From positions 1,984,001 through 2,048,000 of the forward strand of contig NZ_CP071796.1 of NCBI RefSeq assembly GCF_017498525.1: a stretch of DNA of 64,000 bases, given 5' to 3'. This stretch comes from Ottowia testudinis. GTDB lineage: Bacteria > Pseudomonadota > Gammaproteobacteria > Burkholderiales > Burkholderiaceae_C. This document shows positions 1 through 64,000 of this stretch, piece after piece; position 1 is the stretch's first letter; each line of letters starts with the position of its first letter. The notes beneath the pieces were generated by a model. It saw only the letters and a list, made by a program, of their open reading frames with translations, was not told where the DNA came from and did not search any database. Both the position numbers and the translations under genes were made by a program.

Positions 1-673
1 CGGTGGTGACCAGGTCGGCGCCTTCGCAGGCCTTGCGCGGGTTGGCGAAGTTCTGCCACCGCTTGCCGGCGCCATCGCCGTCGAGTGTGGCCAGTTGAGT
101 GTCGACCTCGTACCCGCGCGGGGTGGACACCCGCAGCGTGAAGCCCAGCAGCGCCGCCGCCTGCGCCCAGGTGTTGGCCATGTTGTTGCCGTCGCCGATC
201 CAGGCCACCGTCTTGCCCTGGATCGGGCCACGGTGCTCGATGAAGGTGAAGATGTCGGCCAAGATCTGGCAGGGGTGGTACTCGTTGGTCAGCCCGTTGA
301 TGACCGGCACGCGCGAATGCGCGGCGAACTGCTCGATGCGCGCCTGCTCGAACGTGCGGATCATCACGATGTCGACCATGCGGCTGATGACGCGCGCCGT
401 GTCTTCAATGGGCTCGGCACGGCCCAGCTGGCTGCCCGCGCTGGTCAGGTTGACCACGCTGCCGCCCAGCTGGTACATGCCGGCCTCGAAGCTGACGCGG
501 GTGCGGGTGCTGGCTTTTTCGAAGATCATGGCCAGCGTGCGGTCGCTCAAGGGATGGTGCTTTTCGTACTGCTTGAACTTGCGCTTGATGAGTGCGGCGC
601 GCTCGAACAGGTAGGCGTATTCATCGGCCGTGAAATCGGCAAACTGCAGGTAGTGCTTGATCGGCGCGGCCAT
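1..673 (-). CDS. argF: ornithine carbamoyltransferase, 3' end cut by window edge
   Basis: Transfers the carbamoyl group from carbamoyl phosphate to ornithine to make citrulline in cytoplasmic arginine synthesis. The minus-strand reading from ATG at 673 begins MAAPIKHYLQFADFT and contains the carbamoyl-phosphate motif STRTR near residue 57 and a downstream WIGDGNNMANTW segment typical of OTCases. About 224 residues are visible and the C-terminal third, with the ornithine-binding HCLP motif, lies outside the window. The start codon is one base after the argD stop, so the two genes are almost certainly one arginine transcript. The family call is firm; only completeness is unknown. Confidence 0.93.
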   Translation of the reverse strand, partial: MAAPIKHYLQFADFTADEYAYLFERAALIKRKFKQYEKHHPLSDRTLAMIFEKASTRTRVSFEAGMYQLGGSVVNLTSAGSQLGRAEPIEDTARVISRMVDIVMIRTFEQARIEQFAAHSRVPVINGLTNEYHPCQILADIFTFIEHRGPIQGKTVAWIGDGNNMANTWAQAAALLGFTLRVSTPRGYEVDTQLATLDGDGAGKRWQNFANPRKACEGADLVTT

Positions 674-674
674 C

Positions 675-1871
675 TCACTCTTTCAGAAACGCCTCGATCA
701 GCGGCACCAGGATGGCGACGATCTCGTCGGCTTCCTTATCGCTCAGGATCAGCGGTGGCACCAGGCGGATCACGCTGTCGGCGGTGACGCTGATCAGCAG
801 CCCCGCATCGGCCGCGCGCTGCGTCAACGCACCGCAGGGCTTGGTCAGCTCGACGCCGATCATCAGGCCCTGGCCGCGCACTTCCTTCACGCCGGGGTTA
901 CCGGCCAGCGCCTTTTCCAGCGCGGCCTTCAGGTGCGCGCCGACCTTGGCGGCGTTGTCCAGCAGCTTGTCTTCTTCCATGATGCGGATCGTTTCGACCC
1001 CCGCGCGCATGGCCAGCGGATTGCCGCCAAAGGTGGTGCCGTGGTTGCCGGGCTGGAAGATGTGGGCGGCCTTGGGCCCCGCCACCACGGCGCCGATCGG
1101 CACGCCCGAGCCCAGCCCCTTCGCCAGCGGCATCACGTCGGGCTGGATGCCCGCCCACTGGTGCGCGAACCACTTGCCGGTGCGGCCCATGCCGCACTGC
1201 ACCTCATCGATCATCAGCAGCCAGTCTTTCTGGTCGCAGAGTTCACGTACCTGCTTAAGGTACTCCGCGCGCATGGGGTTCACGCCGCCTTCGCCCTGGA
1301 TGGTCTCGAAGAACACGGCAACCACGTTGGGGTTGCCCTCCGTGGCCTTTTTCAGTGCCTCAATGTCGTTCAGCGGCACGCGGATGAACCCCTCGACCAG
1401 CGGCTCGAAGCCCTTTTGCACCTTGGGGTTGCCCGTGGCGCTGAGCGTGGCGATGCTGCGGCCGTGAAAGGCTCGCTCATAAACCACCACCTCGGGCCGC
1501 GCGATGCCCTTGTCGTGGCCGAACTTGCGCGCCAGCTTGAGCGCGGCCTCGTTGGCCTCCATCCCTGTGGAGCAGAAAAACACGTTGGTCAGGCCCGACA
1601 GCTCGGTCAGCTTCTTGGCCAGCACCTCGGCGTTGGGCACGTGGTAGTAGTTGCTGGTGTGGATGAGCTTGCCGATCTGATTCTGCAGTGCGGGCACCAG
1701 CTTGGGGTGGTTGTGGCCCAGCGTGTTGACGGCGATGCCGCCCAGCGCGTCGAGGTAGCGCTTGCCGTTGACATCCCATACGTGGCAGCCTTGACCATGG
1801 TCCAGGGCAATCGGCACCCGGGCGTAGGTGTTCATGGTGTGTGGCGAGGCGGCTTCGATATGGGCGGTCAC
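675..1871 (-). CDS. argD: acetylornithine aminotransferase
   Basis: PLP enzyme that converts N-acetylglutamate semialdehyde to N-acetylornithine in arginine synthesis, and often also acts in lysine synthesis. The sequence shows the class-III aminotransferase pattern: GMEANEAALKLAR for the cofactor phosphate, LLMIDEVQCGMGRTG holding the PLP-contacting aspartate, and the Schiff-base lysine in PLAKGLGSG. I chose GTG at 1871 because an AAGGAG ribosome site lies about 7 bases upstream and the resulting 398 aa is the normal family length. An open frame continues upstream to 2003 but looks unconserved. It is followed by argF after one base. Confidence 0.93.
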   Translation of the reverse strand: MTAHIEAASPHTMNTYARVPIALDHGQGCHVWDVNGKRYLDALGGIAVNTLGHNHPKLVPALQNQIGKLIHTSNYYHVPNAEVLAKKLTELSGLTNVFFCSTGMEANEAALKLARKFGHDKGIARPEVVVYERAFHGRSIATLSATGNPKVQKGFEPLVEGFIRVPLNDIEALKKATEGNPNVVAVFFETIQGEGGVNPMRAEYLKQVRELCDQKDWLLMIDEVQCGMGRTGKWFAHQWAGIQPDVMPLAKGLGSGVPIGAVVAGPKAAHIFQPGNHGTTFGGNPLAMRAGVETIRIMEEDKLLDNAAKVGAHLKAALEKALAGNPGVKEVRGQGLMIGVELTKPCGALTQRAADAGLLISVTADSVIRLVPPLILSDKEADEIVAILVPLIEAFLKE

Positions 1872-2063
1872 GGGCGGCTCCTTGAAATGAAAATCGGGCC
1901 AACGAGGCCCGTTGAAGATGCATTCTAGGGCGTGCGCCGGGGCGCTTTGTTGACGTCTTCTCATGACTGTCATGCGCGGTGCGGCCGGCCCGGCGCGCCC
2001 CACGGGCTACAATTTTCTGTTGCGCCGCAGCACACTCTGTGGCGGTGCCCGATCTCCGCATTC

Positions 2064-2429
2064 ATGTCAGCCACCCCCTCCAGCAACGAAGTCTTCATCC
2101 GCGGCATCACGCGCGATGGGCGCACGTTCCGCCCCAGCGACTGGGCCGAGCGGTTGGCCGGCGTGATGGCGCAGTTCCGCCCCGGCGGGGCCGCGCGCCC
2201 GGGCGGGCATATCGCGTATTCGCCCTGGTGCGTGCCGACCACCCTGGACGGTGCCAAGTGCGTGGTGGTCAACCGTGCACTGCGCGATCACGAGCCCATG
2301 GCTTGGGACTTCGTGATGGGCTTCGCCAAAGACAACGAACTTCAGGTCATCGAGGCGTGCCTGCTGCCGGATTCAATTGCATCCGTGCCCGATGCTGATT
2401 CAAGTGCCCAATCGGCCTCCAGCGCTTGA
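2064..2429 (+). CDS. DUF3579 family protein
   Basis: A 121 aa soluble protein of the DUF3579 family, common in Burkholderiales and of unknown function. The conserved core is visible as FIRGITRDGRTFRPSDWAERL near the start, then HIAYSPWCVPTTLDGAKCVVV and DFVMGFAKDN. The ATG at 2064 matches the usual family start; an upstream in-frame extension to 1932 is not supported. The last roughly 15 residues (DADSSAQSASSA) are encoded by a copy of dispersed repeat A that runs through the stop codon, so the C-terminus is probably repeat-derived. Confidence 0.8.
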   Translation: MSATPSSNEVFIRGITRDGRTFRPSDWAERLAGVMAQFRPGGAARPGGHIAYSPWCVPTTLDGAKCVVVNRALRDHEPMAWDFVMGFAKDNELQVIEACLLPDSIASVPDADSSAQSASSA

Positions 2430-2463
2430 CTGGAAAGCGCGACCAGCTCCTGTTTCTATAGTA
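2398..2463 (+). repeat. dispersed repeat A copy overlapping the DUF3579 stop
   Basis: Shows the full layout of the family: a CAATCGGCCTCCAGCGCTTG left part, AAGCGCGACCAGCT in place of the core, then a TTTCTATAGTA tail. It encodes the C-terminus of the upstream gene. Confidence 0.7.
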
Positions 2464-2476
2464 AACGCCCGCAAAA

Positions 2477-2510
2477 AAACCGCCCGAAGGCGGTTTCTCT
2501 GCTTTTTTGC
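2477..2510. terminator. bidirectional intrinsic terminator between DUF3579 and rpsT
   Basis: Perfect 8 bp stem AAACCGCC/GGCGGTTT with a CGAA loop at 2477-2496. It is flanked by an A run on the left (a T run for the minus strand) and CTTTTTT on the right, so it can end transcripts from both convergent genes. Confidence 0.85.
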
Positions 2511-2591
2511 CGACAGCGCACCCGATACAAACAGCGGCGGGGTGGGGATGCTGCCATCCGCCCCGGCCGGGCGGTTTGCCTGAGTTGACCG

Positions 2592-2897
2592 TCAGGCGGC
2601 GGCTTGGGTGGCCAGGGTCTTGACCTTGGCCGACAGACGGCTCTTGTCGCGAGCGGCCTTGTTCTTGTGGAAGATGCCCTTGTCGGCGATGGTGTCGACC
2701 ACCGACTGCATCAGCGCGAAAGCGCTGCTGGCTTTTTCCTTGTCACCGGCGAGAACTGCCTTTTCGACATTCTTCACCGCAGTGCGGTATTTGGAGCGCA
2801 GCGAGGTGTTCGCAGCGTTCAGTTTGACGTTCTGGCGGGCGCGTTTGCGGCCCGATGCCAGGCGGGGGTTTTTCTTTTTGGGCTTTCCAGCGGCCAT
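2592..2897 (-). CDS. rpsT: 30S ribosomal protein S20
   Basis: Small-subunit protein that binds 16S rRNA early in assembly. The 101 aa product is Lys/Arg-rich, starts [20 protein letters not shown] and contains the S20 signature region [21 protein letters not shown] and [19 protein letters not shown]. The length is slightly above the usual 87 aa because of the extended N-terminus seen in this lineage. It is monocistronic, convergent with DUF3579 and shares its bidirectional terminator. Confidence 0.95.
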
Positions 2898-2944
2898 GAA
2901 AGTGTTCCTTTAGAGTTTGTGGATGTTGTCGGCAAAGCCTTCAA

Positions 2945-3718
2945 TTATATATCCATCTTGTTGAACAAGAAGCGTGGCAGATGGCGAATGACCAGCATGA
3001 TGAGCGCCCACTTGCCCGGCACGTAGGCCACGGGCTGACCGCGGTCGATGGCGCCAACGATTGCCTTGGCCACCCTATCCACGGGCGCTAGCCTAGCTCC
3101 TTCGGCTTTTAGGTGCGCCGTCATGGGTGTGTCGGTGGGGCCGGGCTTGATGAGTATGGCGCACACAGGGCTGCCTTCAAGCGCCAGCCGGTGCTGCAGC
3201 CCTTGGACATATCGCGTCACCAGCGCCTTGGCGGCGCCATAGACATAGTTGGACTTACGCCCGCGGTCGCCCGCCACCGAGCCGATGACGGCCACAGTGC
3301 CGCGCCCGGCTTGCTGCATGGAGCGCACGAACGCCTCCGCATAAAGCACTGGCGAGATGCCGTTTAGGGCCAGCGCTTGGCCGCCCGCTGCAATATCTTG
3401 CTGGCAGAGTGCCTGGTCGGGCAGCAGGCCGTGGGCGATGAGGGCGATGTCCGCCGGCAATTCGGCAGCAGCGCGGGAGACCACCGCTTCTATGTTCTGC
3501 GGGTCGTTCGCGTCACCCTGTGACAATACCTCTATGCGGGCCTTGGGCGCGCGCACGGCCAGGTCCGCGGCAATGCGTTCGAGCCGTGCCACGTCGCGCC
3601 CCACGAGCGTGATGCGCTCGGGCTGGCGCAAGGCCCACAGTCTCGCGCAGTGCTCGGCGATCGCGGAGGTAGCGCCTACGATGACGATGTGGGCGGCATT
3701 GGGCTGAGAAAGTGTCAT
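2945..3718 (-). CDS. SDR oxidoreductase, DprE2-like
   Basis: Short-chain dehydrogenase with an N-terminal Rossmann motif GATSAIA at about residue 15, a catalytic Ser in VIGSVAGDRG and the YxxxK pair in YVYGAAK. Placed next to a DprE1-like oxidase, GtrA, a UbiA transferase and a PAP2 phosphatase, it is most simply the NADH-dependent 2-keto reductase step (DprE2) that, with DprE1, epimerises polyprenyl-phosphoryl ribose to arabinose. Start is ATG 3718; a TTG six bases upstream is also possible and neither has a clear ribosome site. Family call is firm; the exact substrate is inferred from context. Confidence 0.82.
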   Translation of the reverse strand: MTLSQPNAAHIVIVGATSAIAEHCARLWALRQPERITLVGRDVARLERIAADLAVRAPKARIEVLSQGDANDPQNIEAVVSRAAAELPADIALIAHGLLPDQALCQQDIAAGGQALALNGISPVLYAEAFVRSMQQAGRGTVAVIGSVAGDRGRKSNYVYGAAKALVTRYVQGLQHRLALEGSPVCAILIKPGPTDTPMTAHLKAEGARLAPVDRVAKAIVGAIDRGQPVAYVPGKWALIMLVIRHLPRFLFNKMDI

Positions 3719-3730
3719 GGTCAAAGGGTT

Positions 3731-3832
3731 CTATGAAATCAGGAGCTGCTTACGCTGGTTGCATCAAGATTTCAGATCGCTTTGATCTGAAACCGTTGTG
3801 TGGCGGGCGCGATCAGCTATCAGATAAGTAGG
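3731..3832. repeat. two diverged repeat A half-copies, opposite orientation
   Basis: The left part carries GAGCTGCTTACGCTGGT (minus orientation) and the right part GCGCGATCAGCTATCAGATA (plus orientation). Together they fill the gap between the DprE1-like and DprE2-like genes. Confidence 0.5.
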
Positions 3833-3850
3833 TGTCGTTGCCTTTTGGAC

Positions 3851-5185
3851 TCACTTACCCATGAGCCGCCGCGACATGGCCGAACTGATGCCCGGATCGC
3901 GATGCAGCAGAAATTCAGCTAAGTGTGGATAGGCGGCTTCGAAGCGTGCGCGTGGCCAGCGGGCGTCCTTGGCCAGGTACACGCGCCCGCCCGCCGCGTG
4001 AACGATGGCGTCCAGCCGCGCCAGCAGCGCCAGCGTGGCGCCGCCACGGTTGGGAAAGTCGAGCGCCAATGTCACCCCCGGCTGCGCGAAGCTGAGCAAG
4101 CCCAGTGACGGCAGCTCGCCTAGTGTCTTGAGAACTGCGAGAAACGAGCCCTGGCCCGCACGTGAGATGGCCGTCAGCATGGCCTGCACCGCCTCGCGCC
4201 CGCCCACCGAGGGCACCACGCTCTGATATTGATAAAAGCCGTGCGGGCCGTACATACGGTTCCAGCCGTGCAGGTTGTCCAGCGGGTAGAAAAACCGCTC
4301 ATAGTGTGCCAGTGCATGCCTCGCCTTGCGCCGTTGCGCGTGGTAGTAAGCAAAGTTGAAGGCTTTGAGCGACAACGGGTTGACCAGCGACACTGGCGGC
4401 GTAAAGGGCATGTGCCGGCTGCGTGCGAGCGGTGCATCGCGCTCCACGCCGGCAGCCGGGTTGGCGCGCAGAAAAATACCGCGCGTGCCGCTTCGGCGGC
4501 TCAGGCAGTCGAGCCACGAGACGGTATGTACCCAGCCGGTGCGCTCGGATTCGGCCGAGAGGGCGAAAAACTCGTCCAACGTACCGAATGGAATGGTTTC
4601 GGTTTTGAGCCACGGGCCGTCGCTCCGCTCCAATTGCAAATCCGCCTCTGTGATCACGCCGGTCAGGCCCAGCCCGCCCACGGTGGCGGCAAACAACGCG
4701 GCGTGCGGGCCTTGCGGGGCGATGTCCAGTACCTCGCCGTCGCTGCGTGCCAGACGTATGCGTCGTAAGTGGTGGCCGAAGGTGCCCGCCAAGTGATGGT
4801 TCTTGCCGTGCACGTCGTTGGCGATGGCGCCGCCCACGGTAACGATTTGCGTGCCGGGCGTCACGGGCAACATCCAGCCGCGCGGCAACGCCAGGCGCTG
4901 TATGTCGCGCAGCAGTGCACCTGCTTCGCAGCGAAGTACGCCACCGGCCTGGTCGAAATGGATGAAGCGGTCCAATCCGCGTGTTGCCCACAACGCACCA
5001 TGTGGATTGAGCGCTGCATCGCCATAACTTCGCCCGGCGCCATGGGCGATGCCGGGGCGCCCTGCGCGCAGCGCGTGCGGCACCTCGCCTACGTTGGTAA
5101 GCGGCAACCAGGTGTGCGGCTCTCGGCTAAGGCGGCCCCAGCTTTCGACGGGGGTGATGGCTTCGGGCGGCATTGCGTCAGGCAT
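3851..5185 (-). CDS. FAD-binding oxidoreductase, DprE1-like
   Basis: A 444 aa FAD-linked oxidase of the decaprenylphosphoryl-ribose 2'-oxidase type. The N-terminal FAD-binding half shows GIAHGAGRSYGDAAL at about residue 45 and the pyrophosphate loop TPGTQIVTVGGAIANDVHGK; the C-terminal half ends with the family-typical VYLAKDARW segment. The known enzyme oxidises the 2'-OH of polyprenyl-phosphoryl ribose, which DprE2 then reduces to arabinose. Length matches the mycobacterial protein. The ATG at 5185 overlaps the gtrA stop by 8 bp, and the DprE2-like gene follows downstream after a repeat-filled gap. Confidence 0.83.
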   Translation of the reverse strand: MPDAMPPEAITPVESWGRLSREPHTWLPLTNVGEVPHALRAGRPGIAHGAGRSYGDAALNPHGALWATRGLDRFIHFDQAGGVLRCEAGALLRDIQRLALPRGWMLPVTPGTQIVTVGGAIANDVHGKNHHLAGTFGHHLRRIRLARSDGEVLDIAPQGPHAALFAATVGGLGLTGVITEADLQLERSDGPWLKTETIPFGTLDEFFALSAESERTGWVHTVSWLDCLSRRSGTRGIFLRANPAAGVERDAPLARSRHMPFTPPVSLVNPLSLKAFNFAYYHAQRRKARHALAHYERFFYPLDNLHGWNRMYGPHGFYQYQSVVPSVGGREAVQAMLTAISRAGQGSFLAVLKTLGELPSLGLLSFAQPGVTLALDFPNRGGATLALLARLDAIVHAAGGRVYLAKDARWPRARFEAAYPHLAEFLLHRDPGISSAMSRRLMGK

Positions 5186-5594
5186 GGGGCGCGGTCGCGG
5201 TAGGGGCGCGAAAGACGAAATGCTTGTCCAATTGGTACTTGGCTAGGTAGCCAATGGCAAGACCCAATGCGCCGCCTAGATAGCGCATCTCACGTGTGCC
5301 GAAAACGGCGTGGAAGCCGAACTCGAAGCCCCAGAAAATCACCGTGGTCAGCACGCCCATCAGCGTGTAGAGCGCAAAGGTTTTGCCATCGTGCGCGGCA
5401 CTCTGGGCTTTAAAACGAAAGATGTAACGCTTGTCCAGCATGTATTTAACCACCAGACCCACCGCCGTGCCAGCTAGCACCGACAGCGTCACGGTGTAGG
5501 GGCCGTGCCACCACCGCAGCCACATGTCCTGCGCGCCAATATTGGCAGCCGTGGCAAGCGCCGCGAACACAGCGTAGAGCAGCGCAATGCGCAT
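5178..5594 (-). CDS. GtrA family membrane protein
   Basis: 138 aa with four predicted membrane segments: LLYAVFAALATAANI, VTLSVLAGTAVGLVVKYM, LYTLMGVLTTVIFWG and LGGALGLAIGYLAKY. The conserved GtrA pieces KYMLDKRYIF and KYQLDKHFVF are both present. Family members act in polyprenyl-linked sugar translocation or as recruiters in cell-wall polysaccharide assembly; a GtrA protein also accompanies the mycobacterial arabinan genes. It precedes and overlaps the DprE1-like gene. ATG 5594 is preferred; an in-frame upstream codon at 5642 would overlap the divergent ubiA-like gene. Confidence 0.82.
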   Translation of the reverse strand: MRIALLYAVFAALATAANIGAQDMWLRWWHGPYTVTLSVLAGTAVGLVVKYMLDKRYIFRFKAQSAAHDGKTFALYTLMGVLTTVIFWGFEFGFHAVFGTREMRYLGGALGLAIGYLAKYQLDKHFVFRAPTATAPHA

Positions 5595-5618
5595 CGGGCA
5601 CAATCCTCGGGAGTTTTC

Positions 5619-6515
5619 ATGAAAAGCAAAGCCTTGAATCATAGCGTTGTAACTTTTTCCATCCCGCAGCGGTTGGCCGGTCTGATGGTGCTGATGCGGC
5701 CGAGGCAGTGGGTCAAGAACGTCTTTGTGCTGGCGCCGCTGCTGTTTACCGGCATGTTTGCTCAGTCCTCAGCGGTCAAGCAAGCGCTGTTGTCTATGCT
5801 GCTGTTTTGCATGGCGTCATCGGCCACCTACGTTGTCAACGACTGGCGCGACATTGAGCGCGACCGGCGCCACCCCACCAAGCGCCACAAGCGTCCCATG
5901 GCCGCCGGCAGCGTGACGCGACCTGCGGCGGCGGCCCTGCTGGTGACGCTCTACGCGCTGTTGGCACTGGGCGCGTTGGTGCAGCCCAAGGTGATGAGTG
6001 TGATTGCCATCTACATTGTGCTGAATCTGGCTTACAGCTTTGGCTTGAAGCACCAACCCGTGGTGGACATCTTCATCATCGCCAGCGGATTTGTGCTGCG
6101 TGTGATCGCTGGTGCCATGGCCTTGAGCGTCCCCGTGTCGTCATGGATGTTTGTCACCACACTTTGCCTGGCGCTGTACTTGGCGGCCGTCAAGCGCCGG
6201 CAGGAGCTGGCACGCAGCGGTACCGGCAGCCGTGAAGTGCTGCAAAAATACTCATTGGGGTTGATTGACCGCTACGCCGAGATGTCGGCCACTGGGGCGC
6301 TGGTGTTCTACAGCCTGTTCGTGATGTCGGCCCACACCGAGCTGATCGTGACTATTCCGCTCGTGCTCTTTGGCATTTTTCGTTACTGGTATGTCGTGGA
6401 GCAAAAAGGCGGCGGTGAATCGCCCACCGATGCGCTGCTGACCGATTGGCAACTGATGATAACGGGAATGGCTTGGGTGGTTCTGTGCGCGTGGCGCCTG
6501 GCGGGAGGCTCATAA
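5619..6515 (+). CDS. UbiA-family prenyltransferase, decaprenyl-phosphate phosphoribosyltransferase-like
   Basis: A 298 aa polytopic membrane protein with the UbiA signature NDWRDIERDRRHPTKRHKRP at about residue 90, whose acidic residues bind Mg and pyrophosphate, and a second acidic site near VVDIFIIASGFVLR. In the mycobacterial pathway the homologous enzyme joins phosphoribose from PRPP to decaprenyl phosphate; the neighbouring DprE1/DprE2/GtrA/PAP2 genes support that role over quinone synthesis. ATG 5619 has GGGAG six bases upstream and is only 24 bp from the divergent gtrA start. The stop overlaps the next start as TAATG. Confidence 0.82.
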   Translation: MKSKALNHSVVTFSIPQRLAGLMVLMRPRQWVKNVFVLAPLLFTGMFAQSSAVKQALLSMLLFCMASSATYVVNDWRDIERDRRHPTKRHKRPMAAGSVTRPAAAALLVTLYALLALGALVQPKVMSVIAIYIVLNLAYSFGLKHQPVVDIFIIASGFVLRVIAGAMALSVPVSSWMFVTTLCLALYLAAVKRRQELARSGTGSREVLQKYSLGLIDRYAEMSATGALVFYSLFVMSAHTELIVTIPLVLFGIFRYWYVVEQKGGGESPTDALLTDWQLMITGMAWVVLCAWRLAGGS

Positions 6516-6931
6516 TGGATTGGGGCTATGCCGCCACGCCTTTTGCTGCTTGGCTGGTGGCTGGCTGTCTAAAATTTGCCATCAACAGCTTCAAGTCGAA
6601 CAAGCCCGCCTTCGGCCTGATTGGCTACGGCGGCCTGCCCAGCAATCACAGCGCGATTGTCAGCAGCACGGCAGCACTGGTGGCGTTGCGCGAGGGTATT
6701 GAGAGCCCAACCTTCGGTGTGGCAGTCACATTGGCTTTTATCGTCTTGCTGGATGCTTCTAGCCTGCGCCGGCAAGTAGGTCGGCACGCCGAAGCCATTA
6801 ACAGTCTGCGCGGAACCGATAGCGTGCCATTGCGCGAGCGCATGGGGCATACCCGGGTGGAAATCGCCGCTGGCGTGGCGTTGGGCTGCGCCGTCGCACT
6901 GGCGGTGCACTGGTTGCATAAAATCACTTGA
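6515..6931 (+). CDS. divergent PAP2-family membrane phosphatase
   Basis: A 138 aa small membrane protein of the divergent PAP2 (DUF212) group. GGLPSNHSAIVSS carries the PSxHS part of the phosphatase site and GHTRVEIAAGVALG the His-containing second motif. In the analogous pathway a phosphatase removes the 5-phosphate of polyprenyl-phosphoryl-ribose-5-phosphate. It is translationally coupled to the UbiA-like gene (stop and start share one base), so the pair probably makes the polyprenyl-phosphoryl ribose used by the DprE enzymes. An upstream in-frame extension to 6446 lies inside the ubiA-like gene and is rejected. Confidence 0.8.
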   Translation: MDWGYAATPFAAWLVAGCLKFAINSFKSNKPAFGLIGYGGLPSNHSAIVSSTAALVALREGIESPTFGVAVTLAFIVLLDASSLRRQVGRHAEAINSLRGTDSVPLRERMGHTRVEIAAGVALGCAVALAVHWLHKIT

Positions 6932-7151
6932 GCTTGACGAAAATCGGCTGACAGCCAGCTTAATGGCTGCTTGGCGCGTCGAATGTCACGCGCAAGGTGC
7001 TTTTAAATATGCTTGTGCGCGCAAACCTCGTGGCTTGCTGCTGGGCAAGCCTTGAATAATTTTCTCGTTCTTGCTGTTGATCGACTTCAAATTATTAATG
7101 ATTTATTCTGAATAATATTCGGGGCGGTCACAATTCCACGTCTTCGGATAG

Positions 7152-8969
7152 ATGAAAGCACTTGAGAAATACACCTCTGCGGCCATGTCTGACAGGGTTT
7201 TGTTGTTGATATTTTTGTTTCTGGCGTCATGCTCCATCATTGGTGCGTCATATGTGGGTATCAATGGCGCAATGCCTTGGCGGCAGGCTGATACGTATTC
7301 TCAGTTACTTGGATTTTTGGGTTATAAAAATCTGCGCCCCCTGGATAACTTTGAGCGTATCACGGTAGTTTATGATATACCAATATATCAATACGTGGTT
7401 GCCAAATTGTCCCTCATTGTGCGGGGGGATGTGCTCGTTGTCGTAAGATATTTTAATCTGGCATGCTGGGGTGTGATTTTACTTGCAGGATCCAAAATTC
7501 TAAGGATGCTGGGTGCCCGCAATCAGATGTATTTTCTGATGCTATTTACGGCATCGCCACTGGTCTCGCACTATTTTTCTACTCCGCTTCCAGATACGCT
7601 GGCAACTGCTTTTTCAATTATGGCGGTTGCCTTGATGCTTGAGAATGAAAGAACTTGGATGCAGTGTTTTCTTGCCTGTACACTGATCCTTTTGGCTGCC
7701 CTCATAAAATCTCCCATTCCCTTTGTTTTCGTTTTTTTGTATTTCGCTATCGATGTTTTTGGAAATTGCCGTCACCTAAAGGGTTTTCTGTCAATTGCGA
7801 ATTTGATTTTTTATTCTATCGCATTACTGGGTGCTGCGGCCGCAGAGATTATTCGAAAAAATATTCTATCGGTTGACGTCAAAGGGTTCGCTCAGGATCC
7901 GTCTTGGTATTTTGGAACGTTTGCGTTAAGGAGGTCAATCGATTTCTGGATGGTTTTCTGGAGCAGGCTCGGCGAATCTTTTCCTTTTAAAATAATTTTC
8001 TACGCTTTGGTGGTTTGCATTGTGCTTTACCTTTTGTTGCTCCGCAAGCGCGGTGTAGCGGCCATGGTTCCGATGCTTCTCGCAGTGCTGGCGGGGTGGC
8101 TTGTTTTTGCTAACGTTTATTTTATACACGATTATTATCAGATACCTGTTTCGATTGTATTTTTCATGGCGTGTGCCTTGGCTATGGATGGTATAGCAAC
8201 GGCTATTAACTCGAAGATCGCAAAATCGACACGGAAAGGGGCGTTTAGCTTGCCTCCTATGTTTCCCCAACTGGTGGTAATCGGTATTACTACCGTCATG
8301 ATGATTTATGGGCGAAGCATCGGCGATAGAAAGACGGAGGGAATTTATGATTCAATCGCCTATGCAATGAGGGATGTGAAGCAATTTGTCTGGGTGGAGC
8401 CTGATTATACGGGGCCGACGATGGGTGGTTATGTTAAAACACCGTATATTCGAATGGATCAAGAGGTGCTGGATGCTGAGTGCAGCAAAGTTTTGAAATC
8501 CAATGAGGCCGTAGTAGTGAATGGTTGGTCGGCTTGCCTCCAGGAGCACAAGGCTGAAGCCAGTACCTATATTGAAGACGCCGGACTGCAGGTTTATATT
8601 AATAGATATCGTCATCGTGATAAATATTTTCAATATTATGTCGAGCGTGCGGCTACGATGGTGCCGTTGATTGATTCGGTTTATAAAGTGTACTTATTTC
8701 CTGACGAGATGGTTTATATTAAAAAGAACTGTAAAGCAGTCGATACTGTCAAACGATTTTTCTTGCATTTTTATAAAAAAACTGCATCTTCTGTTCTGGA
8801 TTTTAATTTTTTTGATAAGGGTGCTATGGTGGGTGATGCTTGTGTCACGGTGAGGGTGTTTGAAAAATGGCAGATTAAAGATGCTTACTCCATTTCAACG
8901 GGTCAGTTTAATGTCAAAGGCGGCGTAGCTGGTGATCGTATATGGCAAGCTGAAGTGCCGGTGCGTTGA
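7152..8969 (+). CDS. polytopic membrane protein, putative GT-C glycosyltransferase
   Basis: A 605 aa protein with about ten hydrophobic segments in its first two thirds (first at residues 16-36) and a soluble C-terminal third. A short loop after the first segment holds MPWRQADTY with an Asp at about 47, the position where GT-C enzymes place their catalytic acid; this is suggestive only. Its location directly after the polyprenyl-phosphoryl-pentose genes fits an enzyme that transfers that sugar. Base composition is much richer in A and T than its neighbours (long runs of T and AT-ending codons), which suggests recent acquisition. The acceptor is unknown. Confidence 0.6.
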   Translation: MKALEKYTSAAMSDRVLLLIFLFLASCSIIGASYVGINGAMPWRQADTYSQLLGFLGYKNLRPLDNFERITVVYDIPIYQYVVAKLSLIVRGDVLVVVRYFNLACWGVILLAGSKILRMLGARNQMYFLMLFTASPLVSHYFSTPLPDTLATAFSIMAVALMLENERTWMQCFLACTLILLAALIKSPIPFVFVFLYFAIDVFGNCRHLKGFLSIANLIFYSIALLGAAAAEIIRKNILSVDVKGFAQDPSWYFGTFALRRSIDFWMVFWSRLGESFPFKIIFYALVVCIVLYLLLLRKRGVAAMVPMLLAVLAGWLVFANVYFIHDYYQIPVSIVFFMACALAMDGIATAINSKIAKSTRKGAFSLPPMFPQLVVIGITTVMMIYGRSIGDRKTEGIYDSIAYAMRDVKQFVWVEPDYTGPTMGGYVKTPYIRMDQEVLDAECSKVLKSNEAVVVNGWSACLQEHKAEASTYIEDAGLQVYINRYRHRDKYFQYYVERAATMVPLIDSVYKVYLFPDEMVYIKKNCKAVDTVKRFFLHFYKKTASSVLDFNFFDKGAMVGDACVTVRVFEKWQIKDAYSISTGQFNVKGGVAGDRIWQAEVPVR

Positions 8970-8988
8970 ATCACTATGGTTCATATTC

Positions 8989-9032
8989 CCCGCCGCTTGC
9001 GGCGCTTTCAGCAACAGCGCTATGCGCTGTGA
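8989..9032. terminator. two GC-rich hairpins after the glycosyltransferase gene
   Basis: CGCCGC-TT-GCGGCG at 8991-9004 followed by CTTTC, then ACAGCGC-TAT-GCGCTGT at 9014-9030. The U tracts are weak, so this is a possible terminator, not a certain one. Confidence 0.4.
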
Positions 9033-9155
9033 TGCGCAGCGGCGAATACGCTGCAGCTTGTTGCGGGTATGTTTATTTTGATGGATTTTGAATTTTGCTT
9101 CGGTCAAATGGGCCGGCTTCCGATCGTTGAGTTAGTTCATCTGTAGAGTGTTGTT

Positions 9156-10709
9156 GTGAGCCTCTTCAAAGCCGCCTCCACCGTTTCCCTGTTGACCCTG
9201 GTCTCGCGCATCACGGGGCTGGTGCGCGACCTGCTCATGGCGTCGGCGTTTGGTGTCAGCGGGTTGACGGATGCCTTCAACGTGGCGTTTCGTATTCCCA
9301 ACCTGCTGCGCCGCCTGTTTGCGGAAGGCGCGTTCAGCCAGGCTTTCGTGCCGGTGCTGGCCTCGGCCAAGGCGCGAGATGGCGAGGCGGCGACCAAGCT
9401 GCTGATCGACGACGTGGCCACGGCGCTGACCTGGGCGCTGCTGGCGACCTGCGTGGTGGGCGTGGTTGCCGCGCCGCTGCTGGTGTGGGCGCTGGCCAGC
9501 GGGCTGGATGCGCAGAGCTTCGACGCGGGCGTGCTGATGACGCGCTGGATGTTCCCTTACATCGGCTGCATGTCGCTGGTGGCGTTTTCGGCGGGCATAC
9601 TCAACACATGGCGGCACTTTGCCGTGCCGGCCGCCACGCCGGTGCTGCTGAACCTGGCGATGATCGCGGCCGCTTGGCTTGGGGCGCCTTGGTTCGCGTC
9701 GATGGGCATCGAGCCGATCTACGCCATGGCGGCTGGCGTGATGCTGGGCGGTGTGCTCCAGCTGGGCGTGCAGATTCCGGCGCTGCGCCGGCTGGGCCTG
9801 CTGCCGCGCATCGGCCTAACCTGGCGCCGCCTGCGCGCGGCCTGGGCCGACCCCGGCGTGCGGCAGGTGCTGACGTTGATGCTGCCGGCGTTGCTGGGCG
9901 TGGGGGTGGCGCAGCTGTCGCTGCTGATCAACACGCAGATCGCCTCGCACCTGGCCGCGGGCAGCGTCACCTGGGTCTGGTACGCCGATCGGCTGATGGA
10001 GTTTCCCACCGCACTGCTGGGCGTGGCGCTGGGTGTGGTGCTGACGCCGCAGCTGGCCGCCGCGCGCGCCGGCGGCGACCAGGCCCGCTATTCGCAGATG
10101 CTCGACTGGGGTCTGCGCCTGGTGCTGATGCTGGCGCTGCCGTGCGCGGCGGCGCTGCTGGTGTTCGCGACGCCGCTGATCGCCACGCTGTTCCACCACG
10201 GCCGCTTCGACGGCGACGATGTGCAGCGCGTGGCATTGGCGCTGATGGGCTATGGTGTCGGCCTGCTGGGGCTGGTGGCCATCAAGGTGCTGGCGCCGGG
10301 CTATTACGCCAGCCTAGACATCCGCACGCCGGTCAAGATTGCCGTGGCGGTGCTGGTCATCACGCAGCTGCTCAATCTGCTGTTGGTTCCGCTGCTGCAG
10401 CACGCGGCGCTCACCCTGTCGATCGCGCTGGGCGCCATGATCAACGCGCTGTGGCTGCTGATCGGGCTGATCCGGCGCGGCAGCTACCGGCCTCAAGACG
10501 GTTGGGCGTTATTTGCCGTGCAAGTGCTGGGCGCCACTTTGCTGATGAGCGCCTTCTTGCTGTGGGGCGCGCGCCACTTCGATTGGTTGGGCACCGCCGC
10601 GCTGCCGCGCGCCGCGTTGCTGGCGATGATGTTGGCGGTCTCGGCGGCGATCTACTTTGGCGCGCTGCTGGCCTCGGGCGTGCGGCTTCGCCAGTTGCTC
10701 CGGCGCTGA
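9156..10709 (+). CDS. murJ: lipid II flippase MurJ
   Basis: Inner-membrane MOP-superfamily flippase that moves lipid II to the periplasm for peptidoglycan synthesis. The 517 aa product begins with SLFKAASTVSLLTLVSRITG and contains the MurJ-specific ASAFGVSGLTDAFNVAFRIP, LLRRLFAEGAFSQAFVPVL and VWYADRLMEFPTALLGVALG blocks; 14 membrane segments are expected and the hydrophobicity fits. The start is GTG at 9156, matching the family N-terminus. It is followed by the SirB1-family gene. Confidence 0.95.
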   Translation: MSLFKAASTVSLLTLVSRITGLVRDLLMASAFGVSGLTDAFNVAFRIPNLLRRLFAEGAFSQAFVPVLASAKARDGEAATKLLIDDVATALTWALLATCVVGVVAAPLLVWALASGLDAQSFDAGVLMTRWMFPYIGCMSLVAFSAGILNTWRHFAVPAATPVLLNLAMIAAAWLGAPWFASMGIEPIYAMAAGVMLGGVLQLGVQIPALRRLGLLPRIGLTWRRLRAAWADPGVRQVLTLMLPALLGVGVAQLSLLINTQIASHLAAGSVTWVWYADRLMEFPTALLGVALGVVLTPQLAAARAGGDQARYSQMLDWGLRLVLMLALPCAAALLVFATPLIATLFHHGRFDGDDVQRVALALMGYGVGLLGLVAIKVLAPGYYASLDIRTPVKIAVAVLVITQLLNLLLVPLLQHAALTLSIALGAMINALWLLIGLIRRGSYRPQDGWALFAVQVLGATLLMSAFLLWGARHFDWLGTAALPRAALLAMMLAVSAAIYFGALLASGVRLRQLLRR

Positions 10710-10765
10710 GCGCCCACCCAAGCGCGGCATTGACGCTTACCGCGCCGGGCCGCTACAAAGCGGTC

Positions 10766-11617
10766 ATGAAGTTCGATTTTCCCGCCCCGACGCCGCTGGC
10801 TTATTTTTCGAGCTTGGTGCAGCGCGACGAAGGCCTGCCGCTGCTGGAGGCAGCCGCTACCCTGGGGCAGGACGACCAACCCGGGCTCGACGTGCAGCAG
10901 GTGCTCCATGATGTCGACCAGCTGGCCGCCCGCCTGCATCGCCGCTTGGGCGACGGTGCCGACGCGGTGGAGCGGTTGCGCGTGCTCAACCAATTCTTCT
11001 TTGGCGATCTTGGGTTTGCGGGCAACGTCAACGACTACCACAACCCGGACAATAGTTTTTTGCACAGAGTGCTGCACACGCGGCATGGCATCCCGGTTTC
11101 GCTGGCGGTGCTGTGGCTGGAACTGGCGCAGGGCCTGGAGCTGCGGGCCTCGGGCGTGGGCTTTCCGGGCCATTTTCTGGTGCAAGTCAACCTGAGCGAG
11201 GGCCGGGTGGTGATCGACCCCTTCACCGGCCAGTCGCTTGGGCGCAGCGAGTTGCGCGAGCGCATAGAAGAGTTCCACCCCGAGCTGGCGCCCGCGCCCG
11301 GCAGCGACCTTCCGTTGGCGCTGTACTTGCGGCCGGCGGCGCCGCGACAGATCTTGGCGCGCATGCTGCGTAACCTGCAGGACATCCACCGCACGCAAGA
11401 GGATTGGCGTCGCTTCGTGCAGGTGCAGGATCGTTTGATCACGCTGCTGCCAGACGCCTGGGACGAAGTGCGCGACCGCGGGCTGGCGCTGGCCGAGCTG
11501 GGCGCGCTCGACCGCGCGTGCGCCGACCTGGCGCTGTACCTGAGCCAGGCCGGAGACACCCAGGATCGCAGCCAAGTGGCCGAGCGGCTGACCGAGTTGG
11601 GGCGGTTGATGTCCTGA
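10766..11617 (+). CDS. SirB1 family protein (transglutaminase-like core plus TPR)
   Basis: A 283 aa cytoplasmic protein. Residues about 75-170 form the SirB1/transglutaminase-like region (NDYHNPDNSFLHRVLHTRHGIPVSLA and GFPGHFLVQ), and the C-terminal part is helical and TPR-like (WDEVRDRGLALAELGALDRACADLALYL). The typical catalytic Cys is replaced in this family, so enzymatic activity is doubtful. Family function is not established. ATG 10766 lies 56 bp after murJ, so the two may be cotranscribed. Confidence 0.82.
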   Translation: MKFDFPAPTPLAYFSSLVQRDEGLPLLEAAATLGQDDQPGLDVQQVLHDVDQLAARLHRRLGDGADAVERLRVLNQFFFGDLGFAGNVNDYHNPDNSFLHRVLHTRHGIPVSLAVLWLELAQGLELRASGVGFPGHFLVQVNLSEGRVVIDPFTGQSLGRSELRERIEEFHPELAPAPGSDLPLALYLRPAAPRQILARMLRNLQDIHRTQEDWRRFVQVQDRLITLLPDAWDEVRDRGLALAELGALDRACADLALYLSQAGDTQDRSQVAERLTELGRLMS

Positions 11618-11633
11618 GGTGCCGGTGGGATAG

Positions 11634-11696
11634 GTTTTTAGCCACCAGCGCTGGACTGTCAAGCGCGAGCAGCTCTCACTTTTGAAGCATTTGGCG
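11634..11696 (+). repeat. dispersed repeat A copy
   Basis: Contains CCACCAGCGCTGGACTGTCA followed by AAGCGCGAGCAGCTCT; a plus-oriented intergenic copy. Confidence 0.7.
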
Positions 11697-11783
11697 CGCG
11701 CCTGGGGGTCTGGGTGCAGCCGCGCCACCGCCGCCACTGGGCGACAGGGTGCGGCGGCACCAGCCACGCGCCTGCTAGATTGC

Positions 11784-11836
11784 TTTAATTTTGATAGCTG
11801 CTTGCGCTTGCCAATCGGGCGCTGGAGCCCGATTTA
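11784..11836 (-). repeat. dispersed repeat A copy
   Basis: Minus-oriented: TTTTGATAGCTGCTTGCGCT followed by the CGCTGGAGCCCGATTT left part. It faces the copy at 11634-11696. Confidence 0.75.
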
Positions 11837-12025
11837 ACCTACAAACTTGGGTTAAGCAGCTTGAGCTTGGTGTGCTGGGCATGGCAGACAAGGCGTGGCC
11901 GGCGCGCCGCACCGCCGGGGTCAGCGCGTTTGCGCAAAAGTGAACGCATCAAAGCCAAAAAACCAACCCCGATAGGCACTTATGGGGATTTTGAAGTGTC
12001 CGGCCGCCGCTTCCCGGTTCAATGG

Positions 12026-13030
12026 TCAATCGTTGGCCGCGTTCAGCCCCCGCGCGGCTGCCGGCGAGCGCGCCAGCCCGGCCCTGTGCCAGGCGCGGCG
12101 CAGTTGGGTGTCTGAGCTGAAACCCGCCAGGTCGGCCGCCTGCGTGACCGAACGGCCCGCCTGCAGCCCCGCCTGCGCCACCGCCAGGCGCAGCGTGCGC
12201 AGATAGTCCTGTGGGCTGGTGCCCGCGTGCTCGGCGAACAAGCGTGTCAGGTGGCGCGGCGAGGTGTGCGCGACCTGGGCCATGGCGGCCAGCGGCCAAT
12301 CCTGCCGCGGCGCCTGGCTCAGTGCGTCTTGCACGCGGTGCACGGCCGGGTGCAAGTGGTCGCGGTGGCGCAGGAAGGGCGACAACTCCGCATCGTGCGG
12401 GCCGCGCCGCAGCGCCACCACCAGGCTTTGCGCCACGCGCGCGGCCAGCGGTGCGCCACACGCGGCGGCGATGCGATGCAGCGCCAGGTCGATGCCGCAG
12501 GTGACGCCTGCGCTGCTCCACACCGGCCCGTCTTGCACGAACACGCGGTTGGCCAGCACCTCGCAGGCCGGCTCGGCGGCGCGCAATTCGTCCAGGTGCT
12601 GGTGGTGCGTGGTGGCTTGGCGGCCGGCCAGCAGGCCGGCGCGCGCGGCGATCACGGCACCGGCGCAGACGCACACCAGTTCGAGTTGTCCGGCTGCCAG
12701 CCGCAGACCGCGCAGCCAGTGCAAGGCGGCGCGGGCGGGCGGCGTGCGCAGATCCATTGCATCACCCGGTTGGCCCACCAGCACGACCCAGCTGGGCGTG
12801 GGAAGGGTCGCAGGCAGCGGTTCCAACCCGGTGAGCAGCGGCCCGACCGAGCCGGCCACGCCGTCGCCCGGGCCGGCAAAGCGCAGCCGAAAACGCGGCG
12901 GCTCGCCTTGCGCTGCCCGTTGCGCGTTGGCCATGCGCAGCGCCTCGGCCGGGCCGGCCCAGTCCAGCAACAGGCTGCCGGGCAGCAGCAAGAACAGAAC
13001 GTCGATCACGCCGCGGTCATCGCGGGCCAT
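12026..13030 (-). CDS. GlxA family AraC-type transcriptional regulator
   Basis: A 334 aa regulator. Residues 8-190 form a DJ-1/PfpI-like (class I glutamine amidotransferase-like) domain with LELVCVCAGAVIAARAGLLAGRQATTHH, the nucleophile-elbow region typical of GlxA regulators. The C-terminal ~110 residues hold the two AraC helix-turn-helix motifs (MAQVAHTSPRHLTRLFAEH and VTQAADLAGFSSDTQLRRAW). It lies downstream of and co-directional with an isochorismatase-like hydrolase that it may control. The ligand is unknown. Confidence 0.88.
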   Translation of the reverse strand: MARDDRGVIDVLFLLLPGSLLLDWAGPAEALRMANAQRAAQGEPPRFRLRFAGPGDGVAGSVGPLLTGLEPLPATLPTPSWVVLVGQPGDAMDLRTPPARAALHWLRGLRLAAGQLELVCVCAGAVIAARAGLLAGRQATTHHQHLDELRAAEPACEVLANRVFVQDGPVWSSAGVTCGIDLALHRIAAACGAPLAARVAQSLVVALRRGPHDAELSPFLRHRDHLHPAVHRVQDALSQAPRQDWPLAAMAQVAHTSPRHLTRLFAEHAGTSPQDYLRTLRLAVAQAGLQAGRSVTQAADLAGFSSDTQLRRAWHRAGLARSPAAARGLNAAND

Positions 13031-13119
13031 GGCTTGCGTTGGTGTTCCACGCGCTGGCGTACAAGCACCGGGTTCGGATTTCGATCGGGTGAGTCATGCG
13101 GCGTTGATCCGGACACTGT

Positions 13120-13677
13120 TCAGGCGGCGCGGGCCAGCGCCTCATCCACCGTGCACAGCGTGGCGAAGCGGTCTTTCAGCACCGTGGCGGTGCGCGCCAC
13201 GATCTCGGCGGCGGGCAGCGGCTGGCCATCGGGCTGATTCATATCGAAAGTCAGGGTGGCCTCGGGCACGAAATCGACCTGCCAGCCCATGTCGCTGGCG
13301 TGGCGCGCGGTGGTTTCGCAACACTGCTCGGTGCGGATGCCGCTGACGATTAGGCGCGTGATGCCGTGCTGCGTGAGCCACACGTCCAGCCCGGTGCCCA
13401 CGAGCGCGCTGTGGCGCGACTTGGTGAAGCTGGCGGCGGCGTCGAAGGCGACAAGGCCGGCCAGCGCCCGCACGTGTCCGCTGGCGGCGGCAAAGGGGTT
13501 GTCCGGCGTGTCGGGGCCTGATTGATGAAATACGCGCACGATCGGCACGCCGCGTGCGGCGCAGCCTTCGATCAACGCGTTTTGCGCCGCCAGGTAGGCG
13601 GGCAGGCCGCGCTCGCTGAAAAAGGGGCGGTGGCGGAAGGATTCCTGCACGTCGATGACGAGAAGGCAGCTGTTCAT
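13120..13677 (-). CDS. isochorismatase family cysteine hydrolase
   Basis: A 185 aa single-domain hydrolase. The nucleophile-triad pattern is visible: Asp in LLVIDVQESF near residue 9, Lys in FTKSRHSALVGTGLDVWL, and Cys in VSGIRTEQCCETTARHASD. Members hydrolyse amides or vinyl ethers (nicotinamidase, isochorismatase, ureidoacrylate hydrolases), and nothing here fixes the substrate. It is upstream of the GlxA-type regulator on the same strand, with 89 bp between them. Confidence 0.87.
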   Translation of the reverse strand: MNSCLLVIDVQESFRHRPFFSERGLPAYLAAQNALIEGCAARGVPIVRVFHQSGPDTPDNPFAAASGHVRALAGLVAFDAAASFTKSRHSALVGTGLDVWLTQHGITRLIVSGIRTEQCCETTARHASDMGWQVDFVPEATLTFDMNQPDGQPLPAAEIVARTATVLKDRFATLCTVDEALARAA

Positions 13678-13798
13678 GGCGCGGCTCCGATGGGTGGTGA
13701 AAGGCCCCAGATGGTCGCGCCGCGCGGGGCCCGCGTCCGCACGCGCCGGGACCGCGACCGATCAAATCCGGACATGCTGGCTGGCGGACCAAATTTTA

Positions 13799-13858
13799 GG
13801 TCAAATCGAGTTCTTTCGCCCGCCAGTAAAGCGCAAGCAGCTATTAAAAATATAGTAA
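13799..13858 (+). repeat. dispersed repeat A copy
   Basis: Contains AAGCGCAAGCAGCTATTAAA and the ATATAGTA tail; sits downstream of the AI-2E permease gene. Confidence 0.75.
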
Positions 13859-13879
13859 AAAAACCGCGTCGCGGCCGCG

Positions 13880-14902
13880 CTATACCCAACCCGAGGACTG
13901 CAGCTCTTTCTTCGCGTAGGCGTAAAACAGCGGCGCCGCCACCAGCCCAGCGGGGCCGAATACGGCTTCCATCACGAACATCACCGACAGCAGCTCCCAC
14001 ACGCCCATGTGCGTGCGGTGGCCGATGACCTTCGCGTTGATGAAGTATTCGGCCTTGTGGATGGCCACCAAGAAGGCCAGGCAAGCCAGCGCCACCACGG
14101 GCGACACCGACAGGCCGACCAGCGTGAGCACGCCGTTGCAGATCAGGTTGCCGACGATGGGCACCAGCCCGGCCACGAAGGTCAGCAGGATCAGCGCCAT
14201 GCTGTAGGGCAGGCGGCTGTCCCACAGCGGCAGCACCACCAGCAGAAAGACGGCGGTGAGAAAGGTGTTGAACAGCGCGATCCAGAACTGCGCCACCACG
14301 ATCTGGCGGAAGGTTTCGCCAAAGCGCGTCAGCCGCAGGTGCAACTGCGCCGCCAGCGGCCGCAGCATGATCACCGGCGGGCGCGCCGCCGCCAGCACGC
14401 CGATCAGCAGCCCGACAAAGGCAAACAGCAGCCCCGACAGCCAAGCCCGGCCGGTGGTGGCCAGCGTGCCGGCCTTGCTGGCCAGATAGGCGGCGATGAC
14501 GCGCTGCACGTCCTCGGCCCCGCGCGGCAGTTGCGCCGCGATGTCGGGCGGCAGCTTGCTGCCAAACTCCATCACCGTGCGCGCCATGAAAGCCAGCAGA
14601 TCGCGGTAAGTGGCCGGCGCATCCAGGATGACGCCGCGCGTGCGCGGCAGCAGCAGGGCGATCAGCACCACCGGAATCAGCGCCATCAGCGCCGCCGCCA
14701 GCTTGGGCGCCTGATGGTCGTGCGAACGCGTCAGCGTGCCCAGCCGCGGGCTGAGCCAGCGCGTGCCCAGAAAACCCAGGCACACGCACAGCAGACCGGG
14801 CAACAGGCCCTGCCACATGATCAGCAGCAGCGACGCAACCATCGCCACGTGGCTGGCCACGGTGGCGATGTTTTCGCGGCGCTGGTATTCGGGCGTGGGC
14901 AA
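13880..14902 (-). CDS. AI-2E family (PerM-type) transporter
   Basis: A 340 aa inner-membrane protein with about eight hydrophobic segments, first at residues 17-50. The conserved C-terminal AI-2E family region is present: VLPLWDSRLPYSMALILLTFVAGLVPIVGN and the closing GPAGLVAAPLFYAYAKKEL. Despite the family name, most members export or exchange unknown substrates. The only workable start is TTG at 14902, 18 bp after the purM stop, which suggests cotranscription with purM. Confidence 0.87.
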   Translation of the reverse strand: MPTPEYQRRENIATVASHVAMVASLLLIMWQGLLPGLLCVCLGFLGTRWLSPRLGTLTRSHDHQAPKLAAALMALIPVVLIALLLPRTRGVILDAPATYRDLLAFMARTVMEFGSKLPPDIAAQLPRGAEDVQRVIAAYLASKAGTLATTGRAWLSGLLFAFVGLLIGVLAAARPPVIMLRPLAAQLHLRLTRFGETFRQIVVAQFWIALFNTFLTAVFLLVVLPLWDSRLPYSMALILLTFVAGLVPIVGNLICNGVLTLVGLSVSPVVALACLAFLVAIHKAEYFINAKVIGHRTHMGVWELLSVMFVMEAVFGPAGLVAAPLFYAYAKKELQSSGWV

Positions 14903-14920
14903 GGCTGAAAAGCCTGGGTG

Positions 14921-15988
14921 TCAGCCCACCACGACCGCGGCACCGCTGCCGCGCGGGGCGATGCGGCCAATCTCGTACACCTGTTCGCCGGCGGCGCGCA
15001 AGCTGTCGGCACACGCGGCCGCGCTGGCGGCGTCGATCACGACGATCATGCCGATGCCATTGTTGAAGGTGCGGTTCATCTCGGTGTCGTCGATGCCGGC
15101 GGTTTGTTGCAGCCAGCCGAACAGCTCGCTGCGCGGCCAGCTGCCTTTGGTGAGATGCGCGGCCAAGCCATCCGGCAGCACGCGGGGAATGTTCTCCAGC
15201 AGGCCGCCACCGGTGATGTGAGCCAGCGCCTTGATGCCCTGTGCCGAGCCTGTCGACGCAGGGTGCGCGGCCAGCGCGGAAAGCACATTCTTCACGTAGA
15301 TCCGGGTCGGCGCCATCACCGCTTGCTTGAAGGGCCGGCCGTCCAGCGTGGCGGGCAGACTGCTGCCGGCGCGCTCGATGCACTTGCGCACCAGGCTGAA
15401 GCCGTTGCTGTGCACGCCGCTGCTGGCCAGGCCCAGCACCACGTCGCCTTCGGCCACGCCCTGGCCGGTCAGGATTTTCGATTTTTCAACCGCGCCGACG
15501 CAAAAACCCGCCAGGTCGTATTCGCCTGGCGGATACATGCCCGGCATCTCGGCCGTCTCACCGCCGATCAGCGCGCAGCCGGCCAGCTCGCAGCCCTGGG
15601 CGATGCCGCCCACCACGGCGGCGGCGGTGTCCACGTCCAGCTTGCCGCAGGCAAAGTAGTCGAGAAAGAACAGCGGCTCGGCGCCTTGCACCAGCACGTC
15701 ATTGACGCTCATGGCCACCAGATCGATGCCCACCGTATCGTGCATGGCCCATTCAAAGGCCAGGCGCAGCTTGGTGCCCACGCCGTCGGTGCCGCTGACC
15801 AGCACCGGCTCTTGGTAGCGTTTGGGCACTTCGAACAGCGCGCCAAAACCGCCCAAGCCCGACAGCACGCCCTCGCGCAGGGTTTTTTTGGCCAGGGGCT
15901 TGATGCGCTCGACCAGCGCGTCGCCAGCGTCGATGTCGACGCCAGCGTCTTTGTAGTTGAGAGGGGTGGGAGAGGGCGAAGAACTCAT
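14921..15988 (-). CDS. purM: phosphoribosylformylglycinamidine cyclo-ligase
   Basis: ATP-dependent ring closure of FGAM to AIR, the fifth step of purine synthesis. The 355 aa protein has the AIRS N-domain with [59 protein letters not shown] and [11 protein letters not shown], then the C-domain with [19 protein letters not shown] 15986-15988 gives the canonical N-terminus; the open frame to 16039 is unsupported. The same window carries a truncated purL, the enzyme of the preceding step. Confidence 0.95.
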
Positions 15989-16119
15989 GAGGGTGCAACA
16001 ACGAAGGGGCTGCCAGGCGCCGCCAACCGGCTCCCGCATAAAATCAAGTCCTTGATTCTAGGCGTTGCATTCCCCTTGTTTTCGTCCCCGCCCGCGTGCC
16101 GCGCGGGGCTGGGCGCTGT

Positions 16120-16236
16120 TGTGTATCCGATGGCCGCGGAGCGGGCCATGCGGAAACGCCGCGGAGCGGGCTTGGCCCGGCCGCTGACGTTGCCCCCCTG
16201 GGCGGAAGGCGGCCGCAGGCCGACTCAGGGGGCAGC
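16120..16236. repeat. dispersed repeat B copy abutting the hda start
   Basis: GC-rich element with GCGGAGCGGGCCATGCG at its left and GGCGGAAGGC...CGACTCAGGGGGC at its right. The copy at 22505-22617 has the same order of blocks. It ends directly at the TTG start region of hda. Confidence 0.65.
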
Positions 16237-16923
16237 TTGAAGCAAATCGCGCTCGATATCGGTTTGGCCCCCGAGCCGACGCTGGACGGCTTCGTGGCCG
16301 GGCGCAACAGCGCCGCGCTGCAACACCTGCGGTTGTGGAGCGAGAGCACCGCGCGCTCGCCGGTGCCCACCTATCTGTGGGGCCCGCAAGGTGCCGGCAA
16401 GACCCACCTGCTGCGCGCCGCGCGGGCGCAACTGCTGGCGCAGGGCGCTGCCGTGGGCTGGCTGGACGCCGGCACACCGCCGCACACGCCCTTCAACGAA
16501 CACTGGGGCGCGGTGCTGCTGGACGATGTGCACCTGTATGGCGCGGAGTTGCAGCACACCGCGTTCAATTGGTTCGTCAACGCCGTGGCGCCGGCCAACG
16601 GCCGCGCTCTGCCGGTGCTGGCCGCCGGCGGGCTGCCACCGGCCGATCTGGCGCTGCGTGAAGACCTGCGCACGCGCCTGGGCTGGGGTCATGTGTTTGA
16701 GCTGCAGGTGTTGCCCGAATCCGAGCTGCGCGCCGTGTTGCGCCGCGCCGCCGACGCGCGGGGCGTTTTTCTGCCGGACGAGGTGATGAACTTCGTGCTC
16801 GGCCGCTTTTCGCGCGACCTGGGCAGCCTGATGCAATTGCTCGATCATCTGGACCGCTACGCGCTGCAAACGCAGCGCGCCATCACGATTCCTCTGGTCA
16901 AGTCGATGCTTCAAAATGAATAG
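16237..16923 (+). CDS. hda: DnaA regulatory inactivator Hda homologue
   Basis: A 228 aa AAA+ protein related to the DnaA ATPase core. In E. coli it works with the sliding clamp to trigger ATP hydrolysis by DnaA. Visible parts are the N-terminal clamp-binding-like KQIALDIGL, Walker A WGPQGAGKTHLL at about 48-56, a Walker B-like AVLLDDVHLYG and the sensor-2 region FSRDLGSLMQLLDHLDRYAL. TTG 16237 is chosen because it gives the conserved MKQIALDI start; everything upstream in frame is repeat B. The last residues (MLQNE) and the stop overlap a repeat A copy. Confidence 0.88.
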   Translation: MKQIALDIGLAPEPTLDGFVAGRNSAALQHLRLWSESTARSPVPTYLWGPQGAGKTHLLRAARAQLLAQGAAVGWLDAGTPPHTPFNEHWGAVLLDDVHLYGAELQHTAFNWFVNAVAPANGRALPVLAAGGLPPADLALREDLRTRLGWGHVFELQVLPESELRAVLRRAADARGVFLPDEVMNFVLGRFSRDLGSLMQLLDHLDRYALQTQRAITIPLVKSMLQNE

Positions 16924-16962
16924 CTGCTCGCGCTTTCCCAGCTTGCGGAACCCCCATTTTTG
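16912..16962 (-). repeat. dispersed repeat A copy overlapping the hda stop
   Basis: TTCAAAATGAATAGCTGCTC then GCGCTTTCCCAGC; minus orientation, forming the end of hda and the gap to the HAD gene. Confidence 0.7.
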
Positions 16963-16965
16963 ACA

Positions 16966-17646
16966 ATGAAACTTGCCCTCTTCGACCTCGACCACACCCT
17001 GATTCCCATCGATTCAGACCACGCCTGGGGTGATTTCGTCACCCGCATCGGATGGACCGATGCCGCCGAATTCAAGCGCCGCAACGACGCCTTTTATGAG
17101 CAATACAAGGCAGGCACGCTCGACATCGCCGAATACATCCGTTTCACCACTGGGCCGATCCGCCGCCATGGCCCCGGCGCCTCGGCCGAGGCGCAGGCGC
17201 GCTTCATGCGCGAGGTGATCGCGCCGGCCATCAGGCCGCAGGCGCGGGCGCTGGTCGAAGCGCACCGCAAGGCCGGCGACGCGCTGGTCATCGTCACGGC
17301 CACCAACGAATTCGTCACCCGGCCCATCGCGCACAGCTTTGGCATCGACGAGCTGATCGCTGTCGATCTGGCGCGCGGCCCCGGCGGCTGGATCACGGGC
17401 GAAATCGCCGGCGTGCCCTCGTTTCGCGAAGGCAAGGTCACGCGCGTGGCCCAATGGCTGGCCGCGCGCGGTCTTTCGTTTGGCGAGGTGGATATCACCT
17501 TTTATTCCGACTCACGCAATGATCTGCCGCTGCTTGAAAAGTCGCAGAATCCAGTGGCCACCAACCCCGACGCCACGCTGCGTGCCATCGCCATCCAGCG
17601 CGGTTGGCGCATCCTCGAATTGTTTCCCCAAGAAGAAAACGCATGA
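16966..17646 (+). CDS. HAD-IB family phosphatase (SerB-like)
   Basis: A 226 aa HAD hydrolase. Motif I is LFDLDHTLIP near residue 5 with both Asp residues, motif II is VIVTATNEF, the Lys follows in REGKVTRVAQWL, and motif III/IV is YSDSRNDLPLL. Spacing matches the HAD-IB group that includes phosphoserine phosphatase-like and histidinol-phosphatase-like enzymes. The substrate is unassigned. ATG 16966 is preferred over the TTG six bases before it. The stop overlaps the pcnB start as ATGA, giving a coupled hda-HAD-pcnB-folK cluster. Confidence 0.87.
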   Translation: MKLALFDLDHTLIPIDSDHAWGDFVTRIGWTDAAEFKRRNDAFYEQYKAGTLDIAEYIRFTTGPIRRHGPGASAEAQARFMREVIAPAIRPQARALVEAHRKAGDALVIVTATNEFVTRPIAHSFGIDELIAVDLARGPGGWITGEIAGVPSFREGKVTRVAQWLAARGLSFGEVDITFYSDSRNDLPLLEKSQNPVATNPDATLRAIAIQRGWRILELFPQEENA

Positions 17647-19229
17647 TCAACAAGTTCATCGGCCGGCTGATCGACAAGGCCACGGCAGGCAGCAAGGGCC
17701 GCAAGCGCTTTGGCAAACGTGCCGAGATCGGCCCCGACGGCCACGGCATCAACCCCGCGCTGGTCGATGAGCGCGCCGCCAACGTGGTGCGCACGCTGAA
17801 AGAGGCCGGTTACGAGGCCTACATCGTCGGCGGCGCCGTGCGCGATTTGCTTCTGGGCCTGAAACCCAAGGACTTCGACGTTGCCACCAACGCCACGCCC
17901 GAGCAGGTCAAGCAGCTGTTCCGGCGCGCTTTCATCATCGGCCGGCGCTTTCGCATCGTGCACGTCGTGTACGGACGCGGGCGCGAGCACGAAGTGATCG
18001 AGGTCTCCACCTTCCGCGCCTACATGGACAACGCCGCTGCCGAAGCCGTCAGCGGCAACGAACGCACCGCCAAGGGTCAACTGGCCGGCATGAAGCACGC
18101 CGTGGATGCGTCGGGCCGCGTGCTGCGCGACAACGTGTGGGGCTCGCAGGAAGAAGACGCCGCGCGGCGCGACTTCACCGTCAACGCCATGTACTACGAC
18201 CCCGAAACGCGCGTGGTGGTCGACTACCACAGCGGCATCCAGGATTCGCGCAAGAAGCTGCTGCGCATGATTGGCGACGCCGCCACGCGCTACCGCGAAG
18301 ACCCGGTGCGCATCATGCGCGCGGTGCGGTTTGGCGCCAAGTTGAGCGGGCTGGGTTTCACGCTCGAACCCAAGACGGCCAAGCCGCTGGTCGAAGCGCG
18401 CGCATTGCTGGCCGAGGTGCCGCAAAGCCGCCTGTTCGACGAGATGATCAAACTGCTGCAAACCGGGCATGCCGTGCCCAGCGTCGATCAACTGCGCAAG
18501 CTGGGCCTGGGCAAGGGCATCTATCCGCTGTTGGATGTGGTGGTCGAGCGCGCCGACCAACCTTTCGTCAAGGCTGCGCTGGCCGACACCGACCGCCGCG
18601 TGTCGGAAGGCAAGCCGGTGGCGCCGTCGTTCTTGCTGGCCTGCGTGCTGTGGCAGGACGTGCTGGCCGGCTGGAAGGCGCGGCTGGCGCGCGCCGAACA
18701 CCCGTTCCCCGCGCTGCAGGACGCCATCGACGAGGTGTTCGACGCTCGCATCGGCGATGTGTCGGGCCGCGGCAAGCTGGGTGCCGACATGCGCGAAATC
18801 TGGATGATGCAGCCGCGCTTTGAAAAGCGCAGCGGCAATACCCCGTTCAGCCTGGCCGAACAGCCGCGCTTTCGCGCCGGCTTCGACTTCCTGCGCCTGC
18901 GCGCCGACGTCGGCGAGATTGACGAAGAGTTGGCCGATTGGTGGCAAGCCTTCAGCCTGGCCGACGACGGCGTGCGCGAAAGCCTGGTGCGCGAGTTGCG
19001 CGCCGAGCAGCAGCGGGTCAAAAAGCAGCAGCCGCCGCGCGTGCACCGGGTGCCAAAACAGCCCTTAGCGCCCGAGGGGCAAGCGCAAGAAGCTCCTGAA
19101 TCTGTAGCGGATGAGGCCGGCGAGGACAGCACCGCCACGCCCGCCAAAAAGCGCCGCCGCCGGCGCCGCAAGCCGTCGTCCGGCAACGGCGGCGCACCTG
19201 CAGCGCCCGCGCCGAGCGGCGGTGATTGA
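17643..19229 (+). CDS. pcnB: poly(A) polymerase I
   Basis: Adds 3' poly(A) tails that mark RNA for decay. The 528 aa protein has the nucleotidyltransferase signature [20 protein letters not shown] at about 65, with the DxD metal ligands, then the [12 protein letters not shown] and [18 protein letters not shown] motifs of the tRNA-NT/poly(A) polymerase superfamily. The basic tail ([12 protein letters not shown]) is typical of PcnB rather than CCA transferase. It starts inside the HAD gene stop (ATGA) and its own stop overlaps folK by 8 bp. A stretch near the C-terminus ([10 protein letters not shown]) resembles a piece of repeat A. Confidence 0.92.
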
Positions 19230-19704
19230 GCTTTTTGAGCGCGAGCCCGTCACCGCCTACGTGGCGCTGGGCGCCAACCTGGGCGATGCCGCCGCGGCGC
19301 TGCGCCAGGCCATCGGTGCGCTGAATCAGCTGCCGGGCACGCACGTCAGCGCGCATTCCAGCCTGTACCGCACCGCGCCCGTCGATGCCACTGGCCCCGA
19401 TTACGTCAACGCCGCCGTACAACTGTCCACCCGCCTGACGGCGCCCGATCTGCTGAATGCGTTGCAAGCCCTGGAGCAGGCTGCCGGCCGCCAGCGCCCC
19501 TACCGCCACGCGCCGCGCACGCTGGACCTGGATCTGCTGCTGTACGGCGATGCCCGTATCGACAGTCCGCTTCTCACCGTGCCGCACCCGCGCATGTGGC
19601 AGCGCGCCTTCGTGCTGGTGCCCTTGCACGAGATCGCGCCCGCGCGGGTGGGGCCAGGTGCCTTGGCGGCGGTGGTGGGGCAGGGTGTCCGGCGTCTGGA
19701 CTGA
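19222..19704 (+). CDS. folK: 2-amino-4-hydroxy-6-hydroxymethyldihydropteridine pyrophosphokinase
   Basis: Transfers pyrophosphate from ATP to hydroxymethyldihydropterin in folate synthesis. The 160 aa protein shows [11 protein letters not shown] at the start, [10 protein letters not shown], the FolK signature [12 protein letters not shown] with metal-binding Asp pair, and [18 protein letters not shown]. The GTG at 19222 gives the normal length and overlaps the pcnB stop by 8 bp, implying coupling. It is the last gene of the hda-HAD-pcnB-folK series. Confidence 0.92.
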
Positions 19705-19735
19705 ACACGCGTGCCGGCCACCGTGACACTGCAGG

Positions 19736-19790
19736 CCGAATCGGTTCTCAGCGCTTAACCAGCCGCGCAAGCAGCTATCAAAACCGTAGT
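19736..19790 (+). repeat. dispersed repeat A copy
   Basis: GAATCGGTTCTCAGCGCTTA then GCGCAAGCAGCTATCAAAAC; fills the folK to DUF486 gap, 10 bp before the next start. Confidence 0.75.
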
Positions 19791-19801
19791 TATCTTTCGC
19801 C

Positions 19802-20167
19802 ATGTTGCAAACCCTGCAATCGCTGCCCATCCCTTTGCAGACGGTGCTTCTGCTTGCCGCCAGCAACGTCTTCATGACTTTTGCCTGGTACGGCCACCTG
19901 AAGAACCTGGCCACCGCGCCGTGGTATGTGGCCGCGCTCATCAGCTGGGGGATCGCGCTGTTCGAGTATCTGTTGCAGGTGCCCGCCAACCGCATCGGCC
20001 ACCAGCAATTCAGCGTGGGGCAGCTCAAGATCATGCAGGAGGTGATCACGCTGGCGGTGTTCGTGCCATTCGCCGTGCTGTACCTGCGCGAGCCCCTCAA
20101 GTTGGACTACCTGTGGGCGGCGTTGTGCATGGTGGGCGCGGTGTATTTCATCTTCCGTGGGCCTTGA
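19802..20167 (+). CDS. DUF486 (DMT superfamily) membrane protein
   Basis: A 121 aa inner-membrane protein with four hydrophobic segments and the DUF486 pattern LAASNVFMTFAWYGHLK, LISWGIALFEYLLQVPANRIG and a central KIMQEVITLAVFVPFAVLY. The family is related to small drug/metabolite transporters but has no assigned substrate. ATG 19802 directly follows a repeat A copy, so the element may hold or replace its promoter. Confidence 0.85.
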   Translation: MLQTLQSLPIPLQTVLLLAASNVFMTFAWYGHLKNLATAPWYVAALISWGIALFEYLLQVPANRIGHQQFSVGQLKIMQEVITLAVFVPFAVLYLREPLKLDYLWAALCMVGAVYFIFRGP

Positions 20168-20244
20168 ACAACACGTGCGGCCGGCCCCCAGTGGGCTTGA
20201 GCGCTGTCAGGGAAGTACCGATTGGCGCGGCTACACTTGCGCAA

Positions 20245-20261
20245 AGTCATGAAACCGTCAT
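20245..20261 (+). promoter_or_regulatory. candidate Pho box upstream of the phosphate uptake pair
   Basis: AGTCATGAAACCGTCAT contains two GTCAT half-sites spaced 11 bp, the spacing of PhoB direct repeats, about 47 bp before the DUF47 gene. The regulon link is inferred from the downstream pit gene. Confidence 0.5.
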
Positions 20262-20307
20262 GGTTGTTTCATGCGTCAGTCACCGAAACCTGCGGAGCGT
20301 CCACCCC

Positions 20308-20955
20308 ATGCTGTTCAGCAAGCTGTTGCCCAAGGAGGGCAATTTTTTTGAGTTGTTCAACCAGCACGCCGACCGCATCGTCGAGGCCGCGCAGGCCTTC
20401 GAGAAGCTGGTGGAGCATTACGCCGACGTGCAGGCACGTGCCAAGTACGCGCAACAGGTGGACGATGCCGAACGCGCCGCCGACCGCGTCACGTCCGAGG
20501 TCAATCGCCTGATCCACACCACCTTCATCACGCCAATCGACCGCGAGCAAATCCACGGCCTGATCAACCTGATGGACGACGTGGCCGACCTGCTGCAGGA
20601 CTCGGCCGAAACCATGGCGCTTTACGACATCCAACACATGACGGACGAGATCAAGCGCCTGGCCGACCTGGCGGTCAAGTGTTGCCAGCGCGTGCAGGCG
20701 GCCGTCAAGCTGTTGGGCAAGATCGCCGAGCAGCCGGTGGCCGAGGCTACGCTGAAAACCTGCGACGAAATCGACCAGCTCGAATCCGACGCCGACCGCG
20801 TGCTTCGCAGTGCCATCAGCAAGCTGTTCCGTGAAGAGCCCGACGTGCTGGAGGTCATCAAGCTCAAGGCCATCTACGAGCTGCTGGAGACGGTGACCGA
20901 CAAGTGCGAGGCGGTCGCCACGCAGATCGAAGGCATCGTGCTCGAAAACTCCTGA
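20308..20955 (+). CDS. DUF47 (PhoU-like, Pit accessory) protein
   Basis: A 215 aa all-helical protein of the TIGR00153/DUF47 family, which resembles PhoU and is usually encoded next to Pit transporters. Visible landmarks are FFELFNQHADRIVEAA, FITPIDREQIHGLINLMDDVADLLQD with the metal-binding ExxxD/DxxxD pattern, and CDEIDQLESDADRVLRSA. It probably regulates the downstream transporter. ATG 20308 is the conserved start. It is separated from pit by 11 bp and lies behind a candidate Pho box. Confidence 0.9.
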   Translation: MLFSKLLPKEGNFFELFNQHADRIVEAAQAFEKLVEHYADVQARAKYAQQVDDAERAADRVTSEVNRLIHTTFITPIDREQIHGLINLMDDVADLLQDSAETMALYDIQHMTDEIKRLADLAVKCCQRVQAAVKLLGKIAEQPVAEATLKTCDEIDQLESDADRVLRSAISKLFREEPDVLEVIKLKAIYELLETVTDKCEAVATQIEGIVLENS

Positions 20956-20966
20956 AAGCGGGCGCC

Positions 20967-21977
20967 ATGGAAACCGCCCAAGCAGCCCTCTGGGTCGTGG
21001 TGATGCTGGTCGTGCTGGCCATCGCGTTCGACTTCATGAACGGCTTTCACGACGCCGCCAACTCGATCGCCACCGTGGTCTCCACGGGCGTGCTCAAACC
21101 CACGCACGCGGTGGCGTTCGCCGCCTTCTTCAACTTCATCGCCGTTTTCGTGTTCCACCTCAGCGTGGCGGCCACGGTGGGCAAGGGCATCGTGCAGCCG
21201 GGCGTGGTCGACACGCACGTGGTGTTTGGCGCGCTCATCGGCGCCATCAGCTGGAACCTGATTACCTGGTATTACGGCATTCCCAGCAGCTCGTCGCACG
21301 CGCTCATCGGCGGCATCGTGGGCGCGGTGGTGGCCAAGTCGGGCTTCGGCCAGTTGATCGGCGCGGGTATCTTCAAGACCGTGGCCTTCATCTTCGTGTC
21401 GCCGTTGCTGGGCTACTTGCTGGGCTCGCTGATGATGGTGGCGGTCGCCTGGATCTTCCGGCGCACGCGGCCGGGCCGCGTGGACAAGTGGTTTCGCCGC
21501 CTGCAGCTGGTCAGCGCCGGCGCGTACAGCCTGGGCCACGGCGGCAACGATGCGCAGAAAACCATCGGCATCATATGGATGCTGCTGATCGCCACCGGCT
21601 ACACGGCGGCCGGTGACAGCGCACCGCCGCTGTGGGTGATCATCAGCTGCTATGCGGCGATCGCGGTGGGCACCATGTTCGGCGGTTGGCGCATCGTCAA
21701 GACGATGGGGCAGAAAATCACCAAGCTGAAACCCGTGGGCGGCTTTTGCGCCGAAACGGGCGGAGCGCTGACGCTGTTCGTCGCCACCGCCCTGGGCATT
21801 CCGGTGTCGACCACGCACACCATCACCGGCGCCATCGTGGGCGTGGGTTCCACCCAGCGCGCCAGCGCCGTGCGCTGGGGTGTGGCGGGCAACATCGTGT
21901 GGGCGTGGATTTTGACCATCCCGGCCAGCGCGTTGGTGGCGGCGCTGGCGTACTGGTTCAGTTTGATGGTTTTCTGA
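20967..21977 (+). CDS. pit: inorganic phosphate transporter, PiT family
   Basis: A 336 aa inner-membrane symporter for metal-phosphate. The duplicated PiT signature is clear: GFHDAANSIATVV near residue 30 and GHGGNDAQKTIGIIW near 190. The IPSSSSHALIGGIVGA and IPVSTTHTITGAIVGVG repeats also match. About ten hydrophobic segments are present. It forms an operon with the DUF47 gene 11 bp upstream. The stop region runs straight into a minus-oriented repeat A copy. Confidence 0.93.
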   Translation: METAQAALWVVVMLVVLAIAFDFMNGFHDAANSIATVVSTGVLKPTHAVAFAAFFNFIAVFVFHLSVAATVGKGIVQPGVVDTHVVFGALIGAISWNLITWYYGIPSSSSHALIGGIVGAVVAKSGFGQLIGAGIFKTVAFIFVSPLLGYLLGSLMMVAVAWIFRRTRPGRVDKWFRRLQLVSAGAYSLGHGGNDAQKTIGIIWMLLIATGYTAAGDSAPPLWVIISCYAAIAVGTMFGGWRIVKTMGQKITKLKPVGGFCAETGGALTLFVATALGIPVSTTHTITGAIVGVGSTQRASAVRWGVAGNIVWAWILTIPASALVAALAYWFSLMVF

Positions 21978-22030
21978 TTGCTATCGAAAAAAGAGCTGCT
22001 TGCGCTTGTCCAGACCGCGAAACCGGCACT
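21977..22030 (-). repeat. dispersed repeat A copy after pit
   Basis: TTGCTATCGAAAAAAGAGCT then GCTTGCGCTTGTCCAGACCG; minus orientation, starting at the pit stop. Confidence 0.7.
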
Positions 22031-22046
22031 TTCTTTCGATAAACCG

Positions 22047-22493
22047 TTACTGGGAGATCTTGCGCGCCTCGTCGATCTGGTATTCAAAATAGCGCTGAAA
22101 GCTGAAAGCCAGCGCGGCCATCAGCACCGCCGTGCCGACCATGAGCGAGGCGGCGATGCCGATGACGGTGAACCAATTGGTGCGGCCCGCCTCGGCATCG
22201 GGCTCCAGGAGCGGGTTGAAGCGGGCGTTCCACTTCTCGGGCGTCATCAGGCCATAGATGATGGCCATCAGGGCGCAGCCCGCCATCGTGAAGCCCAGCA
22301 GCGGAATCAGCAGCCAGCTCCACTGGTCATCCTGGCCGAACTGCTGCACGCGCTCAATGCCGTACAGCCCCAGCGCGGTCGGGATCGGCAGCAGCCAGCC
22401 CAGCAGGTCGCCAAATCCCTTGAGGTAGAAGCGGTGCAGGCCCAGCGGGCCGCCCAGGAAGGTGAGCCAGGTGGCGAAGGTCTTGTTTTTCAT
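22047..22493 (-). CDS. TM2-like membrane protein
   Basis: A 148 aa protein with a TM2-domain N-terminus: TWLTFLGGPLGLHRFYLKGFGDLLGW (about residues 9-34) has the conserved GGxxGxHRFY motif. Three further hydrophobic segments follow (SWLLIPLLGFTMAGCALMAI, WFTVIGIAASLMVGTAVLMAALAF). TM2 proteins have no general function assigned. It is convergent with pit and lies beside repeat B. Confidence 0.72.
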   Translation of the reverse strand: MKNKTFATWLTFLGGPLGLHRFYLKGFGDLLGWLLPIPTALGLYGIERVQQFGQDDQWSWLLIPLLGFTMAGCALMAIIYGLMTPEKWNARFNPLLEPDAEAGRTNWFTVIGIAASLMVGTAVLMAALAFSFQRYFEYQIDEARKISQ

Positions 22494-22504
22494 GGATCGC
22501 CCGA

Positions 22505-22617
22505 GAATATCAAGAGGCTGCGGAGCAGGCCATGCGCCGACGCCGCGGCCGGGGTTCCCTCAACCGCCAGCGTTGTCCTCTCAGGGGGAAGGCTCCGAAG
22601 GCGACTCAGGGGGCTAT
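22505..22617. repeat. dispersed repeat B copy upstream of rpsP
   Basis: Blocks GCGGAGCAGGCCATGCG, ACGCCGCGG, CGTTGTCC, GGGGGAAGGC and CGACTCAGGGGGC occur in the same order as in 16120-16236. The right edge abuts a TATAAT box. Confidence 0.65.
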
Positions 22618-22620
22618 AAT
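22615..22620 (+). promoter_or_regulatory. possible -10 box for rpsP-rimM at the repeat B edge
   Basis: A perfect TATAAT sits at the right end of repeat B about 135 bp before rpsP. No good -35 is visible at 16-18 bp, so activity is uncertain. Confidence 0.4.
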
Positions 22621-22754
22621 GTCAGGTTTTCGATGTGTCGCTGGCCGGGTGGCCATGTCGCGTGTCTCAACATCGGAAGAACCCAGGTGCCTTGAAGGCT
22701 GCGGCGCATGTCGTGGTCAAGGTGCCGAGTCACCACCCAGAGATTGCACACATC

Positions 22755-23015
22755 ATGGTCGTTATTCGTCTTTCCCGCGGCGGCTCCAAGGGCCGTCCTT
22801 TCTTCAGCATCGTCGTTGCCGACAAGCGCGTGCGTCGCGACGGCCGCTTCATCGAGCGCATCGGCTTCTACAACCCCGGCGCGGTCGAGGGTGAAGAGGG
22901 CCTGCGCATCGCATCCGACCGCCTGACGCACTGGATCGGCGTCGGCGCCCAGCCGTCGCCCACGGTTGAGCGTCTGGTTCGTCAGGCCGCCAAGGCCGCG
23001 CCCGCCGCCGCCTGA
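22755..23015 (+). CDS. rpsP: 30S ribosomal protein S16
   Basis: Small-subunit assembly protein that binds 16S rRNA. The 86 aa product starts [20 protein letters not shown] and includes [39 protein letters not shown], all classic S16. ATG 22755 is the conserved start. It is followed after 2 bp by rimM, but trmD and rplS, which normally complete this operon, are absent downstream. Confidence 0.96.
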
Positions 23016-23017
23016 GT

Positions 23018-23590
23018 TTGATCCCGCCCGCAGCGCCCGAGCCGGCCGAGTTGCCGGCGGACGCGGTCGAAGTCGGCCGCGTGCTGGACGCCTGGGGCAT
23101 CAAGGGCTGGCTCAAGATTCAGCCCTACAGCGCCTCGCCCGAGGCGTTTTTTTCGTCCAAACGCTGGTATTTGCAGCCGCCAGAGCGCGCGGCCAAGTAC
23201 GTCTTTACCGGCACGCTGCTGCTAAAAATCAAGGACGCGCGCCAGCATGGTGCCAGTGTGGTTGCCAGCGCGCATGAGGTTCAGGGACGCGATGCCGCCG
23301 AGGCACTGAGAGGCGCGCGCATCTTCATTGCCCGCTCTTCCTTTCCGACGCCGCAAGAGGGCGAGTACTACTGGGTCGATCTGATCGGCTTGTCCGTGGT
23401 CAACCGCGAGGGCGTCGCACTCGGCGAGGTGGTAGATCTCATGGCCACGGGCCCGCAGCAGGTACTGGTACTCCGCCACGAAGAGGGCGGCAAGGCGCGC
23501 GAGAGGATGATTCCGTTCGTGGACGCCTACATCGACAGCGTCGACTTGGACGCCAAGCGCATCACGGCCGATTGGCAGTTGGATTACTGA
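23018..23590 (+). CDS. rimM: 16S rRNA processing protein RimM
   Basis: Assembly factor for the 30S head domain. In the 190 aa protein, residues about 17-95 form the RimM N-domain (VEVGRVLDAWGIKGWLKIQPYS), and the PRC-barrel C-domain follows (GEYYWVDLIGLSVVNREGVALGEVVDLM, ending ERMIPFVDAYIDSVDLDAKRI). The start is TTG at 23018, two bases after the rpsP stop. A GC hairpin CCGCTGAAGCAGCGG lies just after the stop, and the next gene is on the other strand. Confidence 0.93.
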   Translation: MIPPAAPEPAELPADAVEVGRVLDAWGIKGWLKIQPYSASPEAFFSSKRWYLQPPERAAKYVFTGTLLLKIKDARQHGASVVASAHEVQGRDAAEALRGARIFIARSSFPTPQEGEYYWVDLIGLSVVNREGVALGEVVDLMATGPQQVLVLRHEEGGKARERMIPFVDAYIDSVDLDAKRITADWQLDY

Positions 23591-23597
23591 TGTCGAA

Positions 23598-23620
23598 CCG
23601 CTGAAGCAGCGGTCTTGAGA
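23598..23620 (+). terminator. hairpin after rimM
   Basis: CCGCTG-AAG-CAGCGG followed by TCTT. It has a good stem but a poor U tract and ends the truncated rpsP-rimM operon. Confidence 0.4.
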
Positions 23621-23648
23621 GGCTCGCCGAAGCGGGCGGCGCATCCCC

Positions 23649-23927
23649 TCAGCGCGGCGTCACCTGCACAAAAATCTCATTGGGCTTGACCATGCCCAAC
23701 TCGATTCGGGCACGCTCTTCGACCATGCCGAGGCCAGCGCGCAGATCCTGCACTTCGGAAGCCAACTGCTCGTTGACCAGGTGCGCCTGCACGTTGGCAG
23801 CCTTTTGCTGATCGACCTTGCGCTGCAGCGCCGTCACATTGGGCAGGCTGCCGCGGCCGACCCACAGCTGGGCGTGAATCACGACCAGCAGCACGATCAG
23901 CACGAACGGGACGACGCGGTGGATCAT
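23649..23927 (-). CDS. ftsB: cell division protein FtsB
   Basis: Small bitopic protein of the FtsQ-FtsB-FtsL divisome complex. The 92 aa sequence has one membrane segment near the N-terminus (VVPFVLIVLLVVIHAQLWV), then a coiled-coil with NVTALQRKVDQQKAANVQAHLVNEQLASEVQDL and the conserved ERARIELGMVKPNEIFVQV tail. It lies downstream of eno on the same strand, the usual arrangement in this group. Confidence 0.92.
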   Translation of the reverse strand: MIHRVVPFVLIVLLVVIHAQLWVGRGSLPNVTALQRKVDQQKAANVQAHLVNEQLASEVQDLRAGLGMVEERARIELGMVKPNEIFVQVTPR

Positions 23928-24002
23928 GACAAGGGTGAAAGGCTGAAGGCGTGCGACTAGCTTGCTATCTTTTTAGTATAGCGCCAAGATCCTGGCGGTG
24001 AA

Positions 24003-25374
<1,372 letters not shown>

Positions 25375-25375
25375 T

Positions 25376-25663
25376 TCAGACGCCTTCGACGCACAACATG
25401 TCGAAGATCGCCGCGCCGGCGCGGTGCTCGCGCGCCTTGCGGTATTCGGGCGAGTCGTAGAAAGCCTGGGCCTGCGCGTAGGTGGGAAAGCGCAGCACCA
25501 CGGTGCGCGGATGGGCGGCGCCTTCCTGCACCTGCTGCTGGCCGCCGCGCACGATGAATTCGCCGCCGCACGCTTGCACGGCGGCGGTGCTCCATTGGCG
25601 GTATTCCTCGATTTGCACCGGATCGGTGACCTGGATGTTGGCGATGACGTAGCCGTAGGACAT
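25376..25663 (-). CDS. DUF1330 domain protein
   Basis: A 95 aa dimeric alpha-beta barrel (ferredoxin-like) protein. DUF1330 features are GYVIANIQVTDPVQIEEYRQWSTAAVQACGGEFIVRGG and VVLRFPTYAQAQAFYDSPEYRKAREHR. The biochemical role is unknown. It sits between kdsA and eno on the same strand, a conserved position in this lineage that suggests cotranscription without functional relatedness. Confidence 0.9.
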   Translation of the reverse strand: MSYGYVIANIQVTDPVQIEEYRQWSTAAVQACGGEFIVRGGQQQVQEGAAHPRTVVLRFPTYAQAQAFYDSPEYRKAREHRAGAAIFDMLCVEGV

Positions 25664-25681
25664 GGCAGGGTGTTGGTGCGT

Positions 25682-28281
<2,600 letters not shown>

Positions 28282-28324
28282 CTAGAGGACGGCACTGGTC
28301 CAGGTGTTCCCATTGTTTGGGGTT

Positions 28325-28380
28325 ACTATCAAAAAGATAGCTGCTTGCGCTTGTCCGGTAAGCGCTGGGGGCTGATTTGA
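28325..28380 (-). repeat. dispersed repeat A copy between pyrG and coaBC
   Basis: CTATCAAAAAGATAGCTGCT then GCGCTTGTCCGGTAAGCGCT; minus orientation in the divergent promoter region. Confidence 0.75.
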
Positions 28381-28436
28381 CGCGCAATATTGGGGCCGCC
28401 AACGGTCTGCCGTGCCCCTCTGCTACATTGCCCGCC

Positions 28437-29678
28437 ATGAACGCAGTGGACTCATCGGGCGAGCTGGCCCACCGTCACATCGTGCTGGGCCTTTCAGGCG
28501 GCGCGGCGTGCTTCAAGGCGGCCGAATTCTGCCGCCTCCTGGTCAAGTCGGGCGCCACGGTGCAGGTGGTGATGACCGAGGCGGCCTGCCAGTTCATCAC
28601 GCCGGTGGCCATGCAGGCCTTGTCGGGGCGGCCGGTGTATGTGTCGCAGTGGGACGCGCGGCCCGACAACAACATGGCGCACATCAACCTGAGCCGCGAG
28701 GCGGACGCGATCGTCGTCGCGCCCGCCAGCGCCGACTTCATCGCGCAACTGGCGCAAGGGCGGGCCGGCGAGCTGCTGCCATTACTGTGCCTGGCGCGGC
28801 CGTTGGCGCGCGTGCCGCTGCTGATCGGGCCGGCGATGAACCGCGAGATGTGGGCCCACCCGGCCACGCAGCGCAACCTGCGTCAGATCGCCGAGGACGG
28901 CGCCTTCGTACTCGGCGTGGCGCACGGCGACCAGGCCTGCGGCGAATTTGGCGACGGCCGCATGCTGGAGGCGGGCGAGTTGCTCGAGGAGTTGATCGCC
29001 TTTCTGGCGCCCAAACCGCTGCTCGGCCAGCGCGTGCTGATCACCGCGGGGCCGACGTTTGAAGCCATTGACCCGGTGCGCGGCATCACCAATCTGTCGT
29101 CCGGCAAGATGGGTTTTGCCGTCGCGCGCGCGGCGCGCGAGGCGGGCGCCGAGGTGACGTTGGTAGCCGGCCCGGTGCATTTACCGACGCCGCGCGGGGT
29201 GCAGCGCATTGATGTGTCTTCAGCACGAGAAATGCACGCAGCGGCTGTCCAGCAAGCGCAGGAAGCTCATGTATTCATAGCGACCGCGGCGGTCGCCGAC
29301 TGGCGTCCGGCGTCGCCGGCCGAGCACAAGATCAAAAAGGACGGCTCGGGCCAAGTGCCGCAGCTGTCGTTTGTCGAAAACCCGGACATCTTGGCCGGCA
29401 TTGCCCGCTCGCCACGCGCGCGGACAGGCGAGCTGTATTGCGTCGGCTTTGCCGCCGAAAGCGAGAACCTGCAAGCCAATGCGCAGGCCAAGCGGGCACG
29501 CAAGGGGGTGCCGCTGTTGGTGGCCAACATCGGGCCAGCCACTTTCGGGCGCGACGACAACGCGCTGCTGCTGGTTGACGAGAAAGGCGTGGTCGAACTG
29601 CCGCACGCCAGCAAGCGCGTGCTGGCGCAGCAGTTGATCGCCGAAATCGCCCGGCGCGTGGCCGGTGATGTGATTTGA
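28437..29678 (+). CDS. coaBC: phosphopantothenoylcysteine decarboxylase / phosphopantothenate-cysteine ligase
   Basis: Bifunctional coenzyme A enzyme. The N-terminal CoaC flavoprotein domain has [19 protein letters not shown], the [13 protein letters not shown] region and [17 protein letters not shown]. The C-terminal CoaB domain has [26 protein letters not shown] and [10 protein letters not shown] with the conserved KIKK. 413 aa, ATG 28437. A segment at about 29250-29285 ([11 protein letters not shown]) resembles a translated repeat A core, although the protein motif fits the family, so this may be chance. Confidence 0.95.
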
Positions 29679-29683
29679 TCCCA

Positions 29684-29730
29684 TCTACTGTTTTGATAGC
29701 TGCTTGCGCTGGCTTGCAACGGGTTTTTTG
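29684..29730 (-). repeat. repeat A copy, left arm of an inverted pair
   Basis: CTACTGTTTTGATAGCTGCT then TGCGCT, facing the copy at 29740-29785. Confidence 0.75.
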
Positions 29731-29739
29731 CCGTTTATA

Positions 29740-29785
29740 CGTGAAGCCGTTGACTGGCAAGCGCGAGCAGCTATGATTTTTGATA
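29740..29785 (+). repeat. repeat A copy, right arm of an inverted pair
   Basis: GGCAAGCGCGAGCAGCTATG then ATTTTTGATAA. Together with the left arm it could fold into a long hairpin between coaBC and dut. Confidence 0.75.
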
Positions 29786-29804
29786 AACCTCGCGCAGCCT
29801 GCCC

Positions 29805-30251
29805 ATGAAACTCGACGTCCAGATCCTCGACGAACGCCTGCGTGCGCAAATGCCCGCCTATGCGACGCCCGGCAGCGCCGGGCTGGACTTGCGCGCTTGC
29901 GTGGACGCGCCGCTCACGTTGCCGCCAGACGGCTGGCAGCTGGTGCCCACCGGCATGGCCATGCATCTGGCCGACCCCGGCTTTGCGGCGCTGATCCTGC
30001 CGCGCTCGGGCTTGGGCCACAAGCACGGCATTGTGTTGGGCAACCTGGTGGGGCTGATCGACAGCGATTACCAGGGCCAGCTGATGGTGAGCGCGTGGAA
30101 CCGCAGCCCCACCGCGTTCACGATCGAGCCGATGGAGCGCATCGCGCAACTGGTGATCGTGCCGGTGGTGCAGGCCACGTTCCGGCTCGTCGACTCGTTC
30201 GAGGCGACGGCGCGCGGCGCCAGCGGCTATGGTTCGACTGGCCTTGGGTGA
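29805..30251 (+). CDS. dut: dUTP diphosphatase
   Basis: Hydrolyses dUTP to dUMP, limiting uracil incorporation and feeding thymidylate synthesis. All five trimeric dUTPase motifs are present in 148 aa: [52 protein letters not shown] and the glycine-rich C-terminal [12 protein letters not shown]. It follows coaBC, a widespread pairing. Confidence 0.96.
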
Positions 30252-30414
30252 GGGCGCATAGGCGCGGTCCTACATTCACAGCGTGGCGGCGCCTACGGGC
30301 TGTGGCGCGCGATCCGCGTGGCGTGGGGGCCGACTTGTCGGTCAAATGACGACGTGATGCGTTAATCATCCAGGCGTTCCAAAGGGCCGTCTGAACATTT
30401 TTCAGGAGAATCAA

Positions 30415-30897
30415 ATGCAAATTTCCCAACGTCTGGTTTCATCCGTTGCCGTGCTCGCCGCAGCTGCGGCGTTGGCGGCGTGCGCAGCACCTGGTCAGCC
30501 CGTCGGAGGCTACCCGGGCAGCTACCCGCAGGCGCAGGGTGGTTATCAGACCAATCCGGGCTATGCGCAGTTTGGCCGTGTCACCAACGTTGAATACGTG
30601 CGTGGTGGTCAGTCGCAGGGCATCGCGGGCGCGGTGGTCGGTGGCGCGGTGGGTGGCCTGGCGGGCAGCCAAATCGGCGGGGGCTCCGGCCGCACCGCCG
30701 CCACCGTGGCCGGCGTCGTGGGTGGTGCATTGATCGGCCGCGCGCTGGAGCAGAACATGAACCGCAACACGGTGGAGCATTACCGCGTCACGGTGCAGTT
30801 TGACAATGGCGGCTCCCGTCAATTTGACTATGCCCAGGCGCCCAACGTGCAGATTGGCGACCGCGTGCGTGCCGACGGCGACCAGCTGTACCGCTGA
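30415..30897 (+). CDS. glycine-zipper 2TM outer-membrane lipoprotein (SlyB/Pcp-like)
   Basis: A 160 aa protein with a lipoprotein signal (VAVLAAAAALAACA, lipidated Cys at about 23) and a glycine zipper GIAGAVVGGAVGGLAGSQIGGGSGR...GVVGGALIGRALE, followed by a short conserved beta tail RVTVQFDNGGSRQFDYAQ. Family members anchor in the outer membrane and affect envelope integrity; the function here is inferred only. A strong terminator follows. Confidence 0.87.
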   Translation: MQISQRLVSSVAVLAAAAALAACAAPGQPVGGYPGSYPQAQGGYQTNPGYAQFGRVTNVEYVRGGQSQGIAGAVVGGAVGGLAGSQIGGGSGRTAATVAGVVGGALIGRALEQNMNRNTVEHYRVTVQFDNGGSRQFDYAQAPNVQIGDRVRADGDQLYR

Positions 30898-30926
30898 AAT
30901 CCGCCGCGGGCGGCCCACATGAAAAA

Positions 30927-30953
30927 CGGCACCCATATCGGTGCCGCTTTTTT
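30927..30953. terminator. intrinsic terminator after the glycine-zipper gene
   Basis: Stem CGGCACC/GGTGCCG with a six-base loop, then CTTTTTT. An A run on the left lets it also serve the convergent FKBP gene. Confidence 0.85.
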
Positions 30954-30968
30954 GGGCGATGCCCGCCG

Positions 30969-31493
30969 TCAATGAAGATGCTGGTTACCGGGCGCCATCG
31001 GTTGCAGCTTGAAAAACCCAGCGCCCGCGCTGTCGCGCTGCAGTTCCTCTTCAGTCGCCGGCCGCACCGACACCACCTTCAGATGCAGGCGCAACGAGAT
31101 GCCGGACAACGGGTGATTGGCGTCCAGCACCACGTGATCCGGATACACCTCGGTAATGGTGAAGATAGCATCGGCCGGCGCTTCGTTCGCAATATCCTTG
31201 GGCAAGGCTGCTGCATCAATCAGCATGCCTTCCTCTATGCCGTTCGGGAGCTGATCGCGCTTGGCGAGAAAAACCAGCTGCTCGTTGAAGTCGCCGAATG
31301 CGTCTTCTGGCTCCAGGTTCAGATCGAGCATCGCACCGGCCACGTGGCCTTGCAGCGCATGACTGATGGCGGGCAGCAGGTCGCCGCCGCCGACAAGAAA
31401 CTCGATCGGCTCTTGCAATTCGTCGAGCACATCGCCCAGGCTGTCCTTGAGCGTCCAGGTGAGTGCCACCACGCAGGGGGATTGGATTTCCAT
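30969..31493 (-). CDS. FKBP-type peptidyl-prolyl isomerase, SlyD-like
   Basis: A 174 aa cytoplasmic FKBP-type protein. It begins with CVVALTWTLKDSLGDVLDELQEPIEFLVGGGDLLPAISHALQGHVAG, the FKBP half-barrel, followed by an insert-in-flap segment (LNLEPEDAFGDFNEQLVFLAKRDQLP) and VVLDANHPLSGISLRLHLKVVSV. The His-rich metal tail of E. coli SlyD is reduced to a few His. Probable folding helper. ATG 31493 chosen; the longer frame lies in the divergent promoter region. Confidence 0.85.
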   Translation of the reverse strand: MEIQSPCVVALTWTLKDSLGDVLDELQEPIEFLVGGGDLLPAISHALQGHVAGAMLDLNLEPEDAFGDFNEQLVFLAKRDQLPNGIEEGMLIDAAALPKDIANEAPADAIFTITEVYPDHVVLDANHPLSGISLRLHLKVVSVRPATEEELQRDSAGAGFFKLQPMAPGNQHLH

Positions 31494-31548
31494 GACGCCA
31501 ATTGTCTCATCGCAAAGCGCGCCGCCGCCGCTTGCGTATGCTTGCGGC

Positions 31549-32676
31549 ATGGATGTCGATCAACCCTTGTCTTTGCTGGGCGGTCTGTCGCCAGCCCGGT
31601 TCATGCGGCGGCACTGGCAGAAAAAGCCTTTGCTGGTGCGCCAGGCCATTGCTGATTTTGAGCCGCTGCTGACGCGCCAGGCGCTGTTCGCGCTGGCCGC
31701 CGATCCGGGGGTGGAGTCGCGGCTCATCAGCCGGGGGCCGGCAGGCTGGCAACTCAAGCGCGGGCCGCTGGCGCGCCGAGCACTGCCGCCGCTTGCCCGT
31801 CCCGACTGGACGCTGCTGGTGCAAGGCGTCGATCTGCACGACGAGCGCGCGCACGCGTTGCTGCAGCGTTTTCGCTTTGTGCCCGACGCGCGGCTGGACG
31901 ATTTGATGATCAGCTACGCCAGCGACGGCGGCGGCGTCGGGCCCCATTTTGATAGCTACGACGTGTTTCTGCTGCAGGCCGAGGGCAGGCGGCGCTGGCG
32001 CATCGGACGGCAAAAGAACCTGCGGCTGGCCGAGGGCTTGCCCCTGAAAATCCTGGCCGACTTTCAGCCCGAGGAAGAGCACGTGCTGGAGCCTGGCGAC
32101 ATGCTCTATCTGCCGCCGCTGTGGGCGCACGACGGCGTGGCCGAGGGCAGTTGCATGACGTGCTCGATCGGGTTTAGGCAACCGGCCAAGGGCGAAATGG
32201 CGCGCGAGCTGTTGCTGCGCGTCGCCGACGAGGCGGACGATTGGGTGGGCGACGCCGCGTACCGTGATCCGCAGCAGCCCGCCACCGGCCAGCCGGCCTT
32301 GTTGCCGCCCGCCATGCTCGATTTCGCGCGGGCGGCGGTTCAGCAGGCGCTGAGCGACCCCGCGCACCTGGCGCTGCTGGTCGGCGAATGGTTGACCGAG
32401 CCCAAGCCCAATGTATGGTTCGACGCCGAACCCGCCGCGGCTGCCGTGTCAACGGCTGGCGCGGTGGTGCTGGACCGGCGCACGCGCATGCTTTACGACG
32501 CGCGGCACGTGTTCATCAACGGCGAGGGTTTTCGCGCCTCCGGTCAGGACGCACGGCTGATGCGTACGCTGGCCGACCGGCGCCAGCTCAGCGCGGTGCA
32601 ATGCGCGCGGCTGAGTGCCGGCGCGCGCGAGTTGTTGACGCAATGGCGAGATGCAGGGTGGATACATGATCGATGA
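31549..32676 (+). CDS. JmjC-type ribosomal protein arginine hydroxylase (RoxA/YcfD-like)
   Basis: Fe(II)/2-oxoglutarate oxygenase of the cupin_8 group; the characterised relative hydroxylates an arginine on ribosomal protein L16. In 375 aa, the metal site HxD is in GGGVGPHFDSYDVFLLQAEG and the distal His in LPPLWAHDGVAEG. The C-terminal winged-helix-like part follows from about residue 250. The FKBP gene diverges from it with 55 bp between starts. Its 3' end overlaps the next gene by 11 bp. Confidence 0.88.
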   Translation: MDVDQPLSLLGGLSPARFMRRHWQKKPLLVRQAIADFEPLLTRQALFALAADPGVESRLISRGPAGWQLKRGPLARRALPPLARPDWTLLVQGVDLHDERAHALLQRFRFVPDARLDDLMISYASDGGGVGPHFDSYDVFLLQAEGRRRWRIGRQKNLRLAEGLPLKILADFQPEEEHVLEPGDMLYLPPLWAHDGVAEGSCMTCSIGFRQPAKGEMARELLLRVADEADDWVGDAAYRDPQQPATGQPALLPPAMLDFARAAVQQALSDPAHLALLVGEWLTEPKPNVWFDAEPAAAAVSTAGAVVLDRRTRMLYDARHVFINGEGFRASGQDARLMRTLADRRQLSAVQCARLSAGARELLTQWRDAGWIHDR

Positions 32677-33172
32677 CACGGCCCAAGACGACGGCTTGCC
32701 GTCCGGCGCTTTCATTGGTCGCGACACGTTTCGAGAACACCTGCGGGTGGCGCTGAGCGTGGCGGCGAACCGTGGGTGGAGCGAACTGTTGCTGTGCGAC
32801 GCCGATTTTCACGACTGGCCGCTGGGCGAGCGCGCCGTGGTCGAGTCGCTTCATGCCTGGGCGCGCCGCGGGCAGCGCCTGGTCATGCTGGCCAAAACCT
32901 ATGACGACGTGCCGCGCCAACACGCTCGGTTCGTTGAATGGAGGCGGCTGTGGTCGCACAAGATTGAATGCCGGCAATGCCGCGAAGCGGATGTGTCCCA
33001 GTTGCCCAGTGCGCTGTGGTCGCCGCATTGGGCGCTGCAGCGCCTCGACCGCGTGCACGGCAACGGCTTGTGCGGCACCGACGCGGGCCGGCGCAAGACC
33101 TTGCGCGAGGATCTGGATGAGTGGCTTGCGCGCAGCAGCAGCGGATTTCCGGCATACACGCTGGGTTTGTGA
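32666..33172 (+). CDS. conserved hypothetical protein coupled to the ribosomal oxygenase gene
   Basis: A 168 aa soluble protein I do not recognise. It is Trp/Arg/His-rich, with LLLCDADFHDWPLGERAVVESLHAWARRGQRLVMLAKTYDDVPRQHARFVEWRRLW and a CRQC pair near residue 100. The fold looks alpha/beta and resembles the phospholipase-D-like or Rossmann type only in a very general way. ATG 32666 lies 11 bp inside the end of the oxygenase gene, so translation is probably coupled. Confidence 0.7.
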   Translation: MIDDTAQDDGLPSGAFIGRDTFREHLRVALSVAANRGWSELLLCDADFHDWPLGERAVVESLHAWARRGQRLVMLAKTYDDVPRQHARFVEWRRLWSHKIECRQCREADVSQLPSALWSPHWALQRLDRVHGNGLCGTDAGRRKTLREDLDEWLARSSSGFPAYTLGL

Positions 33173-33233
33173 CAATTGATACCAAACTGCGCACATGCGC
33201 ATCAGGGTTTCTCACGATTGCGCTTTGACAAGC

Positions 33234-33239
33234 TATAAT
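33234..33239 (+). promoter_or_regulatory. possible -10 box for the alanine-rich lipoprotein gene
   Basis: A perfect TATAAT about 115 bp upstream of the gene. The TTGACA just before it is only 3 bp away and cannot be its -35, so the promoter call rests on the -10 alone. Confidence 0.35.
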
Positions 33240-33354
33240 TTTTGGTTGAGCGGAAAGATTTGAGTGCTTTTCTCTCAGTCAAGACGCCTGATGGTTGTTG
33301 TGCGAGCGTCTTGGTGCTTTCCGATGAAACCAATTTTCGATAAGGACCATTGCA

Positions 33355-33774
33355 ATGAATAAATCGCTCGTACTGGCTGCTCTGATTGCCGCCGCCTCTT
33401 TGGTTGCTTGCGGCAAGAAGGAAGAGCCGGCGCCCGCTCCCGCTCCTGCGCCGGTTGCTGCCGAGTCTGCCGCCAACGCCGCCGCGCAAGCTGCTTCCGC
33501 TGCTGATGCCGCCAAGGACGCCGCTGCCTCCGCAGCTGGTTCTGCCGTGAGCGAAGCTGCTTCCGCTGCCGGTGCAGCAGCTTCCGCCGCCGGCGCTGCC
33601 GTGAGCGCTGGCGCCGACGCTGCTGGTGCTGCCGCCAATGCTGCCGCTGCCAAGGCTGCCGACGCTGCCACGACGGCCGCGACCGCCGCTGCCGCTGGCG
33701 CCACCAATGCTGCCGCGGGCGCCGCCAACGCCGCTGCCGATGCTGCCAAGGCCGCTGCCAGCGCCACCAAGTAA
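33355..33774 (+). CDS. alanine-rich lipoprotein
   Basis: A 139 aa protein with a clear lipoprotein signal (LVLAALIAAASLVACGKKEE; lipidated Cys at about 19), a short Pro/Ala linker, and then about 100 residues of nearly pure Ala with Ser, Asp, Lys and Gly (AASAADAAKDAA-like). The pattern suggests a long amphipathic helix or an Lpp-like periplasmic rod. It is low in complexity, so homology cannot fix function. A strong terminator follows. Confidence 0.78.
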   Translation: MNKSLVLAALIAAASLVACGKKEEPAPAPAPAPVAAESAANAAAQAASAADAAKDAAASAAGSAVSEAASAAGAAASAAGAAVSAGADAAGAAANAAAAKAADAATTAATAAAAGATNAAAGAANAAADAAKAAASATK

Positions 33775-33835
33775 GTTCACGGATCTCTCGTCTGGCGAGG
33801 CGCCTTGATCGCGCTGGGCCGAGGAGATTCCAAGA

Positions 33836-33858
33836 AGCCACCTTCGGGTGGCTTTTTT
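33836..33858 (+). terminator. intrinsic terminator after the alanine-rich lipoprotein
   Basis: AGCCACC-TTCG-GGTGGCT stem-loop followed by TTTTTT. Confidence 0.88.
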
Positions 33859-33999
33859 GTTTTTGGCGCTGGTCAGTGTGCTGCCCCACAGCTGCCTGCA
33901 CACAAAGCCGCGTCTTTCACGCCAACGCTGGGCTTGGCGTCTTGCCTTGACATGAAACCCATCGGTTTTATTTGGTGCAGCCGTCCGTGGGACAGCACA

Positions 34000-34773
34000 C
34001 TAGACGCTCAACCAGCCGCGCCCCTGGCGCTCGGCCAGCAGCACGTCGCTGTCGCCACATCCCAGCACCGTCGCCAAGACGCGACGCACAAGGTCTGGTC
34101 GGTTGTTGCGCTCGCTCAGGTGCGCGGCCACCACGGTGTTCAGGCGATCGTGGCGCAACTTGGCGAGCGCCGCCGCCGCTTGCACGTTGCTCAAGTGGCC
34201 GTGCTGGCCGCCAACGCGCCGCTTCAAAAACTCAGGATAGCTCGATTGCGACAGCAAATCGATGTCGTGGTTGCTCTCCAGGATCAGCGCGTGGCAATGC
34301 GCCAGCGCCGCCAGCGCGTGGCCCGTGACGTGGCCGGTGTCGGTCATCAGCCCCAGTACGCGATCGCCGTCGGTGCAGCGCAATTGCAGCGGCTCGCGTG
34401 CGTCGTGCGGCACCGTGAAGGGATGGAACTGAATGCCGCCGATGGCAAACACCTGGCCATCGCGCACCAGGTGCAACGCCGATTGAAGCCCGTCGAACGC
34501 CGCGTATTGCGCGGTGCCTGCGCTGGTCCACAGCGGTATTCCATAACGCGCCGCCAACATGGGTGCGCAGCCAATGTGGTCGCCGTGTTCGTGCGTGATG
34601 AAGATGCCGTCCAGATCGGCGGGGCTCAAGTTGTCGGCGGCCAGGCACGCCATCAACTGGCGCAGGCCAAGCCCGCAATCGACCAACACCCGCGTGCGGT
34701 GCACGCCATCGCTGGCCTCGATGAGCGTGGCGTTGCCCGAGCTGCCGCTGGCCAGGCTGCGAAAACGCAGCAT
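34000..34773 (-). CDS. MBL fold metallo-hydrolase
   Basis: A 257 aa metallo-beta-lactamase-fold hydrolase of the YycJ/WalJ-like branch. It starts with RFRSLASGSSGNATLIE and has the metal motif FITHEHGDHIG near residue 60, a second His in FTVPHDAREPL, LGLMTDTGHVTG with the bridging Asp, and ESNHDIDLL. Relatives are predicted nucleases or phosphodiesterases. It lies downstream of bamC, 10 bp away on the same strand, as usual for the dapA-bamC-MBL arrangement. Confidence 0.88.
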   Translation of the reverse strand: MLRFRSLASGSSGNATLIEASDGVHRTRVLVDCGLGLRQLMACLAADNLSPADLDGIFITHEHGDHIGCAPMLAARYGIPLWTSAGTAQYAAFDGLQSALHLVRDGQVFAIGGIQFHPFTVPHDAREPLQLRCTDGDRVLGLMTDTGHVTGHALAALAHCHALILESNHDIDLLSQSSYPEFLKRRVGGQHGHLSNVQAAAALAKLRHDRLNTVVAAHLSERNNRPDLVRRVLATVLGCGDSDVLLAERQGRGWLSV

Positions 34774-34783
34774 CGACCAGCGC

Positions 34784-35914
34784 TTACTTCAGCTCGTCGG
34801 CCAACACCTTGACGATGCGCTGGGCGTCGGCCGATGCCGCCGGGGCGCCTGCGCGGTCGTTCACCGTCACCAGGCTGTTTTGCCCTTCGCTGCGCACGGC
34901 GATCTGATACTGGTTGGTTGGCAACTGCTGGCTGCCGCGGCCCATCAGGCGGCCGAAGAAGCCGGGCTCCTTCTTTTCCACCGTCGGATCGACGTAGCGC
35001 ACAAAATACACGCCCTTGCTGCGGTCTCGGTCTTCCACGGTAAAGCCCGTGCGGTCGAGCGCCAGGCCAACTCGCCGCCAGGCGCGGTCAAAGTCCTCCG
35101 CCAACTGCACGGCCGGCGCGCCGCCGCCAGCGGCCACCACGCGGGCATTGGACGCCGCTGCGGCGGGCGCCGTGGCCGCGGTGGCCAGCGCCGCCTTGGC
35201 CTGCTCCTGCGATACGCCCAGCTTGACCATCAGACGGCGCAGGAATTCGGCCTCCAGTTCGGGATCGCGCGCGCGCGGCTGCCACACGGTGCTGTCCTTG
35301 CGGGCCGATGAATACACCTCTTCCATGCCGCGGTGCGTGACGAAGATGTCGGTGCCGCCGTTGGCGTTCCGCTCCAGCCGGGTGCGGAATTTGTCGCGCT
35401 CGCCGGTGGAATAAAGCGAATCGAACACCTTGCCGATGGTGTTGCGGATGAAATCCTGCGGAATCTTGGCGCGGTTTTCGGCCCAGTCGGTTTCCATCAG
35501 GCCCATGTTGGCCTGATCGACGGCCATCAAAAAGCCGCTTTCGAGCCAGAAGTCGCGCACCGGGCCCCACAACTGGTCGGGCGCGCGCTCGATGCGCAGC
35601 CAGCGTTCGCCGTCCTGGCGCATGAACTGCACATCCGCTACCTTGTTGGCGGCCGTGGGCGTTCCGGTGCCAGCGGCGGCCACCTGGCCGGCCTGATAGC
35701 CGCTGGCGGTGACCGTGCCACTGCCTTGAACCGAATAGCGCGACTGACCAGGCAGCTGGCTCAGATCGGGCGGCACTTCCAGCGACACGCCGCGGCCCGA
35801 GCTCTTGTAGTCGATCTTGTCGGGTTCAAGCACCGAGCAGCCGCTGGCCACCAGCAGCAAAGCGGCACCGAGCAGGGGGGTGCAAGAGCGTTGGGTAGGC
35901 ATCACGTTCGACAT
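34784..35914 (-). CDS. bamC: outer membrane protein assembly factor BamC
   Basis: Lipoprotein subunit of the BAM complex that inserts outer-membrane proteins. The 376 aa product has a lipobox LLVASGCS near residue 25, the unstructured BamD-binding stretch YKSSGRGVSLEVPPDLSQLP, and two helix-grip domains (WLRIERAPDQLWGPVRDFWLESGF and AWRRVGLALDRTGFTVEDRDR). Start at 35914, or ATG four codons later. It is downstream of dapA with a repeat A copy between them. Confidence 0.9.
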   Translation of the reverse strand: MSNVMPTQRSCTPLLGAALLLVASGCSVLEPDKIDYKSSGRGVSLEVPPDLSQLPGQSRYSVQGSGTVTASGYQAGQVAAAGTGTPTAANKVADVQFMRQDGERWLRIERAPDQLWGPVRDFWLESGFLMAVDQANMGLMETDWAENRAKIPQDFIRNTIGKVFDSLYSTGERDKFRTRLERNANGGTDIFVTHRGMEEVYSSARKDSTVWQPRARDPELEAEFLRRLMVKLGVSQEQAKAALATAATAPAAAASNARVVAAGGGAPAVQLAEDFDRAWRRVGLALDRTGFTVEDRDRSKGVYFVRYVDPTVEKKEPGFFGRLMGRGSQQLPTNQYQIAVRSEGQNSLVTVNDRAGAPAASADAQRIVKVLADELK

Positions 35915-35922
35915 TCCTTTGG

Positions 35923-35980
35923 ATCAAATCGGGCGCTCGCGCTTATCTGACAAGCGCAAGAAGCTATCATTTGTATAGTA
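35923..35980 (+). repeat. dispersed repeat A copy between dapA and bamC
   Basis: TGACAAGCGCAAGAAGCTAT followed by CATTTGTATAGTA. Confidence 0.75.
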
Positions 35981-35983
35981 TTC

Positions 35984-36868
35984 TCAAAGCAGGCCGGCGT
36001 CGCGCAACGCTCGCTCGACCACCGGCTCATTAGCCGCTGACAGCGGCGTCATCGGCAGGCGCATCGCGCCGCCGCACAGGCCCATGCGGGCCATGGCCCA
36101 CTTGACCGGAATGGGGTTGGCTTCAACGAACAGATACTTGTGCACCGGCATCAGCTTGAACTGAATCTCCATCGCCTTCTGCCGGTCGCCCGCGATGGCG
36201 GCCACGCACAACTCGTGCATCAGGCGCGGCGCCACGTTGGCGGTGACGCTGATGTTGCCCTGGCCGCCGCACAGCATCAGCGCCACGGCCGTCGGGTCGT
36301 CGCCCGAATACACGGCAAAGCCCTTGGGCACGTCACGGATCAGCCATTGCGCGCGTTCGATGTTGCCCGTGGCTTCCTTGATGCCCACGATGCCCGGCAT
36401 CTGTGCCAGCCGCAGCACGGTGTCGTGCAGCATATCGGCCACGCTGCGGCCCGGCACGTTGTACAGCACCATGGGCAGGTCGCCCACGGCTTCGGCGATG
36501 GCCTTGAAGTGCTGGTACTGGCCTTCTTGCGTGGGCTTGTTGTAGTAGGGCACCACCTGCAGCTGGCAATCGGCACCCACCTGCTTGGCGAACCTGGCCA
36601 ACTCGATCGCCTCGGCGGTGGAGTTGGCGCCGCAGCCGGCCATGATCGGCACGCGCTTGGCGGCTTGCTCGACCGAGACGCGGATGATCTCCTGATGCTC
36701 CTCGACATTCACCGTGGGCGATTCGCCCGTGGTGCCGACCACGCCGATGCAGTCGGTGCCCTCGGCGATGTGCCAGTCGATCAGGCGGCGCAATGTGGGG
36801 TAGTCGACGCTGCCGTCCTCGTGCATGGGGGTGACGAGGGCGACGATGCTGCCGGTGATGGGGGTCAT
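35984..36868 (-). CDS. dapA: 4-hydroxy-tetrahydrodipicolinate synthase
   Basis: Condenses pyruvate with aspartate semialdehyde in lysine/diaminopimelate synthesis. The 294 aa TIM-barrel protein shows [47 protein letters not shown], the proton-relay Tyr in [13 protein letters not shown], and the Schiff-base Lys in [15 protein letters not shown]. Complete. It precedes bamC. Confidence 0.96.
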
Positions 36869-36975
36869 GGGTTCGATGAGAACGGCAAAAGGGGCATTTT
36901 AGAGGGGATGGGCGTGTGCGCGGTACACCACGCCGGGCGATTCGGTTCGCATGCGCTCGTGTAACCTTGGTTTGG

Positions 36976-38526
36976 ATGGATCGCCCCGACCGCCCTTCCC
37001 GCGAATGGTGCCAGATGTTGGTGCATGCGCGCCGCCAGCATCCCGCTTGGGTTGTGCTGGCGGCGCACCGCGCGCCACTCATCCTGGCGTGCCTGCAATC
37101 GCTGCTGCAATCCCGCGTCGGCGGCATCGACCAGGAAGAAGCGGTGCAAAGCCTGGCCGCCATGCTGGGCGAATACGCCAACGACCCCGATTTCGAGGTC
37201 GGCACCAGCGACCCGGACGAGTTGCTGGCCCAGGCGCGGCGCGACATCACGCAATGGATCGGCCGGCGCCTGCTGACCGAGCGCGAAGGCCGCCTTCAGG
37301 CCACCGATGCGCTGCAGCACGCGCTGACCTTTGCCGCTGGACTGCGCCAGCGCATCATGACCTCCACCGCGTCGCGCCTGGCCACGGTGCAGCGCGAGGC
37401 CGAGGCGCTGGCCCTGGCGCTCAACCCCGACGCCGAGGCCCGCGCCACCGCGCTGGAGCGCCGCATTGAAGCCCTGCAGGCCGAGCTGGCCGAGGTGCGC
37501 GCCGGCCGCGTGCAGGTGTTGGCGGGGGCGCCCGCCATCGAAGGCATGAAGAACCTGTATGAACTGGCCATGGGCCTGCGCGCCGATTTCCGGCGCGTGG
37601 AAGATTCGTACCGTGCGGCCGACCGCAGCTTGCGCGAGGCCATCATCAGCCAGCAGCAGAACCGCGGCCAGGTGCTGGACAGCCTGCTCGACAGCCACGA
37701 CGCGCTGCTGCAGTCGCCCGAAGGCCAGGTTTTCCACGGTTTCTACGAGCAGTTGCAGGGCGGCGGCGGACTGACCGAGATGGCCGCGCGGCTGAAGGAA
37801 ATCCGTACCCATGCCTTGGCGGCCATGGCCTTCGACGACCAGCAGCGCAGCGATCTGCATTGGCTGGTGCCGCTGCTGGTGCGCGAATCGCGCCAGGTGA
37901 TGGACGCCCGCGCCCGCAGCGAGAGCGACGTGCGCAGCTTCATGCAGACCGGCCTGGCGGCCGAGCACCACCGCGTGGGCCAACTGGTGCAGCAGGTGCT
38001 GCACGCCGCGCTGGGGCTGGACTGGTCGCGCCAGGCCCTGCGCCGCACGCCGGCCGACGTGCCTCCGGCGGCGCAGGCGTTTGCGCAGGGCAACCACCAG
38101 ATCAAGCCGCTGGACCGGCTGGTCTACAGCGCCGCTCAGGACACGCCGGCGCCCGCACTGTGCTTCGACGAGCAGCCCGCGCGCCTGGATGAGATGGACG
38201 ACGCCTTCTGGGCCGCGTTCGACACGCTGGATGAAGCCGCGCTGCTGGCCCAAACGGCCACCGTGCTGGCCACTCACCCTGAGGGGTTGCGCTGGCCCGA
38301 GCTGGTGCGCGCGCTGCCGCCCGAGCACGATTTGCAGACCCTGGCCGTGTGGCTGGACGCCGCGCTGCACGGCGGCACCGATGCGCAAGCCGCCCCGCGC
38401 GTGCAAGTGCCGGTGGCCTTGCCCGATGGCGGCGAATATCGGTTTGACCTGCCCGACATCGCGTTTACGCCAATCGCGCTGCAACGTGCGCGCGGCGACG
38501 CCTTGGCAGCGGAGGAGGGGCGATGA
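36976..38526 (+). CDS. jetA: Wadjet subunit JetA (DUF3375, MksF/MukF-like)
   Basis: Kleisin-like subunit of the Wadjet SMC complex that recognises and loops closed circular plasmid DNA. The 516 aa protein starts with a winged-helix-like helical region, followed by the family-typical REGRLQATDALQHALTFAAGLRQRIMTSTASRLATVQREAEALALALNPDAEAR block around 100-155 and a long helical middle. DUF3375 placement rests on this block and on the three partner genes. ATG 36976 is chosen because no upstream codon is better supported. The stop overlaps jetB as ATGA. Confidence 0.88.
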   Translation: MDRPDRPSREWCQMLVHARRQHPAWVVLAAHRAPLILACLQSLLQSRVGGIDQEEAVQSLAAMLGEYANDPDFEVGTSDPDELLAQARRDITQWIGRRLLTEREGRLQATDALQHALTFAAGLRQRIMTSTASRLATVQREAEALALALNPDAEARATALERRIEALQAELAEVRAGRVQVLAGAPAIEGMKNLYELAMGLRADFRRVEDSYRAADRSLREAIISQQQNRGQVLDSLLDSHDALLQSPEGQVFHGFYEQLQGGGGLTEMAARLKEIRTHALAAMAFDDQQRSDLHWLVPLLVRESRQVMDARARSESDVRSFMQTGLAAEHHRVGQLVQQVLHAALGLDWSRQALRRTPADVPPAAQAFAQGNHQIKPLDRLVYSAAQDTPAPALCFDEQPARLDEMDDAFWAAFDTLDEAALLAQTATVLATHPEGLRWPELVRALPPEHDLQTLAVWLDAALHGGTDAQAAPRVQVPVALPDGGEYRFDLPDIAFTPIALQRARGDALAAEEGR

Positions 38527-39326
38527 GCAACGTGTTTGATCAGCGGGTGCGGCTGAAAGCGAAGGAGGAAACTCCTGAAAACATAGCTGCTGTCCCAGTT
38601 GGCACGCCGACAAGCCCCGGTTTTCTATCTGAACCGACTGCGGTGGAGGCCAATCTTGCCGACACCGCGCGCCTCACGCCCCCGGCCGTCAAAGGCGCCG
38701 TGCAGGAGCTGCTGCGATCCGGCGTGGTCGAGGCCGAGGAGCGCCCCAAAACTTACGAGCTGCTGCGTCAGCGCCCGCTGGAAGTCGCCCAGGCGCTGGA
38801 ACCGCTCGATCTGCAATGCCGCCTGGACGAGGTGCGCGGGCTGGCGTACCTGAGCGTCGGCCGCAACTACGCCGGCAGCGAATCCGCCGCCGCGCCAGCC
38901 GACGGCATAACCGACGCCAGTGCCGATGCCGCCGACACCGGCTGGACGCACCCGCTGGTGCGCCGCCAGCGCCTGAACCTGGAGCAATCGCTGCTGCTTG
39001 CCCTGCTGCGCCAGCACTATCTGACGCACGAGCAGCAGGCCGGCGTGGGCGGCGGCGTGGCGCGTGCCAGCCTGGCCGAACTGGGCGCCGAACTGGCCAC
39101 CCACCTGGGCGAAAGCGGCAGCGACCGCAAGGACGACAAGCGCCTGCGCCAGTTGCTGGCGGGTTTGAAGGAGCACGGCGTGGTCGGCGACGTGCAGGAC
39201 AACGGCCAGGTGCCGATTCGCCCGCTGATTGCGCATGTGGCCAACCCCGACAGTTTGCTGGCGCTGCTGCGGCAGTTCGAGCGACTGACCGAAGGTGGTC
39301 AAGATGCGGGGGAGGGCGCCGCGTGA
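38523..39326 (+). CDS. jetB: Wadjet subunit JetB (DUF4194, MksE-like)
   Basis: KITE-type small subunit of the Wadjet complex; partners JetA and JetC. The 267 aa protein is mostly tandem winged-helix: residues about 50-85 (TARLTPPAVKGAVQELLRSGVVEAEERPKTYELL) and a DUF4194 core with LNLEQSLLLALLRQHYLTHE and LRQLLAGLKEHGVVGDVQ. Residues about 17-40 (ENIAAVPVGTPTSPGF) are encoded by a repeat A copy, so the N-terminal linker is repeat-derived. It overlaps jetA by 4 bp and jetC by 4 bp. Confidence 0.87.
   Translation: MSNVFDQRVRLKAKEETPENIAAVPVGTPTSPGFLSEPTAVEANLADTARLTPPAVKGAVQELLRSGVVEAEERPKTYELLRQRPLEVAQALEPLDLQCRLDEVRGLAYLSVGRNYAGSESAAAPADGITDASADAADTGWTHPLVRRQRLNLEQSLLLALLRQHYLTHEQQAGVGGGVARASLAELGAELATHLGESGSDRKDDKRLRQLLAGLKEHGVVGDVQDNGQVPIRPLIAHVANPDSLLALLRQFERLTEGGQDAGEGAA
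38573..38632 (-). repeat. repeat A copy inside jetB
   Basis: GAAAACATAGCTGCTGTCCC then a degenerate left part with GACAAGCCCCGGTTTTCTAT. It keeps the reading frame. Confidence 0.55.
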
Positions 39327-42300
39327 GCGTGCCCGCAGCGCCCTCCACCGTGACCGAGGCCGAAGCGCCGCCCACTGGCTACGTCCTGCGGCAGCTGCAC
39401 GTCTTCAACTGGGGCCCGTTCGGTGGCCTGCACCAGGCCGAGTTCGACGCCTGGGGCAGCGCGCTGATTGGCGCCACGGGCAGCGGCAAAACCACGTTGG
39501 TGGATGCGTTGATGACGCTGCTGGTCGAGAAGCCGCGCTACAACCTGGCGTCCACCGGCGGCACCGAGAGCGACCGCGATTTGATGTCGTACCTGCGCGG
39601 CGACAGCGGCATGGGCAACACCACCGACAACCGCCACGTCGCCCGGCCCGACAAGACCAGCACCGGCATTGCCGCCACCTTTGTGCTGGGCACGCAGCAC
39701 GTGCGCCTGGCGGGCGTGTTCTGGCTGGAAGGCAGCGGACGCGCCGCCGCCGACCGCAAGGACGTGTGGCTGTTCGAGCAGTCGAACGCGGCGGGCGCTC
39801 TGCACGATCTGCCGCATTGGCTGACCCTGCTCGAGCAGGAAGGCGCGCGCGGCCTGAAGCACGCCGCGCGCCTGGCCGATGGTGTGCAGGTGTTCGACAC
39901 CAAGCGCGCCTACCTGGCCCAGGTGCAGCGCTGCTTTCTGGTGGGCGACAAGGCGTTCGGCCTGCTCAACCGCGCCACGGGCCTGAAGCAGCTCTCCAGC
40001 ATCGACGAGATTTTTCGCGATCTGGTGCTGGACGATCGTTCCGCGTTCGACCGCGCCACGCAGGTGGCGCAGGAATTCGATCAACTGGTGGGCATCCGCA
40101 CCGAGCTGGAGCGCGCCCGCGCCCAGGTGCAGTCGCTGCGCCCGGTGGCCGCGCTGGCGCCGCGCCGCGTGGAAGCCCTGGCGCGCATCGAAGCCGCCCG
40201 GCAACTGCTGGCCGTGCTGCCGGGGTGGTTTGCGCAAGCCGCGCAAACCCATTGGCAGGCTGAGTGCGAACGGCTGCAGGCCCTCATCGACGGCTTGAAG
40301 GCGCAGGCGGCTGATCTGGGCAGCCAGGCCGCTCAGCAGGAAGAAGCCGTGGCCCTGCGCCAGGCTGCCTACGCCAAGGCCGGCGGCGGCGACATCGACA
40401 CGCTGAAAAGCCTGCTGGCGGTGCGTCAGGCTGAGCAGGCCGAGGCCGCACGCCAGGCGGGGCAGTACCAGCAACTCATGCAGCGGCTGGGTTGGCCGGC
40501 TGATCTGACGCCTGCGGCGTTCGAGATCAATCGCCAAAATGCGGCTTTGCGCTTGTCAGACAAGCGCGAGCAGCTGCAAAAAGCAGAGCAATCCGCCTAC
40601 GATGCCGGCGCCCGCCACAGCGACGACGCCCGCCGCTGCCGCGAACTGGAGGCCGAGATCGACAAGATCCGCCAGCGCCCCGGCTCCAACATCCCCAGCC
40701 AGTACCAGGATTGGCGCGCCGACCTGGCCGCCGCCGTGGGCCTGGCGCCGGACGAGCTGCCGTTTCTGGCCGAACTGCTCGAGGTGCTGCCCGCCGAGCA
40801 GCGCTGGCGCGGCGCCATCGAGCGCGCGCTGGGCGGCGAGCGCCTGCGCCTGCTGGTGCCGCCCGCCGCCTTCGCGCCCGCGCTTCGGTGGGTCAACAGC
40901 CGCCACAACATGGGCGTGCGGGTGCTGTTACTCGACCCCCAAGCGGCATTGGCCGAGGCGCGCGAGCGCGGCAGCCGGGCGTTCGACGACGGCTACGTCG
41001 CCAAGCTGAAGCTCAAGCCCCACAAGTTGGCGAGCGTGGCCAAAGCCGTGCTGGCGCGGCGTGACCGGCACTGCGTCGATTCGGTGCAGGCCCTGGCGCA
41101 GACCGATCACGCCATGACGGTGGAAGGTAGCTTTTCCGACACGGGCGGGCGCTACGAGAAAGACGACCGGCGCGATCTGCGGGAAGGCTGGCTGACCGGC
41201 TTTGACAACCGTGACCAGCTGCAATCGCTGGCCGGGCAGCTGAAGGCTGCGCAAGCCGATGCCGCCGCCAGCCTGGCCGCGCGCGACGCCGCGCAGGCCG
41301 AGCACCGGCGCCAGGCGCAGGAAGCGGCGCTGCTGCAAGGGCTGGCGGATCTGCGCTTCGAGCAGATCGACCAGGCCGGGCGCCAGCGCGCTACCAGCGA
41401 GGTGCAGGCGCGCCTGGACGCCTTGCTCCAACCCGGCTCCAGCGTCGACGTGGCGCGCCAGGCGCTGGCCAAGGCGCAAGCCGCCTTGCGCGCGCTGCAA
41501 GCCCAGGCCACGCAACGCGCGGCGGACTTGGCGGTGCAGGCCGATCGGCTCGAATCCGCGCTGCGCAAACTGCAGGATGCGCAGGCGCGTGTCGCGGCGA
41601 ACCCGCACGATGCGTTCGTGCTGGAGCGCCTGCGCGACCAACTGCCCGATCTGGCCGACGTGCCCGCCGGCCAACTCTCCCTGAAAGAGCGCGACTGGCG
41701 CGACCAGACTCAGACCACGCTCACCGCCGCCCGCGACCAGTTGCACGAGTTGGAGAAAAAACTGGTCGCCGCCATGGGCGGCGCGCAAAAGGCAGACACC
41801 GGCGCGCTGGCGCAGGCGGGTACCGAGATGGCGGACATTGAGGCCTACCTAACCCGGCTGCACGTGCTGGAAAGTGAAGACCTGCCCGCCAAGCGCCAGC
41901 GCTTTCAAAACTACCTGAACACCTCCAGCGACCAGGGCGTGACGCAGTTGCTGCAGGCGATCAACGCCGAGGTGGATGAGATTGAACAGCGGATCGACGC
42001 CATCAACGTCACGCTGGCGCGCGTGGCCTTCCAGCCGGGGCGCCATTTGCAACTGGTGTGCCAGCGCGTGGCTGCGCAGAGCGTGAAGAACCTGGAGGCG
42101 GCGCAAAAACAGGTGCGCGTGGCCGCGCTCAAGGCCGAGGCCGACGAAGGCGAAAGCCACTTTCTGGCGCTGCAAGAGGTGGTGCAGCAACTGCGCCACG
42201 CGGCGGCCAACCCGCGCACGCTGGCCTCGCGCGCCTTGCTGGACGCACGCCATCGCGTGCAGTTCGCCATCACCGTCATCGACTCGGCCAGCGGCCAGGT

Positions 42301-42691
42301 CATCGAGCGGCGCACCGGCTCGCAAGGCGGCAGCGGCGGCGAGAAAGAAGTCATCGCCATCTACGTGCTCACCGCCTCCCTCAGCTACGCGCTGTGCGCC
42401 CGGCAGGCGGGCGTGCTGGATGCGGCCGATCTAAAGCCGCGCTTCGCCACCATGGTGCTGGACGAAGCCTTCTCGCGCACCTCCCAGGCCGTGGCCGCGC
42501 GCATCGTCGCGGCGTTGCGGGCTTTCGGGCTGTATCCGCTGTTCGTCACACCCAACAAGGAGTTGCGCCTGCTGCGTGAGCACACGCGCCGCGCCATTCT
42601 GGTGCACCGCGAAGGTGCCCAAGCCCGGCTGGCGTCGATGAGCTGGGCCGAGATCGAGGCGCGTGCGCTCACGGTGCAGCGCGGGGGTTGA
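39323..42691 (+). CDS. jetC: Wadjet subunit JetC (SMC/MukB-like ATPase)
   Basis: SMC motor of the Wadjet complex, which extrudes DNA loops and activates cleavage of small circular DNA. In 1122 aa, Walker A is GATGSGKTTLVDALM at 50-64, long coiled-coils run through the middle (Ala/Gln/Arg-rich), and the C-terminal head has the ABC signature QGGSGGEKEVIA at about 1001 and Walker B TMVLDEAFSRTS near 1047. The GTG start at 39323 overlaps the jetB stop (GTGA). Residues around 405-422 (NAALRLSDKREQLQKAEQ) are encoded by a repeat A copy within a coiled-coil. Confidence 0.9.
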   Translation: MSVPAAPSTVTEAEAPPTGYVLRQLHVFNWGPFGGLHQAEFDAWGSALIGATGSGKTTLVDALMTLLVEKPRYNLASTGGTESDRDLMSYLRGDSGMGNTTDNRHVARPDKTSTGIAATFVLGTQHVRLAGVFWLEGSGRAAADRKDVWLFEQSNAAGALHDLPHWLTLLEQEGARGLKHAARLADGVQVFDTKRAYLAQVQRCFLVGDKAFGLLNRATGLKQLSSIDEIFRDLVLDDRSAFDRATQVAQEFDQLVGIRTELERARAQVQSLRPVAALAPRRVEALARIEAARQLLAVLPGWFAQAAQTHWQAECERLQALIDGLKAQAADLGSQAAQQEEAVALRQAAYAKAGGGDIDTLKSLLAVRQAEQAEAARQAGQYQQLMQRLGWPADLTPAAFEINRQNAALRLSDKREQLQKAEQSAYDAGARHSDDARRCRELEAEIDKIRQRPGSNIPSQYQDWRADLAAAVGLAPDELPFLAELLEVLPAEQRWRGAIERALGGERLRLLVPPAAFAPALRWVNSRHNMGVRVLLLDPQAALAEARERGSRAFDDGYVAKLKLKPHKLASVAKAVLARRDRHCVDSVQALAQTDHAMTVEGSFSDTGGRYEKDDRRDLREGWLTGFDNRDQLQSLAGQLKAAQADAAASLAARDAAQAEHRRQAQEAALLQGLADLRFEQIDQAGRQRATSEVQARLDALLQPGSSVDVARQALAKAQAALRALQAQATQRAADLAVQADRLESALRKLQDAQARVAANPHDAFVLERLRDQLPDLADVPAGQLSLKERDWRDQTQTTLTAARDQLHELEKKLVAAMGGAQKADTGALAQAGTEMADIEAYLTRLHVLESEDLPAKRQRFQNYLNTSSDQGVTQLLQAINAEVDEIEQRIDAINVTLARVAFQPGRHLQLVCQRVAAQSVKNLEAAQKQVRVAALKAEADEGESHFLALQEVVQQLRHAAANPRTLASRALLDARHRVQFAITVIDSASGQVIERRTGSQGGSGGEKEVIAIYVLTASLSYALCARQAGVLDAADLKPRFATMVLDEAFSRTSQAVAARIVAALRAFGLYPLFVTPNKELRLLREHTRRAILVHREGAQARLASMSWAEIEARALTVQRGG
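40526..40586 (+). repeat. repeat A copy inside jetC
   Basis: GCGCTTGTCAGACAAGCGCG then AGCAGCTGCAAAAAGC; in frame within the coiled-coil-coding part. Confidence 0.65.
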
Positions 42692-42784
42692 GGAGCGCAA
42701 CATCCAGACAGCCGAACGCAAAGGGCGCAAAGGTTTTGCAAAGGACGCAAAAGAATACGAATTTCATATGAATAAGCCTGGAAT

Positions 42785-42825
42785 CGTTGCCAGACAAGCG
42801 CAAGCAGCTATGGTTCTTGATGTTT
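42785..42825 (+). repeat. repeat A copy in the jetC-jetD gap
   Basis: CAGACAAGCGCAAGCAGCTA then TGGTTCTTGATG. Confidence 0.75.
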
Positions 42826-42830
42826 TCTTG

Positions 42831-42935
42831 AACGCAAAGGTCGCAAAGATCACGCAGAAGTCGCAAAAAAATTCATCCAAAAAAACTTCTGCGACCTTTG
42901 CGAAACCTCTGCGCACTTTGCGTTCAAAGGTGTTC
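42831..42935. repeat. inverted array of CGCAAAGG units
   Basis: Left arm AACGCAAAGGTCGCAAAG, right arm CTGCGACCTTTGCGAAACC and GCGCACTTTGCGTTC, separated by A-rich DNA. It could form a long imperfect hairpin that acts as a terminator or transcript stabiliser after jetC. Confidence 0.7.
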
Positions 42936-42966
42936 GGTTGAGAACGAAAACGGCGCCTGCCCGCAT

Positions 42967-43000
42967 CTACCTTGCGCAAGCAGCTATGGTTTTTGATGTT
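42967..43000 (+). repeat. second, shorter repeat A copy in the jetC-jetD gap
   Basis: TTGCGCAAGCAGCTATGGTT then TTTGATG; lacks the left part. Confidence 0.65.
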
Positions 43001-43039
43001 TTTCATGGCTGTTTTTTCTGCGCCCTCTGCGAAACCTTT

Positions 43040-43108
43040 GCGTCCTCTGCGTCCTCTGCGTCCTCTGCGTCCTCTGCGTCCTCTGCGTCCTCTGCGTCCT
43101 CTGCGTCC
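43040..43108 (+). repeat. 9-bp tandem repeat (GCGTCCTCT x 7.7) before jetD
   Basis: Seven perfect copies of GCGTCCTCT plus GCGTCC, ending 32 bp before the jetD ATG. A 9-bp unit can expand or contract without changing reading frame in the leader frame that overlaps jetD. Confidence 0.92.
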
Positions 43109-43140
43109 GGCCGTTCCGGCTGTTATGGGTGGCCGCTGAA

Positions 43141-44340
43141 ATGAAATCCCCCGCTGATCTGGCCGTCCAGTTGCGCAGGCAGTGGGCCGATACATCCCGG
43201 CGCCTGCGGCAGCTGCTGTCCGAAGACGGTGCCTGGCCGGTCGAGCTGCCGATTCCGCTGCCCAGTTCGTCGCTGCTGGAAGGTGATCTGCAGGCGGTGC
43301 GCGAGCACGTGCAAGCCTGGCGCGCCGTGCGCATGGGCCGGGTGGTGTGGGCCGCGCGCCGTTATCGCAGCACCGCCGATGCCGTGGAACTGCCGCGCGC
43401 TTGGCAGCTGCGCACCCCCAGCGAATGGGTCGCGGCCATGCAGGACGCCGCCATCGGCCGTGAGTTCGCGCGGCTGGGTCGGCTGGCGGCACTGCCCGCG
43501 GTGCAAGCGCGGCCCGACTGGCTGGCCGTGCTGATCCGCCAGCGCCACCTGCTGGAGAACTCGGCCGAAGACGACGTGGCGCGCGCCATCACCTTGGCCG
43601 CGCAACTGTCGCCCGGTTGCGCCGCCGGGCTGCCGCTGCGCGCGTTGCCGTTTGCCGGCATCGACGGCAAGCTGTGGGAGCGCCAGCGCACGCTGCTCAC
43701 CTTGCTCTTGCAATCGCAGCACCCGGGTCAACTGGATCAAGGGCTGGAGCACTTTTTGGGCGCGCAAACCCCGGGCACGCACTGGCTAGACGTGGTCGAC
43801 CTGGACGGCGGCCTGCTGCCCTGGCCGGTGCTGCGCGTGCGCAGCCACGACTTGGCGCGCCACGGGCCGCCCGGCGATGCGCTGCTGCTGGTCGAAAACC
43901 ACCAGTGCCTGCACCACCTGCCTCCCGCAGGCGAGCTGCCGTGCACGGTGGCCATTCTGGGCGCCGGGCTGAACCTGGCGTGGCTGCGCGCCGACTGGCT
44001 GCAGGGCCGCGCGGTCGCCTACTGGGGCGACATCGACACCTGGGGCCTGACCATGCTGGCGCAGGCGCGCCAGCACCTGCCGCAATTGACGGCCTTGTGC
44101 ATGGACGCCGCCACGCGGCAGCACTTCATCGACCAGGCGGGCGCCGAGCCGGTGCCGGCCACCGTCATGCCGCAGGGGCTGCTGGCGCACGAACAGGCGC
44201 TGTTCGACCAGTTGCTGGCGCAGCCTGACAAGGCGCGCATAGAGCAGGAGCGCCTGCCGGTGGCCTGGGCGCGCGATGCGATTCGGCGGTGGCGCGCAGG
44301 TGGTGCGGATGGCGCGGCGTCAGGCCGTCACAGCAGGTAA
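43141..44340 (+). CDS. jetD: Wadjet nuclease subunit JetD (DUF3322-DUF2220, Toprim-like)
   Basis: Nuclease of the Wadjet system that cuts the looped plasmid. The 399 aa protein has a DUF3322 N-terminal part (SPADLAVQLRRQWAD, ...WRAVRMGRVVWAARRYRS) and a DUF2220/Toprim C-terminal part with the acidic site in YWGDIDTWGLTMLAQARQHLPQL near 300 and LLVENHQCLHHL upstream. ATG 43141 is used; an in-frame GTG at 43129 is the alternative. Unusually it is not contiguous with jetABC. Its 3' end overlaps the opposing methyltransferase gene by 13 bp. Confidence 0.87.
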   Translation: MKSPADLAVQLRRQWADTSRRLRQLLSEDGAWPVELPIPLPSSSLLEGDLQAVREHVQAWRAVRMGRVVWAARRYRSTADAVELPRAWQLRTPSEWVAAMQDAAIGREFARLGRLAALPAVQARPDWLAVLIRQRHLLENSAEDDVARAITLAAQLSPGCAAGLPLRALPFAGIDGKLWERQRTLLTLLLQSQHPGQLDQGLEHFLGAQTPGTHWLDVVDLDGGLLPWPVLRVRSHDLARHGPPGDALLLVENHQCLHHLPPAGELPCTVAILGAGLNLAWLRADWLQGRAVAYWGDIDTWGLTMLAQARQHLPQLTALCMDAATRQHFIDQAGAEPVPATVMPQGLLAHEQALFDQLLAQPDKARIEQERLPVAWARDAIRRWRAGGADGAASGRHSR

Positions 44341-44891
44341 CGCGGCGGCTCGCTGCTGGGCGCTTCCGTCTGCCGCACCGCCGCAATGCGCTGCACGAAG
44401 CGCTCGGGTTGGGCCAGAAAGCCATCCTCGTAAGCCACCACGCGCCAATCGGGTCCGGCGCACAGCGTCAGCAGCTCACCGGGGCGCAGCAGAAAGTCGG
44501 GGCGCGAGGGTTTGCCGACGGTTTCATTGCCTTGCGCGAAGGTTTCGTAAATCAGTAAGCCACCCGGTGCGACGGCGTTCAGGATGGCGGGCAGCAGCGG
44601 GCGCCACAGGTAGTTGGTGACGACGACCGCGCCAAAGCGGTGATCGGCAAAAGGCCAGGGGCCGTTTTCGATGTCGGCCTGCACCGTGCGCCCCCAGGCC
44701 TGCGCGGCAGCCAGGGCGCCGGCGTCGCGGTCCACGCCTGTCACCGCGTGCCCGAGCTGGGCAAGCCAGCGCATGTGCCGGCCGCGGCCGCAAGCCACGT
44801 CGAGCACGGCAGCGCCCGGTTTCAGCAGCGGCGAAAAGCGCCAAACCCATGGGGAGGGCTGAATATCGGCCTGGGCAGGGGATCGGGTCAT
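44328..44891 (-). CDS. class I SAM-dependent methyltransferase
   Basis: A 187 aa small methyltransferase. The SAM motif I is VLDVACGRGRHMRWLAQLGHAVTGVDRD at about 32-58, with the acidic end of strand 2, then a VVVTNYLWRPLLPAILNAVAPGGLLIYETFA motif region. The substrate is unknown; relatives include TehB-like and small-molecule methyltransferases. ATG 44891 chosen, since the upstream open frame contains a repeat A copy. It is convergent with jetD and overlaps it by 13 bp. Confidence 0.83.
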   Translation of the reverse strand: MTRSPAQADIQPSPWVWRFSPLLKPGAAVLDVACGRGRHMRWLAQLGHAVTGVDRDAGALAAAQAWGRTVQADIENGPWPFADHRFGAVVVTNYLWRPLLPAILNAVAPGGLLIYETFAQGNETVGKPSRPDFLLRPGELLTLCAGPDWRVVAYEDGFLAQPERFVQRIAAVRQTEAPSSEPPRYLL

Positions 44892-45255
44892 GGACTTAAA
44901 AGCACTATGGCTAAGATAGCTACTTGCGCTTGATGGAACTGCGGAAACAGCTTTTTCCATCATGACTTTTTTGTGCCAAGAACTCCGCTGGCGTGGACCG
45001 AGATTGGTCATTCAGGCGAAGGGGCAGCACAAGTTTGGACTGATTCCGGCCAATATCTTCCATCGCTGGCTGGCGCGGATTTCCGCGGGCAGGCGCTGCC
45101 GCAGCCGTTTCACATCCACGCCGGTGACGTTCCGCGCGAAGCCTTTGCGCCTGACATCCTCAACGATCAACTGAGCCGCGCGCATCGGCCTTTTGGTCAG
45201 GCCAATGGAGCGCTTGAAACGCTCGCCCAGAGCTTGCTGGCCAAAGCCATCGCGC
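44892..45255. other. gap between methyltransferase and DUF1488-like gene
   Basis: 364 bp with a minus-oriented repeat A copy at its left. A minus-strand frame at 45012-45284 (90 aa, basic, overlapping the DUF1488-like gene end) is present but has no recognisable features or ribosome site, so it is not called. Confidence 0.5.
44904..44958 (-). repeat. dispersed repeat A copy
   Basis: CTATGGCTAAGATAGCTACT then TGCGCTTGATGG; minus orientation upstream of the methyltransferase. Confidence 0.65.
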
Positions 45256-45510
45256 TCAATGCAGGCTGCCGATCCGCACTTCACCGCTCGCGCCGGAGGC
45301 CAGTGCCTGTGCCACGTGGGTCGCGATCAGCGCGCGCTGCCGCTCGAACGCGGCCAACAGGTCGGCGCTGCTGTCGTAGTGCTGGTATTCCACATCTTCC
45401 AGCGCCTCGCTGGTCAGAAAGACCGTATGCGCCTGGCCGTCGTGGCGGGCGGTGAATCGAACGCCCGACACATCGGGCGCACTGACATCAATCAACTCGA
45501 GATTGGACAT
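45256..45510 (-). CDS. DUF1488-like small protein
   Basis: An 84 aa protein with the pattern of DUF1488: VRFTARHDGQAHTVFLTSEALEDVEYQHYDSSADLLAAFERQRALIATHVAQAL. These are short alpha/beta proteins of unknown function. ATG 45510. It is co-directional with the downstream methyltransferase and upstream AAA-protease gene but separated from both by more than 100 bp. Confidence 0.62.
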   Translation of the reverse strand: MSNLELIDVSAPDVSGVRFTARHDGQAHTVFLTSEALEDVEYQHYDSSADLLAAFERQRALIATHVAQALASGASGEVRIGSLH

Positions 45511-45624
45511 GGCGATGACGAAAAAGCGGTGGAGTCCGGCTGACCGTAAGCAAGCGCCACAGATGTGTCAAGTCATTACTCAATACTTTTGACCTCTTTT
45601 TTTGTGCACCGTGCCGGTTCCAAT

Positions 45625-47586
45625 TCAGGCGGAACCCCCCACAAATGCCTCCCACCGCGCATGCCACGGTTCCGGCCCGCTCGCATCGCCTTGCGGATCC
45701 TCCATGCGCACGGGCAGCCCGGTGACTTGCCCGAACGTCGACGCGGGCACCGCGCCATCGGCCAGCAACTGGCGCACCAGTTGGCGAAACCCGGCGCCAT
45801 GCTCTTGCAAAAGCGTGCCGGCGCGCGACAGTTCGGCGGCCAGCAGTGCCTCGGCCTCGGCGTTGCTGGGCTGCACGTCGGTGTTGAGGTTGTCGTCCGC
45901 GTCGCTCGTCACGTCGGTGCGTCCCAGGCGCGTGCCGAAGCCGAAGTGACGCACGTAGCGCATCGCGTTGGCCGTGGCGCGGCGAAAGTCGCCCTCGGCC
46001 CCGGTGGTGCAGGCGTCGGGGCCAAACACCAGGTGCTCCGCCGCGCGGCCGGCCAGGCTCACGCAGAGGTCGTCGCGCCACATGCGGCGCGACCAAGCCT
46101 TCTCGTTGCCGCCGCGCATGTAGCCGCCGTTGAACGAGGCCACGTTGATGCGCACTTCTTGCGGCGCGCGTCCCGTCAGCACGGCGTAGACCAGCCCATG
46201 CCCAGCCTCGTGCACCGCCAGCAGCGTGCGGTAGTCGATCGACGCGCGCTGCCGCAGCCCGTGCAGTTCGAAATTGACGGGCAGCACGCAATGCTCGCCT
46301 TGCCAGTCGACACGCAGGTGCTTGGCGTCTCCGCCCAGCGACAAGGGCAGGGTGCTGCCGGCTGGCGCGCCACGCTCAATGGCCCACAGGGCCGCGTTCA
46401 CCAGCGAGCCGCCCAGCACCGCATGCACGGTCGAGAACACCGGCCGCGTGCCTTGCGCGGGAAACACGGCGTTGCCGTAGATCTCATCCAGCACACGCGG
46501 CGCCACGTCGAAACGGATGCCGGCGCTGGCCTGCACCTCGTCGACGTACTGCGCCGCCGTGCGCGCGATCAGCCGCTGGTACGACGCGCGCGAAAGCGAC
46601 GGGTAGATGAAATGGTTGTTGCCCAGCCGCGCCACCTGCTCGGGGCGAAAGCGCTGCCCCAAGGCCTTCTTCACGTCGATGACGGAGAGCTTGCGGCTCA
46701 TGGCGTGGAACACGTCGGCATCGGTGTCGCAGTCTTCCACCGCTTCGGCCAAATGGTCGTACATCTCGTCCAGATTGCCGGTGACGAAGATGAGCAGGCG
46801 CGAGTAATCCGTCTCCCAGCGCGAGCTGTCGCGGCGAAAGCCGTCCACGCGAGACTGCACCTCGGCGGCCGGCCAAGCCATGATTTCCAGCAGCGGCTCG
46901 GTCAGCTTGAGGGCGCGCTTGAGTTCGCGCGCGTCCCAGGCGTCCAGCTGAAACTTTGGCGCTTTGGCCGGCTTGGTGCCGGCTGCGGCAGGCTTGTCTT
47001 CTTCGTCGCCGTCTTCTTCGCGGCGCGCGGCGTCGAACTGGGCTGAGGCCAGGCGGTAGTCCAGCTTTTCCAGAAACGACAGCGCTGGCGCCAGCCGCCC
47101 GTCCGACAGCAGGCCCCACACATCCTGGTAGCGGGCCACCTTGATGTCGTTGCGCTTGTTGTCGATGGTGCGGTAGCGCTGAAACTCATCCAGCAGCAGG
47201 ATACCGGGCTCGCCCTCTACGATGCCCGACTCTCCCAGCATGCCCGAGATGGAATCGGGCGTGTACCAGCCAGCGCCATTGCTGAAGCCGTCCATCTGCA
47301 CTTCAACAAAGCGGTCGTAAAAGCCCAGCTTGTGTGTCAGCGCGCGCGTCAGCTGCGTCTTGCCGGTACCGGTCAGTCCCCACAGACAGACGATCACGGG
47401 GCGCGTGATGATCTCCGGCAACACATACCAGGCGCGCACCGATTCGATGACGCGGTCGATCGTCTCGTCGATGCCGAACAGCTCGGTCTTCAGCTCGGTG
47501 GCGATGGCTGCCAGGTGCGCCTGGCGCTCGGCCAGGCGGCGGTTCAAGGGCTCCCGTTGCAGGAAGCGTGTTTCGTGAATGTCCAT
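45625..47586 (-). CDS. soluble AAA+ ATPase fused to an M41 (FtsH-type) metalloprotease
   Basis: A 653 aa protein with no membrane segment. The N-terminal AAA+ module resembles ClpX/HslU more than FtsH: LFGIDETIDRVIESVRAW, Walker A CLWGLTGTGKTQLT at about 67-80, Walker B GILLLDEFQRY at about 128-138 and sensor-1 LLIFVTGNLDEMY. The C-terminal module is an M41 peptidase: the zinc-binding HEAGH at about 459-463 and the third-ligand region GRAAEHLVFG...TTGAEGDFRRAT with Asp at about 533. All catalytic residues look intact. It starts one base after the small upstream gene. This is probably a cytosolic ATP-dependent protease; the substrate is unknown. A charged insert (EEDGDEEDKPAAAGTKPAKAP) splits the AAA part. 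Confidence 0.85.
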   Translation of the reverse strand: MDIHETRFLQREPLNRRLAERQAHLAAIATELKTELFGIDETIDRVIESVRAWYVLPEIITRPVIVCLWGLTGTGKTQLTRALTHKLGFYDRFVEVQMDGFSNGAGWYTPDSISGMLGESGIVEGEPGILLLDEFQRYRTIDNKRNDIKVARYQDVWGLLSDGRLAPALSFLEKLDYRLASAQFDAARREEDGDEEDKPAAAGTKPAKAPKFQLDAWDARELKRALKLTEPLLEIMAWPAAEVQSRVDGFRRDSSRWETDYSRLLIFVTGNLDEMYDHLAEAVEDCDTDADVFHAMSRKLSVIDVKKALGQRFRPEQVARLGNNHFIYPSLSRASYQRLIARTAAQYVDEVQASAGIRFDVAPRVLDEIYGNAVFPAQGTRPVFSTVHAVLGGSLVNAALWAIERGAPAGSTLPLSLGGDAKHLRVDWQGEHCVLPVNFELHGLRQRASIDYRTLLAVHEAGHGLVYAVLTGRAPQEVRINVASFNGGYMRGGNEKAWSRRMWRDDLCVSLAGRAAEHLVFGPDACTTGAEGDFRRATANAMRYVRHFGFGTRLGRTDVTSDADDNLNTDVQPSNAEAEALLAAELSRAGTLLQEHGAGFRQLVRQLLADGAVPASTFGQVTGLPVRMEDPQGDASGPEPWHARWEAFVGGSA

Positions 47587-47587
47587 G

Positions 47588-47836
47588 TCAATCGTTCCAT
47601 GCGTTGCGAACGGCTTTTTGCAAAGCCACGCGATCGGCCCGGCGCTGCGCGCCTTGGCTGCGGATGTGGCGCCCGGCGGCGCTGCTGACGCTGCGCTCCG
47701 CAAGGGCCAGCGCCACGTGGTTGCGTGGCGGTGGGGCCGGCAGTTGCAGCACCAGCGGCGCGCGCATGCGCCGCAGTTGTTTGAGGTTGGCCCGCGTGCC
47801 GCCAGCGGCGGCGCGCGAGAAGGTTTTGGCACTCAT
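47588..47836 (-). CDS. small basic protein encoded just upstream of the AAA-M41 protease
   Basis: An 82 aa, strongly basic protein starting MSAKTFSRAAAGGTRANLKQ, with few hydrophobic segments and many Arg, Ala and His. I do not recognise a family. The stop codon is one base from the protease ATG, implying translational coupling and a joint role, for example adaptor, substrate or inhibitor. ATG 47836 has a GGAG site five bases upstream. The same frame continues upstream to 47920 through a hairpin. It could be a spurious ORF, but the tight spacing argues otherwise. Confidence 0.55.
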   Translation of the reverse strand: MSAKTFSRAAAGGTRANLKQLRRMRAPLVLQLPAPPPRNHVALALAERSVSSAAGRHIRSQGAQRRADRVALQKAVRNAWND

Positions 47837-47852
47837 GTGCACTCCGAGAAAC

Positions 47853-47892
47853 AAAAAAGCCCCGGCAACAAACGGTTGGCCGTGGGCTTTTT
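47853..47892 (-). promoter_or_regulatory. attenuator-like hairpin in the leader of the AAA-M41 unit
   Basis: Thirteen-base-pair stem (AAAAAGCCC/GGGCTTTTT extended by CGGC/GCCG with one bulge) and a U tract on the minus strand, ending 17 bases before the small gene's ATG. No gene ends just upstream, so it would stop the unit's own transcript. Confidence 0.55.
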
Positions 47893-48360
47893 GGGCCTGC
47901 GGCTGAAATGACGAATGCATTCCAGCCGGGGCGGATGGAGTGCGTCAGATGGGTGCGAAATGAATCAAGGTCATCTTTCAAAACCTCCCGAAGGGCGCGG
48001 CGTGCAAGGTGGCTCGTTGCAGGCCGCGTGTGAAGCAGGAGAGGGTGCGAATTGTGCGGCAGCAGAAGCGGCTTTGCCAAGCCGCTTGTCGCGTGCGTGC
48101 GACGCGGGTGCTTCGCCCCACCCAGTCAAGCGCGTGACTGCGCACGGGCATCATTACCGAGGCCGGCGCCGTCTATCCGCGCGTGATGAAGACCGCGATC
48201 TGGACGCCGGTGCCTGGCCGTGCGGCATGGTGGCGGGGTTGATCCACGCCATTCCCGCCCTGAAGCAGCTGATCGACCGCCTCGTGACCAAGGCGCGGCA
48301 GATCGTGCCGCAGCGGCTGGCGGCGCTGGCATGATGCCAACGCGCCGTGGATTGAAGATG

Positions 48361-48414
48361 GAATCAGGCGCTGGCGCTTGTCCATCCAGCGCGGGCAGCT
48401 ATCAATGATGTAGC
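48361..48414 (+). repeat. dispersed repeat A copy
   Basis: GGCGCTTGTCCATCCAGCGC then GGGCAGCTATCAATGATGTA. Confidence 0.7.
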
Positions 48415-48435
48415 GATCAGGGCGCGGTCGCTGAC

Positions 48436-48858
48436 TCACTTCTTCTTGGGCACGATGTCGACCACCCACAACTCGGCCGTCTCGGTGGCGCTGGGGTTGA
48501 CGAACCAGTGGCTGGTTTCCGCCGTTTCCAGCCAGAACTCGCCGGCTTTCAGCACGCGCTTGGCGTCTCCGCGGCCTTCAACCACCGTGCCCTTGACCAC
48601 GCGCACGATGCCTGGACGGCCGGCGTGCGGGTGGTTACCCACGCCGCCGCCGGGCGCCAGCGTGAGGGCGCGGGCGCGCAGGTCGTAGTCGGATGGCGTG
48701 CCGGGCATCTTGTGCGCCGCCAGATCGACCAGACCGGCGGGCGTGTCGCCGCCGATGCCGGTGTTGGCTGTGGGCGCGCTGAGCTTGGCCGTATCGGGCG
48801 CCGAGGCGCAGGCGGTGAGGGCGGCGGCCAGGATCAGGGTCAGGGTGGTGCGGTTCAT
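48436..48858 (-). CDS. cupin-domain lipoprotein
   Basis: A 140 aa protein with a lipoprotein signal (LTLILAAALTACASAP, Cys at about 17) and a single cupin barrel: LAPGGGVGNHPHAGRPGIVRVVKGTVVEGRGDA has the GxHxH-like metal motif and ETAETSHWFVNPSATETAELWVVDIV the second His strand. Probably a periplasmic or outer-membrane small cupin of unknown ligand. It stands alone, next to the LysR gene on the same strand. Confidence 0.83.
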   Translation of the reverse strand: MNRTTLTLILAAALTACASAPDTAKLSAPTANTGIGGDTPAGLVDLAAHKMPGTPSDYDLRARALTLAPGGGVGNHPHAGRPGIVRVVKGTVVEGRGDAKRVLKAGEFWLETAETSHWFVNPSATETAELWVVDIVPKKK

Positions 48859-48897
48859 GAAGTGCTCCCAAGGGCAGGTGAATGAAAGTCGCCCATC

Positions 48898-49839
48898 CTA
48901 TAGGGATGCATCTTGAATGTGACGCTGGTGTGGGACAGGGATTTCCCTTGGCGGCGGCGCGTTCAGCTCCGTGCGCAGCCACGCCAGCAGTTGCCCGGCG
49001 GGACTGCCGTCGCCGACGGGCGCGGGCGACATCAGAAAGTATTCCGAGCCGTCGGCCCAAAAACCCAAGGGTGCAGCAAGCCGCCCCTCCTCAATGTCGT
49101 CACGCACCATGTGCCACGACGCCATCGCGACGCCGAGGCCGGCGCCCGCCGCTTGCAGGCTGAGGTAGAAGTGTTCGTAGCTTTCGTGCGTGGTCTCGCC
49201 CATGCGGTGCTGCATGGCGGCCAGCCAGTGCGGCCACGCCTGGGGCCGGGTGCGGCTGTGCAGCAGCCGCAGCGGCCGGTCTTTGCGCGGATGAAGCAGG
49301 GCCTTTGCCAGGCCTGGCGTACACACCGGCCCCATCCATTCGGCGGCGACAGGCTCGGCATGCAAGGCGGGTGCGCGGCGAAAGTCGTCGCGGCGCAAGG
49401 CCACGTCGATGCGGTCGCGCGCGAAATCGACCGGGCCGCCCGCCGCCAGCAGGTGCATGCGCACCGGGCAGCGTGCCTGGCGCGGAATCAGCCAGCGCAT
49501 GGCGATGGTGGGCTCGCACGACAGCACCAGCGGGGCCGGCTCGGCACGGGCCTGCAATTGCCGCCAGGTGCTGGCCACGCGCGCCAGCACGTCGGCGCAG
49601 CTCTCGTGCAGCGCGTGGCCCGAAGCGGTAAGAAACACCGCGCGGTTGCGCCGCTCGAACAGCGGCTGACCGAGGGCTTCTTCCAGTTGCCGGATCTGGC
49701 GGCTGACGGCGCCGTGCGTCACGTGCAGCTCGTCGGCCGCGCGTGCAAAGTTGCCATGGCGCGCCGCCGCTTCGAATACGCGCAGGCTGTTCAGCGGCGG
49801 CAGGCGTTGATCCTGGAACGGTGAATTTCTCTCACGCAT
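48898..49839 (-). CDS. LysR family transcriptional regulator
   Basis: A 313 aa regulator. The N-terminal helix-turn-helix is typical of the GcvA-like group: LPPLNSLRVFEAAARHGNFARAADELHVTHGAVSRQIRQLEEALGQPLFERRNRAVFLT. The effector domain follows from about 95 (PLVLSCEPTIAMRWLIPR). ATG 49839 is preferred over an ATG four codons upstream. It diverges from a LysE-family exporter with 78 bp between starts, which suggests it controls that exporter. Confidence 0.9.
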   Translation of the reverse strand: MRERNSPFQDQRLPPLNSLRVFEAAARHGNFARAADELHVTHGAVSRQIRQLEEALGQPLFERRNRAVFLTASGHALHESCADVLARVASTWRQLQARAEPAPLVLSCEPTIAMRWLIPRQARCPVRMHLLAAGGPVDFARDRIDVALRRDDFRRAPALHAEPVAAEWMGPVCTPGLAKALLHPRKDRPLRLLHSRTRPQAWPHWLAAMQHRMGETTHESYEHFYLSLQAAGAGLGVAMASWHMVRDDIEEGRLAAPLGFWADGSEYFLMSPAPVGDGSPAGQLLAWLRTELNAPPPREIPVPHQRHIQDASL

Positions 49840-49917
49840 CACGCGCAGCATAAATAGTTTTTCAAAGCGCCCGTCAAGGCGAAGAATCCGGGGCACGCCA
49901 ACACTTCGGATCACACC

Positions 49918-50523
49918 ATGCTGGAACTCATCGCCGTGGCCACCATCACCCTGCTGGCCGTCATCAGCCCGGGCGCGGACTTCGCCATGGTCACGCGCAA
50001 CAGCCTGCTGCATGGCCGTGCGGCGGGCTTGCTTTGCGCGCTGGGCATCGCGGTGGGCGTGCTGCTGCACGTGGCCTACGCCATGCTGGGCGTGGGTCTG
50101 TTGCTGCGCCAATCGCCCCAGTGGATGGCCGCCGTGCGGCTGCTGGGCGCGGCTTACCTGGTGTACGTGGGCTGGCAAACCTTTCATGCAAGCGCCGCCG
50201 CGCCGCCAGCGGATGAGGGATCGGAGGGGCTCTCTCCGTGGCGTGCTTTTCGTTCAGGTTTTTTCACCAATGCGCTCAATCCCAAGACGACCCTGTTCGT
50301 GCTGAGCGTGTACGCGCAGGTGGTCAACGCGCTGACGCCGCTGGCCATTCGGCTGGGCTATGGCGCCTTCATGTCGCTGGCGCATCTGCTGTGGTTCGCG
50401 GGCGTGGCGACGGTGTTGTCGCAACCGCGTTTGCGCCAGCGTTTGCTGGCCTGCCAGTCGGTGCTCAACCGGGGCATCGGGATGGTGCTGGCGGGGCTGG
50501 GGGTTTGGCTGGCGCTCGGGTAG
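49918..50523 (+). CDS. LysE family amino-acid/metabolite exporter
   Basis: A 201 aa inner-membrane exporter with about six hydrophobic segments. The family signature is at the start: [49 protein letters not shown], followed by [24 protein letters not shown]. Substrates in the family are amino acids or analogues; this one is not fixed. Divergent from the LysR gene. Confidence 0.9.
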
Positions 50524-50560
50524 CCGTGATGACGGGCCGCTGGGGATAATCCCGGGCTTC

Positions 50561-54836
<4,276 letters not shown>

Positions 54837-55041
54837 GTGATGCGCGCCCGGCCCGTTGGCGGCGCCGGCGCCAAATAATTCCGGAACTGGCCTTGCGCTC
54901 ATGATGAGCGCCGCCATTTTGGCCGGCGCGTGATTTTTACCCTCGACGTCAGTAGGGTGTTGCCCAGAATGCAGATGGATTCAGACGAACTTTGCGGCGG
55001 CTTGGCGCAGGCTTCTGAACAAAACCAATCAGGGAGAACAC

Positions 55042-56199
55042 ATGACATTCGCTACACCCGTAATGACTCGGCGACGTTTTCAGGCGACCGCACTGGCGAG
55101 CCTGGTGGCTGGCCCCGCCGCCCTGCGCAACAGCTTTGCGCAGGGCGGCCGCATCTTGCTTGGCCAGTCGAGTCCCTTCACGGGTCCGTCCGGTGACCTG
55201 GGCGTGCAGTTCAACGCCGGCGCCAAGGTGTTTTTCGAGCTGCTGAACGCCCGTGGCGGCGTGGGCGGCCGCGGCATCGAGCTGGTGTCGCTGGACGACG
55301 GCTACGAGCCGGATCGCTGTGCCGCCAACACCGAGCGCTTGATTGGGCAGGACGTGCTGGCCCTGTTCGGCTACTACGGCACCAACAGCTGCCGTGCCGC
55401 GATGCCCATGGCGATCAAGGCGGGCGTGCCGTTTTTTGCGCCCTCCAATGGCTCGATGACACTGCGCGAGCCGCACAACCGGCTGGTGTTTCACATGCGT
55501 GCGTCGTACGAAGACGAAACGGCGGCCATGATCAACCAGCTTGACACCATCGGGTTGAAGAAGGTGGCGGTTTTCTATCAGAACGACGGCTATGGCGAAG
55601 GGGGCATGACCGGTGTCAGCAAGGCGCTGGCCGCGCAGAGCCGTAAACCGGTGTCCACCGCGACGATCGAGCGCAACAGCGCCGCGGTGACGCCGGACAT
55701 GGTGCGAACGCTGCTCGCGGCCAAGCCGGACGCGATCATCCAGATTTGCACCTACAAGGCCGCCGCGGCGATGATCCGCGAAGCGCGCAAGGCGGGCTTT
55801 GGAGGCCAGTTCTACAACGTGTCCCTGGTGGGTACACGGCCGCTGGCGGAGGAGTTGGGCAAGCTTGCCTCTGGCGTGATCGTGACCCAGGTGCTGCCCT
55901 CGCCTCACGCGGGCATGGCGCCGCTGAGCCGTGAGTTCCAGGCCGCGGTGGCCAAGCACGGCAAGAAAGTCGATATCAATTACACCAGCTTCGAGGGCTA
56001 CGTGGCGGCCAAGCTGTTCGCCGACGGGCTGGCACGCGCGGGCGGGCGTATCACCCGCGAAACTCTGGTGAGCGGCTTGGAATCGATCGGCAGCGCCGAC
56101 TATGGGGGCTTCCCGATCTCGCTGTCGAGCACCAAGCATGTGGCCTCGCGCTTCGTCGAAAAGTCGATGATGAGTGGAGACGGCAAGTTCCGCGTCTAG
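55042..56199 (+). CDS. ABC transporter substrate-binding protein, branched-chain amino acid type
   Basis: A 385 aa periplasmic type I binding protein. The N-terminus has a twin-arginine-like RRRF before a hydrophobic stretch and an alanine-rich cleavage region (about residue 34). The Leu/Ile/Val-binding fold is seen in LLGQSSPFTGPSGDLGVQFNAGAKVFFELLNARGGVGGRGIELVSLDD and FYQNDGYGEGGMTGVSKAL. No permease or ATPase gene is nearby, so it is an orphan whose partner transporter must be elsewhere. Ligand unknown. Confidence 0.87.
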   Translation: MTFATPVMTRRRFQATALASLVAGPAALRNSFAQGGRILLGQSSPFTGPSGDLGVQFNAGAKVFFELLNARGGVGGRGIELVSLDDGYEPDRCAANTERLIGQDVLALFGYYGTNSCRAAMPMAIKAGVPFFAPSNGSMTLREPHNRLVFHMRASYEDETAAMINQLDTIGLKKVAVFYQNDGYGEGGMTGVSKALAAQSRKPVSTATIERNSAAVTPDMVRTLLAAKPDAIIQICTYKAAAAMIREARKAGFGGQFYNVSLVGTRPLAEELGKLASGVIVTQVLPSPHAGMAPLSREFQAAVAKHGKKVDINYTSFEGYVAAKLFADGLARAGGRITRETLVSGLESIGSADYGGFPISLSSTKHVASRFVEKSMMSGDGKFRV

Positions 56200-56279
56200 A
56201 GACCGGCTTCAAGGAGCGTGCGGACAAAGAACGTGCGCCTGGCCGGCCGCGCCACGCGGCCGTGCAGACTGCAGCGCGA

Positions 56280-56335
56280 CTGAATATGGGCGTCAGTCCC
56301 CGTGAAGAAAGCGCGAGCAGCTATACAGGTCATGG
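56280..56335 (+). repeat. dispersed repeat A copy after glnD
   Basis: GAAAGCGCGAGCAGCTATAC; lies between the convergent binding-protein and glnD genes. Confidence 0.65.
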
Positions 56336-56338
56336 CAA

Positions 56339-59029
56339 TCAGTTGGGCTCCAGCACTTCGAGCAGTTCCTGCTCGATCGCCAGTTGCGTCTTGTTGTGCT
56401 GCAGTTGCGCGCCTTGCAGCAGAAACATGTCTTCCACCCGCTCGCCCAGGGTGGAGACCTTGGCCAGCTCCAGGTTGATGCCGTGCGCGGCCAGTACGCG
56501 AGCGATGCTGTAGAGCAGGCCCACGCGGTCGCTGGCGGTGACGGTGAGCAGCCAGCGCTGGGCTTTTTCGTCGGGCCGCAAATCAACGCGCGGGGCAATC
56601 GGGAAGCTTTTGACACGCCGCGATACGCGGCCCAGGCGTGGCGCGGGCAGTGGTGCTTGGCTGTCCACCGCCTGCGGCAGATCGGCTTCGACCATGCCGA
56701 TGAATTCGCGGTAGTGCTCGGGCACCAGCGGGCTGATGATCTGGAAGGTGTCCAGCGCATAGCCGTTGCGGGTGGTGTGGATCTTGGCATCCAGGATGGA
56801 GAAGCCCGCGCGGTCGAAATAGCCGCAGATGCGCGCGAACAGATCGGGACGGTCGCTGGCGTACACCAGCACCTGCAAGCCTTCACCCACCGGCGAGAGC
56901 CGCGCGCGCACCTTGGTTTTAAAGGCGTTTTGGCGGCCAGCGCTTGACAGTTCAGCGCGGACAGCTTCTCTATTCATAGCATCATGGCGCGGCACGTGGC
57001 GCGCCAGTTGGCGCGTGTGCCACGCGATTTCGCCGGCGTCGTGGCGCATGAAATAGCTGATGTCGAGCGTGTCCCACAGGCGTTGGTGCGAGTTCCGCGG
57101 CTCTGAGGCCAGCGCCAGCTGAATCAGCGCCTGGCGTTTGCGCGATTCGATGACGGCGTTGCTGTCGGGCGCACGCCCGCCCAGGGTTCGCACGGTGAGG
57201 CGGTACAGGTCTTCCAGCAGCTTGCTCTTCCAGGCGTTCCACACCTTGGGGCTGGTGCCGCGCACGTCGGCCACGGTGAGCAGGTAAAGGGCGGTCAGGT
57301 AGCGCTCGTTGCCGACCTGGCGGGCAAACGCCTGGATGACTTCGGGGTCGCTCAGGTCCTCCTTCTGCGCGATGCGCGTCATCAGCAGGTGCTGGCGAAC
57401 GAGAAACTCGATCAGCCGCGCATCGGCCTGCTGCACACCGTGGTCGCGGCAAAAGCGCCGCGCTTCCAGGGCACCCAGATCGGAATGATCGCCGCCGCGG
57501 CCCTTGGCGACATCGTGGAACAGGGCCGCGATGTACAGGATCCAGGGCTTGTCCCAGCCCGCAGCCAGTTGTGAGCAGAAAGGGTATTCGTGGGCGTGCT
57601 CGGCCATGAAGAAGCGCCGCGCGTTGCGCAGCACCATCAAGATGTGCTGATCGACCGTATAGACGTGAAACAGGTCGTGCTGCATCTGCCCCACGATGCG
57701 GCGGAACACCCACAGGTAGCGCCCCAGCACGCTGGTCTGGTTCATCAGCCTGAAGGCGTGCGTGGTGCCTTGAGGCTGCTGAAGGATGGCCAGAAAGGTC
57801 TTGCGGTTGATGGGGTCGGCGCGGAATGCGTGGCCCATCAGCGTGCGGGCGTTGTAAAGCGCGCGCAGCGTGCGGGCGGACAGGCCTTTCAACCCCGGGG
57901 TGCGCGCGTAGAGCAAGAAGGTTTCCAGGATCGCGTGCGGCGTGCGCTCGTACAGATCGTCGCTGGCGGCTTCGATCATGCCGTCGCGGTCAAAAAAGCG
58001 GTCGTTGATGCGCACCAGCTCGGGCGCCGCCTCGCCGCGCGCCGCGCGCAGGCGCTCCTCGATGTTCTGCAGCAGGATCTGGTTGAGCTGCGTTACCGCC
58101 TTGGCGGCCCAGTAATAGCGGCGCATCAGCACTTCGCTGGCGCGCATGACCATGCGCCCATCGTCGGCACAGCGGTGCGCGAAGCCGAACGATTCGGCCA
58201 CCGCGTTCTGCAGGTCGAACACCAGCCGGTCCTCGCGCCGGCCGGCGATCAGGTGCAGGCGGCTGCGGATGATCGACAGCAGCGCCTCGTTGTGGCGCAG
58301 CTGGCGCAGCTCGTGCGTGCTCAGCAGGCCGGCGTGCAGCAGGTCCTCCCACCGCGTGCCGATGCCGGCCGCGCGCGCCACCCACAGGATGATTTGCAGG
58401 TCGCGCAAGCCGCCGGGCGACTCCTTGCAGTTGGGCTCCAGCGCGTAGGGCGTGTCCTCGTACTTGACGTGGCGCTGGCGCATTTCCATCCGCTTGGCGC
58501 TGAAAAAATCCAGCGGATCAAGCTGCGCCATGAAGCGCTGCTGAAAGTCCTTGAACAGCTTGCGGTTGCCGACGATCAACCGCGCCTCCAGCAGCGCGGT
58601 CTGTACCGTGACGTCGTCATACGCCACCGCCAGGCAATCGCCCACGGTGCGCACGCTCGAGCCAATCTCCAGCCCAACGTCCCAGCACTGGCTGATGAAG
58701 CGCTCGATGCGTTGGCGCAGCGCGTCATCGCGCGCCGGGTCGCTGCCTTCGGGCAGCAGCAGCAGCACGTCGATGTCGGAATACGGAAACAGCTCGCCGC
58801 GGCCATAACCGCCCACGGCCACCAGCGCAAATTGCCCGTCGAACCCGCCCAGCGCCCACAGCGCGCGCAAGGCATCGTCCGTCACCCCGGCCAGCCGGCC
58901 CAATGCGTTGCGAATGCCGCGTGTGCCGACCGCGCCGGTGCGCAGCGTGTCCAGCTGCGCCGTCTTGCGCGCGCCGTACTCGGCGCGCAGCGACTGCACG
59001 CGTGGGCCGAGGGCGGCGAGGCCGGTCAA
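56339..59029 (-). CDS. glnD: [protein-PII] uridylyltransferase / uridylyl-removing enzyme
   Basis: Nitrogen sensor that uridylylates PII at low glutamine and reverses it at high glutamine. In 896 aa: the nucleotidyltransferase site [22 protein letters not shown] near 70-91; the HD hydrolase [22 protein letters not shown] near 485; and two C-terminal ACT domains ([31 protein letters not shown] and [32 protein letters not shown]). The best start found is TTG at 59029, 12 bases after the map stop; a different start could exist. It is cotranscribed with map, a common pairing. Confidence 0.94.
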
Positions 59030-59041
59030 ACGCGAATCACA

Positions 59042-59860
59042 TCAGATGGCGTGCGCCATGCCCTGCACGAAATCGGGCGTGGCCGGGCTGCCCTCGGACA
59101 GCGTCAGCACCTCGTAGCCGGTGGGCGTGACCAGCACCGTGTGCTCCCATTGCGCCGACAGGCTGCGGTCCTTGGTCACGATGGTCCAGCCGTCGTTCAT
59201 CTCCTTGATGTCGCGCCGGCCAATGTTGACCATGGGCTCGATGGTGAACGTCATGCCCGGCACCAATTCCTCGCCCGTGCCCGGCTTGCCGTAGTGCAGC
59301 ACCTGAGGGTCTTCGTGGAATTTCTGGCCAATGCCGTGGCCGCAGAACTCGCGCACCACCGACAGGCCATGCCCTTCGACGAACTTCTGGATCGCGTGGC
59401 CGATGTCGCCCAGCCGCCCGCCGGGCCGGACCTGCTCGATGCCCAGCCACATGGCCTCGAAGGTCAGCGCGCACAGGCGCTTGGCGGCGATGGAGACTTC
59501 GCCAATCTCGAACATGCGGCTGTTGTCGCCGTACCAGCCGTCCGCGGTGATCACGGTGACATCGACGTTGACGATGTCGCCCTTCTTCAGCGGCTTGTCG
59601 GCGGGGATGCCGTGGCACACCACGTGGTTGACCGAGGTGCACACGTGGCCGGGGTAGGGCGGGTAGCCCGGCGGCTGGTAGCCCACGGTGGCCGAGCGCG
59701 TGCCGTGGCGCGCCATCGATTCGGCGCTCAAGCGGTCGATGTCGAGCGTGGTGATGCCCGGCTGGATGTGCGGCGTGAGGTCGTCCAGCACTTGCGACGC
59801 GATGCGGCAGGCCTCGCGCATGCCCGCGATGCCGGCTTCGTCCTTGATGGTGATGCTCAT
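59042..59860 (-). CDS. map: type I methionine aminopeptidase
   Basis: Removes N-terminal Met from new proteins. The 272 aa protein has the pita-bread metal ligands: VNVDVTVITADGWYGDNSRMF (two Asp), VREFCGHGIGQKFHEDPQVLHYG (His), FTIEPMVNIG (Glu) and QWEHTVLVTPTGYEVLT (Glu). The substrate His is in CTSVNHVVCHGIP. Normal length; map precedes glnD as is usual. Confidence 0.95.
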   Translation of the reverse strand: MSITIKDEAGIAGMREACRIASQVLDDLTPHIQPGITTLDIDRLSAESMARHGTRSATVGYQPPGYPPYPGHVCTSVNHVVCHGIPADKPLKKGDIVNVDVTVITADGWYGDNSRMFEIGEVSIAAKRLCALTFEAMWLGIEQVRPGGRLGDIGHAIQKFVEGHGLSVVREFCGHGIGQKFHEDPQVLHYGKPGTGEELVPGMTFTIEPMVNIGRRDIKEMNDGWTIVTKDRSLSAQWEHTVLVTPTGYEVLTLSEGSPATPDFVQGMAHAI

Positions 59861-59989
59861 GGGGCGCGATTATCCTTCGGGCAGCTTTTTGGCGCAGTGG
59901 CGCGGCTGCAAAGCCGGCTGTTGAAAAACCCACCCATCCCGGGCGCTGCGGCGCCATCCCGCCCCGACTTGCACCCGCGGCCGATCACC

Positions 59990-61000
59990 ATGAAAAACGT
60001 CACCGACTACACCCAATCCAACCGCGCCGCCTGGGACGCCTCGGCCGCCAGCCACGAGGGCGGCGAGCGCTGGCAGCGCTTGCTGGCGGGCTTTGCGCAA
60101 CCCGGTTTTTCGACGCTGGACAGCACCGCGACAAGCGCTCTGCAGCGGGCGGGCATTGAAGGCGGCCGCGTGGTGCAGGTCGGCTGCAACCTGGGCAGCG
60201 AGGTGCTGTCGTGCCACGCGCTGGGCGCGGCGGCGTGCTGGGGCATTGACATTTCGCCCGAGTTCCTGCGTTTGGCCGAGCGCTTGAACCAGCAGGCAGG
60301 GCGCCCAGCGCACTTCATTTTCCATCACAAGGTTGAAACCACCGGCTTTAAGCCGGTCAGCTTTAGCCGCGCAATTCTTGCGGCGGTGGGCGCAGGACAG
60401 CGTAGGCAATGCACGGTATTCGGCGTGGGGAGCGAAGCGGGTGGACTTTCAGTCCTCTGCGACTCGCGCGAACCCACCTACTTTAGTAGGTGGTTGTTCA
60501 GTGAAGCCGACGTCTACGCCTTGCCAAGCCACGTGCCGCGCGACTTCGACATCGCGCTCATCACCATCGGCGTCGTCAACTGGATGCCCGATCTGCCCGC
60601 ATTCTTCCGCGCCCTGGGCGGTTTGCTGGTGGCCGGCGGCCGGCTGGTGATGTACGAGACACACCCGTTTCTGGAGATGTTCGAGCCCACCGGCGCCACG
60701 CCGTTTGCCCCCACGCGCAGCTACTTCCGCGCGCAGCCGGATGTGCTGGGGGAGGCCCACATCTATGACGGCAGCGCGGCCGCCGCCGCACCGCCGTCCT
60801 ACTGGTTTGCCTACACGCTGGGCGAGGTGGTCACGGCCAGCGTGCAGGCGGGCTTTGCGCTGCGCGAATTGCGCGAGCATCCGCACTGCAATCGCGAAGC
60901 CGAGTACCGCCAATACGAGCACCAAAACGCCCAGATGCCGCTGTGCTTCACGCTGCTCGCGGATTGGCCGGGTGACAAGGAGGTCCGCCATCCGAAGTGA
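59990..61000 (+). CDS. class I SAM-dependent methyltransferase with an in-frame palindromic element
   Basis: A 336 aa methyltransferase: NRAAWDASAASHEGGERW at the start, SAM motif I VVQVGCNLGSEVLSCHALGAAACWGIDIS at about 58-86, and the post-motif DFDIALITIGVVNWMPDLPAFFRALGGLLVAGGRLVMYETHPFLEMFEP. Between the two halves, residues about 112-171 are encoded by a 180 bp insert bounded by two perfect palindromes. The frame stays open, but whether the enzyme works is doubtful. The substrate is unknown. ATG 59990 fits the domain start; the open frame far upstream is the antisense of glnD/map. Confidence 0.75.
   Translation: MKNVTDYTQSNRAAWDASAASHEGGERWQRLLAGFAQPGFSTLDSTATSALQRAGIEGGRVVQVGCNLGSEVLSCHALGAAACWGIDISPEFLRLAERLNQQAGRPAHFIFHHKVETTGFKPVSFSRAILAAVGAGQRRQCTVFGVGSEAGGLSVLCDSREPTYFSRWLFSEADVYALPSHVPRDFDIALITIGVVNWMPDLPAFFRALGGLLVAGGRLVMYETHPFLEMFEPTGATPFAPTRSYFRAQPDVLGEAHIYDGSAAAAAPPSYWFAYTLGEVVTASVQAGFALRELREHPHCNREAEYRQYEHQNAQMPLCFTLLADWPGDKEVRHPK
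60324..60503. mobile_element. IS200/IS605-like palindrome-bounded miniature element
   Basis: A left palindrome ACCGGCT-TTA-AGCCGGT at 60341-60357 and a right palindrome CCACCTAC-TTTA-GTAGGTGG at 60474-60493 bound about 150 bp with no transposase. Such subterminal hairpins with TTTA loops are typical of IS200/IS605 ends. Inserted in frame in a methyltransferase gene; the exact boundaries are estimated. Confidence 0.6.
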
Positions 61001-61044
61001 TGCGCGCGCGATAAAATCGCATCAAACCCACAGGAGTGCATCAC

Positions 61045-61272
61045 ATGCGCACAACCATCACGCTCGAAAGCGATGCCTTTGCCGCCGCGCAGGCCTACGC
61101 GCAGGCGCGTGCACTCAAGCTCGGGCAGGCGGTGTCGGAGCTGATTCGTCAGGCCAGCACCCAGCGCTTGCCGTTGGTGCAGAAAAACGGGGTCTGGGTG
61201 TTCGATTTGCCTGCCGACACCCCGCCGGTGACGGCGGCGCACGTCAAATCCCTGCTGGACGACACCCCTTGA
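61045..61272 (+). CDS. VapB-like ribbon-helix-helix antitoxin
   Basis: A 75 aa protein beginning MRTTITLESDAFAAAQAYAQARALKLGQAVSELIRQAS, the short beta-strand plus two helices of ribbon-helix-helix DNA-binding antitoxins; the C-terminal tail would neutralise the toxin. ATG 61045 has an AGGAG site about 7 bases upstream. Its stop overlaps the toxin start as TTGA, the coupling typical of vapBC operons. Confidence 0.85.
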   Translation: MRTTITLESDAFAAAQAYAQARALKLGQAVSELIRQASTQRLPLVQKNGVWVFDLPADTPPVTAAHVKSLLDDTP

Positions 61273-61709
61273 GCGGCGCGCTGCTGGACGCCAACGCGCT
61301 GATTGCCCTGTGCTGGCCACAGCACGAACACCATGCGCGCATCCACCGCTGGTTTGCCGCCCACGCTGCCCAGGGCTGGGCGACCTGCGCGTTCACGCAA
61401 GCTGCGTTCTTGCGCATCGTGTCGCAGCCCAGCTTTGCCGGCCGCGCCGTGCCGATGGCCGATGTGGCCGCTTCGCTGATGCACAGCATCGCGCACCCAC
61501 AACACCGCTACCTGGCCGCCACGCCCGATCTGGCCGCCGTTCTGGCCACCTGCACCGGCGGCGTGTTGGGCCATCGGCAAGTGACCGATGCCTGGTTGCT
61601 GACCGCTGCCGTGCAGCACCAGATGAAGCTACTGACCTTCGACAAAGCCGTTTACACCCTGCTGGCGACCGATGCCGAGCGGCAGCGCTGCGTGTGGATG
61701 CCCGATTAA
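61269..61709 (+). CDS. VapC-like PIN-domain ribonuclease toxin
   Basis: A 146 aa PIN domain: the first acidic residue is in ALLDANALIALCWPQHEHH, and a later Asp is in VTDAWLLTAAVQHQMKLLTFDKA. Only part of the usual four-acid site is obvious. VapC toxins cut specific RNAs when the antitoxin is lost. Starts with TTG at 61269, overlapping the antitoxin stop. It lies immediately before the broken purL. Confidence 0.83.
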   Translation: MSGALLDANALIALCWPQHEHHARIHRWFAAHAAQGWATCAFTQAAFLRIVSQPSFAGRAVPMADVAASLMHSIAHPQHRYLAATPDLAAVLATCTGGVLGHRQVTDAWLLTAAVQHQMKLLTFDKAVYTLLATDAERQRCVWMPD

Positions 61710-61745
61710 AGACACGCCGATTCCATTGTTTTTCAATCCATTGCC

Positions 61746-63560
61746 ATGAACCTGCATTTCTTCGACGGCGGCAACGCCCTGAGCGACTTCCGCATCCGCC
61801 AGCTGCTGCCGCGCCTGCAGGCCGTGAACGCCGCCATCGAATCGGTGCGCGCGCGTTACGTGCATGTGGCGGGCTTCGACGCCGCACCATCGGCGCTGGA
61901 ACTGGAGCGGCTGGCCGCGCTGTTGACCTACGGCGATCCGGCGGCACCGGGCGCCGAGGGCGAGGTCATCGTTGTCGCGCCGCGCCTGGGCACGGTGTCG
62001 CCGTGGGCGTCGAAAGCCACCGACATCGCCCGCAACTGCGGCATCGCGCTGCACCGGGTCGAGCGCATCGTTGAATACCAAATTGGCCTCAAGCGCAAGC
62101 TGGCCGGGCGCCACCAGCTATCAAAAGACGAGTTGGGTGCCATCGCCGCGCTGCTGCACGACCGCATGACGGAAAGCGTGCTGGCCCGCCGCGACGACGC
62201 CCGCGCGCTGTTCACCGAGCTGACGCCCGAGCCGCTGGCGCACGTCAACGTGCTGGCCGGCGGGCGCGCCGCGCTGGAGCAGGCGAATACCGATTGGGGT
62301 TTGGCGCTGGCGGCCGACGAAATCGATTACCTGCTGCAAGCCTTCACCCAATTGGGCCGCAACCCGACCGACGTCGAGCTGATGATGTTCGCGCAGGCCA
62401 ACAGCGAGCATTGCCGGCACAAGATCTTCAACGCCCAGTTCACCATCGACGGCGTGGCGCAGGACAAAAGCCTGTTCGGCATGATCCGCCATACCGAGCA
62501 GCAAAGCCCGCGGCACACGGTGGTGGCCTACAGCGACAACGCGGCGGTGATGGAGGGGAGCACCGTTGAAGTGTTTCAAGCCAAATCACCCACTGGCGCA
62601 GGCGGATCAAGCGCGAGCAGCTATCAAAAAAATACTGCCACGCGCCACGTGCTGATGAAGGTGGAAACGCACAACCACCCCACGGCGATCAGCCCCTTCC
62701 CTGGCGCCAGCACTGGCGCGGGCGGCGAAATCCGCGATGAAGGCGCCACTGGGCGCGGCGCGCGGCCCAAGGCGGGCTTGACCGGCTTCACCGTCAGCAA
62801 GCTGTGGGACTCGGCCGTCAGCAAGCCCGAGCACATGGCCAGCGCGCTGCAAATCATGACCGAGGGTCCGCTGGGCGGCGCGGCGTTCAACAACGAGTTC
62901 GGGCGGCCGAACCTGGCGGGTTATTTCCGCGAATACGAATTGCAGGCGGGCGGTGTGCAACGCGGCTACCACAAGCCCATCATGATCGCCGGCGGCATCG
63001 GCAGCATCGACGCGGGGCTGACGCACAAGATCGAGTTTCCCGCCGGCAGCCTGCTGATTCAGCTGGGCGGGCCGGGCATGCGCATCGGCATGGGCGGCGG
63101 CGCGGCGAGTTCGCTGGCCAGCGGGGCCAATGCGGCGCACCTGGACTTTGACTCGGTGCAGCGCGGCAACCCCGAAATCCAGCGGCGCGCGCAAGAGGTC
63201 ATCACGCAATGCCAGGCGCTGGGGACGGACAACCCCATTCTGGCGATCCACGACGTGGGCGCGGGCGGCTTGTCGAACGCCTTCCCGGAATTGACGAATG
63301 ACGCCGGCCGGGGCGCGCGCTTCGATCTGCGCGCCGTGCCGCTGGAAGAAAGCGGCCTGGCGCCCAAGGAAATCTGGAGCAACGAGAGCCAGGAACGCTA
63401 CGTGATGGCTGTGTCGCAAGAGTCGCTGCCGCTGTTCGAGCAGCTCTGCGCGCGCGAGCGCTGCCCGTTCGCGGTGGTGGGCGTGGCGACCGAGGCGCGG
63501 CAGTTGGTGGTGGGCGATGTCGATTTGCCCCTTCCCCCAGCGGGGGAGGGGGTTTTTTGA
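61746..63560 (+). CDS. purL: phosphoribosylformylglycinamidine synthase, truncated at about half length
   Basis: Makes FGAM from FGAR using glutamine in purine synthesis. Only 604 residues are present where the proteobacterial single-chain enzyme has about 1300. Present: the N-terminal domain [21 protein letters not shown], the ATP site [36 protein letters not shown], and [29 protein letters not shown]. The chain ends [11 protein letters not shown], encoded by a repeat C element, just where the second AIRS half and the glutaminase domain should begin. Two repeat A copies also lie inside. As drawn the enzyme should be inactive, so either a real rearrangement or an assembly join is likely. Confidence 0.88.
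62072..62130 (+). repeat. diverged repeat A copy inside purL
   Basis: ATTGGCCTCAAGCGCAAGCT and CCACCAGCTATCAAAAGACG; core interrupted by about 14 bp. Confidence 0.5.
62580..62638 (+). repeat. repeat A copy inside purL
   Basis: GATCAAGCGCGAGCAGCTAT then CAAAAAAATACTG. It encodes the [11 protein letters not shown] linker just before the ATP site. Confidence 0.8.
63527..63556 (+). repeat. repeat C copy at the purL break
   Basis: CCCCTTCCCCCAGCGGGGGA then GGGGGTTTTTT. Hairpin with a T run that supplies the last codons and stop of the broken purL and could act as a terminator. Confidence 0.75.
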
Positions 63561-63955
63561 TGCCCGGCGACAAGATCACGGTCAAGCCCGCCGGCAAGGG
63601 CGCCAAGCCGTGGGTTTTCAATATGCCTTTGCACCCGCGGCCGCTGGTGGTGCTCGACTACGCTGGTCGGCGGGCGAATGCGTTCGTGCCGGCTGTGCCC
63701 GTCGTGTGGAGCCTCGACATCGCCAACCGGCGCATGGTGGTGCAGTACCAGGTCACCGTGCCCTTGCAGCCGCAAGTGGCGCGCGCCCGGTGGATGTTGA
63801 CCTTGCCGCCAGACCGTCTGGCCAAGGAGGACCCGCAGATGCGGACGTTCTTCACCGATCTGGAGCGCTATCTCGACGAGTGTTCGGCCGGATACAAGCC
63901 CATGGCGCCGTGCGCGACCCCGCACGGTGCAAAGCCGGAATCGATGCGCCCCTGA
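63560..63955 (+). CDS. partial protein beyond the purL break, possibly DUF2169-like
   Basis: A 131 aa reading frame from ATG 63560 (overlapping the purL stop) to 63955, with LHPRPLVVLDYAGRRANAFVPAVPVVWSLDIANRRMVVQYQVTVPL. The core weakly recalls DUF2169-type proteins linked to type VI secretion, but this is a guess. The N-terminus begins at the repeat, so the gene is probably a 3' piece of a longer one brought next to purL. It is not part of purL in any frame. Confidence 0.4.
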   Translation: MPGDKITVKPAGKGAKPWVFNMPLHPRPLVVLDYAGRRANAFVPAVPVVWSLDIANRRMVVQYQVTVPLQPQVARARWMLTLPPDRLAKEDPQMRTFFTDLERYLDECSAGYKPMAPCATPHGAKPESMRP

Positions 63956-64000
63956 GCAGCGCCGATGCGCGCGCAGGCCGACGAGTGCAGGCAGGGCGAT

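Follow-up and report, generated by a model that had tools for sequence, protein, structure and literature searches.

Escherichia coli possesses five AAA+ proteases, ClpXP, ClpAP, HslUV, Lon, and FtsH (PMC9020784); among these five, the M41 peptidase is tied to the FtsH motor and to a membrane anchor. FtsH is also encoded by the phages PA5oct and MIJ3 (PMC6892783), and PMC7159879 describes FtsH ternary systems, in which FtsH occurs in accessory gene sets built on MoxR-vWA. Here, we describe a gene pair that seems, from its sequence, to make a predicted cytoplasmic, energy-driven protease with a Clp-type unfolding motor and an FtsH-type cutting domain, and that a short RNA leader probably switches on upon ribosome stalling. 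The pair lies in what we call the window, the whole stretch of 64,000 nt that was analysed (Ottowia testudinis contig NZ_CP071796.1, positions 1,984,001 to 2,048,000), to which all coordinates refer. A first-pass annotation of this DNA had supposed the layout to be undescribed, and we found no description of it in the literature searched.

The protease gene, P0001 (45625 to 47586, minus strand), encodes 653 aa in which a Clp/Hsp100 D2-like AAA+ module (about residues 14 to 410) is fused to an M41 zinc peptidase (about residues 450 to 625; M41 domain match E 8.5e-18). Comparison of the homologues shows that the catalytic residues and the leader are conserved and that the single-chain architecture recurs. 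Walker A is G70-LTGTGK-T77, Walker B is D133-E134, and the zinc site comprises HEAGH at 459 to 463 with the third ligand D533; we also placed N271, R320, and R381, which we take from Hsp100 anatomy to be sensor-1, Arg-finger-like, and sensor-2-like residues. The AAA half has the elements of a D2-type module (Walker A/B, sensor 1, Arg finger, and sensor 2). Across 58 hand-chosen, near full-length bacterial and viral homologues (alignment A4), K76, T77, D133, E134, N271, R320, R381, H459, E460, H463, and D533 are invariant in 58/58 rows, so that HExxH and the third-ligand Asp of the M41 zinc peptidase are always kept, and G75 is kept in 57/58. The soluble AAA+-M41 fusion and motif positions given in the first-pass annotation were recovered when the residues were re-located, as was its lack of a membrane anchor: the 19-residue Kyte-Doolittle mean peaks at 1.35 in P0001, versus 2.7 and 3.2 in two true phage FtsH proteins, and by this measure neither P0001 nor the 58 rows have an N-terminal transmembrane anchor (3/58 attain 1.6, mid-chain). 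A domain search and the AF2 model place a single AAA module in P0001 and no second AAA ring. The 58-row alignment has no GYVG pore signature; positions 106 to 109 are variable, residue 107 is aromatic (W, Y, or F) in 31/58 rows (12 gaps), and this loop has low pLDDT. The dN/dS of P0001 against four relatives is 0.32 to 0.37.

Judged by profile and fold comparison, the motor half is ClpB/ClpC/ClpE-like rather than FtsH-like. The AAA half of the 58-row profile matches the D2 modules of ClpE, ClpC, and ClpB (E about 2e-15 to 1e-11) instead of pointing to the ClpX/HslU-like motor proposed at first, the profile aligns to FtsH via its M41 part only (E 4e-32), and the NCBIfam FtsH model TIGR01241 scores 58 on P0001 versus a cut-off of 600. 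If P0001 were a plain FtsH paralogue minus its membrane anchor, its FtsH-like M41 domain would be expected, as would the Foldseek ranking of PDB matches to the AF2 model (pLDDT 88.1, pTM 0.83), which is led by FtsH chains. These chains cover both domains at a TMq of 0.40 or lower, but ClpB NBD2 alone is the better fit as a domain (TMt up to 0.66); the AAA half is of the Clp/Hsp100 D2 type by both NCBIfam and the profile, and true phage FtsH proteins match significantly in the M41 part alone, all of which makes the paralogue reading extremely improbable. The FtsH proteins of PA5oct and MaAM05 were considered as members of the P0001 family and rejected, being membrane-anchored and matching P0001 significantly at its residues 453 to 555 only. 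P0001 lacks a GR[FL]DR motif, which is by itself indecisive because PA5oct FtsH lacks it too.

Homologues of P0001 occur in 29/299 genomes of the GTDB family (about 53% to 70% identity; one is frameshifted) and in 8/29 genomes of the window's genus; the recurrence across the family and the dN/dS values exceed what chance would give. Beyond Burkholderiales, sampling was thin (398 Pseudomonadota genomes, three candidates scored in each), and one pattern-limited genome scan retained 80 of 115 relatives. In the window, a complete type I Wadjet system ends 1.3 kb downstream of the protease gene. This neighbour, from which the first-pass annotation had raised the possibility of a stress or defence protease, is real but not conserved: in the flanking DNA of the other bacterial loci, where Wadjet was the defence family looked for, it is near 0/80, and a Wadjet-side defence module was rejected as a general rule. 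An anti-phage or anti-plasmid module beside Wadjet would account for the arrangement in the window and for the patchy presence within the genus. Against it, hrpA is near 46/80 and argA near 45/80 loci, with the unit often between both; PADLOC gives P0001 no specific family, only weak AAA-core matches (best E 8e-5, residues 22 to 138); and no full-length copy was found on plasmids. Defence is unsupported because Wadjet never adjoins the unit in the 80 other loci, and we regard it as very unlikely.

Upstream of the protease lies P0002 (47588 to 47836, minus strand), which encodes a basic protein of 82 aa with a net charge of +13. Its stop (47590 to 47588) is separated from the protease ATG by one base (47587), as first reported. 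The structure model is three-helical and of low confidence, and the protein has no Pfam, NCBIfam, PHROG, or PADLOC family; phrog_14104 matches 8/22 small-protein members weakly (best E 0.074), and a tblastn search of phage and plasmid records with the 42-aa small-gene consensus returned nothing at E 10, a search in which the low-complexity filter may mask matches. The expectation that the AAA-M41 order and the small upstream gene recur together was borne out, with the small gene present in 24/29 protease genomes. Its stop mostly lies no more than about 25 nt from a possible protease start, sometimes overlapping it, with exceptions of up to 794 nt.

The first-pass annotation did not extend to the leader or to the huge-phage relatives of the protease. 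On the minus strand, a terminator-like hairpin with a U-run (47852 to 47892) lies directly 5' of a Shine-Dalgarno-like GGAG and the ATG of P0002. It is preceded by hairpin 1 (47917 to 47943), which carries in its loop CCGCCCCGGC, complementary to the terminator 3' arm; by a leader ORF, MTLIHFAPI-stop (UGA), at 47945 to 47974; and by the Shine-Dalgarno-like GGGAGG of this ORF (47984 to 47989). The layout of a 7- to 10-codon ORF, a covarying hairpin, and a terminator is conserved before the small gene. A leader ORF with a Shine-Dalgarno-like motif and a stop 10 to 25 nt 5' of CC[CG]GGC occurs at 48/56 loci versus a shuffled expectation of 0.05 loci, by criteria fixed after the leaders were seen and with the Shine-Dalgarno-like motif taken loosely. 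Alignments A6 to A8 hold 23, 23, and 25 leaders, mostly from a set of 44, plus the window; one has misplaced rows (L038, L039, L077, and L099) and a window row that ends before the 3' arm, and in another the L064 row has wrong coordinates and was counted as broken. Hairpin 1 pairs in 81.1% of cells versus 27.9% to 37.7% when slid, and its covariation score of 0.239 (0.151 shuffled) was reached in 0/500 shuffles; two of five measures were not above shuffles (both-sides-changed pairs, 104/500; further pair types, 496/500). The terminator hairpin, located ahead of the first structural gene, pairs in 88.9% of cells versus at most 63.6% slid. Antiterminator pairing is feasible in 98.6% of cells, and because its helix is invariant, it gains no covariation support; run on the first leader alignment, RNAalifold gave nothing beyond the long-range helix, without covariation.

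According to these searches, the leader is specific to this small gene: among 150 genomes searched with the leader model R1, 13/13 matches of at least 37 bits abut a P0002 start, and one match below 37 bits (G122:C20) also precedes a P0002-like gene. R1 was absent at a strong P0002 match in 3/16 searched genomes (G018, G086, and G147), at a diverged P0002 in G230 (L126), and ahead of the Variovorax protease genes. A wider leader regulon was considered and rejected, the 17 loci concerned (L216 to L232, about 30 to 37 bits) resembling by eye ordinary gene-end or tRNA terminators. A heat-shock sigma-32 promoter upstream was likewise rejected (mean best score 9.89 versus 9.73 shuffled, no signal).

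Is P0002 a partner of the protease, or does the protease merely follow it? P0002 could be a gene of the hrpA-argA locus in its own right, controlled by the attenuator, with the protease a passenger on its promoter and coupling. A strong P0002 match without protease was found in 4/299 genomes (4/28 of those with a strong P0002 match), and G146 and G265 have P0002 with the leader but no protease; in Variovorax L127, L128, and L130, the leader and a P0002-like gene are located away from the protease, and shorter P0002 relatives occur elsewhere, some adjoining argA. Its retention at close spacing in most protease genomes counts against this passenger role, as does Cupriavidus L064, where the leader is immediately 5' of the protease and no P0002 was found. 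We give the passenger explanation appreciable weight, well short of even. The first-pass idea of a cognate adaptor or trigger is weakened in its strict form because P0002 occurs without the protease and the Variovorax protease without an adjoining small gene; a looser partnership is part of the reading we prefer.

The protease family is common on huge-phage contigs: in IMG/VR, we found 47 of its loci, 15 of them on contigs of at least 200 kb; TerL is present in 18/33 viral records and ribosomal protein L2 in 0/33. In the best trees, the bacterial copies that we found make up a single clade, almost all from named Burkholderiales, nested in viral diversity. The trees exclude duplicates and fragments among L141 to L187 (11/47), a later tree ten further long-branch or near-identical rows, and the last tree seven further rows whose Walker A was missed by the pattern. 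AU tests did not reject a single viral clade if the prophage-like row L156 is grouped with the bacteria (p 0.265; p 0.101), which weakens the case for a phage-to-bacteria direction of transfer. A phage origin of the bacterial copies is favoured by these trees. The nesting, together with one prophage-like contig that carries the leader, a P0002-like ORF, and the protease beside adaptor and tail genes, would also suit a captured gene still engaged in phage-related biology, such as the breakdown of phage or host proteins upon superinfection. The single bacterial clade, whose members in different genera are 55% to 59% identical to the window protein, the usual chromosomal site, and purifying selection instead indicate long host use, and continued phage-related work is unlikely.

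Our preferred reading, which we hold to be somewhat more likely than not, is that of an operon gated by an attenuator and encoding a soluble, self-contained AAA+ protease with P0002 as partner, probably of one-time huge-phage descent. By homology, the AAA half would form a hexameric Clp-type ring that uses ATP to unfold cytoplasmic substrates and feeds them into the M41 peptidase ring of the same chain, which would therefore need neither a separate ClpP nor a membrane anchor. With no ribosome on the leader ORF, the loop of hairpin 1 would hide GCCCCGGC and the terminator would halt transcription; a ribosome stalled on the ORF or at its UGA stop would occupy the 5' arm of hairpin 1 and free GCCCCGGC, which could then pair with the terminator 3' arm and let transcription proceed into P0002 and the protease. 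P0002 may be expressed alongside as a basic partner protein, whether an adaptor, a regulator, or a substrate, and might bind RNA or ribosomes; this is the weakest step. The family probably entered Burkholderiales in a single event from a huge phage and has been retained since, with losses. A bolder proposal, tentative and on balance doubtful, is a further class of AAA+ protease: a soluble Clp-type unfoldase-M41 machine evolved in huge phages and domesticated once by Burkholderiales, placed under a stalled-ribosome attenuator with a basic protein, and serving quality control under translation stress. The presence of such a hybrid on many huge-phage contigs would mean that these phages own a complete degradation machine. 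The bacterial branch offers a culturable entry point, and the leader a direct experimental route to the inducing signal.

The tna and trp leaders are ribosome-mediated attenuators with a short leader ORF, alternative hairpins, and a terminator. The P0002 leader resembles them in its short ORF, putative alternative hairpins, and terminator before the first gene, but has no run of same-amino-acid codons in its ORF and no Rfam match (up to E 5). With the FtsH ternary systems, the locus shares an FtsH-related protease within accessory genes; no MoxR or vWA partner genes were seen among the ten window neighbours scanned. The PA5oct/MIJ3 and MaAM05 enzymes are phage-encoded M41 AAA+ proteases, from which P0001 is set apart by the anchor of the PA5oct and MaAM05 proteins and their restricted match. 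Like the D2 modules of ClpA, ClpB, ClpC, and ClpE, P0001 has the AAA core, with sequence and fold matches, and the FxPExxxR and GxRP stretches; unlike these proteins, it has one AAA module and its own fused peptidase, and its family has 83 to 174 residues between DGRL and sensor 1. With FtsH, it shares a single chain in which the M41 peptidase follows the AAA+ motor, with HExxH and the third-ligand Asp, but it differs in its absent transmembrane helices, its Clp/Hsp100 D2-type motor, and its low TIGR01241 score. A conserved soluble hybrid of Clp motor and M41 peptidase would, if true, break the rule that ties M41 to an FtsH motor and to anchoring in the membrane.

The first-pass annotation had described a two-gene unit, and it is present at that place on the minus strand: the small basic gene P0002 (82 aa; 47836..47588) lies directly upstream of the AAA-M41 gene P0001 (653 aa; 47586..45625), from which it is separated by one base. 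P0001 occurs once in its genome. Its M41 peptidase was confirmed by Pfam (Peptidase_M41, residues 452-614, E 8.5e-18), an AAA match covers residues 66-142 (E 4.5e-5), and hydropathy suggests no transmembrane segment, in agreement with the claim that a membrane anchor is lacking. NCBIfam models returned FtsH via the M41 part and ClpA/ClpB for the AAA parts, all far under their cut-offs, and PHROGs and PADLOC gave partial matches only. A profile of 58 family rows was compared with PDB sequences; among the best 60 of 109 matches, FtsH is matched only via the M41 domain (E 4e-32), and the AAA domain matches ClpE, ClpC and the D2 domain of ClpB (E about 2e-15 to 1e-11). For the motor, previously read as ClpX/HslU-like, the profile points to ClpE/ClpC/ClpB D2 and not to ClpX or HslU. 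Judged by sequence, the AAA and M41 halves differ in descent.

The AlphaFold2 model of P0001 (pLDDT 88.1, pTM 0.83) was compared with the PDB using Foldseek. Among the best 50 matches, FtsH chains make up most of the top 26 and span both domains, with TMq <=0.40 and an rmsd near 10 A or more; for ClpB NBD2 structures, the alignments cover ~434 columns and TMt is 0.60-0.66. TMq reached up to 0.39 among the BFVD matches listed. Twelve residues are identical in 58/58 family rows (K76, T77, D133, E134, N271, R320, R381, H459, E460, H463, E517, and D533). By Hsp100 anatomy, we take R320 to be the Arg finger and R381 to be sensor 2, and an insert is presumably placed at the pre-sensor-1 hairpin; the spacing from DGRL to sensor 1 ranges from 83 to 174 residues across the 58 rows. 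The pore-loop region is variable, and position 107 is W, Y, or F in 31/58 rows.

The small upstream gene proved to be conserved. A P0002 homologue lies <=1.5 kb upstream of the protease in 55 of the 80 bacterial loci (L031-L110), and in 81/119 loci overall, with some genomes counted twice. The 25 loci lacking one include 18 from Variovorax, by title, and three cut by contig ends (L031, L067, and L080). Measured from a possible protease start, the P0002 stop frequently falls at -8, -4, or +1, and in most loci it lies no more than ~25 nt away; wider gaps occur in L038 (794 nt) and, depending on start choice, in a few others (130-200 nt). Across the 299 genomes sampled from the window's GTDB family, 59 have a P0002 match at E 0.01, and 28 have a strong one (E <=1e-14), namely 24/29 with the protease and 4/270 without. 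P0002 stands alone between hrpA and argA, the usual flanks of bacterial copies, in G146 and G265, whereas G230 has a diverged form there and G147 carries P0002 elsewhere. The C-terminal half of P0002 also has weaker matches, some of them to small basic proteins encoded elsewhere that carry, by eye, a PRNPxV...GxHxxS...RRAxK motif. Such proteins are encoded at L129, L131-L135, and L137-L139, with a motif resembling KPRNPLVxAAxxRKAGSHRKSxxAxRRAxKxALKK; the genes of L129 and L132 are directly upstream of argA, and that of L139 precedes a queE-like gene. The AlphaFold2 model of P0002 is poor (pLDDT 66.5, pTM 0.35).

An RNA leader of conserved layout precedes P0002: an SD-like motif and a short ORF ending in a stop, followed by hairpin 1, a middle part that varies, the terminator, and finally the SD of P0002 itself. 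A leader ORF was scored, by criteria set after leaders had been seen, as an SD-like motif (GGAG, GAGG, AGGA, GGAA, TGAAA, or TTGAA) followed by 6-11 codons with the stop 10-25 nt before CC[CG]GGC. It was found in 48/56 loci, against 0.05 expected from shuffles, and these ORFs encode 30 different peptides ending in 47 UGA and 1 UAA. Eight loci failed (L032, L033, L074, L076, L088, L099, L107, and L110), four of which (L074, L099, L107, and L110) show such an ORF in a looser listing. Hairpin 1 covaries, with one pair appearing as G-C, A-U, or C-G and another as C-G or U-A; its pairing percentage, its count of cells with both sides changed, and its covariation score are higher than in any of 500 shuffles, and two further measures do not exceed shuffles. 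Support for the terminator comes chiefly from pairing. The hairpin-1 loop could alternatively pair with the terminator 3' arm in 98.6% of cells, but this helix shows no variation.

The leader is tied to P0002. A covariance model gives 57.4 bits for the window leader, which was among its training rows, and it also scores non-training leaders at L100 (84.1 bits), L124 (67.0 bits; P0002 alone), L064 (54.1 bits; directly before the protease), L112 (44.0 bits), L123 (43.5 bits; P0002 alone), and L127 (42.5 bits; a Variovorax P0002-like gene). In 150 genomes searched, 13/13 hits of >=37 bits abut a P0002 start, which compares with 16 searched genomes having a strong P0002 match. Some hit at E 0.01 occurs in 99/150 genomes, and 17 inspected loci at ~30-37 bits resemble terminators. 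Rfam has no match in the leader stretch of the window.

P0001 homologues (E <=6e-207) occur in 29 of the 299 family genomes, with four candidates scored per genome; that of G015 is frameshift-split, G141 has a second copy, and the remaining matches listed are cross-hits to M41 or, in G269, a fragment. Within the genus, 8/29 genomes have a homologue, and imperfect copies are broken (G015), an interrupted part (G737), or carry one in-frame stop (G727). Among 398 Pseudomonadota genomes, with three candidates scored each, two matches reached E 1e-40, the window's own included. Of 147 hits in a pattern-limited scan of genome contigs, 115 were relatives, and the best 80 of these form the bacterial locus set; 75/80 titles name a Burkholderiales taxon, and the remaining five are broader (L031, L033, L047, and L079) or Gammaproteobacteria (L051, flanked as usual by hrpA and argA). 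Plasmid records and GenBank phage records held no full-length relative.

As lower bounds, given many short contigs and flanks of <=10 kb, hrpA is divergent upstream in 46/80 bacterial loci, argA is downstream in 45/80, and Wadjet genes are in 0/80; none of the three was seen in 10 viral loci examined alongside. In the window's genome, argA is ~400 kb from the unit. The adjoining Wadjet is a complete type I system (JetA-JetB-JetC-JetD, 36916-44337) but not a recurrent neighbour: of the proposed recurrence near defence genes, the AAA-M41 order and the small gene held and the Wadjet association did not. A methyltransferase gene on the opposite strand overlaps the end of this system, and low-complexity short tandem units (SSASSASSA/GRRGRRG, in two frames) lie between jetC and jetD (42940-43140). 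The window hrpA is broken across two overlapping reading frames (50360-54836); a repeat-like insert lies close to the break, another stretch like it follows further on, and the split probably reflects repeat insertion or decay.

Relatives also occur on viral contigs. A first scan found 10 loci, and a second with a wider alignment found 47, of which 15 are on contigs at least 200 kb long; the 47 include near-duplicate contigs and partial matches (L173, L176, L177, and L186). A terminase large subunit match is present in 18/33 viral-locus records; the 15 lacking one include contigs 227, 236, and 479 kb long. Ribosomal protein L2 is in 0/33, by a search that detects it in 14/14 control genomes. 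Gene neighbourhoods vary, with DnaK-like genes nearby in five loci (names read from sequence by eye), and no P0002-like gene was seen upstream of the protease in huge-phage loci. In L119 and L120 (9980-11434 each), the ORF holds the AAA part alone, the M41 part being absent from that frame. In two related phages (L151 and L163), a gene with sequence resemblance to clamp-loader ATPases abuts the AAA-M41 gene upstream.

A full-length tree of 59 rows unites 23 bacterial rows and the prophage-like L156 in one group (support 100/100) within a 32-row group (100/99); further viral rows fall outside under midpoint rooting. The best trees of the M41 half, rooted on FtsH, and of the AAA half, rooted on ClpA/ClpB, nest the bacteria among viral rows, with both outgroups on very long branches. 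By AU tests, a single viral clade is rejected only with L156 counted as viral (p 0.030), and not with it counted as bacterial (p 0.265; AAA half p 0.101). The latter is fairer because the L156 contig carries the leader (L111/L112), and therefore transfer of the family from phage to bacterium is only favoured by the sequences. At L112 (190-12849), the leader, a P0002-like ORF, and the AAA-M41 gene stand back to back with genes for a phage adaptor and tail fibre, and the AAA-M41 gene is followed by IHF/HU-like and HipA-like genes; this locus is a prophage carrying or adjoining the unit.

We propose that P0001 would assemble into a ring and degrade proteins, that a ribosome on the leader ORF may control attenuation, and that P0002 may act as a partner of P0001. 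A putative role in quality control of translation or ribosomes is suggested, because a basic, perhaps unstructured P0002 would be co-induced with the protease by a translation-sensing leader. The layout had been thought undescribed, and we found neither it nor a Clp-D2/M41 fusion in the PMC titles and passages searched, most subscription papers and preprints being outside this coverage. FtsH, M41, ClpX, protease, and peptidase are all absent from the main text of PMC7162821, and FtsH and M41 from passages of a jumbo-phage review (PMC7824862); an FtsH-like protein is reported in phage MIJ3 (PMC6892783). The FtsH proteins of phages PA5oct and MaAM05 match P0001 significantly in M41 only and, unlike P0001, have strongly hydrophobic N-terminal segments.
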